NCBI GenBank assembly: GCA_036940085.1
Contig: JALLBK010000026.1
Coordinates: 62,001-126,000 of the forward strand
Length of the DNA stretch: 64,000 nt
Direction of reading: 5' to 3'
DNA from: Discostella pseudostelligera
Lineage: Eukaryota; Bacillariophyta; Thalassiosirophyceae; Thalassiosirales; Thalassiosiraceae
The position numbers were made by a program, and so were the translations under genes. This document shows, one piece after another, positions 1 to 64,000 of this stretch (positions are counted from its first letter, which is position 1; each line of letters begins with the position of its first letter). A model generated the notes under the pieces. It made no database searches, had not been told where the DNA came from, and saw only the letters and a list, made by a program, of their open reading frames with translations.

Positions 1-445
1 AGTATCAACAATCTATTCATTAATGTTGTACCATCTCCGTATTGCACTTACCCCAAAATCATTCTCTTTGCACCCTGTCATTAGTATTTGGGATTGTTTT
101 TGCCTTTCTGGTTGTGGTAGAAATACTTTGTTGTTACTTTTGCTTTTATCACAAGAAGAAGAGGAGCACGTAGAGAGTCTTTAGAGGGTGTTGACATCGA
201 CAGTCATTATGCTCTTCGATATAGAACCATTCCAACTGTGTAGCATAGAGAAGTAGAGTTGGCTGGCTGACATTTTTTCCAAACGTTGATTACCCTACAT
301 CGCTTAGCACTATTACTGAAAAAATAAGCATTCGCTTTCGCATGTTGAGACTGGTGTTGTAAACACTGGATCTACTTCTGACATGATTTGTATTAGTATC
401 GAAGTAAATTGCAGGCCTAAGTCAACTCGCACTATTCCAAAACCC
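1..445. other. Region downstream of UGGT, no gene seen
   Basis: This stretch lies beyond the UGGT stop codon and probably holds its 3' untranslated region. No conserved protein can be read in any frame. A GT donor-like site sits right at the UGGT stop region (minus strand), and a pyrimidine-rich AG acceptor-like site lies near 320. Splicing these would replace the last residue with a tail that resembles no known UGGT end, so the simple stop at 446 is preferred. Confidence 0.4.
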
Positions 446-3400
446 TCACGCGGCAAACGCTTCCAAATATGCACGATTGTAACTGTCAACTTCAGCATCC
501 AGCTCCTCCCAGCTCTCTTCGAATAGATCTCCACTAATAATCCTCTTTGCCATTGATATCTTTGGCTCTTTGTGTTCAGGATTATTGCAAAGATCGATTG
601 TCATTGCTTCTGCCTTCGTTTCATCACTACACCAAGACTCGCACCAAAGCCACTTCTGAGGAAGAGAGAAGATTTGCACATCGTGTTGAGCATAGTTTGG
701 TAAATCTTGATCCAAGTTCGCAAGGCTATTAGGGTCCGCAGACAGATTTTGGTAGATGGATCTGAGCTTGTCACCGACGAGCTCTCGACGAAATCTCTTC
801 AGATCAACAACATACAATGCGGAGATGTGATAAGGCTTCCCTCGCAGATGCGATTGCCAAAAGCCAGTCGTCCAAAAAGCATAACCCAGTGTCTCTTTTC
901 TTGAACTGCACATAGGAGTATAACCATAAGGCGCACCATCCAAATCTAGATTCCAGAGTTCCGTCAAGTCCCCTCTTATCACCTGGTCGGCATCAACATA
1001 AATGATCTTCTTCACATCGAGCGGGAAGAGAACATCCAAAAATAGGATTTTGTATCCCCAAATGATTCGTTGCTTTTCACTCTGTCCTCGGAGCCACTCG
1101 GGCCACTTGTATGTCACAAACTCCACTTCACATCCGATTTTTTGAGCCATGAATTTGGCCGACGCCTTGAAGGAAGGTGAGAGGAACTGTTTTGAATGGA
1201 AAACAAGGGTTAGTGCCATGAAGAATGCAAGCCAATTATTGACACTGGGAAGTAATGAACCTGAATCACTCACATTCTCGAAGAGCCAAAACTTTACTGG
1301 AGACGACGTACGCTTCGTTACACTTAACATCATGATTTTGAGCAACCGTTCGTACGCATGCCCAGTGGCAAGAGAGAAGACGTGAACAGTGTCATGCTTC
1401 CCTGATAGTTGAGTAGAAGTAAGATCAACGTCATCACGGAATAGACTTGCTTCTTCATACCCCTCTCTTCTCTTCACGAGTAAGAGCCGTCCTGAATTAG
1501 CAAAGTCTTTCATGACCAGTGTTTTCGAGGTAGTGTCGGAAGAAGAGACACCCTTAGAAAGCGTTATTCCTCCGCGTCTATCAACCTTTCCTTCCACCAT
1601 GTGGTAAATTTCGGCTCCTCTCGACTCTGATGCTATACGCAAATTCCAAACCCCAGGGTTCGCACGGAGTTGCCAATATCCGACAGTTTTCATAACAAGA
1701 GTGTCAGTATGTTCGTTCTGAGTTACAGCTTGGCTCGAAAACGTCACATCGCCATTTGGTTGGAGTTCAGCTGCTGATGTGGACTCTAAAGTTGCAATTG
1801 ATTTTGATCTTTCTAATGTTAGTTGCAATCCATTTGGAGGAGTGCCCTTAGACACGTCGTAGCACCTGTTCGAAAGCGACCAAATGTTATTAAGTGGAAT
1901 GCTGGAAACAAATTAATGGAATGATGCGACCGCGGCGTACTTACTGGCCAAAAAATAGAAGACTCTTCAAACTATACTCGATTGTAGCCTTTTCGATATC
2001 ACCCGGACCTCTTCCGCCTTCACTCGATGACACGTTTGCGTGATCTCCACATCCACTGCGAGAGTCACATCTTAAATTATCGGCATCTTGAACAGCATAT
2101 GCCTGCTGAACATCCCATGATTCTGGTACATCCAATCGAAGTGTCAACACGTGATTAGTTGGTAAATTTTCAAAGAGGGCTTTAGGCGGCTTCGAGTCAG
2201 GGGAGGAAAAGGGATCCGCAACGAATCGATAGTAGCTTGAAAATGGTGCATCGTTTTGAACTACTTTGCGAGGCGCAATTATCAACATCAAGGGTAGCTT
2301 CAATACGTCTCGAATGGCGAGAAGCAACGGTGCCACGCGCTGGGTAGGCTCGGTGAGCGGGTCTAATATAACCGAAACCCTGACTTGAAGGTACCCCATG
2401 GACGAAGACTCCTCATTCCATGAGAAGATAAGCGGGTTCTTATTCTCAGTTCGCAGAGAGTCAAAAATTGCCGCGATGTCGTTCGATCCCGAAGACGAGG
2501 ATACTGACATCATCTCGCCTAGCATGGCTGCCAATGACCCGATGGCTTGGTGAAGGACCAGAGCTTGCACCTCGTCCGAAGTTCCACCACCTTCTGGCAA
2601 AAGATACGGTAGGATCGTTCTTGTAATAGCTAGTGTTCTGTCCATCTCGAAATTGCACAGCATTTGAATGTCAGCAATGCTCATGGAAGAACCACCCAAC
2701 GGAACATAAACACGGCCATTAGCTAGATAAAAATTCTTTTCCTCGCCCACTATGGGTGCTGTCACTTCGCAATTAGATTCGCCATTTGCAAACTCGACTA
2801 TATTTCTAAGCAAATGTTCGCTGATTTCATTCTTATCAATAGAGTTGACGACGTCGGCTGTAGTTACGGAGGATGGGATTTTCTGTAACATCGTGATGGC
2901 TGTTTTGATTTCATCCACACCAAACTGCGACGCTTCGCAAAGGATGTTCGAAATTACTTGCGCAACAGGCGAAGTCGGAGAAACGGATGGTAGAATCCTG
3001 AAAGACAGTGAGGATCGTTTGGAATCGTTCCATGTAGATGGAGGCGAGCTCATCAAATCAAGAAATGATAACGCGAAGTCGATACCGGCAGGAGTGTCCA
3101 AATCAAACACACCCTCAACAACAAATAAGGCATCGATACTGTCATAGTCCGTCACTGTACTGGTAGGAAGAATGAGCGAATGAAAATTCGTTCCTGGCAT
3201 GGCGACACTGTAATATCTTCCTGTGCTCTCGTTCAGCAAGGGATGGAATTGCTTGAATAACTTGTCTCCTGAAAGAACACTAGCATATATTGACCTTGGA
3301 TTGGTGTCGGTAATTTCGCCTTTCATTACCAACTCCATTATGTGTCGCTGCTCGTATTGGAGGATATCATTCACCCCTGATCTGAACGAATCCATATTCG

Positions 3401-6017
3401 AACCATCGGGAAATGGTAGACCATTGAAAAAACTCATCCCCGGTTGAATTGATTTATCAACCGCGAACCGAAGCGCAGATTCATAATTCACATCGTCCGG
3501 CTTATTGTTAGTATCAGTAGTTCCTCTTTCAAGAAGTGTCATAATCTCATTTTGTATTTGATCACGTCGACTAGGATCCATAACTCGCATATCGTCTAGA
3601 AATGCAACGTGATGACCCACATATTCTTTCACCGACAATACTCCAAATTCAGTGACGTAATCCTTCATATGCATCAAGCAAGATAGTGCTGCCACTCCGC
3701 CATATTTGTTGGCGATGTGCTTCAAAAGTAATGTAGAATCACGAGCATGAAAATTACGTTCTCCGCCATTCCATTCTTCAGACGGTGATGCTGATCCCTT
3801 CGACAGATCTTCGCCATCGACCAAAAGCACCCCGAGCCTTAATGGAAGTTGGTTATTCATCAGTTGTCCCACTACATTGAGCGCTGGGACCTCAGCTCTG
3901 GACGCAGGATCAAGGACTACGAGCATGGTAAACAAGTTGCGGCGTACAGTCGGAGCTCCACCGAATTGAGAGCGGTATACCATATCCCGCACTGACACCG
4001 GCCATGATCTGTATTCCGGGTCTTTTTCGACATCATTTAGATACAGTACAGCGCTTTTACCGCCTCTCCCAACATCAACTCGGAACTTTTCCTCTGCACT
4101 AGGATTGCCATCTTGCTCATTGTGAGCTAAATTGTCACTAAACCCATTTTTACCCAATAGTTTCAACTGCTCCGTCCCCATCTCAAATAGTCGCCTCGCC
4201 GACTGCAATGCTGACCACTCAGCAGAAATTTTATCTTCCTCGTTCCCTTTCCATGTCGACAAGCCATCTTTTATGATTGGCCGAACATTCAGCTCAAACT
4301 CACGCAATCGCTTGTCTTCAACACGAAGCACACCCAACAATTCAAACACATTGAATGAAGGGCGTTCAACATCTACTAAGCGACTGTTTACAAACAGTCC
4401 AAATGCCGCATCTCCCCAACCAGGAGACACTGCGCCAACCTTCGTGGCAAACACGGTTGCCTCTTCTGCCAAGTCCTCAAATGAATCAGGAACTTGTACA
4501 TTCGATAGAGAATGAGCCACAGACGGAAGGTCTTGCGACACCCCTTTCATCGTCTCCAATGGATCTGGAGATGATGCAATTACTGTCGCCGCTTGAAGTG
4601 ATAGAGGGCGTCTTTGCCACGCCGGCGGAACAATCGACTCAGAACGTAGTTGCGTCGGATGTGATTGAATCAAAGCAGTTTGCAACGCCTGAAGATCTGG
4701 TGGCAGAGGCCCATCAACATTGACATCGTCAAATCGATCCAGCAACGATGATAGACTTACACCAGCTAAATACTCCATCCGAGCAGGGTGTGCTGGGTGA
4801 TGTCCCGCCTCGTTCCAATCGGTTTCTACGTCACCATCCTTTGCACTGTCATTGCTGACGCCATCATCAAAAGCTTTGTACTCTACATTTCTGATATCTA
4901 GTCGAACTCCATATCCCTGAAGAGCAGTTGGAATAGCCCGCGAAAATGCATCCTCCTTCATCACCGTAGTCTCCTCTTCGTATGGGACGTGCCCCATGTG
5001 ACGCACAACAAACGCAACTTGCGATGCTTTCAGTGATCGATACAAAGAAGCGAATGCAGACGTCCCAAACTGACCGTACAAAATTGCAACAATATCATCG
5101 TCACCTCGGTTTCTTGGGTGAAATACTTCATCGGGCAGTGGTATCAGCAAACTAGAATCGTGCGCTTTGCTTTCCAACTCGCCATTGTCAAATTTTAATG
5201 CATCAATTGCATTCCGCAACAATGGTGCATCTAAGATGATCCGCGAATCTAATGCAGCCAGTGTCTCATCACCATCTCCGCCTTTGCCAACTCTTGATAT
5301 TACGGCAAAGGCCGCTGGGAGGAAATTTGTAGCCGCCCTAACATCATACAAGCCAAACGATATTGCTGCATTCCGAGCTAATGAACGGTGCATTTCACAA
5401 TGAGGACTTCGAGCACGAAGTGCCAACGCCAGAGGGAGCAAATTTTCATCTATAGTGTACGTCTTTGACTTGACTGCAAGAGAAGCTATCTCAAGAGCTA
5501 GTGCTGTCGAATTTTGATACGTCCAAGGTACTTGCCCAAATGCATTGTCAGTATTGGGCCCAGCGTCTACCCAACTATCCAGAGATGGAATACCACCGTG
5601 CTCCACAATAGCATCCAAGTACCGCCATGCCAAGGAATCACTACTTCCGATTTCTACATTTGATGATGAAGACTTTTCACCGCTGATACTGATAGAATCA
5701 CCCGACTCCAGATAGGACCATGCCTCACATAGCGGTGAGAATATTGTCGTTGGCCAAGTGTGTGCTTTCACAGCAATTTCAATATCTCGACGCCGACGCC
5801 CTCGAGGAGTAATTGGTTGCTCTATCGGTATGGGGTGAGTGAAATTCTGAAAGGATGAGAGCAATCGTTTCGTAGTAGGGTTGGTAGTACTACCAGCGTT
5901 GCCACTGCCTTCGTCGGCATTTTCACTGTCGTCGCTGCCAAATAATGACCAACACTCGACATACGCCAAATAAATGAAGACTAGGGCAAGCGGCCTTAAT
6001 CTCAATGGCACCATCAT
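446..6017 (-). CDS. UGGT: UDP-glucose:glycoprotein glucosyltransferase (UGGT), ER folding sensor
   Basis: Adds one glucose back to high-mannose N-glycans of misfolded glycoproteins in the ER lumen so that calnexin/calreticulin rebinds them. Exons by GT-AG and homology: 6017-1945, 1865-1274 and 1186-446 (about 1801 aa). A signal peptide opens the protein (hydrophobic stretch to about residue 22, VECWS). The long N-terminal half matches the thioredoxin-like sensor region. The exon 1/2 join restores FFGQCYDVSKG followed by PPNGLQLTL, a hallmark of the family. The C-terminal GT24 catalytic domain shows KQRIIWGYKILFLDVLFP, the YVDADQV DxD metal site, LNLDQDLPNY-like NLDQDLPNYAQ and PQKWLWCESWC. 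An 87-bp in-frame intron interrupts the GT24 domain (see separate entry). The end, YLEAFAA, lacks an evident KDEL/HDEL-type retrieval signal. Family identity is very secure; exon borders are inferred. Confidence 0.95.
1187..1273 (-). other. Stop-free 87-bp intron inside the UGGT catalytic domain
   Basis: On the minus strand the exon ends GAGAAT and is followed by GTGAGT; the segment ends in AAAACAG. Its length is exactly 29 codons and it contains no stop, so the open reading frame runs through it. Family proteins read KFW, a few residues, then YLSPTFK-like sequence. Removing the segment gives KFWLFENFLSPSFK, a good match, whereas keeping it inserts 29 mostly hydrophobic residues. This is most likely an intron, and intron retention would still give a full-length but altered enzyme. 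Confidence 0.8.
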
Positions 6018-7005
6018 TCGTAGAAAGTATTCCCGCTCTATCTCTAAAGATGATAGATAGGATTAGGTAGTCTTTCTACTCCATTACCAGGCGGCGGATC
6101 GGAGACAATGATTGAATGACGACGAAGAAGATTCGATGCCGAGTCGATCGAGAGCCGCCGTAGCAAAAGCTGGGAATGGGAGGATTGTAGCCAATAGCAA
6201 ACTGAGATTTGATGAAAAAATACACCCTGACCATGAAGATGCAGAGCGATGCACCCTCTCATAGCGTTTCGGCACATTTTGGATGGATGTCACCCTGAAA
6301 TGGCGGGAAACCACAACTTCCACGTGGATCACTTCATTTCTACCGCTGCGAGCTGTGACAAGGAAACTCCAGCTTGGAAACCCAAGCGACAATGAAGAAC
6401 ATTACTATTCATGGTAGTATGGAAAGCAAAACACTGGAGAACATGTCTACATAATCTAATAAGTTCCAATTCACCGTTTCTCCAATCAATCGTCAGGCTG
6501 ATGTAGGGTGTAGGCGGAGAGTGAGGAGGAGCGGAGATCAACACCATTATGTAATCACTGGTGAGAGAAGTTAACCTGTTCAAGTCATCTTCTCTAGGTT
6601 CGAAAGGTAGTACTTTAGGTACTCATCTGGGGCTTTCCGTATCACCGACATTTGCCATTCCATATGGTCGGAGTCCCATGTCGAGTTCCGGTTTCCGTCG
6701 GTGATCAGTAAGCACCCGCGGTTCCGATTTCGAGCCTTACATTCAGCACTGACAACCCTCCACTCATCCCCCACAACATCTTGAACGAGCTTGCCTGAAA
6801 GTTTAAAGGACGAGAATAAAGCACGGAGATAGTACATGATGCTTGGTTATTTTACTCTCAAAGCGATTGGGTGGTTCGTAGTGGTAGGGACACATCACCC
6901 CCATCCTCCATCTTCTCCACCCGCATAAAACCACGACGGCATCACTAACAAACCCACACCACATATTTCTCTCCTCCAGAAATCCAACCATATAAATATA
7001 AATGT
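6018..7005. promoter_or_regulatory. Upstream region of UGGT and downstream region of ubiquitin-L40
   Basis: Nearly 1 kb without a recognisable gene. Two minus-strand frames (about 6329-6583 and 6580-6837) are open for about 85 codons but resemble nothing known. Candidate sites upstream of UGGT are an E2F-like GGCGGGAAA at 6302-6310 and a CACGTG box at 6321-6326. The part next to 7005 should hold the 3' UTR of the ubiquitin-L40 gene. Confidence 0.35.
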
Positions 7006-7828
<823 letters not shown>

Positions 7829-9028
7829 ATGACAAATTCATCTTTGGTTAGCTTGCTCTTCGTTCTGGTGGCGTTGGTACCATTTGATCTAGCCACACGA
7901 TCACACGATATCACCGCTCCTCCGCCGGCACAGTTCTGGCAGCTCAATTCCAAAACGGCGCTGGTCACTGGTGGGACGAAAGGAATTGGTGCGTATCATA
8001 CTTAACATATATTTTGCACATGTTCTTGTATTATCTCTGATGGTCTGTCTACGACTTTCTTGATATTATTTTGCATAGGCGCTGCGATAGTAACTCAGGT
8101 ACGTCACGTCGAGGTCAAGGTCGTTTCATCGATGCATGATAGTTGATACCGCAACTGTATTCTTACCACTCTATTGCCATCAATTCGTTAGTTATCAGCC
8201 CTCGGGTGTCGTGTGCTCACCTGCTCTAGGAATGGCGACGAGCTTGCCGACCGACTATACGAATGGAATGATATGCACGGTTTAGATGTTCAAGGTGTTG
8301 TGGCCGATGTTTCCACTGATGAAGGGAGGGAAATTTTGAGGGAAGAAGTTGAAACTAGATTTGGAGGGAAATTGGATATTCTAGTGAACAATGTTGGGAC
8401 AAATATTCGGAAGAAAACTGCAGAGTACACATCTGACGAGTATGATTTCGTAATGAGAACGAATTTGCAATCAGTCTTTGAATTGACAAAATTGTGTTAT
8501 CCATACCTGAAGCGACCGTCCGAGAAGCCATGGGAGAAGTCCTTTTCACACGACGAACCACATGAAACATCTTGCGTTGTCAACATAGGATCCGTCGCAG
8601 GAGTGACATGCATAAAAACTGGTACAATCTACGCCATGACAAAGGCTGCAATGAATCAGTTATCAGGCAATCTTGCATGCGAGTGGGGGAAGGATGGCAT
8701 ACGCGTAAACTGCGTAGCACCATGGTACATAAATACACCGCTTGCAGCCCAGGTCTTGAAAGACGAAGCGTATAGAGCGTGAGTTGGGTTATTATATGTT
8801 GTGTACCATCCTTTCTTTTGTTCTCACCCGGACTGCATGCACGGAAATTATGGTGTTGGACACAGGTCGGTATTGGAGCGGACGCCACTTGGTAGGGTAG
8901 GGGACCCCAGTGAAGTCGCGGCGCTTGTTGCATTCCTGTGTACCCCTGCAGCTGGGTATATTACAGGACAAGTTATTTCCGTGGACGGTGGATTTACTAG
9001 GAATGGTTATTACGACAGCTTTTACTAG
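7829..9028 (+). CDS. Tropinone-reductase-like short-chain dehydrogenase/reductase
   Basis: NAD(P)H-dependent SDR enzyme of the classical type; the substrate cannot be told from sequence. Exons: 7829-7988, 8079-8098, 8192-8778 and 8866-9028 (309 aa). The first exon gives a hydrophobic leader ([18 protein letters not shown]) and then the Rossmann start [12 protein letters not shown]; the join into the 20-nt second exon reads GIGAAIVTQ, followed by [15 protein letters not shown]. Further SDR marks are NNVG, the catalytic Ser in VVNIGSVAG, the YAMTK active site, RVNCVAPW, and the C-terminal [10 protein letters not shown]. The order and wording match plant tropinone-reductase-like proteins. The leader suggests entry into the secretory or plastid route. 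The SDR tail meets the PHD gene tail-to-tail only 86 bp away. Confidence 0.88.
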
Positions 9029-9114
9029 GTAGTACTACCCAAGTTCTGTTGAGAGTACATCTTCCAGTCTTAAATACTAATACGCTGCTCTCTCCAACTC
9101 AATCAAATAAAATG

Positions 9115-12100
9115 TCAAATAGCAGTACCTCCAGGAGGACAGCCGTATAAAGAATCATCTCGTCGCGGGTTATGGATGCCACAAAAGGCAATAGGTATGA
9201 CCGATTTTGTCTCTCCTTCCCCTGCTGCGCGGGCGCTTGTCAAGTGGACCAATTGGAGAGTGTATTCATTGCAAAGAATTTTGTCGGCTTCGATGTTCAC
9301 ATTCTCATTTCTTTTTGAGCTCCCTACACTCAGTCCAGTAGTTTGTCGTGTCATGCGAGTCCTTACTGTCTTTGCATGGGCACTGATATCCTCCATGCCC
9401 TCCTTTGATTTAGACGCAAGAAGCGCACACATCGGATGGAACGATACTAAACAACCACGGGCCGCACATCTCGTTAGACCAACATTGCACGACGTCGACC
9501 TCTTATCGATTCCTCCTCCTGTTCCGCACAGTGCACACGTACTTGATAAATGGAACCCATTCGACGCGGAGCTTCTCTTCGTATCTAATTCATGTGAATT
9601 GTTTACACCAGTCCAAATGCGGCAAACCTCATGAACCCATCTCGTTTGATATTGAACCGAACCATTTTGTGGTAAGGGCCGTGACATCGCACCACCTCGA
9701 TGAGGGCACAGTGAACATTGTGGACCAGGCATGTTGTTCGATGCGCAATTACCATTACCATGGTTAGGTGACGTAGAGGTCTCACCATCAACATAGCGCG
9801 AGGGCATCCGTGCATTCCGCCGAGGTTTCGTTTCAGTGTTGTGACAACATACAGCGCAGTTCCATTGCAGATCACATTCATTATCATCTCTCGCCGTATC
9901 CAAGTGAGTATTTGCAATCGAATGTTTCGCATCTGGAATCGTATCTCGAGTGGGAAACGAGCGGCTAGTTGAAGGTGAATTGCCATTTGATTCAGTAACA
10001 AAAATTCCTTTGTCGAAGCAACAGTTTGAATGAGCTAAAAGACCGCACTTGACACATGTGTTGACTCCTTCATTTCCCGAACCTTCATCACTCCAGCAAA
10101 TGGTACATATTTGTTTCGATTCTTCATTCGCAATCTTACCCAGGACTTTGTTCACCGACTTCCCAACCATGTTTCCCGCTTCCAAGCAAAGAGTTCGAAT
10201 CAGTCCATCCTCAGTAGGTACACACGCAATGCGAGGAGGAATATATTTCATTACAGCTTGGTCTCCACCCAACACCATATTATGTGCAGTTTCAGTAAGA
10301 ACGGACCCGCCAGAAGCACTTCTCTTAACTTTTTTCTGTGCCGGCTTCTTCTGGCTGAACTTTAATAGATATGCGATTATCTCATTTCTCTCAAGATTGG
10401 ATTTGGAGCTAGTATTACCCTCCTCTTCAACGTATACAACAGATCTTTTACACTTGCCAACGATCCGTCTACTCTCAGACCGTCGATCTGGGGTGTTGTT
10501 AATTGCTGCATCAATTTCCTCAGTGGTTCGAGAATCGGGACAGCCAACACTTGATATCGTAACATGTCCTTCGGATTCTGTTTGTCGTGTTGAATGCTTT
10601 CGCTTACGGGGGTTGCTGATGGCCACAATTGGATCTTCCAGTAGTGCCTCTTCCATGACGATTCTACCATTAAGCCGGACTCCTACTTTGACGTCGAGTG
10701 GTCTCTTAAATTGAGTTGCATCGAGTTTTTTTCCCGTGATGAGTGAATTGTAAGTTACCCTGCTGCGATTGTTTTGCGAGGCATCACCTTGAATTAAATT
10801 CGACCAAACAATCCGAGTGCGACCTAATTCGATCCGTTTAGCACGGCTGAAGCCATCCTTTTTTGGGTTTATCAGATTGTCGACGAATCTACAGTCGTAG
10901 GAGCCAAGTTGTTGGGCGAGCCCTGCACTATCCATTTCTGATGCCATTTCTATCGAAACAGTCTCCCCAGATTGCGTATTCTGCGGTAAACGAGCCAAGC
11001 AAAGCATGGGTCGCATAATTTTCCTTTCCTTCCCTGGCTCGCTACTTCTGGCGTCGTACGCAGACGATGACGGAAACAGAGTTGTTCTGCTACTGACCCC
11101 TCCCACCTTCATGGAAATTCTCCATTTTCTCATGCAAGATGTTGCCAAATCGAGTTGGGCGTTCGCTCGTGATCTGCGCTCCATCAATTTGTGCCATTCA
11201 TTATCACTACCGATTTGTTTGGTATAAGCCGTCTCACTAGCTGAAGGTTTCATTTGATCGTCTGAAGAACATACGCGCGTATTATCGTTCCTTCCCCCCC
11301 AATGAAATGGTAATTGAGTTAACAGTCTGCCATTGTCAGAATCTTGTGAAAGGAGTTCAGCCCATCGAGCCGATGGAGTTTGAGCATGGGTGACATCGGA
11401 AGAACATAACACTGAATCTATGGATGGGGGTAACGGGATTTGCGCGTTGAGCTCAATAGCACCAGGGTCGTCCGAACGTCTTGCAGCGGCCAAGGCACCG
11501 CTGGTTCTACACGAGATATTGACAAGGTCTGGGTCGCAATAATTGCCTCTCGATTGTCCATTCTCGTACCTACCAAAGCCAAACGGGCCGCGAAAGTCGC
11601 CAAACGGTGAGTGAAGCTCATCTTGACAATGCGTGATAGCGTGTAAGTCATCGATGTCCCGGGGCATGGTCCTAACCAATTTCTGTGGCAGACGCGCCCT
11701 TGAATGCCAAGGAAAATTGCGCGGGGCTAGAAAATTTTCGTTGATGGACTTCATTTTGGGAAGCAATGTGGATTCGTCAATTGAAATCTGCGAATAGACG
11801 TACTCCTGTTTGAATCAAAGAATTGAACATACCTTAGCATCCTGATAAAGGGCCTGATTATATGATGGGCTGTCTAGCCGAGCGAGAATCTGAACGATTA
11901 GGTCATCCGGCGATATCGGATTTTGAAGATCGCGCTCGGAACTTTCGTCCTCATTAGATGTAGAATCGTCGGTGCAGCTTCTATCTCCATTATCTAGATC
12001 GTCAGAAGTACCTTCATTGGATTGTTGATGCGTAGTGTCAACACTCTGCAAAGAGATGAAGTGAGGAGTGAGGTGCATCAGTATGTTCACATGAATATTC

Positions 12101-12258
12101 ATTAAAAAGGCAGTGCCAACATATCAATGACCAACCTTCATCTCGAGTTCTTTCTTCCTTCTTCCCCCCCTTGTTGCATCTATCCCCTTTCTAAGTCCAT
12201 TTGTTGCGGATGAACAAGTATTTTTCTGGTTCTGGTCGCCTGAAGAGTCCATTCGCAT
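9115..12258 (-). CDS. PHD and extended-PHD finger chromatin protein
   Basis: Probable histone reader or chromatin adaptor in the nucleus. Exons: 12258-12136, 12045-11833 and 11787-9115 (1002 aa). An in-frame TGA immediately precedes the ATG at 12258, which fixes the start. A basic N-terminal stretch (RGGRRKKELEMK) is followed by acidic/Ser-rich sequence and a short helix-like segment (DDLIVQILARLDSPSYNQAL). A PHD-like zinc finger starts near residue 671 (CTICW, CVKCGLLAHSNCC, then WNCAVCC after an insertion). An extended PHD unit follows from about residue 809: CSLCPHRGG, WVHEVCRIWTG, CALCGTGGG, CAARGCLVSFHPMCALLA. This PHD/ePHD layout occurs in BRPF/JADE and ATX-type proteins, but no bromo, SET or PWWP domain was seen. 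Family is secure; specific orthology is not. Confidence 0.85.
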
Positions 12259-13178
12259 TCAGTTTTCGAATCCGCGGAAGATTCTCGTGAAATCTTTTGA
12301 AGTGGTCAACCCAGCAAGATGTTCGCAGAGCAGATTTACCAACGCAAACAATGGTGTTGAGAGTGAGTCTTTTGAAGATAAAATCAATGAAGCGATGCAT
12401 TCATTCAAGTATTCTCTTGAAACATACGGGGTACTTTCACTTCTGCTAAAAATCGTCTGCGATCGTCCGGGCTCACGCACACTCTCGTTGTGACGCTTGT
12501 CTAGAGGCTTGTTGGTGTCGACGACGATAGGAATCTTGAACGAGCTCAGGCAACTATTTCGATGCCAATTAACGGAGATGAATTATTTTACACTGTTGGC
12601 GGACACTGCACGGTAACTCATCATTGATCTCGCTCCAATATCATTCCACGAATTCTCTCCAATCTCAAAAATGTGGCACCCTGAAATTTTGTGTTCGTAG
12701 GCAAGTGAATGCGGTAGGCGTGAGTGTTACCGTAGTAGTAGGTAGTAGGCTACGTGGTAGGTAGATTACGTGGACGATCACCAGCAAGGAGTATCAATGG
12801 AAGAGAACGACGCGATAGAGTAGATATTGGAAAGCCGAGAGAATAAAACCATTACTATTCATGCAGCAACTGCATTGCTTATTCCGTGACCCTGCCTGTG
12901 ACTCCCCGCCCTGGACCCCGGACGACGACCGACGACGCAAGGATTCGCATCTGCCACTCTCATGATGTATCAAGAATCCATGTCGTATCTATTGACCATT
13001 CGATATTTGATCACTCCATCTGCATGAGGTACAAGCCTATCGAATGTTTCGACGAATTATGTGCCTCTCTTTATTCTCCAGCTGCCTCGGCTTCTTTCGG
13101 TCGGGATCCTCCACATAGAATGGCTGATCTGATGTCACCACAGAGAGGAGTCCAAGGGACAAGCAGACGTCGCCACGT
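12259..13178. promoter_or_regulatory. PHD-gene upstream region and 3' flank of the EDEM-like gene
   Basis: A 920-bp gap. The part near 12259 should contain the promoter of the PHD gene and the part near 13178 the 3' end of the EDEM-like transcript. A plus-strand frame of 108 codons (12886-13212) is rich in Arg/Pro/Ser, overlaps the end of the EDEM-like gene, and shows no family resemblance. No RNA gene was recognised. Confidence 0.35.
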
Positions 13179-16100
13179 TCAACCGCCAACATTCACATCG
13201 ACAGTTGGTTGAATTATGAAGAGCTGCAATTCATTATGCCCCGCTTTGTTTCCTCGGGAAACCGCCTGAACGCCCCAATTTTTACTGGTCGTTACCTGCA
13301 GCGCATCCTTTGACCCATGGACACGGGGTAACTTAACTAAATCGTAGCTGTCCTTTGTCAATTGAATTTGTACCTTCACTTCATTTCCCATTGATTGTTC
13401 GTCGTGAAGAATTTCGACCATCGACGCACCGTCGTTTCCTGACACCAAAACGGACACAGGTAAATCGTCTTCAGAGCGACCATCACCCGACATGATGAAG
13501 AGCTCGTTTGGATTCGAGTTTATCACGATGACCCCTTGCGCATGACGATGATTTTCTACTTTTTCCATGAAGCTGCAATCCCCGCGATAGATGATCTGCA
13601 CAAAACGCCTTTCATCATGAACAAAATCGTCCTCTAGTAGTCGAAATCGCTGGCGCTGGTCTACCTGTTGCACGTCATGTGGAGACTCGCACCCTATTTC
13701 GTCGCCAACCGGAGGCGGAACGAGAAGCCCCTGAACAACTTCTCCGCCATGTTGTTGTCTCAAGTTTGACACAGATGCTTTCCCAAACATTGCTGGCGAA
13801 CAAGGAAATTTGGATATATACAAGTCTCTCACTTCGGAGTTCAATGCTTTTGCTTCCTTCTTCGTAATCACAACTTCACATGTGAATGAGTTTGTCTCCA
13901 TGTCCGCCACTATCTCGAGGGACGAGAAACAATAACATTCAGATTCATGCGAGTGTATGAAAGTCAGTTGTATTCAGGTCACTCACCTACAACATGTCGA
14001 TGATATTCGTTGCCAACCAAATTAGGCTCTGAATCGTCTTCAATTGAGTAGTTCACCACGCGACTCCTTGAGAGACGGCCCCAACTGCCGTTCAATGACC
14101 TCCCGAAGAGTTCAATTTTATCTCCCAGATACCGTTTGACGAAAGTAGAGTACTGCTGACGTGTAGGAGGAACTGTCAATACGACCAATGCAAGTCTGCC
14201 TTCAATACCCGGTTTAGGATAGTTGTGAAATAGTGACACCTCAAGAAGCGCTTGTGAATCGAGATGCATTACAACGAAACCGTCACCAGCAGGAAATATG
14301 CTCACGTCGAAAGCGCCAAGACTTCCCCCCATGTCGTAGCGAGTTGCACCAGGAATGATGTCGCTTTGTGAACGGTTCATCTTTGCATTCTCATTGTCAT
14401 CTTGCGTGTCACTAACCGGACAACTTAAGTCGCTGTCTCCCACGATACCGTTAGCATAGAAATCAGTGCCATAAAAACAAGTCGAAAACAATGCAGTGAG
14501 CATTCGTTCATCAATGTCAGCTTTTGGAGACTGGTCGAGCGACAACATAGACCGATACTCTCTAGTACTATAATCCAATGAATCACCATGAAGCGCATGG
14601 GTCCATTGGAGGTCAGGATGATGGTAGTTTGGACATTGTTTACGGAGCCCCTCCATTCCAAGATGATCGAATTGTGAGCGAACTTGATTGATTGCTAAAA
14701 CTTCCGACGAAAGAATCCCAAACGATGCCGTATCAGCCGCTGAAATTAATTCCTTTCGCAAAGCCGGCCCCGACTCTAAGAATACGTCAGACTTTTCCTC
14801 GTGAGTTATTGTTGACTCATTCTGTGGCATTGTTTTGCCGACACTGAACCCATTATCAACAATTGGCAAAGACGAGTTTGAAACGATCTCTTTCAACAGT
14901 GTCCTTACTTGATCAAGTTGTGTGTCTAATCGGTTGTCGCCGACAGCGACCGACTCGACGAAATGAATTGGATGAGCCTCGGTGGTAAATATCCATTCTC
15001 GCTCGTTGTCGTTATGAAGAACGTTGTTGTCGGCGTCAAATGTTAGAAAGAGATATTTTATTGTTTCACTCAAAAAGTATGATGGCATTTCGTTCTGGTG
15101 ACGAGCTTTATACAGTGGCTGAAATGTTTGGGGATCAGTCACAACACTCCCTGTAGTTGTTGGCCCGACATTTGCTACTGTCGCAAACCCACACGGAGTC
15201 CACGACAGTTGATTGACTGCTCTTAACGCGAAGTCGGCCGCCCACAACCAGCTCGAAGTACTATGAGATGAGTTGGCATTGCAGCAAGGGCCACGGGTTG
15301 ATCCATGCAAACCAATCGAAGCAAGATGCAAGAAGTAACTACTCTCAAGTAATTCAGGACGCAACGGATGAATATTTCCAGAGTCTTCGGTCCTCCATCG
15401 AATGAAATCGAAACGCTCAGGCAATAGCCCGAGCAATTCTCTAACCGAAAAGAATGCATTCGCAGTTCTTGCAGATGGTACCATCTCTCCAAGCAATACT
15501 TGCAATCCAGGAAAGAAAGCCATGAGGCTCTCAAAGACATTTCTAACGTGACCGGAAAGTCCTTGGCTCATACCGACGTCCACATACCAACCGCCCACTC
15601 GAGAATGTTGTTGGACGCCAGCGTAGGCAACCGTGAACATTTTCCAGAAATCCGAATCTTCTGGAAACAACAAGTAGTGTTTGATGAGATACTCATAGAA
15701 CGAATCAGAATTCGATCCCACGCCACTAACAATCTCTGTCCACTCGCCGCTATGTACATCAATATGTTTTCCCAAAAGGTCTAACTGTGGCGACCGCCGT
15801 GACCAAAGGGCACGGGTAGCCGACTTTGCGGCTTCCCCAAAGGACCTATCGCCAGTCAGCCTCGACAGTAGTTCGAATTCAAGAGACAGAGAACCGGCTC
15901 CAGCAAGTGAAGCAACTTTGATTAAAAGAACGTGCATGATTAGGCTATGAATCTTGCAAAGGTATCGAGTGATTGAATAACTTTTAATTCCTCACCTGAT
16001 GTTTCGCCTCGAGGAACTCCATTAAGCAAATTGACTGTCCCATATGGAATCTGATTGCAAGTCAAGTAAATGAGCGAATATGCCAGCGAATAGTGATATA

Positions 16101-18077
16101 CAGCAACAATGAAAACGTCCAACTTACTCCAGTTTCAGTATCAAATGCATGCACAAGCCGTTTCCCAACATCATGCGCTAGCACAAGAAGGAACCCATCA
16201 TACTCCCAAGGCGGGGAGGCAATGTCCCTCTCATTATCGTTCTCGTTTGCTCTCCTTCTTGTTGTTGGACAATCCAGTGACTCTAACACACATGCATGGC
16301 TATCGTCATGGCCAACCACCATTCCAGCATCAGTAGAATTCAGAATATCTCCAGACGAATCCCAAACATCTGACTTTGATACACGATTTGTCATGAAGGC
16401 CAATGCCATTTGATGAGCACTCAGTAGCCCCCCAAGGACGCGGATAGTAGTTTCAAAAACGCTAACATTTTGATCAACTGAAAATAAACCACCCGCCTCT
16501 CCTTCTCGAAGACCATTCTTCCTTTTCCTCGCCCCACCTGCACCTCCTTCTTGAGACAATTGAAACTCACGCTTCATCTTCTCATCCAAGTAACGCAGTC
16601 GTTCCACACTTCGCGCAAACTCGGTGTAGTTTCCAAGAATGATGAACGTGTCCAATGTGTCAATTAATGTGAGAGCGGGCACTCGTACCAAGTCGAAGAC
16701 TCCAGGCGAGCAAGTGAGAGGCTTTAATTCGGAAGCAGGAAATGCGTTGTAAAAGTAGGAATCGTAGGCATGAGTAAACATCGATCGGAGAAGTTGCTTA
16801 TTTCCTTCAATCTGAGAGGGAGGCATGGGAGGGAAGGTATCATCGTCGCCAAGAGGATTCCCTTGAAGTAGACTTTGGAGCAAATGACGTATGTCGGATG
16901 GATCAATTGAATGAATTGGTTCCTCAGCGGAAATATCCAATGTTTCAGTTGCATTCTCTTCTCCATGTAGAGAACAAATCTTGCATGCCCTCAATATATA
17001 TTGGCATGGCTTTGGTTCTTCCGCTGATCGAATCATGACCTTTCCGTGATTTTGAAAGAATTCTTCCATCACAGGATGATTATTGCGGTGGCAGCATTCT
17101 TGGTCATAAATCACTTTGCTATGACGCTCCATTGATCCGGTACAAGCATCTCCACCAACGTAATATTCAATGGAATCAGATCGAATCAGTGACGTAGCTT
17201 CGTCATGCCCCCATACCGTAGAGATGTAGGATTCATATTCCGGCGAAAGCGGAGAGAGATACATTCCCAAATCAATAACTGTCGGGAGGAGAAATTGTAT
17301 CTTATCCGAAAGAACTGAGTTCGGTGGAAGTTTCAATATTTCTTCAGCATCATTGTTTGCATTGTGAAGTTTGGCATCCCAATGATCGGTAATAGCAATT
17401 GGCTCCAAATGTATCTGAGATAATGATATCTTGGGACAAAATCTGAAGGTCCAATGCGAGAACCGAGACAGTATACTACTGCCACTAATGCCTTCTTTCT
17501 CTTCGCTTCTGCCCATGTAATTATCTCTTGCATCGAATGAAGATTGCATACCATCATTGTAATATTCACAATCGTCAAAGGCAACGTCAACCGAAGGTAC
17601 TGAACTATTTGTATTCTCATGTTCATGAAGGAGCCTCGCATAGTGTGAGCGAACAGATAGCTCATAGAGTACTTTTCTCCGATTGGGAGTTTCCTCGTTG
17701 CTAGTACTGCGCTCTTTGGAACTGCCCTTCGAAGAATCTAATGCCGTGGTCTGTGAGCTCAGAGTAAGTGTCTGTTGCAAGTTTTGGAGAAACGATGACA
17801 ATGATCCTGATGGGAACTGAAAGTTGTTGATTTTCCTTTCCCCTATCACTGATTTGTCATTATTGAAGTCGGTGGTTTGGATATCATTATTTCCAAGAAT
17901 GGGGAAGATATCTGATAGCTTTAGATATCCACCGCCACCAGCACTATCATCTTCATTTCCTCCCTTGTTCAAAAAACTTTGATTTCCCGACGACGACGCC
18001 GATGCGATCGTCCACAGTTGGGTGGCGCAAAATACTGTTAATGCAGCCAGGGCGAAAAGAAGAAAAGGGATTTTCAT
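13179..18077 (-). CDS. EDEM: EDEM-type GH47 mannosidase with N-terminal MRH lectin domain and C-terminal PA domain
   Basis: Predicted ER mannosidase that trims misfolded glycoproteins for ERAD. Exons: 18077-16128, 16050-15996, 15915-13987 and 13909-13179 (1554 aa, far longer than the roughly 930 aa of EDEM3). Residues 1-30 are a signal peptide or anchor (FLLFALAALTVFC). Residues about 175-370 look like an OS-9/Yos9 MRH lectin domain: W209, Q221 (SLSQIH), Cys312, R318, Cys328, then EEPKPCQY with E354, C358 and Y360. This order matches the four mannose-contacting residues (Q, R, E, Y) of OS-9. GH47 starts near residue 425 (FTHAYDSYFYNAFP). It continues with SVFETTIRVLGGLLSAH, IPYGTVNLLNGVPRGET, EFELLSRLTGD, HPLRPELLESSYF and FTTEAHP. 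The last exon holds a PA domain (QIIYRGDCSFMEKVENH, GVIVINS), as in EDEM3. No KDEL is seen. EDEM identity is secure; the MRH call is by eye. Confidence 0.9.
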
Positions 18078-18575
18078 CCCCGATTGGCAGTGCTTACTTT
18101 ACGCAGGTCGATTATCGGGGAGGATTCATATCTACTGGATTTGGGTGGCTTCGTAGGGAGGCCATGGCCCAGGCCATCATGGTCAAGCTCAAGCGGATAC
18201 GATAACGATAGGTGGATGGCGACGATGACCGCGGCCTCGCCAAGCTTCGCCAAGCGAATGTCCCAATGTCGTGGAGTCTCGATTGTCCGCGGTGGCTTAA
18301 GCTACGGTACGGATTCTGTATGCACTGTTTAGTACTGTTTCCTCTCTACAGAGTAGAGCACTGAGAAGGTTTTTCAACTTTGAAATTCAAATTTGACATT
18401 GGCGCCCTATGTCGCTACGGCAAAGAGTCAGTTATGTAGAATCTTGCACAGCGGCAAAAAAGAGTCAAATGCCAAAGCCGCCCTCCTCCGACTCCTGTCC
18501 TAATATTAGGAGTATCTACTTCTGTCTCGTCCCGCTCCACTCTCATTCCCAACGCCGACGACTGACGGTAATAGC
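18078..18575. promoter_or_regulatory. Divergent promoter region, EDEM-like / CPT-CCT fusion
   Basis: Head-to-head region between two ER membrane/lumen genes. It includes an AT-rich near-palindrome around 18380-18397 (TTGAAATTCAAATTTG) and AGGAGTATCTACT at 18508-18520, a partial relative of the AAGTATCTT word found in other promoters here. Plus-strand frames in this gap show no family resemblance. Confidence 0.35.
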
Positions 18576-20228
18576 ATGAGCAACGGTATTCCCCCCTCCC
18601 GCACAAGCAGCAGCGGTGGCAGCAGCGGCGATCTCAGCAACTCCCGTATGCTCGACAGCATCACCACCGAGGGTTGGCTCGAACTCTTCCTCAATGCTGC
18701 CGAAAAACGTACCTTCAGTCAATGGAACGAAACCATTCATGACAAATCCCTCACCCACCGAGCTACCAAGAATATATTCGACCAAGTAGCCTCGTTAATT
18801 CCCGAGCATGTCGCACCCAATGTCATTACCGCCGCTGGATTTGCCTGTTTAGGACAGGCATGGTATGTCCAAAATCTATATGGCGCTACCTTCCCCACAG
18901 CATGCACTTGGTTTGCTGTGGCCAATATATTAATCTTCTTCGTGACCAATAGTGTCGATTCACGACATGCTGACCGATTACGACAACGGAGTGCCCTTGG
19001 AGAATTATTCAAATATAGTTGTGATTGCTGTTCGACGGTATTTTTGATTATTTTGGCAACCTATTGTTTGGGTGGGACGAGCAATGTCACCCAGTGGTAT
19101 GCCGTGCAAACAAGTCAATTGGTGCTGTTTACGAAACATTTAAGTGCGTTCCATCGGCATGCGGGAATACGGTACAATGTACTCACTGGACCGGGGGAAG
19201 TAATCCTGTCGGTGGTATTGGTATTGGCACTCCGGGCCATTACTGGTCTCGATTGGCTCGTCCGATTGTACGAAGTTACCTTGCATCGATTTATGTTTCA
19301 CCTCAACGACAAACATGATATTGAAATTCATGATGATATAAAAGACATCATTACCGATCCGTACAAACTTGGACCGGAAATGATTCAGCTTCTCTACGCC
19401 GGCATGTATGTTACGGCATTGGTGAAGACAATATTACTAAAGAAGGAACACAATTGGAGTCGATTCGGGATTATATTTTGCTTGACAATGCGATTCATTC
19501 CGGCAGTCTTTTTGCGATGGGGATTTGATCCCTCCACCTATGGTGTCTCGGCCGTGGATGTGGTAGTCGATGGTATGTTCTTGGCGGTATTGACGAGTGA
19601 TGTCACACTTGCGAAGATGGCAGGGCGCGAGATCCATCCCTGGGTGGTATTAATGTCAAGTGCTGCCGTACTAAGTCATGCAACAATTATTTTCCTCGTC
19701 GTGGTGTACTACATTGCGGTATTTGCCGATTTGTGCTCCTACCTCAATATGCCCTTGATGACGGTATGTCGAAATGTGTATTGCGATGGTGTGTACGATC
19801 TGTGTCACATTGGACACAAGACACTCTTTCGGAATGCGCTACTGTTCGGCAATCGTCTCTTTGTGGGTGTCGTGGGAGACAAGGATGCCTCGGCCTACAA
19901 ACGACCGCCGATAATGACACATGATGAACGATGCGCCGAAGTGGAAGGATGCAAAAGTGTAACGAAGGTCATTCGGAATTGTCCATGCTTTGGATTGACG
20001 AAGGAATTTTTAGACTATCATCAAATACACGTGGTAGCATTTGGAGAGGAGTATCTGGAACGTTATCCCAACCCCGATGATGATCCATACTATTCGGTAC
20101 CGAGAAAAATGGGAATTGCCCGTCCATTGCCTCGAACGAAGGGGTTATCGACGTCGGATCTGATCAAGAGAATTCAAAAGGCAAGGCCAGCCGATGTACG
20201 AAATGACAGCGGTGGCGATTCATCATGA
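18576..20228 (+). CDS. CDP-alcohol phosphotransferase-like membrane domain fused to CCT-type cytidylyltransferase
   Basis: Combines two consecutive Kennedy-pathway folds in one 550-aa chain without introns. Residues about 65-390 are a polytopic membrane domain like choline/ethanolamine phosphotransferases. Its CAPT motif aligns as TNSVDSRHADR followed by LGELFKYSCDC. The family pattern is D-x2-DG-x2-AR-x8-G-x3-D-x3-D. Here Asp1 is N125, Asp2 is D128, Gly is S129, Arg is D133, Asp3 is K146 and Asp4 is D150, so two metal-binding aspartates and the Arg are gone. Residues about 396-530 are a cytidylyltransferase: VYCDGVYDLCHIGHKTLF (HIGH at 411-414) and RTKGLSTS (520-527), both intact, with one catalytic domain as in phosphocholine-type CCT rather than two as in PCYT2. 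Likely product is CDP-choline or CDP-ethanolamine at the ER, with the membrane half perhaps a tether. It could instead keep weak or altered transferase activity. Confidence 0.9.
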   Translation: MSNGIPPSRTSSSGGSSGDLSNSRMLDSITTEGWLELFLNAAEKRTFSQWNETIHDKSLTHRATKNIFDQVASLIPEHVAPNVITAAGFACLGQAWYVQNLYGATFPTACTWFAVANILIFFVTNSVDSRHADRLRQRSALGELFKYSCDCCSTVFLIILATYCLGGTSNVTQWYAVQTSQLVLFTKHLSAFHRHAGIRYNVLTGPGEVILSVVLVLALRAITGLDWLVRLYEVTLHRFMFHLNDKHDIEIHDDIKDIITDPYKLGPEMIQLLYAGMYVTALVKTILLKKEHNWSRFGIIFCLTMRFIPAVFLRWGFDPSTYGVSAVDVVVDGMFLAVLTSDVTLAKMAGREIHPWVVLMSSAAVLSHATIIFLVVVYYIAVFADLCSYLNMPLMTVCRNVYCDGVYDLCHIGHKTLFRNALLFGNRLFVGVVGDKDASAYKRPPIMTHDERCAEVEGCKSVTKVIRNCPCFGLTKEFLDYHQIHVVAFGEEYLERYPNPDDDPYYSVPRKMGIARPLPRTKGLSTSDLIKRIQKARPADVRNDSGGDSS

Positions 20229-20364
20229 TGTGTAAAATATAGCTCAATGCGGATAATCCAATGTGTATTTTAGTCTCTACTTCGTATTGACATCAATTCT
20301 TCGATTTTAAGGGGATGATGCGCGTGTTGAACCAACTCCATGAACAATGAAATCCCTTTAATCC

Positions 20365-21692
20365 TTACTCTGATTCGTCGTCGCTACCCTCGTCATTATT
20401 TTTCTCATCCTCATCATCCTCTTCGAACTCCTCCTCTCCATCAATAGGTCCCTCCGGCACTGGATCTTTCATATCCAAATAACTCTTATCGAAAAAATGC
20501 AAACGAATATATCCATCCTCGGCACCACTAGCATAGCAACGTCCATTAGGATTGATGGCCAGGGCATTGATCGGACCAAAATGTCCCTTCACCGTTCCAA
20601 ACTCCTCCTCATATACCAAATGAAAGAATCGAGTCTCAAACTTACCAACCTTGCCTGACGTTGTCGTGACACTCATAGCCTCCTGTCCACCCCCGAGCAA
20701 AATATGATCCTTCGTCTCGGATATGACCGCATCATTCACTGGACGATCCGTCTTATATGTCTTCAAATGTTTCAAATCCACCACATCGTACAATTTGGCA
20801 GTAAAATCCGCCGAACTGGTAATGAACAATGTCTTATCCCGATTGAAGCTTACTCGATTAATCTTCTTTTCATGTGGGAAGAATTCTTCCAACTCCTCCC
20901 CGGTGACTGGGTCGTACAACCGAATCGATCCATTGTCAAATGTAACAAACAGTGCCTCGTTGAGATTGAGCCAAACGATATTGGTTGCATTGACACGTTT
21001 GCCATCAATTTTGGGCAATTCGATTTCGAGACGGGGTGAGTCGGAGTAGGTCGATGGGTCATCATTTTCGGGAACGTCGTAGACGGATATTTGAGCATTG
21101 TGTTCAACGAAGGGGTCGGAGATGGTAGCGAACATGTTGGAACCGTCGGCCCATGCCGCACCACGAACGGGACCGTGATGGGTGAATGTTTTGATGCATT
21201 CGCCTGTTTCGCAATTCCATAGTTTGGCAGTTCTGTTTGGATATATTTAAAGGTGCAGATATAAAATTGTCAGTGAATGTGAATGTTGGGCGGCAGAGAA
21301 TTAATAGAAGCGTTAAATTAGATGGCAGCAACACTACTTACGCATCGGCACTGGCCGTAACCACTCGTTTCGTAAAACGACAACAATCCAAATCCCATAC
21401 CGTTCCCTTGTGACCATTGAAGGTACCCAATCGTTCGCCATTCTCCGATCTCCAAACTGAGGGAGTGTGATCTTTCGACCCGGTGAAGAGCAAGTCACCG
21501 TCAAAGTTGAATTTGACGACAGTGATGGAACGTTCGTGCCCTTTTAATAGAATCGGCCTCTATTATTATTTGGTCGGAGCCGCAGGATGGAATAACAGAA
21601 ACATATCATTAGACAAATTTGCATGGCGACAAGGTGGCACGCTCCTGTAAATGGTATCGAAATGAACTTCGGAATGCCGGTAAACGCACCAT
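20365..21692 (-). CDS. EIF3I: Translation initiation factor eIF3 subunit i (WD40)
   Basis: WD40 propeller subunit of eIF3, acting in 43S pre-initiation complex assembly in the cytosol. Exons: 21692-21690 (the ATG alone), 21559-21342 and 21232-20365 (362 aa). The second exon begins directly with RPILLKGHERSI, the usual second to thirteenth residues of eIF3i. The frame upstream of it is closed by TAG, but a TAG acceptor there and an ATG followed by GTGCGT at 21692 give the expected M-RPILLKGHERS. Later joins give SADATAKLWNCETGEC. Conserved text includes HKGTVWDLDC, SFNRDKTLFITSSAD and KGHFGPINALAINPNG. The C-terminus adds an acidic tail (EEEFEEDDEDEKNNDEGSDD) beyond the usual roughly 325 aa. 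Its 3' end is 136 bp from the convergent fusion gene. Confidence 0.93.
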
Positions 21693-22180
21693 TTTCTTTT
21701 CCGTGAGCGATCAATAAACGGTGCAAATATATATATATGATAGATGGACTATCAAGACAGCGATGGAGGGAGGAGGACAACGATAATTGCTTGCTATTGC
21801 TTGGTAGTGGAGGTACTACTACCGACGATGTGGTCGTCGGCGGGGGCGGAAATGAAGAATGAGAGGCGGGCGGTGCATGGCGGTGGGAGACGAACAGACA
21901 GCATCCGCCAAATCTTTCGCCAATCGTTCATTAGGCGGGAAACCCCACGCCAATCTTTTGCCGCCAAATCTCTGCCACGTGTAAGTCCTACCAGTAGTCG
22001 AGTCTATCATTTGCCACGTGGTAGGTATGGTGGCACCTCACCTCTCTTTCTCATTATCGCACAGCATCGGATCATAATCATAATCATTGCATGAAAGACC
22101 TTTGCAGTCACCTGGATCAAGCTTGTGGCATTTTTCTCGGTCGGTCTAGTTTAATTGTTAGCAATTATTTATTCATCTTA
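21693..22180. promoter_or_regulatory. eIF3i upstream region
   Basis: Holds the eIF3i promoter and the 3' flank of the Deg gene. Candidate sites: an E2F-like GGCGGGAAA at 21935-21943, several CCGCCAAA words (near 21907 and 21961), and CACGTG boxes near 21975 and 22015. A (TA)n run lies near 21728-21739. A plus-strand frame of 116 codons (21744-22094) has no family resemblance. Confidence 0.35.
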
Positions 22181-24054
22181 TCACGACGATCTCAAAACGA
22201 TTGGCTTTCCTATTGAGTGCTCAGCACAGATTTCCTTCGTCGCCTGATCATTCATTTCACCATCGAGAATAACGAGCCTTCCTCCGTCTTTCGGGGCGAA
22301 TTCAAATGTCATAAATGGACCAGAACTTTGACTAATGAGCTCCTGCAGGTGACCAAGTGATCGAACCTCAACACCATTAAATTTTAGTAGATGAACATCG
22401 TACAGATTCTCATATCCCAAGTTGGCACGATGAGCAAGTACCTGAGCGAGGACCACTACTTCATCACCATCTTGTTTCAAAGGTTCATTTACCAAACTCA
22501 ATAAGTACGATATGTTGTCCGTGTAATAATCACTCCATGCTCCCTTCGCCTCGAGATATGGTACCGAAAGTGCGGTGAAGACAAAGCCCGAACAAATCAA
22601 ATACGGAGGAGGCTTGTTGTTAAAGTGACTCGGAACCAGTGATTTAATTGGTGACACAGGAAAGGAAACCTCAATCTCTTCACCCTCTCTCCATACTGTC
22701 AGACGTACAATATCGCCTTCGAATAAGGATGTTACATAGCAACCCAAATCCACACGTTCACCGCGGCGGAAGGGAACCTTCCCATCGTTACCCAGTGGTA
22801 TACCATCCACGGCCAATACCACATCCATACTACGGAGAATACCATTGGCGCCAGACGTGGGTTGGACTCTCCGTACCATGACTCCCGTGGATCGTTTGGT
22901 CTTCTTTTCGGTTCCGCCACTTCCATTGATTGTATTTCCAATATCGCCACCCAACTTTAAGAATTTACGAAACGCTTCATTCTCGAGAAAGCAAACGTCG
23001 ATACCCAGATGGCAAAATCCCTTGTACTTCTTGTACTTTCGCACATCCTCCAAAAAGTGTAAGACAACGCTCGATGGGACAACATAGCCAACATTCTCTA
23101 TACTCTCTTCGTCGAGACCTTGGAATGCCACACCGACCACCTCGAGATTTTCATTCACGACTGGTCCACCGGAATTGCCTGTAAGAAGAAGATGGTGATG
23201 ATGAGTGAGAAATTACAGTGCATGATGGCCAAGAAATATATTTGATATTGCATCGTACCTGGATTAATAGCAGCATCAATTTGCATCGACAATAGCCTTG
23301 CCCCCGCCTGAGCATACTCCTGCATTTCTATACGAGAGACCACACCTTTGGTAACACAAAGTGAATCCCCACCTGCGGGATATCCCAACACCTCCACCTC
23401 ATCTTGAAGTGGTGGGAGTGGCCCCAATGGCAATGCATAGGTTTTTCCATTTCCAGATTCTGTTGGAGCAAATAACGAGTCGACACGTAGCAATGCCAAA
23501 TCGCATTCATTTCCTACCGCCTCCACAATTGCCGCATGCTTTTCATCATCTCCCCGTCGTTGTACCTGTACTACACTCCCGTACTCTACCGAATGAGCAT
23601 TTGTCATGACACGATATCCAACACCCGGCACATCGAGTACAAATCCAGAAGAGGTGGAGGTGGTCTGATGTTTCTTTTGCCATGGAATTAAAAAGTCTGG
23701 TTCGGAGTGAGTTGCGTAGACTTTGACTACGGAATCTAATGTTGAGGTGAGTAACTTTTCGTCATCGTCGAGAGTGTCATCGTTGAAGGCATCGGAGTGA
23801 ATACTTTCGGCAATTAATGAGGAGGCAGGCCAGAATAGAGCTTGATTGTGTTCGGTTGTCGCCCTGAGAGGTGGATAGCTTCGATGAAATAATTGTTTTC
23901 TATTGATTCGGTGGGTGGTAAACCCTAGCGTTGGACCATCACGTGAGAGTGAGAGCGCAAGGGCCGCTGGGAGGCCAATGGCAATGGAGAGTACATGCAC
24001 TCCCATTCCCATCGCTGATGCTGATGTAGACGCCGCAACTATGTAGCCAACCAT
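22181..24054 (-). CDS. Deg/HtrA-type serine protease with PDZ region (plant DEG9/DEG2-like)
   Basis: ATP-independent trypsin-like protease for protein quality control. Exons: 24054-23259 and 23178-22181 (597 aa). The join restores the active-site motif: exon 1 ends IDAAINPG and exon 2 continues NSGGPVV, giving the catalytic Ser. His lies in MTNAHSVEYG and Asp in NECDLALLRVDS. Then come NVGYVVPSSVVLHFL and GICH-like GFCHLGIDVCFLEN, typical of the plant-type Deg group, followed by PDZ-like sequence (GVMVRRVQPTSGANGIL, VVLAVDGIPLGNDG). The N-terminus has a hydrophobic stretch (VLSIAIGLPAALALSLS) and then basic sequence, compatible with secretory or plastid import, though no clear ASAFAP motif is visible. 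Divergently arranged with the CtIP-like gene. Confidence 0.9.
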
Positions 24055-24567
24055 GCGAAATCGAGATCGAGAGTGCCCGACAGGTAGATAGTAACGTATT
24101 GAGGTGGAAATGAGGTCGTGTCAAGTAGGGAGCCCCCGCGCAACCATAGGGAAGGTGCCGAAATGGAATGGTGGTGATGGTGATGATTTTGAGTGAATTG
24201 ATGTGTGCTAGCTGCTTGCTGCTGCTTTGCTGGCAGCGGCAGCGCCACGTGTCATGGTCAGCGTGATCTGAATTTGTCTCAGTCTGTCCGTCGCTGCTGA
24301 CTCGCATGTTTCAGTCTGCCCGTCGACAGTGGCGCGCTTGGCTGCGGCAGTCGGCGGTCACTACCATACTTGACCATGGGATTTCCGCCTCCCTAGCTCT
24401 CGCAATTGCCGGGTTCAATTGCTCAACATGATAATCCTTCGCGTCTATCAACAATTGCAAACTGAAGCTCTCTCATATTAGGAAGATTGCATTCCTCTTC
24501 ACCAATCTCGAATGCCACAGAGAGAGGGGAATCTACCAAACAACAACAAATTTCAAATAATTGAACA
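24055..24567. promoter_or_regulatory. Divergent promoter region, Deg protease / CtIP-like gene
   Basis: Contains a CACGTG box near 24245 and two related direct copies of a TCTGTCCGTCG-like word (AGTCTGTCCGTCG at 24281-24293 and AGTCTGCCCGTCGAC at 24313-24325). The first word recurs in the SERCA upstream region. No protein or RNA gene is recognised. Confidence 0.35.
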
Positions 24568-27426
24568 ATGACGCGGAGTTTCATCAATTCCCTACCTTCC
24601 CACCGCAAGAAGAAGTCGCGGCTGAATAAGAAGTATCGCAGTAGGCAAACAACGATACTGTCTGCATTCGCCACCTCTTCCGACAGAAGATCTTCTGAAT
24701 GTGCTGATGCTGATGACGTGATTGATCAGAGCAGCTCTCGTAGCGTGACGACTTCTCTTCATTCATCTGGAGGCTTTGGAATTGGGGGAGCATCTCGACC
24801 ACCACCACCAGTTAGAGTATCTCTAGATAATAAGTATCGGGCAATGAATGAGGAACATGGCGCAGGCGGACACCATGATGAATTGGGAGTATTAGCAACA
24901 ACAGCAGCACCATCGGCTGAGGTAAATTATGCAGACTCGTCTCAAGAAACTGTGTTGGAACGTACTCAAATCCATCACTCCTTGCCAGGGAGGATGGCGG
25001 TAGAGGTAGTGGGAAATCAGGAAAGCGACAACGCTGACTTCCACCACAGAGAAGTGAATTATGACAACAGCAGTTCGGTAGCACCAGATGATTTACTCCT
25101 CTCACCTGCGCATTCATCTTCGGCCGCAGTTGGCTGCCAACAACATTTAGGCGTCGATGAAGAAAATCTGATTGGGAAAAATACGGGATCTCGTCGACAT
25201 TATGATGATAATAAAACTATAGACTTTCAAAAGCCTGAAGCACATGATAGACTACAAACTAAGGAGCACGAAAGCTTGGGGGAGAATACAAAGCAAGCAT
25301 GTCATGAACTTGACGAAAGAATCGCTGCCAATAACACCGATCGAGACTACCGATATTTAGAGGCCGACCATAATCACTCTGTGATAAAAGAAGATATAGG
25401 ACGGCGATCGAATGATCAAAAGCATCGAGATAACGGGAGTGTCAGCGAAAATCATTCAATAAAAACAGAACCGATTACTAATGTGCACGAGAAGGGGGAG
25501 GAGATAGAAAATTCAGGATGTACTACCAACAAGTCAGTGTGTGAATCAATGGTTGGAAAGTCAGAGTATGACGAGGCGAAGAAACTGCCAGCTAACGAAG
25601 AGTCATCGAATAGAGCGACTTCAGTTGACTTGCCCGCGGAGTTCGCACTGACAACTTCCGACATTGCTAGTTGTGTTGAGGCAATGGATGTCGCGAAGCA
25701 AATACTGGAGGCAGATCCGAGCAACGATCCATTTGATGGTATAGATATTGATCTTTGGAAGTCAATCTTTGAGGATTTCGAAAAATACATTGCTGCCTTT
25801 GATGATCCAACACATGCCACCGATGCCAACGAACTGCATAATATCAACGACAATGAAAAGGCATATGCAATTTTCGATCGGGGGATGAAAGTCAATCATT
25901 GCAATGTCATTTTCATCTACGATATGATTGGTACAATTAGCTCAGGGATTGATAGACACTATAGGATTGGTTTGTCCATCGACAATCCTGGGTGCAAAAG
26001 CAAGCTTGATCACCTTGCGGATTGCATAGACATGATATTTCGGGTAAACAACAAAACCGCCTCACCGGCCGCATCGGTATCTGTTACAATTTCAAAGTCG
26101 GCTGGGGATAATTCGACAATCCTAAAGTTTTGCTTGTCGCCATCGGGTTATAGCAATGAAGCAACAACTTTGTCGACCATCGAGAATCCATCTTCCACAA
26201 TGTTGCCACCGCATTTGCAAGCCATGTCACAAGTCTTTGCTCAATTTGCCTCAGAAACTGCGCAACCACTTCAATGGCAGGTGGGTTCTACGCGTGAAAC
26301 ACTCGCCGCTACTAGAGAGGGAGCAAAGGATCTACAACGACAGGCATTGACACTGCAGGATGAGTTGAATGATGCTCAAGTGAAAGCAGAGGAAGCCATA
26401 TCGCGTCAAGAACAAGCCGAGGCGGAGTTTGCGAGACGAACGGGTGAGTTTCAGCAGATGGTGGCGTCTTTTAAGAATTCGGAACAGCAACGTCAAGTAG
26501 AGTTGGCGAACCTAAAGGAACGGTATGAGCGCGAGCTCGAGGAGATGAAAGCTGAATTGGTAAGAGTGAAGTGCGACAGCAACGCAGGCAGGGAAATAAA
26601 CAATGAAGATAGACACGAAAGAATCCGAGCGTCGATACATCGTGGTGTTGGGCACCAAACTAATCAGAGCACACCGCATCGTAAACCAAGCGAATGCGTC
26701 ATCGGGGATCTGAACGAAGCTAGCGAGGATCCAATATCACAATCTATTCCCCGAAACATTGAATTTCGAGCAACCGCCACCGTCAACAGTGACATGGAAG
26801 GGTCAAGAGTAACCAATTCTCATTCAAAACACATGTCTGGCCTACTACCCGGCTGGATGGGGCCCTTGCAAACAATGTCTCCTCTAAGACACCAATCTCC
26901 ACCAGCACGTATAAATCTGAAAAACGAGCGAGTTTACCGAGGATATGGCCGAACAGATTCCACAACTCAACTGAATCTACTGAAGTCCATAGCCGAGAAT
27001 AGACCGGATCATGTCGCTGGTGCCGACTTTTGCAAGGACGTTATGCCCAAAAAGGCCGATAGAAGTGATCAAATCGGAACCGAGCAACGCAAAGCCAACA
27101 ACAACTTACTCCACACAGAACCAAAGAACTTGAAACCTGTTCTAAAGGAGACAGACAACAACAGCGAGCCCTCCTTTGCCTACCAGGAAGTAATCCGAGG
27201 GGCGAAACGTCAGGCTCTTCCTGGTCACGAGTGCGAGGAATGCCGCAAGTTTCTCGACGCTCTGGGCAAAGGTTTCAACAGAGATGACATTGTTATGAAA
27301 TGTTCTCGCCATCGCGCACGCTACGCCCCTCAATCCACTCCCCCAGATTTCTGGCGACTCACCTTTGCAGACTCGGTTGCATCCAAAAAGTCAAGCGAAA
27401 ACAACAGTCTATGCAGCTCATTCTGA
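24568..27426 (+). CDS. CtIP: CtIP/Sae2/Com1-type DNA end-resection factor
   Basis: Single-exon 952-aa protein whose C-terminus matches the Sae2/CtIP family, cofactors of the Mre11-Rad50 nuclease that start resection of double-strand breaks for homologous recombination and meiosis. Diagnostic residues lie near positions 885-935: LPGHECEECRKFLDALG (the CxxC), then CSRHRARYAPQSTPPDFW, the conserved CSRHR and FW block. The middle has a coiled coil (about residues 585-675; runs such as LQDELNDAQVKAEEAI and LKERYERELEEMKAEL), consistent with oligomerisation. The N-terminal half is acidic, polar and probably disordered, with basic RKKKSRLNKKYRSR near residue 14 as a possible nuclear localisation signal. 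The length and mid-protein coiled coil differ from animal CtIP, where the coiled coil is N-terminal. The call rests mainly on the C-terminal motif. Confidence 0.82.
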   Translation: MTRSFINSLPSHRKKKSRLNKKYRSRQTTILSAFATSSDRRSSECADADDVIDQSSSRSVTTSLHSSGGFGIGGASRPPPPVRVSLDNKYRAMNEEHGAGGHHDELGVLATTAAPSAEVNYADSSQETVLERTQIHHSLPGRMAVEVVGNQESDNADFHHREVNYDNSSSVAPDDLLLSPAHSSSAAVGCQQHLGVDEENLIGKNTGSRRHYDDNKTIDFQKPEAHDRLQTKEHESLGENTKQACHELDERIAANNTDRDYRYLEADHNHSVIKEDIGRRSNDQKHRDNGSVSENHSIKTEPITNVHEKGEEIENSGCTTNKSVCESMVGKSEYDEAKKLPANEESSNRATSVDLPAEFALTTSDIASCVEAMDVAKQILEADPSNDPFDGIDIDLWKSIFEDFEKYIAAFDDPTHATDANELHNINDNEKAYAIFDRGMKVNHCNVIFIYDMIGTISSGIDRHYRIGLSIDNPGCKSKLDHLADCIDMIFRVNNKTASPAASVSVTISKSAGDNSTILKFCLSPSGYSNEATTLSTIENPSSTMLPPHLQAMSQVFAQFASETAQPLQWQVGSTRETLAATREGAKDLQRQALTLQDELNDAQVKAEEAISRQEQAEAEFARRTGEFQQMVASFKNSEQQRQVELANLKERYERELEEMKAELVRVKCDSNAGREINNEDRHERIRASIHRGVGHQTNQSTPHRKPSECVIGDLNEASEDPISQSIPRNIEFRATATVNSDMEGSRVTNSHSKHMSGLLPGWMGPLQTMSPLRHQSPPARINLKNERVYRGYGRTDSTTQLNLLKSIAENRPDHVAGADFCKDVMPKKADRSDQIGTEQRKANNNLLHTEPKNLKPVLKETDNNSEPSFAYQEVIRGAKRQALPGHECEECRKFLDALGKGFNRDDIVMKCSRHRARYAPQSTPPDFWRLTFADSVASKKSSENNSLCSSF

Positions 27427-27621
27427 GATACATAACACAGATCGACTTCCTCAGTATCAATGAGCAAAAACGTCAGGAATATAAACTACGCGAATCATGA
27501 TAAATATGGAACGAGTCGATTACTATAATTTGATACGATTCAGACGGAAACGACGTGACAATGCACTTCTTCGATCGACCTACTGCTTATTAACATGCCA
27601 TCTAAATGTGGGTGTTGAATC

Positions 27622-28530
27622 TCACGACGAAAGTGCAATTCCCTGCCGAGGAGATTCTGCATGTAATTGTTCGATGAGCCCATCTTCATTCAGATCATTC
27701 CCGTGGTCCATCTCATTCAGATCAGGAGACGATTCGCTGGACTCCAGATCAGGTCCATCACGCAATTCTGCAGAGGTCTCTTCAATAATCTCATCTTCAT
27801 TGACCTCACTCAGTTTATCGATTGTGGCTTCCTTTCCTCGCAACGATATTTTGTCACCACCCGCTACCCCAGAGGTAATTCCTCGCGTTGCTGGTGCAGT
27901 CGGAATGAACAACTTGAATTCCGGGGGCAACTCTTCCTCTGAATAAAGCCTACAACAAAGTGAGCGGCAAACAACACACAACACGAATTAATATGATGCG
28001 ATGCAGGCAAACCGGACGCACCTGTCAGAGAAATAGATTCTGCGAATGCGACAATTGGCGTGAATCTGAACACGGACAGTCTCCACATAGTTTGTTCCGT
28101 ACGCCCTGCGAGTAAAGTCTGACAAATTAAACTGAATTTGGTTCCACCCTTCGTCCAAGCGCATTGGCATGGTACAAATGAATGGCTTAACTCGCGTTGT
28201 GGACTGATAATTCGATGCGCGGAATCTTCTCTTGACTCCTTTATCATCGAGAACTTGTACCTCGAATGTGAAATACTTATTGAGATTCTTGATGATCATC
28301 ACAAGAAACGGAAGTTTAATGCCAATGGTCTGCTTGGAATCCGCTGGACAAACGATGTAGTTTGTCGAAACATTGGTTCCCAAAATTTCGAGCACCGAGC
28401 TCTGAATGTCTTGGTCGGTAATTCGATTGATGTGTCCATTCTTCACTTTGGAATCCCAAATCTGAAGCGGTTTCGATCCGATGGAATACAGAATGGATAG
28501 AAATCCGCTTTGGAATGTGTTCCGGAACAT
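27622..28530 (-). CDS. CFAP20: CFAP20 (Bug22) ciliary/axonemal protein with acidic tail
   Basis: Inner-junction protein of doublet microtubules, required for normal ciliary beating. Exons: 28530-28022 and 27949-27622 (278 aa). The ATG at 28530 begins [19 protein letters not shown], the invariant start of the family; the frame continues upstream but without an ATG matching homologues. The join AG|G gives [17 protein letters not shown]. The 190-residue core is almost fully conserved with metazoan CFAP20 ([52 protein letters not shown]). After the core, about 85 extra residues form an acidic Ser/Glu-rich tail not present in the usual 193-aa protein. A flagellar gene suits a centric diatom with flagellated sperm; nuclear roles of this family are also reported. 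Confidence 0.97.
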
Positions 28531-28968
28531 GATGCAATGCTTCTTCTTTATTTTCGAATGTCGTGACAAGCTCTGAAATTTAGACAAGAACAGTTTTATT
28601 TAATTAAAAGTGCAGCCTTCGACCCCTTGCGAGGGAAAAAAATTCCGACGATTCACACCGCCACCAATGCCGATGTGAAGCTCGTGTGAACCAAATCACA
28701 TCCTCGTGCGCCCAACTATTCATAAAGACCCTCGTAATAGTATTCATTTATCATTTCTTTGATATCGATCAGGGTGTATTATTTCTGGAGGTTGTGGACA
28801 AGATTTGAGTTGAAACATTTCTTACTGCACGTGGCAGAGATTTGGCGGGGAGATAGAGAGGATGAGCCAAATATTTGGCGCGAGAGAGGATCCATCAACC
28901 ATTACCATAAATCATCAATCGCACCATGGTGTATTGTATCAATTATCAACCTCCACTCTTCATTATCG
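28531..28968. promoter_or_regulatory. Divergent promoter region, CFAP20 / O-methyltransferase
   Basis: AT-rich head-to-head gap. The methyltransferase frame stays open upstream to 28759, but that portion has no family similarity. GGCGGGGAG (near 28850) is a weak E2F-like site, and CACGTGGCAG lies near 28828. Nothing else is recognised. Confidence 0.3.
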
Positions 28969-30384
28969 ATGATGTTACCCCCATTTGCATTTCAGATGGC
29001 ATTTGGCCTGAGCATCAGTACCACCAGTAAATCTGGCAGAACTCATTGTCCTCGCTTTCATATCATCCACCGGAATGACGGTCTTCCTAACACTCTGAGA
29101 AGGCAGATTTCACAACCATGTCACATCAATGTTGACGACGTCGATGACTCCACTCGCCTCTCCACAGTCGACCCGCACGAACCTCAACTGTTGTCATCAA
29201 ATGCGGAACTGGAAATCATGCAACTTGCTCAATCTCATTTTTCAGCACAGGCTCTAATGGCTGCAATACGTGTCGGTGCATTCGATGTGTTAGAATTTGA
29301 TCCCAACGGTGACGAGAGCCTCGCATCATCATCATTGACAGTGGATGAAATCATAGCAAAAATTCATCGCTTTGACGAAGACGCAGCTTCAATAAATCGT
29401 GATGCATTATTCCGTTGTCTGAGACTGCTATGAAGTTCTGGTGTCTTGAAAGAAGTAATCAATGACGCCTATGAATCAGCATTCCTACTGACTGAAACTG
29501 GTCGACTTCTCCAACGAGCGAGGCGCGATAGTGAGAGTCCGAGCATGGCTTCTTTTGTATTGCACTGGTGTGAAACCTCGTTATGGAATGCTTGGTCACA
29601 TCTTCCAGATTATGTGGCTGGAAAAAGCAACAATCTTTCACCAGAGGGCGATGATAACTTGGAGAAGTTTTTTGATATCACATCACCTCCATTTGACCGG
29701 GCAAATGGCATGTCAGCATCCGAGTATTACAAGGAGCATGCGTCATCGTGCTCTCATCGAAATGCCGTGGCAAGATATGCCTCATCCAAAGAAATCAAAT
29801 CCATACTAGATGCAATGCAATCATCATTGGTACTGAATGAGTCTATTCTGGCTGGGAAAACTTTAGTCGACATTGGTGGAGGATATGGTGATTTGATAAA
29901 TGCAATGACAGTATCAATGCCATCTATTGGGGAGTGTTACTGCCTCGATCTCCCACATGTCATCGACGATGCAATATCGACGACTACAAACAACTACAAC
30001 AATAATCTTGTATCGGGAAATATGTTCGATGCATCGACCATTCCTCAATGTGACTACATTATCACCAAACATGTATTGTGTGACTTCTCCGACGAGGATG
30101 TGGTCCGTGCATTACAATCCTTTCATACGGTATTATCATCGAATAAAGGTGATGGTGGCGGAAAGGTAGTAATTATGGATGCAGTCTTACCCAACGGTCA
30201 AGATTTAAATGGCAAGTGGAATGCTGCACTCAGTTACGATGTATTGCTAATGCTGACTGGACGTCGTGGAGAACGCTCGCGAGTAGAGTGGACCAATTTA
30301 GCAGAGAAAGCAGGGTTTGTTTTGGAGGATGTTTTATCAACTTCATCTGTTACAGTGGATTTAGCCATTCTATCTCCGAAGTAG
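28969..30384 (+). pseudogene. O-methyltransferase (Methyltransf_2 family) interrupted by an in-frame TGA
   Basis: SAM-dependent O-methyltransferase related to hydroxyindole/caffeate OMTs; substrate unknown. The likely start is the ATG pair at 28969/28972. The dimerisation/winged-helix part (ELEIMQLAQSHFSAQALMAAI, DALFRCLRLL) runs into TGA at 29431-29433, and homology continues at once in the same frame (SSGVLKEVIND, FLLTETGRLLQ). The SAM-binding domain is intact: TLVDIGGGYGDLINAM, then YIITKHVLCDFSDED and VVIMDAVLP. No frameshift or plausible intron removes the stop. A single CGA-to-TGA change would explain it. Possible readings: a recent nonsense allele, a sequencing error, readthrough, or selenocysteine. 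The last is unlikely: the site is not catalytic and no SECIS was recognised in the 42-bp gap downstream. Confidence 0.8.
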
Positions 30385-30426
30385 TAAAGTTGCTACGATG
30401 CATTATGCATTCATGTTCCCAGGATG

Positions 30427-31125
30427 CTATTTTCGATTCGTAACCACCGTGAAGTACAAGTCACCATTATCTGACTTGATCATCTTTGATCGAACACTGC
30501 GATTTTGCATAATAGCTTTGGTTTCTTTAGAATCATACATTTTCCAATCGTTATCATCCTCATTTTCACTACGAATTGGCATCATTGTCAGCCCCCTCGG
30601 CGAATCGTACACTTCCTCATCTGTTAAACCATTGCTCTGGCACACATCATCATCAACGTCACGCCCATCCTTCGTACTGTTCAAATGTCTCGATTCCAAT
30701 AGTACCGAAGCACACCGCATTATACCACCCACCTGCTCCATTAATTCCTCTCGTCGTTCGGGTGACAGATATCGAATATCGATGAGACACCGTCGCGCGA
30801 GGGTGGCTAATTCCTCTTGGGAGATTGTATCACCAGAATTACTTGAAGAAGAAGAAGTGAGACGCAATTCATGGATGGACCATGAAGGAGGTGGAGGAAC
30901 TTCTATGGCGCACGGAGGATAATTTTGTGGAGTGCTACTGCTACTGCCGCGGCAGGAGACGGCGTCATCTGCATCGGAGTGAGCGGTTGAATTGTGATAG
31001 ACTTGTCGACGAGAGCTATGGCTGTATGACAACGGAGTTCGTCGGATGGATGACCAAGTTGTTCGAGAGAGCTTCCTCGATAGAATAGCTCCCGATCTGG
31101 GGATGAACATTGCGGCGGAAGTCAT
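30427..31125 (-). CDS. Probable organellar GatC-like subunit of glutamyl-tRNA amidotransferase
   Basis: 232-aa single-exon protein. Residues about 100-150 (ISQEELATLARRCLIDIR, LSPERREELMEQVGGIM, CASVLLES) resemble the N-terminal helices of GatC, the small subunit of the GatCAB amidotransferase that converts Glu-tRNA(Gln) to Gln-tRNA(Gln) in organelles. The N-terminal 60 residues are rich in Ser, Arg and Thr with few acids (AILSRKLSRTTWSSIRRTPL), as expected of a mitochondrial presequence. The acidic middle and the C-terminal block (KMIKSDNGDLYFTVV) are not recognised beyond this. GatC proteins are short and weakly conserved, so this is tentative. It converges on the broken methyltransferase (42 bp) and diverges from the Clp gene. 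Confidence 0.55.
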   Translation of the reverse strand: MTSAAMFIPRSGAILSRKLSRTTWSSIRRTPLSYSHSSRRQVYHNSTAHSDADDAVSCRGSSSSTPQNYPPCAIEVPPPPSWSIHELRLTSSSSSNSGDTISQEELATLARRCLIDIRYLSPERREELMEQVGGIMRCASVLLESRHLNSTKDGRDVDDDVCQSNGLTDEEVYDSPRGLTMMPIRSENEDDNDWKMYDSKETKAIMQNRSVRSKMIKSDNGDLYFTVVTNRK

Positions 31126-31530
31126 GGTCTGTGGGTATGGGTGATGGTGGTGGTGTCGAGTGTCGAAGAGTGTCGTATGTCCTATCTCGATACTCGCTAC
31201 TGCTCTCTACTCTGTTGGTGAGAATCGTCCCGCGTGCAGCTTCCCGCCAAACGATTATTTCCCGCCATAACCACTTATGGAAAGATATTTAACACTTTGG
31301 GAAAAGATACTCAACATTCCAAAGATACTTAACACAAATCAGCACCCAACCGCAGCACGCGCCAAGCACACACCGCCACCACGTCGAGCGGAGCGAAGCA
31401 ACAACATGGCGGGTTGACGCAGCTGGCGGCGGAAATTCTGCTCCTCATACTCATTTAAGATAGTCGCTCGTATTATTATTCAATATTCACTCATAAAATC
31501 TTTTCTCAGATTGTACAATAAAACATTATC
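31126..31530. promoter_or_regulatory. Divergent promoter region, GatC-like / Clp chaperone, with repeated AAAGATACTTAACA words
   Basis: Contains three spaced versions of one word on the plus strand: AAAGATATTTAACA (31281-31294), AAAGATACTCAACA (31303-31316) and AAAGATACTTAACA (31321-31334). Upstream are two E2F-like sites, TTCCCGCCA (31241-31249) and TTTCCCGCC (31258-31266). The same pairing of the two site types occurs at 7637-7686. Confidence 0.5.
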
Positions 31531-34500
31531 ATGAAGCAACCCGCTCGTCCATCAGCGGCATTTGTCGTTGTCGCCGCTGTCCGAATGTTGTTTGGCACCA
31601 GCTTCGACTGTCCTCTCCTACGCGCCAATGCCTTCCGTACCCCAATTCACCGCACGACGACGTCGCCTTCCGCACTACTAAAGTCGAGAACGGTTCCATT
31701 TCCGAACCAACAACAACAGCAGCCGCTTCATCTTCGCAGCATCAATCATGCCATCTCCCCTGTCACAACCCAACTCTCCATGTCCACCACTAATAACAAT
31801 GCCATGGATCGTCTCTTCGACTCCTGCATCAAGGCATTATCCTACAGCCAAGAAGTCTCTCGCACTCTAGCCCTACCAGAATTAACCAATGAAATTCTCA
31901 TGGTGAGCATGGTACGATATGCCGGATCTGAGGATAAAGATATTCGAAAGATATTCACTACCTTTGGCATTTCACCCGATGGGGCATTGGAGGCGGCGAA
32001 AGCTCTATTGGTCGAAAAGGGATTGATTCAGGGTAGTACTGGAGAGAAGACGAACAGCAATAACAATTCCGATTCACCTCTACCATTTTCATTAGCCACC
32101 AAAAAGACAATGGACGATGCCATTTCCATAGCCCAACGCATGTCTCCTGATCTCGAAACAGTACTTCCCGGTCATGTCTTACTTGCCTTACTAGAATATG
32201 ATGAACGATACAGTGTCGCGACCGAAGATTATGTTAAATGTCCTGGATTGGCAGTATTGCAACAAACTAATAAGAATTCACCCGTGGCACGATCATTTGA
32301 CGGAACTAAATTTTGTCGATCGTTGGATGATGAATTGCGGAACAAGGCCAAGTTGATGATCTCAAACAATAACAATGGGGGTACTACCACAATTACTGAA
32401 CGGGAGGTGGTAACCGTAGGTGGCAATTCAGCTGGTGGAAGCACACCCACACTTGACAAGGTGGGTACCGACTTGACCGAATCGGCACGCGAGGGACGTC
32501 TCGATGTAGTCTACGGCCGTGAGAATGAAATACGCATGGCTCTACGCACATTAGGACGTCGACGCAAATCCAACCCATGTCTTATTGGCGAACCTGGCGT
32601 CGGAAAGACGGCTATTGCTGAGGGAATTGCTCAATGTTTGGCGGGCGGGTACTTTGTCTATGATGACAAGGGTGGCGATGGTGGTAGTAGTGGAGGAGGT
32701 GGTGGGTGGGGTATTCGCAACCCTTTTCGCAACAAGGACACCGAAGGTGACAAATCATCGTCGGTATCAGTCGCTGGTTTGAGTCAGGAGGAGGTGGCCA
32801 ATCTTCCGCCCTTACCTCCATGTCCACGTGCATTGCAGGGATTTCGTGTAGTGTCCGTAGACTTGGCAAGTCTCGTGGCTGGGATGAAATTCCGTGGTGA
32901 CTTTGAAGAGCGCATACTCAAGTTGATCCAGGAGGCGTCGGCAACACCTACTATACTCTTTATTGATGAATTGCATACACTGATTGGAGCCGGTGGCGGC
33001 GGTGGTGATGGGGGTATGAATGCTGCGAACTTGTTGAAGCCTGCGTTGGCACGTGGGGACATTCGAGGTGTGTGCCTTTTCATCTCTTTTGCAGCTGCAC
33101 ATATTGTCATCGTCGTTGATTCCTTATCACCATGTCTCTAATATTTGTACCATTTTCTCTCCGGAACTTGCTTTTTGATTTCAGTGATTGGGGCTACGAC
33201 CATCTCCGAATATCGTCAGTACATTGAACGCGATGGCGCACTGGAACGAAGATTCCAACCTATCCTCGTCAACGAGCCAACTGTAGACGAGGCCATCGAC
33301 ATTCTCACCGCTGTCGCGCCACGATACGAGGAATTTCACGGTGTCAGATTTACACCCTTTGCTATCGATGCCGCAGCTCGGTTGGCAGAACGCTATATTC
33401 CTGATCGCTCGCTGCCGGATAAGGCCATTGATTTGTTAGATGAGGCTGGGTCCATGGTGAAGCTGGAAGATGATGGAACGGACGATGACTTACCCGATGA
33501 CTTTTTTGTTGTTACCGATGAAAGTGTGGCTACTGTGGTATCTCAAATTTCAGGCATTCCTGTTGGTAAACTCGATCGTGATGAAAAAGCCAAACTGATG
33601 AGACTTGAAGAGGACATTACAAAGCGAGTGAAGGGTCAGGATGTAGCCGTTCGATCAGTATCTCGTGCAATTCGGAGGGCAAGGAGTGGGCTGAGGGATC
33701 AAACGAAACCGGTGGCTACGTTCATGTTTTGTGGGCCAACGTGAGCATTTTTTCACTGATCTATTCTCGTGTACCTTGTCTGACGTTCGTCTTATGCTGT
33801 GTGCGTAACTTTCTTGAATATCCACAGTGGCGTAGGAAAGACTGAGTTGTGTAAAGCCTTGGCTCAAACATATTATGGCCGGGAAAAAGATATCATTCGC
33901 ATCGATATGTCGGAATACATGGAGCGGTTCTCGGTGAGCCGGCTGGTGGGGGCTCCTCCAGGGTATGTCGGCTTTGAAGAAGGCGGGCAGCTCACTGAAG
34001 CCATTCGACGCAAACCACACTCTGTCGTCTTGTTCGATGAACTAGAGAAGGCACACGAGGATGTGCTGAACGTTCTGTTGCAAATTTTGGATGAGGGCAC
34101 ATTGACTGATGGTAAGGGTCGAACAGTATCCTTCAAAAACTGCATATTCGTCATGACAAGTAATGTGGGTAGCCAGGAGATAATCAAAATATCAAGAGGA
34201 GAGAATCCAACAGCAGAAGATGGATCGTCTGTGGGTATGTCGATGGAGGGGGCAGTGAAAAGTGAGCTTGAGAAAAAGATGAAACCCGAACTTCTCAACA
34301 GGATAGATGAAATTGTGGTGTTCAAACCTCTTGAGGATGCGGTGCTTATATCCATTGCCCAGGGAATTTTGGATGAAACCATTCAACGTGCATCCGCAGA
34401 GCAAGACATGGATGTCACTCTAACGCAGGCTTTCATGGCTATGGTTACTAGAGAAGGGGCTTACAGCGCTGCTCAGTTTGGGGCCAGGCCGATGCGACGT

Positions 34501-34782
34501 GCGGCAAAACGTTTCCTAGAGGATACGCTCAGTGAGGGTATCATGCGAGAGTTCCTGCATGAGGGTGATAAAGTCATTGTTGATGTTGCGAGTGACAGTG
34601 AAGTTAGTGGCTTTAGTGGAGGAGATCGAAAGATTGTGAAGGTAACGCGAGTAAAGGACGGGAATGACAGTATGCTGATTCCGGTTGATAATGACGCAGG
34701 CATAGGTTCAATTGAGTCGAGTTCCATGGATGCATTGAGTAGGCCAATGCCTCCACTTCCCGATCCCGATGGATTCATGTAA
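31531..34782 (+). CDS. Plastid-targeted Clp/HSP100 AAA+ unfoldase (ClpC/ClpA type)
   Basis: Two-ring AAA+ unfoldase that threads proteins, usually into ClpP. Exons: 31531-33067, 33185-33740 and 33828-34782 (1015 aa). The leader has a hydrophobic stretch ([15 protein letters not shown]) and then RANAFRTP, which resembles the ASAFAP-type plastid cleavage motif. A Clp-N domain with two repeats is followed by NBD1 ([28 protein letters not shown]). NBD1 carries a Gly/Ser-rich insertion of about 50 residues between CLAGGYF and [18 protein letters not shown]. The link from DEAGSMVKL to the second ring is only about 20 residues, so the coiled-coil middle domain of ClpB/ClpC is missing. NBD2 is complete: [17 protein letters not shown] (split by intron 2), [20 protein letters not shown] and [11 protein letters not shown]. 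The usual ClpP-docking IGF loop position reads SVGMSME, so ClpP partnership is unsure. Confidence 0.9.
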
Positions 34783-35127
34783 AATGCATTGAGCACAGCA
34801 TCTCACAGCATGACAGTATTGTACCCACTGGTATAAACATAAACAATCTAGATCAATTCTCTACTTTCTTTGTAGGAGAGATGGAAAGCTTTGATTGTTT
34901 GATTGAGGGCTTCCAATGATTCTTCCACGTGGCGCTTCTTGCCGCGTCAATCACCACGTGAGCGAAAATGGCGGGAAGAGAATGTGGCGAAGAATACTAA
35001 TGGCGGGAAGAACCATTCCACCCAACGCAAACTCCAAACCTCCAACACTCAACATCAACATAAACACCGACAAGGTGTCGTCGCGTAGTAGGAGTGGTTT
35101 GAACGACAAGAAGATAGAACATCCATC
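34783..35127. promoter_or_regulatory. AlkB-like gene upstream region
   Basis: Lies between two genes read in the same direction. Holds two CACGTG boxes (near 34926 and 34955) and two GGCGGGAAG words (34970-34978 and 35002-35010) within 100 bp, all upstream of the AlkB-like ATG. The first about 80 bp should be the 3' UTR of the Clp gene. Confidence 0.4.
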
Positions 35128-36353
35128 ATGCCAAAACGGAAAAGAGGAGCGAACGCTGGTTCATCCTCAGCGGCAGCGAGCGCGGCAGCGGGGGCGACAT
35201 TCTCGTTGATGGACGGCAAGATTGATGTGTTGGATGGTCTCGTCATGCACAAACAAGTCATCACGAAAGAATTCGAAGACGAATTAATATCCTTTGTGGA
35301 AATGCAGTGTGAGAGAGGTCGGATAGGAGAGCTAAAGAAACCAACCTATTTACGAGCTTCGGGGGCACGATCTCAGGGAAATCAACGAGAATCAATCATG
35401 TTTGGTGGATTTTTCGATTTCAATTTAGCCCGTCCGGGGAAGCGTGGCCTTGTTCCTCCTTTTCCATCTATCATCGAAAGACTTGTGGATCATTTAGTCT
35501 CCAATAAGTATTTGCCAAGTGAAGTAAGGCCGGATAGCTGTATTATCAACAAATATGGACAGGGGGATTGTATTCCACCACATGTTGATCATTCATCGTA
35601 CTATCGGCCTATTTCCACACTGAGCTTGTTGTGAGTGTGCTATTATTTCATTGTTGGCACTTGATCATGATGTTTGTCATTTGTCATTTTGTGTGTGTCG
35701 ATTCTCTGGCCAATGATACATTCGCTTCAATGCAATTGATCTATGTTCAATCGAGACTCACGCATATCACTTCTTCTTACAATTACAATTCAATACCTAT
35801 ACTATCATGGCACAGAGGGGAGGAGCCCATGCTGGTAGGGGCTCGGTTTCGTACAGTGAGAGCATGCACTTGGGCGCCTACTTGTGGATTATCAATACCA
35901 ATGCCGAGGAGATCATTACTTGTGCTGGGTGGTAATTCTGGCAATATTGCCAAGCACTGCATCAGTGCATGCAAAGGTCCGCGTATATCTATTACATTGA
36001 GAAAGCAACCTCCTCCAGATTGGAAGCCAGACGAGAGTGAATTGAAGCGTGGTGGAGGCGGAAAGGTGAATGAATTGAAATTAGAGCAATCGAACGGAAA
36101 TCCGCCGTCGAAGTCTTCAAAGCGAAAAAAGAAGAAGAGGAAGGTGCAAGGGCTTGACGATGTTGCGCATGCACCCGACGAGACGACAATTCATAGTATT
36201 AGCAACTGCAAACGCGCCAAAAATGATGCTGGATCGACCGAGGCAGCCAAAAAGAAGAGTAGCGAAAAGCAAGCAAGAAGGAATGCGAGGCGACTTGAGA
36301 AAAAGAAAATGGCAGGTGGCGCTGTTGGACGAGTAGAACTTCCTTTAGCATGA
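35128..36353 (+). CDS. AlkB-family Fe(II)/2-oxoglutarate dioxygenase
   Basis: Probable nucleic acid demethylase; closest in wording to the ALKBH5/plant ALKBH9-10 branch that acts on RNA N6-methyladenine, though this is inferred. Exons: 35128-35630 and 35816-36353 (346 aa). The join gives STLSLLGEEPMLVGARF. Iron ligands are visible: H and D in PPHVDHSSYY and the distal H in AKHCISA; the 2-oxoglutarate-binding Arg sits in RISITLRK. Preceding text SCIINKYGQGDCIPPHVD is typical of the family. The N-terminus MPKRKRG and the Lys/Arg-rich C-terminus (SKRKKKKRK, ARRNARRLEKKKM) suggest nuclear or nucleolar location. Tail-to-tail with MDP1, 49 bp apart. Confidence 0.87.
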
Positions 36354-36402
36354 CGGAGTCATCTATTCAGAAACACCCCGGAGTCAATAATCAGTGTAAT
36401 TC

Positions 36403-37309
36403 CTAACCATTAGAGTTATTTTCTGCATCCACACTACTATTTGCTAAACGAAATTTCTCCAATCCGAGATGAAATGCTTCCATTGTCAATCCGTGTGGAG
36501 TACGGACACCCACTACTCCCAACTCTCGATCCAAGTCACCAACATGGTCCGCCCAATTACAATCGTCTTTAATGAAAAGTATCCGAGACGGGGCAAATTT
36601 AAATACAATGATGTGAGGTGGCAGATGAACACAAGCGTGTAGACTGTTCAAGTTTTAGAAGACAACCTCTCTCTCTCTTACCAAAGAACAGCATCTCCGA
36701 ATAGGGCACCCCACCCGATTCTTCGTGTAGCAATTGAAAGTGGCTCGTTTTTCGCGTTGACAATTTCCCATCTCGTCCAACTTGAATGTACGATAGAATA
36801 CTTCTCAATGATACATCTTCCACAATTTCAAGTCCATTAATGCATGCCATACTGTATGACGGAGCTAAACTTGTCGATGCCACCGCAATTTGTACATTTT
36901 TGTAGATTGGATTTCTGACCAATTGTCGTAATACATGTCGTGCACCGGGATATAGTTCTACAATTTCTTCACCATCTTGACTGCCCCAATCAAAGCCACC
37001 TCCTCCTCGTCGTGTACTCCGACTTCTCCGCGAGGGTACCTTCATCCCGACAGTTCCAAGAGTTGATTCAGCATCATTTGGATCGAGTGGTCCTTCCACA
37101 GCAATGGATGGCAAACCAGATAATTCGTGCATTTCAGGTGTCCACAAACAATCGTCTAGATCGAATACGATAATTGTAGGTAGCAACGATGACTCTGGAG
37201 GAAGGCAGCGAGGAGCACATGATGCTGTTTCTGCCGTTGTCTTGTTGTCGGCGGCGGCAGTGTTGGAGTTGGAGGCGAGGATGTCAGGACCGCTCGTTCC
37301 TTTGCCCAT
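36403..37309 (-). CDS. MDP1: Magnesium-dependent phosphatase 1 (MDP1), HAD superfamily
   Basis: HAD-type phosphatase; the animal enzyme acts on protein phosphotyrosine and on fructosamine-6-phosphate. Exons: 37309-36682 and 36566-36403 (263 aa). The intron splits a codon, and joining gives YSEMLFFDDCNWADHVGDL, the family LFFDD motif. HAD motif I is IIVFDLDDCLWTPEM with the nucleophile Asp and the acid Asp in DLDD. Motif II is VAVAST-like QIAVASTSLAPSYS. The C-terminal block GVVGVRTPHGLTMEAFHLGLE is typical. The protein is longer than human MDP1 (176 aa) through an N-terminal Thr/Ala-rich extension and a charged insertion (RRSRSTRRGGGG) after motif I. Its promoter is shared head-to-head with Sec10. 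Confidence 0.9.
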
Positions 37310-37741
37310 TGTTGTTGTGGTTGTAGAATAGTATCCGTGAGTCGGAAGGGAGGGTGAAAGATGATGAAAAATGCTCAGAGAGGAAGTCGATAGAGGAAAA
37401 GGAGAGTTTGCATGAGGATTGGTCGGCAGAGCCTTTAATCCTTCATCAATATCTGCCGCTGCTGCCGTCGCCCGTCGCCGTCATCGTCATCGTCATGGTC
37501 CTGCACTGTACGCTCCTTACGGATGTACTTCTATTGGCCCGAAAGATACTTATTGGATTAGGATTCGAAGAAAGGTACTATGAGAATTATTTGAAATTAG
37601 GAGTTCTTGACATGAAAAAGATACTTAACAGATGATAATGTCGCAGTGCATCGAGCGAGGCCCGCTATTCGCCCAAAGCCACAGCGCTGGCGCTGGCCCG
37701 ATCCAGCAGAAAGCAGGAACAGGAGGCAGTCGACCGCAACC
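37310..37741. promoter_or_regulatory. Divergent promoter region, MDP1 / Sec10, with two AAAGATACTTA words
   Basis: Plus-strand AAAGATACTTA occurs at 37542-37552 and again at 37617-37627, the latter as AAAGATACTTAACA, identical over 14 nt to the copy at 31321-31334 in the Clp promoter. The second copy is about 115 bp before the Sec10 ATG. The Sec10 frame stays open upstream to 37646, but the first ATG in that frame is 37742. Confidence 0.5.
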
Positions 37742-40700
37742 ATGGCAATGGCAGCCAACACCGACACCTGGCGCCCCCCACGCACCAAGGGCGACACAAC
37801 CACCAGCGCTAGCAGCAGAGGAGGAGGAGGTAACATGAGCATTAGTAGCAGTGGTGGCAGTGGCAACAGATTACCGCCACCACCCTCCCCAGCCCCCCAT
37901 TCCGCTTCAATGACTACCTCCATGTCAATGTCATCATCCTATCCAGCAACCTCCGGCGGTCTCTATGATCTCGACAACCTCGATGAGGACTTACTCACGC
38001 CCACGGGACCATCCCCATACATTGTTGCTGACCTTGAGCCCAAATTGGATAATCTACGGTCGTTGAATAAATCCAAGGCGAAGTTTCAAGATTTGATGCG
38101 GGCTGCTGACGCTGGTGAGTTCATTGACTCATTAGTTTGTTGTTACTTATGTCATTCATGAATTTGTCGGTATAACATTATCATAAACAATAACAAAAAA
38201 GATGCGGCCAATCACGCAGCACGCATGAGGAAATTTCATGAATCCAAGGCAGCCGCAGCTGCCATTGCAGCGAGTGGAAGCGGGGGTGCAGCAGCTGCAG
38301 GAAGTACTGGTATTGGGGGAGGTCGCAGTAGCGGTGGTAGTGGAAACACCAGTTCCGGTGTCGGTGGAATGCGAGAAATATCCACCTGGAGAGATCGTAT
38401 TGACCGTCGTAAAAAATGGGATGCCAAATCCGAGGCACTCCAAAAAGAAGTATCGACCATTGTTCGATTGATTGATACTCCCATTGAGGGAACACATGCC
38501 GAAGTGACCTCGGAACGATTAGCACGATGGCAAAGGGCCGTGGAGTTGTATGTGTATTGTCCTGAGGATAGTGGGGGTGTGGACTTTTGGAAATTGTTGG
38601 AGAAATTGATTGAGGGGTGTGGGGAGGTGAGAGCGAGGTTTATTTCTTTTAGTGTTCATTATCTTTCATCGTTCATTCGTTGACCTAATCTTCTGACTCC
38701 ATGCGCTAAAAATCGGGCTCTCTTCATTATTTCAGGAGAATGAACTCCTCGAGGCTCTTTCACACTCATCTCAGATATGCACCTCCCTCGTCGAACAAAC
38801 TTCCCTTGCCGTACGGGATGCCGCCGCCGATATGGCCGAGGCCGAGGACGCCTACCACATAAAGTTGGAGGCGCACACCATGCTTGCCGATCGGGCGGCA
38901 GAACAAACTGAGAAAATTGAGCATCAATTCCGTACCAATGGTCAGGCGGCACTGAAAATTGGACAACGACTTGAGATGGCCGAGGCGAAGAAACGACAAT
39001 GCGATACTGCGGCTGAATTGATTCGACAATGGTGGATGATGGAGAATTTAGCCGAACACGAGGAGTTAAGTGGCGAGGCGCTGCAGGTGGAAGAGGAGAT
39101 GCGGGGACTCATCCCTAGCTCCTCGTGTCGAATGGATCCGCTCTTCACTCGTCCGGAGAATAGTCTGGAGGCGGCACGTGCACTCAAGGCATTGCGGACG
39201 GTGGTGAAAAGTCGTGGCAATTCCGCTAGTGGGGCGTTACTGGATCCCGTCTCTCGTCATCGATTTGATGTTACTAGTCGATTGATCCAACGTGCGTCAA
39301 TGGCACTGGAGGCACGTTTGATACAATCCTTTTCGGAAATTTATGTCGCCGGTGGTACCTATGACTTCTCGTCGCCAGAGGCAGCCACACGACCGGGAAG
39401 GTTGAATTGGGTAGAGTTGTGCAATTCCGCCATGGCATTGACCAACTTTGACGGTGGTCGGGCATTGCACCACCGTTATGTTCAAATGGTTGTGACTTCG
39501 CGTTTCCCGGAGCTATTCCAGGGGGGTAATTCTGACAGTGACGAGGATAGCGATGACGAACAGCTTGATATGGAAAACATGAGGCAAAAGTTAACCAATC
39601 TCTTCCACCGGGTTTGTGAAGTGTGCACTGCCGAATTCCAGCTAATTGCCAATGTGTTCTCGTACTCTGCGAATTTGGAAAAGGGTGGAGGTGATGCCAT
39701 AGTAGATCTAACCTCCCTCTCGGATACGATTCCATTTCAAGTTGCTAGGGCATTGCTCCAACATGTGATCAGTGACCCACAAATAGGATTGCAGGCTCGA
39801 ATCAAGGATTTGTTAGATAGTATCGACCGCCGTGGAGATTTCGATGCTGGGACAAAGAAGTTGGATACATTCGTTGTTATTCATGAGAAGGCTGCTGGTC
39901 TGTTCACGATGCTCAAGGAATCGGCTCAGACTATGCTCATGCCTATTGTCAAGAGCGGACGAAGTGGACATCGAAGGTGCGTTCGTTGGCACGGCTATTA
40001 TGAATTGCTTTCATTGAACATCATCGACTCACCATTTCTGGTTTTTAGCTCGGAGGAATATCAGGCAGTAAGCGAAGAAAGTGTACGAGCAGTAGCATCC
40101 CTGATGCACTTCTTGACAACACAAGAAATGCAACTTAGCAGCAGCCACCGTCGAGGATACCTCAATCTAGAGCTACGACTTCTTCATCATGAATGCTGTT
40201 ACTGTCTTGATCGCACTGGGGCTAAACTTGTTACGACGCAGAAAGCCGACGCAGTGCGTCCCAACTCGGGGTTAGGCCATGTTGAAGGAACCGCCACCTA
40301 CGTCGCCCCTGTTATGCCATTGGATAAACAACAATTGAAAAAGATGGGATTTGGTGGACTGTTAAATGGCCCGTTGAAACAGTCTGTATTACGCCAACCA
40401 CTTATGCATGCGACAGACTCGCTATCAAGAGCACGTCTTATGTTCGGAGGCAACAAAGTCGGGTTCGGGGATATGGATTCCACAGCTCGAGTCATCACTG
40501 GAATCTTTTCACAAATGTGCACCTTCTATGGTAGCTCATTCCTTTTTCCAATCATCGAGGTTATGGGAAACTTACTAGATATCAACCCTCCATCGGCACC
40601 GCCGAACTTGCCATTTGATGAGAATTCTCCTGCGCCCGATCTTGGAGTCGATGGGTCTTTCTGGGTGGGTATCGAAAGGATTCACTCGGCAGCAAAGGCA

Positions 40701-41726
40701 TTCGATCGAGAATTATGGGCTGAACCACGTGCAGGAAGTGACCGTGTGTGGGAAATCCTCGTCGCAACTGGAAGCCATACCAGTCTGACATTGGCAAAAG
40801 ACCAACGCATGAGTTTCTTCCAAGAGTTGGAGGAGAGGGGCGAGACTGCGATATTACGCGCCCTCGATACGATAAGTACACACATTCAATGGGTGTTGGT
40901 CGCAGGTGGCGAAAATGTGACGAAGAATCGTGTCCTGCAGAACTTTGGCGACAAAGACAGAAGTGGTGTAAGTTCTGCCGCTTGATTTGCATCTTCTCTC
41001 CTCATCCCTCCTTCAACTAAGATTGATCTTCCTTTGCATTCTGATGATAGGGGCCATATGCCGTACCAGCTGGATCGTCGTTGGAAAATGCAAACAGCCC
41101 AGCTGTGAAGTCTTTGACGTTTTGCCTGAGAGCACAATTTGTCCACATCCAAGCAGCTCTTACACCACAGTCCCTATCTGCATTTTGGACTGCTCTGTCG
41201 ATGCGGTTGTATGACATTCTTGTGACCAGGCTTCTTCAGCATTATTACATCTCAATGGTGGTGAGTATTGTCATCTTATTCTTGCTCAGCATTTGTCCAC
41301 TTTTTCTAACGTTGAAAGCATCTGAACGAAAATACTTAGGGAGCTGTGAAATTATCGCGAGATGTTGAGGCATTACGATCGGTTGCCATGCTTGCAGGCA
41401 CCGATCATCAGCACTGGGATCTGATCCGAGAACTTCTTACGGTCTACATGACGCCTCCGAATGCGCTCAAGACCATCCTCGTTGGACCAGAGGGAGATCC
41501 GACGTCTGGAAAGGGATTATTTGGTCAAGCAGGCAAGGCCCAATCGTTGGTCTTCATGAGTCGACGAATTGATTATCGAGTCAAGGTGAACAACGTCTTT
41601 CAGAAAAGCACATGGGTAGTGGAGTTATTAGAGGATTTAGGCGTCCCGGACCCAACAGACGGGACAGTGAATATCGCATTGTATTCAGCGCAATCTCTGC
41701 GGAATAAGAGGTTGAAACTTGGTTAA
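37742..41726 (+). CDS. SEC10: Exocyst complex component Sec10 (EXOC5)
   Basis: Subunit of the octameric exocyst that tethers secretory vesicles to the plasma membrane. Exons: 37742-38114, 38202-38626, 38736-39977, 40050-40967, 41051-41260 and 41340-41726 (1184 aa, longer than the roughly 700-850 aa of animal and plant Sec10). Recognition comes from the order HYxxY-like helical core, FVVIHEKAAGLFTMLKESA, and the C-terminal block GAVKLSRDVEALRSVAM, LTVYMTPPNALKTILVG. The latter matches the Sec10 end (LKL..D...Y, then PPENLK-like text). The N-terminus is Ser/Gly-rich and low-complexity. A coiled-coil segment follows (MAEAEDAYHIKLEAH, RTNGQAALKIGQRLEMAEA). Intron 3 (39978-40049) is stop-free and of 3n length. 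It converges on the TrhO-like gene with only 28 bp between stops. Confidence 0.82.
39978..40049 (+). other. Stop-free 72-bp intron inside Sec10
   Basis: Starts GTGCGTTCG after CGAAG and ends GGTTTTTAG before CTCGGAGG. It is exactly 24 codons with no stop, so the frame reads through. Removing it joins SGHRSSEEYQAVSEES smoothly, whereas the 24 inserted residues (containing WHGYYELLSLN) interrupt a polar helix. An intron is the better reading, but retention would leave the protein in frame. Confidence 0.72.
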
Positions 41727-41754
41727 GCTGTTGTAAAGTAAACTCCATAGGTAG

Positions 41755-43053
41755 CTAATTCGCTTCGGTTGCTGCATCACTTTCATCATCGTCCTTTGCA
41801 AATCGTCTTTTATCAAAGAGGAAATTCTCCCCAACCCACAAGGAATCCTTCCCCTTTTGTCCGTAATCGGCATTATTGTTCCACCTTTCATACCCAATTA
41901 TTCCATGTCTCAGACTACGAACATCCTTAACCCCAAGACGCTGTCGCAAGTAGGCTCCAACCTTGACACATCGTATTCCTCCAGTGCAAAAAATATACAC
42001 TGGCTCTGTCGGATCTATCGATTGAGATTGTATCTGCGAATCAAGGATGGACCACGTATCCGAAAATGTTTTTGTGTTCAGTGGTCTAGCAGAGACGAAT
42101 GATCCCAATTCCGACTCGTAGTCGTTGCGGCAATCTAGTAGTTGAATGTTTGGTTGTTGACGGAGTTGTTCGTTCCACTCGGATGGGTTAAGTTCTATGC
42201 CGGTGTCACTCCAGTCCAATGTTGCTGTTGTTTGTTCTATTCCTTCACCGATTTTGAGCTTCATTCCATCACGTAATATATAATCACGTGTCCGAACAAT
42301 CAATTTATCAAAGGTAGGTGTATCACTCCCAACGATATCCCCCAAATTTGGTGGATTCGATTGGAATACATTGAAGGGTAAACATCCACTTTCACCAAAT
42401 ATCTCTAGTAACATATCCAATGGATCACCGATGGGAACAGCAAACTGTGCATTGATTCCCTCGTTGGCTACACACACTGTCCCTCGTAAGCCGTTGATAG
42501 CCTCCAACTTCTCAAAGAGAATATCTCGTATTGTTTCTGGTTGTGGAATAGGGAAAAAATGGTAAAAGCTCAGCAATTGAACTTGTTGGAAGTCGTCGGT
42601 ACTACTCTGGTATGCCGGTGGTTTCTTTGCTCGCACTGCCGATGGACCGCTATTGATCGATGATGATGAGTCAGATAATGATAAGGCGATTGTAATTGTA
42701 GATGATCTCAAGTATGATCGACGAAATAATTCATGACGCAAGTAGTTGCTATAGTTGTTGTTTAGGTTTAGATTCTTGATTCCACCAGAATAATTGAGCC
42801 TAAGAGAGATGTAAGCAGTTGCTACTGTTGCTGCTGGATGCAGGGTTAGGATGACGGCTGTTGTGAGGAAGTATCGTGCTTGTTGAAACATTATTCTTTG
42901 GTGGGAGCGGCCGAGTGCAGGCAACATGATCATGGTGAGGGTTATCGTAGGGAGACGATGGACACCATGGTGAATGTTGGTGTTGTGTGGCAAGGAGTTC
43001 GTGGTGGCAATGGTGTCGGCCGTCGCGTCTGTCTGGAGATGGTGGGCTGGCAT
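41755..43053 (-). CDS. trhO: TrhO/YceA-type rhodanese-domain protein (tRNA U34 hydroxylation family)
   Basis: Homologue of bacterial TrhO (YceA), which hydroxylates uridine 34 of tRNA for 5-(carboxy)methoxyuridine. Single exon. N-terminal acylphosphatase-like domain: LLSFYHFFPIP, GLRGTVCVANEGINAQFAVP. The rhodanese domain follows: LLDCRNDYESELG and the active-site loop FCTGGIRCVKVGAYLR (Cys near 41986-41988), then SLRHGIIGYERW. Two ATG choices: 43053, or 42891, which starts MFQQARYFLTTAVILTL, a good signal-peptide-like leader ending ATAYIS. The latter suggests plastid targeting and may be the true start. Eukaryotic members are usually organellar and of bacterial descent; that part is inference. 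Confidence 0.9.
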   Translation of the reverse strand: MPAHHLQTDATADTIATTNSLPHNTNIHHGVHRLPTITLTMIMLPALGRSHQRIMFQQARYFLTTAVILTLHPAATVATAYISLRLNYSGGIKNLNLNNNYSNYLRHELFRRSYLRSSTITIALSLSDSSSSINSGPSAVRAKKPPAYQSSTDDFQQVQLLSFYHFFPIPQPETIRDILFEKLEAINGLRGTVCVANEGINAQFAVPIGDPLDMLLEIFGESGCLPFNVFQSNPPNLGDIVGSDTPTFDKLIVRTRDYILRDGMKLKIGEGIEQTTATLDWSDTGIELNPSEWNEQLRQQPNIQLLDCRNDYESELGSFVSARPLNTKTFSDTWSILDSQIQSQSIDPTEPVYIFCTGGIRCVKVGAYLRQRLGVKDVRSLRHGIIGYERWNNNADYGQKGKDSLWVGENFLFDKRRFAKDDDESDAATEAN

Positions 43054-43399
43054 CTTCACAACATGGTGAGAATTGGCGGGAGACCGAGCCTATCATTCAA
43101 GAGTGATAGATTAATTTCATATCTTAATTTTAGAATTTATTTATGAGTTTTCAATTACAATATAGGGTCATAAAAACCATTTTGGTTTTGAATTTACAAT
43201 TTAGTTATTACTATTTTGGCTTCGAGCTTCGCGCCAGTTCGCAGAACTTTGCCATCGAACATCGAAATCAACAATAACAACAACAACAACAACAACAACA
43301 ACGGCATGCATCAACCGGCGGCTCCAACTCCAAGGAAGAATTGAAGCATCACGATGATTGCCTAATCAGCCTACGATACCCACCGCTCTAGATTGCAAG
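43054..43399. promoter_or_regulatory. Divergent region, TrhO-like / tandem thioredoxin-fold gene
   Basis: AT-rich gap with an (AAC)n microsatellite just before the plus-strand gene. GGCGGGAGA near 43075 is a weak E2F-like site. If the TrhO-like protein starts at 42891, this promoter region is about 500 bp. Confidence 0.35.
43269..43302. repeat. (AAC)n microsatellite
   Basis: About eleven AAC-type triplets, the first slightly imperfect, in the probable 5' UTR of the gene starting at 43400. Confidence 0.9.
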
Positions 43400-45238
43400 A
43401 TGGTTGTGCCTGTTTCGGCGCCATTCAACGCAGGCGCTGCTGGACACGGCGCCGCCGTCAGAACGATGAAGATCACTCCCCAACTCGCCACCATCCTCGG
43501 CATATTCTCCTGCGCCGCTGCTTTCATTGCGTACAGTTTCTTTGCACTACAGCCTCGCCATCATCGTCGTCGTCGAACCATCCGTCGCGGGAGATACAAT
43601 AGCAAGATGGTAATTTCAACATGCCCACCGCCTTCTTCTACAACTGCAAATACCATCACCAATAATTCGAAACTTGAAACCCAGCATACCCTCCGACCTA
43701 TCGCTCGCACAGTCGCAAAATCCATGTTCAATGACAGGATCCATCGCCGAGTAAAGAGAAATAAACTTCGTCTTGATGGTGATACTGCTACTTCATTGTT
43801 GACATGTCATGTTGTGGGATATCATCCCATTGCACGAAATCGAGCTCGATACAATCGACAATTATTGAATCTGAAGAGTGCTAGAAACGACTTGTCAGAG
43901 TCAAACAGTCTTACCAACAAGATTCGAAGACGACGCATTCATTTGATACTTCATCATCATCACCCAATTGCACGGAATTGGGCTTGCTATAACCAAAAAC
44001 GGATTGAGTTACACTCTCAAAGGTCTGGCCTACACGACGAATCAACGGTGGGTGAGAACAATCTATCCAACGAGGTCGACACTGAATTGAATTCTGAACC
44101 TTCCTGCGATAATTTGAAACAAACCTTTGACCACAATTCATACATGGAAACGCATACAATGGTATCGGATTCGAGTGATGGTAAAGAGAATGTTGATCCA
44201 AGATGTGAGAGATACCGTGATATCGCCGAGATCAGTAACGCAAGTCTTAAATCGGCTACCTCCGGGCCACTTCTGCCGATGAAAGAATACTATCAACATC
44301 TCGACAGCAATCCCAGCCCTGACTCTGACAATCTGCTTCTCTTCACGAAAGAATCAGAGATACCATTATCCACGTCATTGACTTTGGAAGATGCACGCGA
44401 TAACAATGCTTCGGATACCTTTACCGCGAATAACGGCGACGCGACATTGCATGTGGCAAAAGACGATTTGCACCCTCCATCATTAACCAACAGTGAATTT
44501 TTGGTACCAGCGGACGAGTCAACAACCGTGATGACATCTTCGACATCCCATCAACTGACTGTTCTCATCTCCTTGGGTGTGTACGAATACATCCAAGCAT
44601 CTCGACAACGCGATACATTGAGCCTCCTTGACGATCTTGCCATCCCGTACGTTGTCGTAGATGGGATGGATCAAGCACAGAACGAGAAGAGAGATGCATT
44701 ATTCCAAATCAGTGGTATTCGGGGGAATTATCCTCAGATCTTCGTCACTGCTGTATCTGGTGACGATACGCACCACTTTCTGGGTGGTTACGATTGGTTG
44801 CAGAGATGCAGCCTTAAAGAATTGAGTGCCATCGTTGGAACGACCAAGAACAGTGAAGGGACGCCAGGAAATAACCCACCAGACTCTACTTCTACGTCGT
44901 CATCATCTGCCATCGAGGCAACGAACGTACATCTAATTCTACTCATTTCAAATGGAGTATACGACAAAGTGCAAGAATCCAATCAAAAATTCGCCTTGAT
45001 TCGTCTTTCTGATGTCGATATTCCCTATTCGATCGTTGATGGAATGGATCCATTGCAACGTGATAAAAGGGATGAACTTTTTGCCGTCAGCGGAATCCGT
45101 GGGAACTATCCACAGATATTTGCTTCTACCAAAGATGCAAATGGTGCACCTACTTTTCTTGGTGGGTATGATTGGTTGCGCGCTATCGAGATTGAGGATC
45201 TGAAGTCAGTACTTCATACAGGTAAAAGGTATTCATGA
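43400..45238 (+). CDS. Membrane-anchored protein with two thioredoxin-fold (SH3BGRL/glutaredoxin-like) repeats
   Basis: Single exon, 612 aa from the first ATG in frame. A membrane segment lies near residues 25-50 (LATILGIFSCAAAFIAYSFFAL), followed by a very basic stretch (PRHHRRRRTIRRGR), as in a type II or signal-anchor protein. A short duplicated basic motif, HPIARNRARYNRQ / HPIARNWACYNQK, occurs near residues 148 and 195. The C-terminus has two copies of a roughly 90-residue domain. Each runs hydrophobic strand (LTVLISLGVYEYIQ / VHLILLISNGVYDKVQ), IPY(V/S)(V/I)VDGMD, KRD(A/E)LF, SGIRGNYPQIF and FLGGYDWL. The fold and the cis-Pro-like YPQIF loop resemble SH3BGRL/glutaredoxin proteins, but no CxxC or single redox Cys is present in either copy. 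A binding role is therefore more likely than redox catalysis. Function unknown. Confidence 0.75.
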   Translation: MVVPVSAPFNAGAAGHGAAVRTMKITPQLATILGIFSCAAAFIAYSFFALQPRHHRRRRTIRRGRYNSKMVISTCPPPSSTTANTITNNSKLETQHTLRPIARTVAKSMFNDRIHRRVKRNKLRLDGDTATSLLTCHVVGYHPIARNRARYNRQLLNLKSARNDLSESNSLTNKIRRRRIHLILHHHHPIARNWACYNQKRIELHSQRSGLHDESTVGENNLSNEVDTELNSEPSCDNLKQTFDHNSYMETHTMVSDSSDGKENVDPRCERYRDIAEISNASLKSATSGPLLPMKEYYQHLDSNPSPDSDNLLLFTKESEIPLSTSLTLEDARDNNASDTFTANNGDATLHVAKDDLHPPSLTNSEFLVPADESTTVMTSSTSHQLTVLISLGVYEYIQASRQRDTLSLLDDLAIPYVVVDGMDQAQNEKRDALFQISGIRGNYPQIFVTAVSGDDTHHFLGGYDWLQRCSLKELSAIVGTTKNSEGTPGNNPPDSTSTSSSSAIEATNVHLILLISNGVYDKVQESNQKFALIRLSDVDIPYSIVDGMDPLQRDKRDELFAVSGIRGNYPQIFASTKDANGAPTFLGGYDWLRAIEIEDLKSVLHTGKRYS

Positions 45239-45334
45239 ACATCAACTAATACACTTGCAGTTGTCGAATCAGAACAAGTACTCATAAAATGAACAATGAT
45301 ACTACATATTTTACACGTCCGTTCCGGCAACTAT

Positions 45335-47425
45335 CTATTTTTTGCCAGGTGCTTTACGATCATTGGCAGTCTTGACCTGTCCTCCACCACCCGATCCAGA
45401 GAAAAGATCGTACATTGTCTGAATGGTCATTTCCTCCTTACTCTTGCGTCCTCGAGGCATTGCCACAAAGAAGGGCGGGGTCTCCCTACGTTTCGGGCCC
45501 TTCGGTGCCGTTGCATCTCCCGACAATCGCAATTCTTCTTTGGATAGGAAGCCCAATCGAATAAAGAAACGACGGATTGTATGATCGTATTTCTTAACGT
45601 ACGGATGCTCAAGAACATCATCCAGGACTTCCTCGCACAGGTTATCGATTCGAGCAAGTTGACGTGTCCCCAAATAGAAAGTTTTGTATCTAACCGAAGT
45701 AAAGAATTGAATCAATACACGAACGTCCATATCCGGAGAGTGCTCAATTCCCACTGCCACGGCCTTCTTCTCCTCGAATAAACTTCGTGCCGCCTCCAAC
45801 ACCTGCATTTGATTTGCCATGGACATACCATCGATGTGTAGATATGGCACAACAATCTCACCCTCTCCATCATCTTCATCCTCGAATGGTAGAAGCGTCC
45901 TAAGATTTGGATACGGTCTCATCCCCTCGGGTAAATTACTACTATTTGTCTGCGCCATCAATCTCCTACGTCCCGATTTCAGCCGCAAGTCTATCGTCTC
46001 TTGATCGGGTGCATCCATCTCCATCATTGCATCTAACACCTCATCATCATCCATACCCTCGGTATCCGGCAGGCCGGCAATATTCCCCTCTCGATCATAG
46101 ATTCGTGCTTGACTATTGCCCTTGAAACGTAATTCAATGTCTTCCAATGTACCATACCCCAAAGCTCTGGCGTCGGCAGTATTTTCCTTGCCATCATTAT
46201 CGGAGGCAAGGACATGTACCGTCGCCCTATGTTGACCACGGGGTGGCCAATGCTTCAAGGCCTCATAGGCCAAATGTCCCGAATCACGCACTTCGGCAAA
46301 GATGAGATGTTGTCGAATTTTGGTATTCGCGCGGAAACTATTGGCCACCGATTCAATGAAACGACTAATCACATGCACCTGTCCTTTGGTCCGATAAGAT
46401 CCCTCGACAATTTTAATGGGTGGACGAACTTTGGGTGTTCCATCTTTATTTAATTCACCAGGCTTGATATCGACATAATCGGGGTCATATTCGTCCGGGG
46501 GTTGTTTTTCAATAAAGTAATTCATTACGCAGTTCCTACCAGCTAAATTCCGATGGGGGACAATTTTATTGGGTAGGGAGACACCCCCCGACCATGCCCA
46601 TGATTTGGGACGTGTTAGATGATCAATTATGGGAGGAAATATATGTTTGGTTGTGTAGGTGAGGAATGAGATTAGGATGAGTAATCGGAGAATTCGAGTG
46701 GTAGAATTGATTGAGGAAAGTGTTGTCAGTCCATGCTGTGGATGCTCCTTTCTTGATGGAATGAAACCCATCAGGCGTGCGAGGATAAATAGCATTTGGG
46801 AGGTGATTTCGGAAGCAGTTGGAACGTGTTGTTGCGAGGCTGCTGCTGAGCGTCTACTGCCCCTAGGTCTAGTGCCCTTGAATTCAAAATCATTATATTC
46901 TCCCGTCGTGTCGATTTGTGCTCTAGGAGGTCGCCGTCGCAGTTCCATTAATGGATGGAGTTGTGAAGTAAGAGGAGCCGCCCCAGTCTTGCTCTTGATA
47001 ACACCACTTTCATGATCATGGTATCGAGTAGTAGTCCTACCCGAATTATTTGAATGAGAATGACCCAATTCCGCTGAATAATGACCTTGTGGAAAAGCTC
47101 GTTTTTCAACACTTTCATGATGCCGTTGGTAGGATCCGTCGTTGATATTTCCTAAAATATGATCATGGATTGAATTGACGACCAGATGTTGTGGTTGTCG
47201 CATGACATTGCCACTCAATCCCCCACTGCCGCCGCCGGGTGCATGAGTTCGATGACCGCCGCCGTCGCCAAATGTCGAACGCCGGTCACTGCCCTCGGAA
47301 TGTTGTCCATTGTCCACCAAAGTCCGTTGCCGTACAGTGCTATGATGCAGGGATGTAATAGCGGTGGAGGATCTCCCTATTCCATCGTCGTAGGGATCAA
47401 TTCGTTGCGAGCGAAACGGCGGCAT
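45335..47425 (-). CDS. Type II membrane protein, possibly FkbM-like methyltransferase fold
   Basis: 696 aa, single exon, ATG at 47425. The first about 240 residues are His/Gly/Ser/Arg-rich and disordered. One membrane segment lies at about 244-266 (ILRLLILISFLTYTTKHIF). The luminal part has a Rossmann-like order: HLIFAEVRDSGHLAYEAL, HRATVHVLASDND, a long acidic loop, then PYLHIDGMSMANQMQVLEAA and VAVGIEHSPDMDVRVLIQFF. This arrangement (LxID, then a VLEGA-like helix and a strand with GIEHSPDMD) recalls FkbM-type methyltransferases. However, the usual DVEG is HIDGM and the N-terminal SAM motif is not clear. Treat as a Golgi/ER membrane protein of uncertain function. The C-terminus is basic and Gly-rich (GSGGGGQVKTANDRKAPGKK). 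Confidence 0.6.
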   Translation of the reverse strand: MPPFRSQRIDPYDDGIGRSSTAITSLHHSTVRQRTLVDNGQHSEGSDRRSTFGDGGGHRTHAPGGGSGGLSGNVMRQPQHLVVNSIHDHILGNINDGSYQRHHESVEKRAFPQGHYSAELGHSHSNNSGRTTTRYHDHESGVIKSKTGAAPLTSQLHPLMELRRRPPRAQIDTTGEYNDFEFKGTRPRGSRRSAAASQQHVPTASEITSQMLFILARLMGFIPSRKEHPQHGLTTLSSINSTTRILRLLILISFLTYTTKHIFPPIIDHLTRPKSWAWSGGVSLPNKIVPHRNLAGRNCVMNYFIEKQPPDEYDPDYVDIKPGELNKDGTPKVRPPIKIVEGSYRTKGQVHVISRFIESVANSFRANTKIRQHLIFAEVRDSGHLAYEALKHWPPRGQHRATVHVLASDNDGKENTADARALGYGTLEDIELRFKGNSQARIYDREGNIAGLPDTEGMDDDEVLDAMMEMDAPDQETIDLRLKSGRRRLMAQTNSSNLPEGMRPYPNLRTLLPFEDEDDGEGEIVVPYLHIDGMSMANQMQVLEAARSLFEEKKAVAVGIEHSPDMDVRVLIQFFTSVRYKTFYLGTRQLARIDNLCEEVLDDVLEHPYVKKYDHTIRRFFIRLGFLSKEELRLSGDATAPKGPKRRETPPFFVAMPRGRKSKEEMTIQTMYDLFSGSGGGGQVKTANDRKAPGKK

Positions 47426-47951
47426 CGTCGACCTACGGCGCCGGCATGGTCATGGTCATGCTGTTGTACGAGTTGTGATCAATTTGTTCTGTCTGTGCCT
47501 CTGCTCCTTGCGACAGTCAGACCGTCGAGAGGGTTCGGAGGGAGAAAGACAGACGACGAGAAGGCGCTCGTGCAAATCGATTAAGGACGCGCGAAAAAAG
47601 TTCATTTTTTAATGATCCAATTCAAATTTAAATTCTGTTAAAAGAAGTACTCCAGATTTGAATTTGAATTTTTGTTTGAACGGATAATTTGAATCGAGAA
47701 ATGAGAAAGACAAATCTTTGAGAGGAGTGGCTGGTGCGTCTCCGAACCCGCCATTTCTTTTCCGCACATGCAAACAACATGAACATGAGGAGAGGACGTA
47801 CGATGACGGTGGACGGCGGCAGTGGCGGTCAACCATTACCAGTATCATTTCCCATTGCCTTTCCATTGCCATTGCTATCATTACATCATTAACGTGCCAT
47901 TGACGGGGTTGTTCAACTTAATAGAGCGTCAGATAAATCCACAATAATAAT
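47426..47951. promoter_or_regulatory. Divergent promoter region, type II membrane protein / Cys-rich protein
   Basis: AT-rich around 47610-47690 with several runs of TTTGAATTTGAATTT type. No promoter word shared with the AAAGATACTTA set was seen, and no RNA gene or conserved protein is recognised. Confidence 0.3.
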
Positions 47952-49487
47952 ATGCAGGACGAGGACGAAATCCATACTAGTACTAGTCCCGATGCTCATC
48001 ATCATCAGCAACAACAACAACAATTGAGCGAGTCTCAAGAGATTGTAGTGGGCAATTCCGGAAGAGCCATATTATTAGGCGATGAATTAGCAGACCTTGA
48101 ATCCGTTCACCATGGACGATCATCGTCATACACATCCACCAATAAGAGTGGGGGCGTTTGTTGTCCGGCGTGGCTTCGTAATTCCTCTCCCAGAATTAAG
48201 GCGGTACTTGGCTTAACAGGCATTATATTATTGGCCTTTGTGGCAGTGCTCATTGTTGGAGTGACGACACAACTAAACGATGACGGTTCTGGTGGCGGGA
48301 GTAGTGGTATTCAATCGGACAAGAATGTGGTGACAGATCTTGGAGTTAACAGCACTCCAGCTCCAACAACTTCACCCACTCCTGCGAAGCCAAATGAATC
48401 AGTATCAGCAGTGAATATTATGCTATCCGATTCTTTGGAAAGGATAGTGCCAAATTTCAGCGATGGGGTAACTGCCAATGAACAACAAAATTGGGATATT
48501 CTTGAAGAACAAATTGAAATCACAATCTATGAGGCATTTTCGGATAGGCTTCCAGAAGGATATAAACTTCAGTCGGTGCAAATTGAAAAGTTTGATGGAT
48601 TTGATACCACAGACCTCCGTAAAATGAGAAGACGTAGTAGTAGGCAGTTGCAAACCAACTCGGATAGTAACGCAGCACCAGCGGCAGTGCACGCTGTTTT
48701 ATATGCCTCTTCAGTTACCGTGGATTGTGCAGCCGTCGATTGCACTACTGCCGCAGACACGGTTGCGGATACAACCTTGGAATTGACTCAAATGGACTTC
48801 CTCGAAGTGGAAGAGGAGGATGCTGTTGTTGCAGAGACGACGGATGCTCCAGTGGGTAGTAGTAGTAGCCCAACACAAAGTCCGATTGCATCCATATCAT
48901 CATTGGCTCCAACAACGTTAGCTCCAAATTTAGTGACAATAAGTGAAAGTCCTACGATGGCATTAACGAATGTCACTGAGGGACCATTACCATTGTTCAT
49001 TCGAGAGGAGTTGTGCAGTGTCGACTCGCTTTGTGGACGATGCGAAGGTAAGAGGTTTGCAATTGATCATCTAGAGTATCGATGATAAAAGGAAAAAGCT
49101 CTTTTCTCATCATTCTGCTTTTATCTCTCCTTATTGGTGTGCTCAGGGGAATGCACTGGCGATGATTCTTGCAGCGAGGGACTACTCTGTTTCATTCGAA
49201 TGGGCTACGAGTACATTACTGGTTGTTTAGGGCCTGGTGAGCCGGGACAAAGTTACTGCTATGATCCGTTATCCGAGGGCTATGCCAACGTACTGTCAGA
49301 TGATAATATGTGTGATCGAAAAAGTCCATGTGAGAAATGCCGGGGCGCATGCGATGCCGATGAGGATTGTGCCACGAATTTGTATTGTTTTGGACGAGGT
49401 GGATATGAGACAGTGCCGGGATGTGCGGGACAGGGATCTTTTGGGACGGATTACTGTTTTGACCCGAATGATATAGAGGAATTCTGA
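47952..49487 (+). CDS. Single-pass membrane protein with tandem Cys-rich repeats
   Basis: Exons: 47952-49047 and 49147-49487 (478 aa). The join restores SLCGRCEGECTGDDSCSEG. One membrane segment lies near residues 80-105 (LGLTGIILLAFVAVLIVGV) with a cytosolic His/Gln-rich N-terminus (HHHQQQQQQ). The outer part has a Thr/Pro-rich stalk (TPAPTTSPTPAKP), an unrecognised mixed alpha/beta segment and a second stalk. It ends in two roughly 45-residue Cys-rich repeats. Each follows C-x2-C-x3-C-x4-D-x-C-x4-x-C-F-x-R-x-G-Y-E-x3-GC-x-G-x3-G-x2-YC(Y/F)DP. The layout suggests a cell-surface or Golgi receptor-like or wall-associated protein. I know of similar Cys-rich repeats in diatom proteins, but not of an assigned function. 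Confidence 0.75.
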
Positions 49488-49669
49488 GTGTAGCTAGATT
49501 GATGTTTGAATGTGGTAGAATGGTCTGTGTGAGTGTGCATCTTGTGTGGACAGTCAGATATTGTGTCAATAATGCACACGTTATCTCCTGGCAAATTCTT
49601 ACTCCTTGTCTTCGAGATAAAAATGCGGCAGAAGAACCGACACAGTTGGGACTAATGGCAGCTGATTCT

Positions 49670-50702
49670 TCAGGTCGTTTTGTTCTTCTCGGATCGTTCC
49701 GTAACCACATCTTTGATGCCTCCAAGTGCATCAAGCATTAGGTCGTCGAACTCGCAAACACTGCTGAACCAATAAACACAGTCCGCAAATCTATCTTGAT
49801 CGCCTTGGATTGTGCATTTCATCATGTCACTCAAGAATGCGTGCTCACGTGACTCCTCGAACCGGCAATCCATGTCATATGCATGTTCCACCATCTCTCG
49901 TACTTCCGAGAAGTCTATCTCGGACGACGACTGCCTCAGACTGTCGGACAGCAATAGCAACCCAGCACGAAGCATTGCTTGTGGGACATTGAACTTCTTC
50001 AAGTTTTGATTCGATTGGTTGATTGCATTTCGGTAGTACCTGAATGCAGATTCTCGCACTCGGCCTTCTTTTCCGAGCAAATACGCAATTCTGTCATTAG
50101 TTTCATCTGCACGATCATTCATGTCCGCAGCAGAGTACAACTTGGTAGCTCGTTCGTACTCAACTAATGATGATTCGATGTTTTTCTTCTGGTAGTGATC
50201 AAAAGCCATGCGATCTTGGAGAATTGCCGCCTCTTTGTATTGCGATTCGTCACAGTGCTGTGAAATAGATTTCCCTGGGCAAGAAGGATTAGGAAAGGCG
50301 TTGGATAAATGCAATGTTCTCTTTGGAGTTCAACAACTTACTGTAGTATTCGTTGGCAAAGTCAGTATCCAATTTCTCTATGACCATGGCAGCCTCGGTA
50401 TAGAGCTCAGCCGATTGCCTTGAATCCATCATTGCTCCAGATGCTATTGCTGCAGCCTGGGCGTACGCATGCGCACTGTGAATCCACTGCTGTTCCCCAG
50501 CAATACGAAAATGCTCCGCAGCAAGTGTTATTAGCTTTACTTCTTGTTTCGTTTGAAGTACTGATGCACCAGGATATGCGCTACTAGCCATCGCACCGAC
50601 ATGTTTGGCTTGTCGGAGGTAGCCTTGCGCCTTCTTTACATGTTCTTTGGGATTTATGGAGACTGCTCGAAGGTCTGTTCGGCCTGACTTGACGAATGGC
50701 AT
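49670..50702 (-). CDS. Alpha-SNAP-like vesicle-fusion adaptor
   Basis: Adaptor that recruits NSF to SNARE complexes for disassembly after membrane fusion. Exons: 50702-50342 and 50274-49670 (321 aa). The intron splits a codon and the join gives FANEYYRKSISQHCDE. TPR-like helical hairpins run through the protein (SAHAYAQAAAIASGAMMDS, AAMVIEKLDTDFANEYY, SSLVEYERATKLYSAADM). The C-terminal part (KKFNVPQAMLRAGLLLL, then FADCVYWFSSVCEFDDLMLD) aligns with the alpha-SNAP end, where the NSF-stimulating residues lie. Sequence is divergent, so gamma-SNAP is possible, but the length and C-terminal wording favour alpha. The ATG at 50702 is the first one in frame. Confidence 0.72.
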
Positions 50703-51026
50703 CGTGTCGTTCAATCTCTCCGAAGCCCAGGACGAACTCTCCTGAATTTCAATTTAAATTTAAATGTTTCGAAAATGGATACAAGACGGCAATACAAAAA
50801 TCTCTACTTATGATGTGAATGTGTTCGACGACTCTCTTTATTCCTTATCCTAAATGCATCCCATCAGTCACTGCATCCCTTATCGTCGGCACCCTTACAC
50901 GCACAGAGATCAATTCAGACATAGGCTAGACGGACTAAACACGAAGAAGAATCATTGAAGTTCTTTATGTTAAGTCATCTGAGCTTTCGTAGAATGAATT
51001 AATGTATCTCTCGAAACTTCAAGAGG
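50703..51026. other. Gap between alpha-SNAP-like and CstF-77 genes
   Basis: Both neighbours are on the minus strand, so this holds the SNAP promoter and the CstF-77 3' UTR. An AT-rich run (ATTTAAATTTAAATG) lies near 50753-50767. Nothing else is recognised. Confidence 0.35.
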
Positions 51027-54000
51027 CTAACTGGCAGTGTTGGCGAGGCGCAATCGTTGCCTCGATCTAAACTGATGGCTGTAACCTCCTCCCGTATTGT
51101 TGTCTTCTTCATCATCGGATGAATTACCTCCATCTCGCTCTCGCTTCTTTTGCGTGTTGCCATTAGATATCTCGATTGGACGATTGGCAGGGAGAGAATT
51201 GGCACGCAATGTCGACAATGCCAGTTCAGTTAGATGTGGAGGTGGCTTGACGGTGCCCTTTCCAAACTTTGGCACGGGTATTAATAGCAGTAGAAGAGGT
51301 CGGAGCCACTCTGGACTATTTTGCAACGCTAGAGGGTTAGCTGCTGCTTGTCCTGCAGCTCCTGCCGTACGTTCCCGCGAGAGGAGCTTGCCCGACGTGA
51401 TGCCTTGATTAGAGCCCGCGAATCCCAAGGCCAATGCAGCCGCACGCGTACGAGTATCGCGCTGGAAGCGTAGACGCTTAATGTAGCATACATCACTCGG
51501 TCCACCGGCACAGTCGTCACCCCAAAGGTCCGACGCGGTGCCACCCGCTATAAGGGAAGAAGTCGCCGCCGCTGCAAAGTCCAAGCTTTTAGATGTACCA
51601 TCGAATTCGCCATTGCCAATGACTCCGGTAACAGTCAGAACATCGACCAATCGTCCCATTCCATTTGCAATACGACTTGCGACGTCGTAACCCTCAACTC
51701 GAATAAGCTGTTCGTTTAGTGAGCTTTTATGCAAGCCCGTGCCGAGGTTACGATCTTCCTCATCGTCTGGTGAACCTTCACCGCCCATGACAACATCTTC
51801 ATTACTCGGACCGTAAAGTGCACGGCGACGACGAGCCTCGATTGAGGAAATGTCAGTAGAAATATCGACTTTATTGCGCGAGGAGAGGATGGATTCGAAC
51901 TTGAGCATCATATCCCAAAGTGGACGCTGCATTTCTCTCTTTCTGGCTATTGCGGCTACATCAGATCCTCCAACTCCCGTTGATGCAACTGCATCCATCT
52001 CTTCACATGCCGACACGGCTCGCATTAACAAACTCCGAAGATTTTCTTCATCATTTAGCTCGAGAAGAAGGTTGGCATAATAAAGTACATATGGAGGGTT
52101 TGACAGAAAGGTACGGTGCTTACGCAATCCAAGCTCAAAGATACGTCCGGCGACCTTTGGATTTTTGCCTAGGCGATGCTCGATGGTAGCGTGTGCTGTG
52201 TAGAGGTGCCAGGTGATGAAACCAGCATTAACACTGGGTGTAGATTGAACCTTGTCTAGTTCCAAAGATGAATGCTCGTTGATCCCCACAGCTGCCTTGA
52301 GACGATTTGTAACCATGCGCTGCTGGACCGACGCAACCCCTCTACCTACCCCGTCTGCCAACTCCTTGGCGTCACTCAGCCCAAGACCATCGTCCTTCTT
52401 CTCAGAGGATACTGCCGAAGCTTCCTTCTCATTATCAAAACTCATATCTTCTTCCCGCACTCGCAACGTACGGCGTGCTCGGGCGAACACATCCCGCGCG
52501 ACATTGATCCCCCTATGCCGTCGAACCAAACGCTGCAGGAGGACAAATCCCAACGTAGTGGGTGAACGATGCACTAATCGTTCCAATACCTCGATGCATT
52601 CTCCCATGCCATCACTACTTTCACCCTTCGCACGCTTCTCACTCGAAGTAGTAGTGCTGCAAAAGTGCCGTTCGAGTATCTCCGCCTGTGCCAGCGCCAA
52701 CAACGCACAATCCGGCAGTGATTCCATACCGAGACTCAATACGGCCACGGCACGAAGAGCATTACCACCCCCAACCTTCCCTTCTCCGCCACCACCCACC
52801 GTCTTGGCCGGTGCCATCGCATTCGAAGCCGCAGCGCTCGTTGTCGCGGCAGTAGAACCACCATGCAACAATTCCCATTGGGACCACTCATACCAAACCT
52901 CGGGATGTCGTGCAAATGCACAAACTTCCTCAACATAACTCGATCGGACACGCATAGCAAAGTCGGACGAATTCAGACGTTCGGGATTGGTCCGTTCGTA
53001 GGCCGCACGACGACGCCACTTTGAGAGTGTCCGTAATTCTTCTTCGATTTGGGCAGAGTATTCTGTCGCATCGGAAGAGGTGAGTTTGCCACCTCCACCG
53101 GTCCCCGATGAGTCGGTAACAAAATCATCATCGGCGTCCACAGTGGTTGCTCCGCCTCCTCCTCCAGTTCCCCCTACTCCAGCACCACCACCTCCACTCC
53201 CCCCGACACAACTCGATGATGATGTCGCTCCTCCTCTCCCCGATCCATCACCTTCCGAATATCCCACCGGTGGCACCGCCAATCGTCCCATCATCAACTC
53301 TCTTGCATTCCATACCCTATTCCTCTCCAAATAAATACTCCGTGCATGTTGATATCGTGGCAACCACTCGGCAATTAATACACTCCCCAAACTTTCCGAA
53401 TGAGAACGCTCAAATGCCTCGTATTCTTGCCAGAATTGATCTAGACCCGTCATGGGATGAGTAATGCCACGTTGGTAGATGGAACGTAAGAGATGCAATT
53501 GTTTTTGGGAGGAAGTATGAGCATGTGCCGGATCAGGTGGTGGGGGTGGCGGAATAAAACTACTTGTGCCGTGGGGTGGGGGTGGTGCCAACTGAGCGTA
53601 GTTGGTACTATCTGTCCATGATTTCACATAATTGACATATCGTTTCCATATCAAATGATTATTCTGTGCAAATCCTGCTCCTTTTTCCAATGCCAATTCA
53701 TATGCTTTGGTAATACATTCACGTAGTTTGTCTTTTCGTTCTCGGTAGGCTGATTTTAATGTTTCATCGTATTGTTGATGTAAGACACTTCCCTGCTGAA
53801 TTGCATTGGGAATGTACCCTGGGGGTGGAGATGGGATGGGTACGGAAATCGACGTGGATCGGGAAGCATCGCGTGTGACTTTGCGAATGTAGAGAAGCCA
53901 TAAGTCAATAGAGTGGGGGGCAAGTCCACCAGTGATGGAACGTGCTCCGTCAATGGTGGTGGCATTTTTTATGTCGGCGCCTGCTGCTGCTGCTGCTGCT

Positions 54001-55097
54001 GCACCGCCAGTCGATGATGTAATATTGTCCAAAGTATCCGCACCAAGACACAATTGGAAGATTTTATCCAATTTGGCATCATACATCTTTTGACGATCGG
54101 TACCGGATTGTGCCATGTGAGATGTCATCATTAACGAAGCGGGAGTGATGGATACACCCATGTCAGTTGTGGTGAGCATGGGATTGGATAGAAGGGAGGA
54201 TGGTACTGCTGCTGCTGATGATACCCCTCCTCCTCCACCAACTCCTCCCGCAGCACCTCCAACCCCAACCCCAACTCCTCCAGCAGCAGTAGCACCACTT
54301 CCACCCATCATGCTCGCTATCATTATCATTCCACCACTACCACCCCCCAATGCCAAAGTACTACCAATACCACCACCATACTGCTCCTCTTCTTCCACCG
54401 TAACAGCACTCAATCGCAAGAATATCTCGACCAATTGCACATAATGCGAAATGGCGTAAGGGAAATGATGTAGTAATGCACCATAACAGGATTCAATCCA
54501 ATCTAACTTCTTCTCAAGCAGTTCAATTTCCAAAGAGTCGTCAACATTAGTAGCGTTGGTGGTGGTGGTGGTGGTAGTAGTAGTAGAAGTGTTGGTGTAA
54601 TTCTTCTTCAACTTGTCCAAACTGGGCAGTATCGATCGATAACAACTCTGCGCCTCGGTAATAAGAGCTTGCCATGCCTCGGCATCCTTATTGGGGGAGA
54701 TGGCAATACGTGACATGGCATTGCGAAGACGGTCGGAGGTGGGGCCGCCATTGTGATGTGGAAATGGAGAGACGGAGGGAAGGGAAGTTGGAAGAAGATG
54801 ATGATGGAGATTCGGAGTGGTGGCAGCTGGAGCGTTAGCTGTGGCTGTAGTAGTGGTGGCGGCAGCGTCGACAACACTTTCGGGAGCATCTCCATTCATA
54901 ATGGTCTTCACCTTGCCATCATTCTCATCAATGGGAGCTTCCGCCTCCTCTACCTCCTTCTTAACAGGCGGCACAGTGTTGTTGGTCATGTCGACATCTT
55001 CTTCCTCCTCTTCGTCATCGTCGTCGCCCTCGCCAAACATCATCATGGCGTTATCGTCGTCGTCGTCGCCTTCGAGCAGAATCTTTTTGTCAGACAT
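51027..55097 (-). CDS. CSTF3: Cleavage stimulation factor subunit 3 (CstF-77/Rna14), HAT-repeat protein
   Basis: Scaffold of the CstF/CF IA complex in mRNA 3'-end cleavage and polyadenylation; nuclear. Single exon, 1356 aa, against about 720 aa in animals. The N-terminus is acidic (DDDDDNAMMMFGEGDDDDEEE). HAT repeats are visible throughout: LWLLYIRKVTRD, LIWKRYVNYVKSW, LRSIYQRGITHPMTGLDQFW, EWLPRYQHARSIYLERNRVW, WRRRAAYERTNPERLN, CAFARHPEVWYEWSQWE, ITWHLYTAHATIEHR and AGRIFELGLRKH. The Suf-domain C-terminus ends in the Monkeytail-like LRPLLLLLIPVPKFG. The extra length comes from Gly/Ser/Ala/Thr-rich inserts, including a (ACC)n-coded Thr run near 54565-54590 and a Gly/Ala-rich block near 54170-54360. 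Divergent partner of the DUF3082 gene. Confidence 0.88.
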   Translation of the reverse strand: MSDKKILLEGDDDDDNAMMMFGEGDDDDEEEEEDVDMTNNTVPPVKKEVEEAEAPIDENDGKVKTIMNGDAPESVVDAAATTTTATANAPAATTPNLHHHLLPTSLPSVSPFPHHNGGPTSDRLRNAMSRIAISPNKDAEAWQALITEAQSCYRSILPSLDKLKKNYTNTSTTTTTTTTTNATNVDDSLEIELLEKKLDWIESCYGALLHHFPYAISHYVQLVEIFLRLSAVTVEEEEQYGGGIGSTLALGGGSGGMIMIASMMGGSGATAAGGVGVGVGGAAGGVGGGGGVSSAAAVPSSLLSNPMLTTTDMGVSITPASLMMTSHMAQSGTDRQKMYDAKLDKIFQLCLGADTLDNITSSTGGAAAAAAAGADIKNATTIDGARSITGGLAPHSIDLWLLYIRKVTRDASRSTSISVPIPSPPPGYIPNAIQQGSVLHQQYDETLKSAYRERKDKLRECITKAYELALEKGAGFAQNNHLIWKRYVNYVKSWTDSTNYAQLAPPPPHGTSSFIPPPPPPDPAHAHTSSQKQLHLLRSIYQRGITHPMTGLDQFWQEYEAFERSHSESLGSVLIAEWLPRYQHARSIYLERNRVWNARELMMGRLAVPPVGYSEGDGSGRGGATSSSSCVGGSGGGGAGVGGTGGGGGATTVDADDDFVTDSSGTGGGGKLTSSDATEYSAQIEEELRTLSKWRRRAAYERTNPERLNSSDFAMRVRSSYVEEVCAFARHPEVWYEWSQWELLHGGSTAATTSAAASNAMAPAKTVGGGGEGKVGGGNALRAVAVLSLGMESLPDCALLALAQAEILERHFCSTTTSSEKRAKGESSDGMGECIEVLERLVHRSPTTLGFVLLQRLVRRHRGINVARDVFARARRTLRVREEDMSFDNEKEASAVSSEKKDDGLGLSDAKELADGVGRGVASVQQRMVTNRLKAAVGINEHSSLELDKVQSTPSVNAGFITWHLYTAHATIEHRLGKNPKVAGRIFELGLRKHRTFLSNPPYVLYYANLLLELNDEENLRSLLMRAVSACEEMDAVASTGVGGSDVAAIARKREMQRPLWDMMLKFESILSSRNKVDISTDISSIEARRRRALYGPSNEDVVMGGEGSPDDEEDRNLGTGLHKSSLNEQLIRVEGYDVASRIANGMGRLVDVLTVTGVIGNGEFDGTSKSLDFAAAATSSLIAGGTASDLWGDDCAGGPSDVCYIKRLRFQRDTRTRAAALALGFAGSNQGITSGKLLSRERTAGAAGQAAANPLALQNSPEWLRPLLLLLIPVPKFGKGTVKPPPHLTELALSTLRANSLPANRPIEISNGNTQKKRERDGGNSSDDEEDNNTGGGYSHQFRSRQRLRLANTAS

Positions 55098-55552
55098 TAT
55101 ATTTTTGAGGCTTTAATGAGCGTCGGTGGAGAATGAAGGTGGTGCTACTGCTCTATTATTTGCGCGGTTGTGAGTGGGAAGTGTGGCGGCGGTGGTAGTA
55201 GGCGGCGGACGTCATGGTCGGCCTCTCCCCCAGCCAGCCAAAAGACTGCTCACGAGAAGGCACAAGGCACGAGTGTGTTGTGTTGTGTTGTAGCCTTGCG
55301 GCGTCGGATCTTTCGCCTGTCTGGCGCACAAGATGTGGGCGAAAGATCTCCACGTGGAGGACTTGAGTGAGACAAATGATCTCCACGTGGAGGTTTGGAT
55401 GCAGGTAAAAGTGACGTCAGGGTCATCGAGGCAGGCAGAATGTGTCGCAATGACACAAAAAATCATGCTAATAACAAATCATGCTAAAATCGTCCCATTT
55501 GCTGGTGACACCTCAATCAACCAACAACCACCATCCAAAAAAGACAACGACC
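55098..55552. promoter_or_regulatory. Divergent promoter region, CstF-77 / DUF3082 gene, with twin G-box palindromes and a CRE
   Basis: Holds two copies of the 12-nt perfect palindrome CTCCACGTGGAG (55348-55359 and 55381-55392), 33 bp apart (about three helical turns) and both preceded by GAT. A perfect CRE palindrome, TGACGTCA, follows at 55412-55419. CACGTG is the core of bHLH/bZIP sites, and TGACGTCA is a bZIP site linked in diatoms to CO2/cAMP and light control. A plastid-protein gene lies directly downstream. Confidence 0.6.
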
Positions 55553-56668
55553 ATGACGATGAGCCGCCGCCTCGTACTACCATGCCTCGCGGTGGCAATA
55601 ATAACCACCACTCCATCCTCCTTTTTATATACGTTCGCCTTCAAGAGTACCAGTATTAAACAGCCATTCATTAGCGGTAATAGTATCGGCAACATCGGCA
55701 GCGGTAGTAGCACTGTGGGCGAAAGCAATGCCGGCACCAGCATCAACATCAACCACGCGTCCTACCGACGCCGATCACCACCCACTACTACCAATAGTAA
55801 AACATCATTATCATCATTAAGGTCGCCAATATCCATCATACATCACCGAGACTCATCGTGCATCGTACTCCACGCTGCGGGAGCAGACGACACTGACAAT
55901 GCTAGCGTCGATCAAGCAACGGATTCACCCACAATGATATCATTGGACGACGACAATGTCGGTCGAAGATTCTCTGCAGCTCCTACTGATCGAGCGGAAA
56001 TTATCATCTTCAACAATGATGATGACGATGTTGCTACTACATCAACCTCAACAACTACCACCACCAAAACAACAACAAGTGCCAATCAAGCAGCCACCAG
56101 CACAGTCAACGAACGTCTCCTCTCCGAAATTCAAGCCTCCCTCGACAAACAAAAGGCTGGTAGTAGTGCATCCTCTTCTTCTGGCAATTCCAAAAGCCGA
56201 GAATACTTTAAAGAATTCAGATCTTCCAAAACCGAAGAAGAGCGGCAGCGTTCACTCGAGGAGGCTCGTGACCTCAATGGTGTCAATCCACTAGTTTGCA
56301 TTGGTGGTGCCGCCTTTGCCTGGGCCTGTGCCGGTGCATTATGGGTATTAACCACCTATTTGGGTATATTCTTTGCATCTCATCCATTAGATACCGATGT
56401 ATACTTTGTCCAACGTGTGGCCGGTGTTTTCCGTAATGTCGTCGTGGGATTGTCAAGTTTAGCCTCCGGGTTCTTCGGTGTCGTTGGTGTGGGAATATTT
56501 CTCTTGGGAGTGCGTGTAGGATATGGTGTGATTACTGGTGAGTTGGATCCGACTCCGATTAAGGTGCCCAAGATGAAAGAGGGTGGAGGAGTAGGAGATG
56601 GAGGAGAGGAGTTTGTATTACCGGATGTGTGGGAGTTGATGATGGGGAAGAAGAAGAGACGGCGATGA
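55553..56668 (+). CDS. Plastid-targeted membrane protein with DUF3082-like domain
   Basis: 371 aa from ATG 55553. The frame also has an ATG at 55481, but the later start gives MTMSRRLVLPCLAVAII followed by FLYTFAFKSTS. That is a signal peptide and an ASAFAP-like FAF cleavage site, as in diatom plastid preproteins. A long Thr/Asn/Ser-rich linker follows. The C-terminus has two membrane segments: PLVCIGGAAFAWACAGALWV and VVGLSSLASGFFGVVGVGIF. They are separated by YFVQRVAGVFRNVVVGL, then comes LLGVRVGYGVITGELDP. This matches the cyanobacterial/plastid DUF3082 family, whose role is unknown. The ER+plastid leader, twin G-boxes and CRE in the promoter fit a light- or CO2-responsive thylakoid or envelope protein. 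Confidence 0.78.
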   Translation: MTMSRRLVLPCLAVAIITTTPSSFLYTFAFKSTSIKQPFISGNSIGNIGSGSSTVGESNAGTSININHASYRRRSPPTTTNSKTSLSSLRSPISIIHHRDSSCIVLHAAGADDTDNASVDQATDSPTMISLDDDNVGRRFSAAPTDRAEIIIFNNDDDDVATTSTSTTTTTKTTTSANQAATSTVNERLLSEIQASLDKQKAGSSASSSSGNSKSREYFKEFRSSKTEEERQRSLEEARDLNGVNPLVCIGGAAFAWACAGALWVLTTYLGIFFASHPLDTDVYFVQRVAGVFRNVVVGLSSLASGFFGVVGVGIFLLGVRVGYGVITGELDPTPIKVPKMKEGGGVGDGGEEFVLPDVWELMMGKKKRRR

Positions 56669-57170
56669 GGAGATACGGCAATAGTGCGTGGTATCTAGGT
56701 GGTGGTGGCCGTCGGCGTCAGTTGCAAATGTTGAAAGTTGGTTAGGATAGACTCAAATATCAAACCGCACTCCCACTCCTGACATGACGATAGGGAATTA
56801 ACCCAGCAAATGAGTTGGAGTGAAATAAGAAATAATTGGTCTATTATTATTTGGTCTGTGTTGCCAACTTGCTGCACCAGGTGCGCATGTCGCGACATAC
56901 CTATTCATCTTTATACATTGGTGCAGCTTTTCCTAGCAATGCTGTACAAAAGAATGCAGTGACGGAAAAGCATCTCAAATAAGGTTTGTCATGCATTGAA
57001 AGTTGTGGTTGCTTATCTCTCGCTAGAATAATTATGTTATTTGGAAACGTAAAAAAAAAAGATTACAATTGACATTCGACGGTGCATTTGTTTGGACTCT
57101 CGGCATCCGCGTTTCATTCTGTACAGGGATATCCAACTCCTTGCTACTCCCTATCACGTAGGAGTACTGA
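56669..57170. other. Convergent gap between DUF3082 and subtilase genes
   Basis: The 3' ends of both genes meet here. A run of ten A lies at 57051-57060. No further feature is recognised. Confidence 0.35.
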
Positions 57171-59126
57171 CTAGCCGGCTATTGAGTCTTCTTTCTTCAG
57201 TTTTGTAACTCCATTCTTTGCCGCTTTTGACGTGCCTTTCTTTGTCGCTCCATTCGTTGGTTTTGGAGACTGTTTCTTTGCTTTAGTAGTCCCCATGTTG
57301 GGTTTGTGAGTATGTTTGGGAGTCTGGATGGGAGATGGATAGGGAGCCATTAGCGGGTTTTTTGCGTAGGAGACACTTGGAACGCCTGGAGTAGACGATG
57401 GATTAGCACCCCTTGGTGCCGAAACTGAAGAAGAGGGCGCCGCAACTGGAGGGTAGGTTACGTAGTAAGATGGAAACATAGTTGGCGAGTTGCCTCCAAG
57501 AGCTTGAGTTTCACCAAGAGCTTGAGTTTCACCAAGAGCTTGAGTTTCAGATGTGTATGGGCTTGGAGATGTGTTCAGGGTTGGAGATGTGTACGAGCTT
57601 GATGATGAAATTCGAGCGTGTTGATGTGGAGACGCTTTGCTTGGAGACGCTTTGCTTGTTTTTGTACCCGCTTTGCTTGATTTACCCCGTTTGCTTGCTT
57701 TTGGAAATCTCGTGTTGGTAGTGCAATTGGTTCCCATAACAGTTACAAGGCTTATGCCTGACGGTAGCATCGCGGCTGAGTTCACAATGGCATCCGCAAC
57801 CCACGCAGGTGTCCACGTTGGATTTGCAGAGCGAATGGATGCAGCAATTCCGGTAACATCTAAAAGTAATCATGTGTGACATGGAACGATATAAAGAAAA
57901 ATCATGAACAAAACGACATCATCCTTGAGCAGATTGAGACTTACGAGGAGCAGACATACTTGTTCCGGACATGGTAGTGGTGGACGTAGGGGAAGTAAGC
58001 CCAGCAGAAACAATTTCTACCCCAGGAGCGTAAACATCGACGCAAGGACCAAAATTACTGTATGGGCTTAGCGCATCTGTCTGGTTAGTATTACCGACTG
58101 TGATGGCGCTTCTTTCACCAGCTGGTGATACAGAACAAGCATCGCTAGCCTCATTCCCAGCAGATGCAACCACAACCACACCCGCAGCTACGGCATCCCT
58201 CACTGCTTGATTGGTAGGTTGATTATCTGCACTACCAACTCTTAAACTCATGTTGGCAACACAGAGTGATCCGTTCCCACGACATTGTTTTACAACATGA
58301 TTCAAACCAGCAATAACAGCTGAAGTAAATCCAGGAATACCGCCTAATTCCGGCATCACCCTGACATCACACAACGTGCAGTTTCTCGAAACGCCATAGG
58401 TCGCCCCACAAGCCGTGCCTGCCACATGGGTACTGTGAAAGACAAGAGTTGGAGTGTACAATGAGGACTGAGCAGGAGGTTACTTTGGTTCATGCTGAAC
58501 AGCAATACTACTTACCCGTGCCCTTTTGTATCAGACAAAGCAGGTGCTCCTACGTAAGCGGCGTAGTGACACTCTGGCGGACCCAGAATGCCGGCAAATT
58601 CTGAATGTTGACCATATATGCCCGAATCTAAGATGAACACCTTGACACCAGCCGCATTCTGTTTAGTGGCGACATAATCCAGAGGCAGCGCGCATTGGTT
58701 AATACGATCAAGTCCCCAGGATGGAGCTGTGTAAGTTTGCAACTTGCGCGTTGGGATACTATCGGTGAATTCGTTTCCTTGTTTTACCTCCACCGGATCC
58801 AAGTACACCGGTTGGTCTTCAACGATGAAATTCACGTCAGGGAAATCGCCCAGAGCTGCCACATCCAACGTTTCGCCATCGTTGTCCGACAGGCCGGCGG
58901 TGACAGGCATGGTAAAGGCGCAGCCATTCAAGACCTCGTCGTACACATACTTGACAGTACCGCTATTCGAGTTTGCTACAGTTGCACACCTTTCCGCGGG
59001 AGGTAGGTCTCTGTTGGCAAAGGAAACGATGTATGTCTTCTCACCATCGGCATCGGCGGTGGCAGTGTGATGGATGGAGGATGCCACTGCGATGAAGAGG
59101 GAGGCAGAGAGTTTAGAGATGATCAT
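57171..59126 (-). CDS. Secreted subtilisin-like serine protease (S8, proteinase K type)
   Basis: Exons: 59126-58516, 58432-57945 and 57859-57171 (595 aa). A signal peptide (LSASLFIAVASSIHH) and an inhibitor-I9-like prodomain (KTYIVSFANRDLPPAE) precede the catalytic domain. The triad is complete: Asp in VKVFILDSGIYG, His in GHGTHVAGT (rebuilt across intron 1), and Ser in SGTSMSAPHVTGIAAS (rebuilt across intron 2). The oxyanion Asn sits in SAGNEASDAC. Conserved VANMSLRVG and GPCVDVYAPG are typical of the proteinase K group. The C-terminal about 170 residues are Ser/Thr/Pro/Lys-rich with a tandem ETQALG repeat and Lys-rich end, a likely wall- or matrix-binding or linker tail. Extracellular or vacuolar by inference. 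Confidence 0.92.
57496..57549 (-). repeat. Three exact tandem copies of an 18-bp coding repeat
   Basis: Unit CCAAGAGCTTGAGTTTCA on the plus strand, repeated three times without change, coding ETQALG units in the subtilase tail. Exact identity points to recent expansion. Confidence 0.95.
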
Positions 59127-60173
59127 GATCGATGTAGTTGGTGTATGAGAGTGAGGCTTCTAATAAATTTATGACTGAGCAAAATGCACGCTTACCATCC
59201 AGTTCCAGTTGAAAGAGAAAGATTGCTCAAAAGCTGTTGATGGATCTCATTTACCCGTTCAAGTAGATTTTATACCAAACAGAAATTCGTTGATAGACTC
59301 TAGAAGATGATCATGACATGCTGGTGTGTGTCATCGTCAAAACGTCGATGAACGGAATAGGGCTACGAAATCACTGGTACGAACTGAAATAGCGGCAACC
59401 CCTGCAAGCTGTAGCGGTGCACAATTGGTTGCCACAGGCAAAGGCAATGGTGGGGATGCGGGGCGTGGCAGCATGCACATCTACCTATGCAGGTGCGCCC
59501 GCCGCCACCTTCACTTCATATCGCATGCTGACGCCGCTGAGATGAGGGCTGAGGTAATAGGTAATGTAAAAAATTGGTGAGGAGCTCAATCCGTTCATTC
59601 ATCCACCATACTACGTTCAGGTCAGTGTCCAAAATTTGGCAAGTGAAAGGCATCGCAAGAAGAAGAAAGTGGAGTATCTCGAAGAACCAAGAAGGGGTGT
59701 GTGGTAGTGCTGTGTGTGTAGGAGTAGATCTTTGTAGACGATGTGCAACACATGGATGAAGTCACCGTGACAGACAGGCAGACGAGCTGTAGTAGGAGTA
59801 TCTTTGTGTGCGGTTGACGGACAGATGTGTCGTCTGTCCGTCGAGGTGCTCGATCTTCCTTCGCGAGACAGAAGATATGGTACTCGATACGATACGACGC
59901 GTGCGTGGTGTTTGGAGAAGCAAGGCCCGCTGGATGGCTTTTTTCTGTGTGGCTTGCGCTTGTCTCTCTTTCGATTTCGAGATCTTGAATTTCAAATTAT
60001 TTTACCACCACACCGATGCGTTGAATTGAGATCATTGTCGTCGTCCAAAGCAAGATCTCTCGATATTGGGAATAGAGACGACATTGCCACTTGATTGTCA
60101 GTGAAGAGAGGAGAGAGCTACGATCCCTACTCCTGTGGTTCGTCGCTACTACTTTGGATAACGCATCATCATC
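59127..60173. promoter_or_regulatory. Divergent promoter region, subtilase / SERCA pump
   Basis: About 1 kb between head-to-head genes with no recognisable protein. Features: GGAGTATCTTT at 59795-59805 (relative of the AAGTATCTT word) and a perfect inverted repeat with 10-nt arms GACGGACAGA / TCTGTCCGTC (59816-59825 and 59833-59842, 7-nt loop). A TTGAATTTCAAATT run lies about 180 bp before the SERCA ATG. The longest plus-strand frame (59804-60094) has no family resemblance. Confidence 0.4.
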
Positions 60174-63100
60174 ATGGCAAAGCCAATCTCCAAATCGTCG
60201 TCGACAATCGACATCGCCCACCTCTTCGAATATCACAATGTCGACCCAGCCAAGGGCCTAACCTCCGACCAAGTCACTACCAAGCGGTCCGAATATGGAT
60301 GGAATGAGCTCGATAAAGAGGATCCCAAGCCATTGTGGAAATTAGTTCTCGAGCAATTCGATGACACACTTGTGAAAATTCTTTTGGCGGCGGCGGTCGT
60401 CTCTTTCGCCTTGGCCTACTTCGATGAATCGGGTGAACATGCCGACGAGGAGGGAATACTGGCCTACATTGAACCCATTGTCATTCTAATTATACTCATC
60501 CTCAATGCCATTGTGGGTGTTTGGCAAGAGGCCAATGCCGAGGCGGCACTTGAGGCACTCAAAGAATTACAGTCGGAAACTGCGCGGGTATTACGGGATG
60601 GAAAAATGGCAACGATACCCAGTCGGGAGATAGTGCCCGGAGACATTATTGAAGTGAAGGTGGGGGATCGTGTTCCTGCTGATACTCGTGTCATTACATT
60701 GAAGACGACGTCGCTTCGAATTGATCAGAGTCAACTTACTGGAGAATCCCAATCGGTGGCGAAATACATTGAAGTTCCTAATGTGAGTGAAGATGAGCTG
60801 GTTGTACAGGCCAAGACAAACATTCTGTTTGCCACCACAACTGTCGTGGGGGGGATTGCCCGTGGTGTAGTTACCGATATTGGAATGAAGACGGAAATCG
60901 GTAAAATTCAATTGGCAGTTCAGGGCGCCGCTGAAGAGGAGGAGGACACACCACTCAAGAAGAAGCTCGATGAGTTTGGTGACATGTTATCGCAAGTGAT
61001 TGGCATTATCTGCATTTTGGTATGGGCAATTAATTACAACCATTTCTCGGATCCAGTCCACGGAAGTGTCTTCAAGGGATGCGTGTATTATTTTAAAATT
61101 GCAGTGGCATTGGCTGTGGCGGCCATTCCCGAGGGGCTGCCGACGGTGATTACTACCTGCCTTGCCCTTGGAACGAGGAAGATGGCGGCGAAGAATGCGA
61201 TTGTACGGAAACTACCCTCGGTGGAAACATTGGGATGTACGACTGTCATTTGTTCGGATAAGACGGGAACGTTAACGACCAATGAAATGTCCTGCGTTGA
61301 GTTGGTATTACCGATTACGAAGAATGAAATGGCCAGGCATACCGTTAGTGGAATTACCTATGCTCCCATTGGGGAGATTTCTCCCCCCGTCCTTTTTAAC
61401 GGGGCGAGCGCACAACTATCCATGGTGTCGAAGGTGGCATCTCTCTGTAATTCATCGTCTCTTGAATATGATACCAAGTCGAGCAAATACGTCCGCGTAG
61501 GTGAGCCTACCGAAGCAAGTCTAAAGGTACTGGTTGAGAAGATTGGCCTACCCGATGCCTCTGATCAAAAGACCCTCCTTTCTCGACGTGCCACCGACCC
61601 CGCCGATACTGCCCACTTTGTTAATGATTACTGGTCCGGGAAGGCGTCCATACTGGCCACACTCGAATTCAACCGCGATCGTAAGTCCATGTCGGTAGTC
61701 ACGAAACCCGTCGATATGAGGACGAATCAATTGTTGGTGAAGGGCGCACCGGAGGGGCTTCTCATGCGCTGCTCCCATATACTGCAGGCCGATGGTAAAG
61801 TTGTGAAACTCGTCCAACAGAGTATGGATGCCGTTCTTATGCAGCAGCAACGCATGGCCGGACGCGCCCTGCGCGTATTGGCATTGGCATACAAGGATTT
61901 AAGCGGCGATCTTGGCTCGTTTGATGGAACATCGTCCCATCCTGCAAATAAAGTCTTGATGCAAGATCCGTCGACGTTTGGGAGCATTGAATCTGGTTTG
62001 ACCTTTGTTGGCCTAGTGGGAATTATTGACCCACCCCGGGAGGAGATTGCACCCAGTGTTAGGATGTGCAAACTGGCTGGCATTCGCGTTATTATGATTA
62101 CTGGAGATAACAAATTGACAGCGGAGGCTATTGCCGTGGATATTGGCATCTTGGAGAAGGGGTTCGATGCGGATTCAAGCTTTACTGGCTCTGACTTTTT
62201 CAAGAGAAGTGAGGAGGAGCAGCGAAAGATATTAATGAGGGACAATGGCGGACTCGTATTCTCGAGGACGGAGCCCAAGCATAAGCAGCAACTCGTGAAG
62301 CTTTTGAAGTCGCAGGGCTGTGTTGTGGCGATGACAGGAGATGGAGTGAATGACGCCCCGGCGCTAAAACAGGCCGATATTGGCATTGCTATGGGATTGA
62401 CTGGTACCGAGGTTGCGAAGGAAGCATCGGATATGATCCTTGCCGATGATAATTTTGCTACCATCGTGGCTGCCATTGAGGAGGGTCGTTCGATCTACAA
62501 CAATATGCAGGCGTTCATCCGTTATCTCATCTCATCGAATATTGGTGAAGTCGCCGCCATCTTCTTTACCGCTGCCCTCGGCTTGCCAGAGGGTCTCATT
62601 CCAGTCCAGCTCCTGTGGGTCAATCTTGTCACTGATGGTATGTTGAGTCCTGCGCTGCTGGCTGATTCATTTTTGCTTTCGAGGTTTAATCCCTTTCAAA
62701 ATTTTGTGTGTTGACTTAGATTGCGTGCATGTTGCTCACCTTCCAACTTTTTCATCGCTCAACCATAGGCCCTCCCGCGACGGCATTGGGCTTCAACCCC
62801 CCCGATGCTGACATTATGAAGAAACTCCCTCGTCGTACCGATGACAGTCTCATCACACCCTGGGTCTTCTTCCGTTATATGGTTGTGGGAATATATGTCG
62901 GTTTTGCGTGTGTGGGCGTCTTTGCGTACTGGTACCTCTTTTACGAGGGCGAACATACCAACATTACATGGGATCAGCTAACCACATGGGGTCACTGCAG
63001 CGAGTGGACAAACTTCAAAGTCAATGATTTCGATGGACTTGATATGCAAACCGATCCATGCAAGTACTTCACGGATGGCAAGATAAAGGCATCTACTCTT

Positions 63101-63448
63101 TCGCTGTCGGTCCTCGTTGCGATTGAGATGTTCAATGCTCTGAATGCATTGTCTGAGGATGGAAGTTTGATGACGATGCCACCGTGGTCCAATCCGTACC
63201 TAATCCTCGCGATGATCGCCTCCTTCGGCATGCACTTTGTCATTCTGTACATTCCCTTTTTCGCGGACATGTTTAATGTCACGGCCCTGAACTGGAATGA
63301 TTGGATGGTTGTCCTCCGGTTCTCCCTCCCGGTGATATTCATTGATGAGATTTTGAAGTTTGTCGGACGTAGAATGAGTGAGAAGGAGCTACGGAAGCGT
63401 ATGATGTCGAATGGATTACAAAATGGTGTGGAGAAGAAGACAATCTAA
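60174..63448 (+). CDS. SERCA: SERCA-type (P2A) Ca2+-transporting ATPase
   Basis: Pumps Ca2+ from cytosol into the ER at the cost of ATP. Exons: 60174-62637 and 62769-63448 (1047 aa, near the usual 1000). The join restores [20 protein letters not shown]. Order of motifs: the M4 Ca2+-site segment [17 protein letters not shown], the phosphorylation site [13 protein letters not shown] (Asp362), the nucleotide-domain [23 protein letters not shown], hinge [17 protein letters not shown], and M5-M6 [11 protein letters not shown] and [10 protein letters not shown]. The C-terminus ends KKTI, a dilysine (KKxx) ER-retrieval signal, which supports ER location. A luminal loop ([14 protein letters not shown], then CKYFTDGKI) has the paired cysteines common in SERCA. 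Sec61- or phospholamban-like partners are not visible here. Confidence 0.97.
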
Positions 63449-63950
63449 ACACCCAAGAAGAACACCGAACGATAACGATTGCATGCTGTTAGAGGCTATG
63501 ATTCCAATAGTTTCTTGTTTAAAGATTCAGAAGTAAATATTAATCGTATTGCGATTTTGCGAGCGTAATGTTGCGTTCATTGCCAGCTCGACGCTTTGAT
63601 TTGGTAGGATGTCTCACCATTTTATTTCTCTTGCAGCTTGCACGCAGCTAAGACTTCCGCTCTTCTGCGAAGATCTTCTCCCGCCAAATCTTCCAACTCG
63701 CCGAAACGAACATGACGTCACGAAAGATTTGCCGACGACGACACAGGACGATAAGTATCTACTCCTAGATATCAGCGCACAGCGGCAATCTGCGGCCACG
63801 TGCACATCATCTTCTTCCTAAGATTTCATGTCATTTGCTTTGGCTTTGCCAACGCCATCGATCATCGAAGCATAGCATATTATTGCCTCTGGCTACTGCC
63901 ACCTGCCACTTCGTCGACGGGCTCGAATAGCACGAAGATCCATCTCAACG
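63449..63950. promoter_or_regulatory. Downstream of SERCA; likely promoter of a gene leaving the window
   Basis: Beyond the SERCA 3' UTR there is an E2F-like TCTCCCGCCAAA near 63678-63689, a perfect CRE TGACGTCA at 63713-63720, TAAGTATCTACTCCT at 63752-63766, and CCACGTGCAC near 63795. This cluster of the same site types seen in other promoters suggests a plus-strand gene start shortly after. Confidence 0.4.
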
Positions 63951-64000
63951 ATGAGTCTCGCACTCCTTCCTCTCAAAATCATCTTGGTCACCATCGACCT
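63951..64000 (+). CDS. Possible start of a gene cut by the window end
   Basis: An ATG at 63951 opens a hydrophobic frame (MSLALLPLKIILVTID) that runs to the window edge. A promoter-like site cluster lies upstream. Too short to identify; may be nothing. Confidence 0.25.
   Translation, partial: MSLALLPLKIILVTID

What the first reader, a model, noticed from the sequence alone, without database searches (positions are those of the whole stretch)
13179..18077. An EDEM mannosidase fused to an OS-9/Yos9-like MRH lectin domain (plus PA domain)
Residues about 175-370, before the GH47 domain, read like a mannose-6-phosphate-receptor-homology domain. W209 is followed by Q221 (SLSQIH), R318 (between Cys312 and Cys328), then E354-P-x-x-C358-x-Y360. 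These are the four mannose-contacting residue types of OS-9 in the right order and with matching E-P-x-x-C-x-Y spacing. In yeast and animals the trimming enzyme (Htm1/EDEM) and the lectin that reads the trimmed glycan (Yos9/OS-9) are separate proteins. Here writer and reader would be one 1554-aa polypeptide, with a PA domain behind. I do not know of a described MRH-GH47-PA protein.
Basis: partly seen in the sequence, partly recalled or inferred. Interest (0 to 1): 0.9.

Follow-up and report, generated by a model that had tools for sequence, protein, structure and literature searches.

The report
Diatom ERAD mannosidase carrying a lectin
In this diatom, and in many others, the enzyme that trims sugars on misfolded proteins to mark them for destruction is joined in one protein to a sugar-reading domain of the kind that in yeast and animals sits in a separate protein.

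Summary
Splicing three short introns gives one 1554-residue protein: likely signal peptide, MRH-type lectin domain (about residues 165-370), GH47 mannosidase, weak PA domain. The lectin domain and the start of GH47 share one exon. The window's domain alone matches no MRH profile, but its family does: a 15-row diatom profile matches 6 PDB sequences, all ER lectins (erlectin 8.2e-10, OS-9 1e-4). hhalign gives 97% against OS-9/erlectin and 28% against glucosidase II beta. Pfam's PRKCSH passes its cut-off in one relative scanned. The domain is found ahead of GH47 in 100 of 148 proteins, five of them transcriptome-derived by name. All four sugar-contact residues are kept in 85 of 91, the tryptophan in 92 of 92. 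It looks old in diatoms and lost more than once. Of OS-9's paired tryptophans only the second is present, and the last cysteine is shifted, so this is an MRH domain nearest OS-9/erlectin, not OS-9 itself. No separate OS-9 was detected in the genome, by searches of limited power. I found no description in print.

The parts
13179..18077 (-). whole gene, start codon to stop, 4 exons, 1554 aa
16128..18077 (-). exon 1 (residues 1-650): likely signal peptide, MRH domain and first part of GH47 in one uninterrupted frame
17994..18077 (-). hydrophobic N-terminus, likely signal peptide (residues 1-28)
   Evidence: read by eye from the translation; no signal-peptide program used
16968..17585 (-). MRH-type lectin domain, about residues 165-370; cysteines C170, C214, C312, C328, C358, C365; sugar contacts Q221, R318, E354, Y360; W209
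14948..16832 (-). GH47 mannosidase domain, about residues 416-991 (interrupted by introns 16127-16051 and 15995-15916)
   Evidence: Pfam 1.8e-79; PDB mannosidases
15996..16050 (-). exon 2
13987..15915 (-). exon 3: rest of GH47 and region after it
13179..13909 (-). exon 4, holds the PA domain
13425..13601 (-). PA (protease-associated) domain, residues 1415-1473, weak
   Evidence: Pfam 0.0065, below cut-off; over cut-off in four relatives

Best explanation
An ER-lumen EDEM-type alpha-1,2-mannosidase with a built-in MRH lectin. The GH47 domain trims the high-mannose N-glycan of a misfolded protein (inferred from family and intact catalytic acids). The MRH domain, on the same chain and ahead of the enzyme, binds a mannose end of such glycans through Q221, R318, E354 and Y360 (inferred from conservation). 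The most likely benefit is that enzyme and trimmed product stay together: the lectin holds a glycoprotein that already bears a trimmed arm, which lets the enzyme work on its other glycans and lets the pair be handed to the retrotranslocation machinery as one unit, so the fusion may do the job of a separate OS-9. Shown: one gene, domain identity by profile, conservation, wide presence in diatoms. Inferred: ER location, sugar binding, arm specificity, hand-over.
For: MRH identity: profile against PDB, 6 of 6 matched sequences are ER lectins; hhalign 97.2%, E 2.9e-11 over 109 columns against four known ER lectin domains; Pfam PRKCSH in 11 of 33 relatives scanned at E<=1, best 5.7e-8 and over cut-off, and in 3 of 6 others at E<=10; an OS-9/erlectin HMM matches 29 of 148 proteins and 0 of 296 decoys. 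Function kept: QREY in 85 of 91 with all four columns occupied, W209 92 of 92; of 89 rows with letters in both columns, C170 and C214 are both Cys in 77 and both not in 8. One protein: MRH and GH47 in one exon; transcriptome-named relatives P0004, P0015, P0111, P0122, P0135 carry both. Enzyme: E542, D739, E856/E859, E952 and T980 present (their catalytic role recalled from ERManI, aligned stretches). Ligand pathway: ALG3, GT22 matches on two contigs, calreticulin family and DER1 family are in the genome.
Against: The window protein alone gives no MRH hit and scores only 1.9 bits with the OS-9/erlectin HMM, below the best decoy (5.8 bits, P0075 reversed). Only one Trp of the WW pair, which a paper links to alpha-1,6 specificity (PMC3332353 passages). 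Y360-to-last-Cys spacing is 5 instead of 10. No fold model. Some lineages appear to have lost the domain, so it is dispensable there. The nearest PDB match, erlectin, showed only marginal affinity for M9 in one assay (PMC6272264 passages).
Confidence: 0.6

Rival explanations
1. The lectin is a substrate clamp, as the MRH of glucosidase II beta is for glucosidase II: it binds an untrimmed arm to raise the enzyme's efficiency and does not read the degradation signal. A separate reader exists or is not needed.
For: [quoted passage not shown] An MRH beside a glycosidase thus has precedent as an activity booster. The first Trp of the WW pair, linked to alpha-1,6 specificity, is absent.
Against: The profile is far nearer OS-9/erlectin (97%) than glucosidase II beta (28%); no separate OS-9 was detected in the genome, by searches of limited power.
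Confidence: 0.25
2. A degenerate MRH fold that no longer binds sugar and serves as a protein contact or spacer.
For: Six of 91 relatives lost two or three pocket residues; proteins without the domain exist.
Against: 85 of 91 keep all four contacts in a domain with 31% mean column identity in 15 rows.
Confidence: 0.12
3. Artefact: two neighbouring genes joined by the gene model, or chance resemblance to MRH.
For: Pfam does not see the domain in the window protein.
Against: Same exon, same order in 100 of 148 proteins, transcriptome-named ORFs, PRKCSH over cut-off together with GH47 in P0024.
Confidence: 0.03

Closest known systems
OS-9 / Yos9 and erlectin (XTP3-B), ER lectins of ERAD
   Same: MRH domain with W, Q, R, E, Y, six cysteines; W-to-C 5, W-to-Q 12, G-to-C 3, E-to-C 4, C-to-Y 2 residues in the window protein as in the four known domains aligned; the six PDB profile matches are ER lectins
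   Different: Covalently joined to the mannosidase; one Trp instead of two (as in erlectin's first MRH, YW); last Cys 7 residues after Cys5 instead of 12; longer stretches between the landmarks; no Hrd3-binding part was looked for
EDEM3 / Htm1(Mnl1) / Chaetomium EDEM
   Same: GH47 followed by a region with a PA domain, as described for CtEDEM (PMC10792529 passages)
   Different: An MRH domain in front; the passages seen of the 2025 Mnl1 paper, which discuss domains of the S. pombe, C. thermophilum and mammalian homologues, name no MRH in them (PMC12170172 passages)
Glucosidase II alpha/beta
   Same: A glycosidase working with an MRH domain on high-mannose glycans
   Different: Two separate subunits, GH31 not GH47 (PMC6272264 passages), different MRH subgroup; this genome has its own beta subunit at C368

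Membership tests
MRH (P-type lectin) domain | four sugar contacts Q, R, E, Y in order | tested here: met
   present in the window; 85 of 91 proteins with the columns occupied
MRH (P-type lectin) domain | six conserved cysteines | tested here: met
   C170, C214, C312, C328, C358, C365 in the window protein; C170/C214 co-occur; disulfide pairing itself recalled, not tested
MRH (P-type lectin) domain | match to curated profile | tested here: inconclusive
   not for the window protein; over cut-off for P0024; below cut-off in P0002, P0003, P0004, P0015, P0122
MRH (P-type lectin) domain | flattened beta-barrel fold | not testable with these tools
   structure prediction busy in 16 tries, then switched off
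OS-9 / Yos9 | double tryptophan WW | tested here: not met
   HW here; the letter before W209 is Y 51, H 25, F 11, E 2, P, M, I one each in 92 rows, never W
OS-9 / Yos9 | Cys5-x11-Cys6 ending P-x-x-C | tested here: not met
   Cys5-to-Cys6 distance 7 in 99 of 99 against 12 in the four known domains aligned
OS-9 / Yos9 | binds SEL1L/Hrd3 and trimmed glycans | not testable with these tools
   needs protein
EDEM (GH47) | GH47 domain with catalytic acids and Ca-site TEAHP | tested here: met
   Pfam 1.8e-79; residues present, roles assigned by aligned stretches and recall
EDEM3-type | PA domain after GH47 | tested here: inconclusive
   17 bits, below 23.9 in the window protein; P0008, P0111, P0122, P0135 above; PA at E<=1 in 32 of 33

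The most novel reading that the evidence does not exclude
Probability: 0.35. Interest if true: 0.85.

Novelty: new variant of a known kind. Interest (0 to 1): 0.72.

Why it matters
Whether EDEM and OS-9 act as one unit is hard to test with separate proteins. A natural fusion kept across many diatoms argues that trimming and reading can belong together, and gives a single protein in which the two can be switched off one at a time. It also suggests that ERAD in a major algal group is wired differently, with natural knock-outs (lineages without the domain) for comparison.

Tried and rejected
Single-sequence searches gave no MRH; only family profiles did. A weak second PRKCSH match in the genome at C937 is a CID/RPR-like protein by eye, rejected. 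The PRKCSH match at C368 is glucosidase II beta (PRKCSH_1 90.6 bits; PDB glucosidase II beta), not OS-9. Genome searches for a separate OS-9 found nothing beyond the window gene, but the human OS-9 and erlectin queries did not find the window gene either, so their silence is weak; the pennate-type query P0028 did find it (E 0.019 and 0.13) and nothing else. The last protein search was meant to look beyond diatoms: 957 matches, only 120 listed, and no listed row carries a name I recognise as non-diatom, so presence outside diatoms is undecided. In one search the column labelled C169 was one residue off; searches give the right one, C170. NCBIfam gave only M36-peptidase models over the PA region of the three relatives scanned. 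Oomycete fusion paper PMC2705460 has none of the five terms searched in its main text.

Full report
What is there. The gene lies on the minus strand, 18077 to 13179. Three short GT/AG introns (16127-16051, 15995-15916, 13986-13910) join four exons into a 1554-residue protein. Pfam finds GH47 at 1.8e-79 and PA at 0.0065, below its cut-off, and no PRKCSH. The N-terminal 416 residues carry a hydrophobic start and the region in question. The first exon runs without interruption from residue 1 to 650, so the candidate lectin domain and the beginning of GH47 are not separate genes in this assembly.

Is the N-terminal domain an MRH? The window sequence alone does not show it: one unrelated match at E 1.2 in the PDB, 1.9 bits with an OS-9/erlectin HMM, less than the best decoy at 5.8. 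Its relatives do. A search with residues 130-400 gave 7 proteins, all with GH47. PRKCSH appears weakly in 3 of 6 of them scanned, over the W-to-Q stretch (0.0034 to 0.05). A full-length profile search gave 89 proteins, two with precomputed PRKCSH (P0024, P0030). Of 33 of these scanned with Pfam, 11 match PRKCSH at E<=1, best 5.7e-8 and 34 bits against a cut-off of 27. A 15-row profile of the domain (A4) matches 6 distinct PDB sequences at E<=10, all ER lectins: erlectin (8.2e-10 and 2.3e-5), OS-9 (1e-4 and 0.013), 'ER quality-control lectin' 6f99 (0.015) and 'Protein OS-9 homolog' 6vk3 (0.1; that this is yeast Yos9 is recalled). Profile-profile comparison gives 97.2% and E 2.9e-11 with four such domains and 27.9% and E 6.4e-4 with glucosidase II beta. 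The reverse search, an HMM of those four domains, matches 29 of 148 proteins at iE<1e-3 and 0 of 296 reversed or shuffled decoys; the glucosidase II beta HMM matches 1 of 148, P0075.

Landmarks. Twelve of the invariant columns of the known lectins (W, C, Q, H, G, C, R, C, E, C, Y, C) correspond to W209, C214, Q221, H223, G309, C312, R318, C328, E354, C358, Y360, C365. H223 is the least kept (H in 36 of 100). Spacings agree for W-C (5 in 90 of 92), W-Q (12 in 72 of 92), G-C (3 in 98 of 98), E-C (4 in 99 of 99) and C-Y (2 in 99 of 99), vary for C-R and R-C, and differ for Cys5-Cys6: 7 in 99 of 99 against 12. The first two cysteines co-occur: of 89 rows with letters in both columns both are Cys in 77, neither in 8, one only in 4, as expected of a disulfide, though related rows count repeatedly. 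The residue before W209 is Y, H or F in 87 of 92 rows and W in none, so the OS-9 WW pair is incomplete; erlectin's first MRH has YW as well. PMC3332353 (passages) relates WW to alpha-1,6-mannose specificity; the arm bound here is therefore open.

How common. Together the three searches gave 147 relatives (one search found 957 and listed 120; the other 837 were not seen). With the A4 HMM, 100 of 148 proteins including ours have the domain at E<1e-3; 15 of these built the profile, so 85 of the 133 others. The best of 148 reversed decoys scores 1.1 bits. The best-scoring stretch ends by the GH47 start in 99 of the 100; in P0018 the two estimates overlap. Of 109 proteins with at least 200 residues ahead of GH47, 94 have it. 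All four contacts are kept in 85 of 91 with the columns occupied; the six exceptions lost two or three. Apart from two animal EDEM2-like proteins without the domain (P0089, P0090), the organism names shown that I can recognise are diatoms; named ones with the domain include Detonula, Skeletonema, Thalassiosira, Cyclotella, Cylindrotheca fusiformis and Nitzschia.

History. In a FastTree of GH47 (125 sequences, 90 with MRH; 23 of 148 dropped beforehand: 10 with MRH for a GH47 piece under 450 residues, 13 without MRH for a short N-terminus or piece) our protein lies among sequences that include Detonula and Thalassiosira. MRH-less proteins form one clade of 7 including Chaetoceros (0.894), one of 23 including Mayamaea (0.967), and three singles, besides the two animal outgroups. 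The sequence that branches first inside the ingroup, P0075 (unnamed), has the domain; I did not see the support for that branch. Presence at the base of the sampled diatoms with later losses is the simplest reading, but some MRH-less entries may be short gene models. Proteins with degenerate contacts (P0054, P0062) lie near the Chaetoceros group. The glycosylation site at residue 116 of Phaeodactylum EDEM 52346 (PMC8678454 passages) lies in a peptide whose counterpart is near residue 537 here, so that gene model starts close to GH47; whether the domain is lost there or the model is short I could not tell.

Same genome. PRKCSH at E<=10 finds only glucosidase II beta (C368) and a spurious hit. 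OS-9, erlectin and diatom MRH queries find nothing besides the window gene, with the limits given under Tried and rejected. ALG3, GT22 matches on two contigs, a calreticulin-family match and seven DER1 matches are present, so parts of the pathway that makes and uses the glycan signal exist.

How it may work. EDEM/Htm1 exposes an alpha-1,6-mannose, OS-9/Yos9 binds it and the protein is recognised by the Hrd1 complex (PMC12170172 and PMC6272264 passages). Here both parts are on one chain. I favour a writer-reader that stays on its product; the main rival is a glucosidase II beta-like clamp that improves catalysis. The conservation of the four contacts argues against a dead fold.

In print. Ten library searches listed no paper whose title or shown start of abstract describes an MRH-GH47 protein; several lists were capped well below the number of matching papers. 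PRKCSH with Glyco_hydro_47 is in 0 papers. Diatom N-glycan papers PMC8678454 and PMC7864949 have no OS-9 in the main text by term search. Most subscription papers and preprints are not held, so this is not proof of absence.

Noticed in passing
L003 (G000 contig C825), 2152-3552 minus: The genome's other GH47 gene, Man I-like by eye, has a Laminin_G_3 (concanavalin A-like) match (24.5 bits, below cut-off 27.6) ahead of GH47 in the same ORF: a second mannosidase with a lectin-like module.
   Followed up: partly
window 18576-20228 +: Divergent neighbour, 550 aa: C-terminal CTP_transf_like (5.9e-13) after a membrane part that reads by eye like a CDP-alcohol phosphotransferase, perhaps a two-step phospholipid enzyme fusion; Pfam did not show the first part at 0.01.
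   Followed up: partly
P0064, P0065, P0068-P0070, P0073, P0074 and a clade of 23 that includes P0145 (Mayamaea): EDEM proteins of Chaetoceros and of the clade with Mayamaea lack the MRH domain though other parts of the N-terminus remain in P0074.
   Followed up: partly
G000, seven places on seven contigs: Seven DER1-family matches, one with a stop inside; perhaps some are plastid-import (SELMA) copies (recalled).
   Followed up: no
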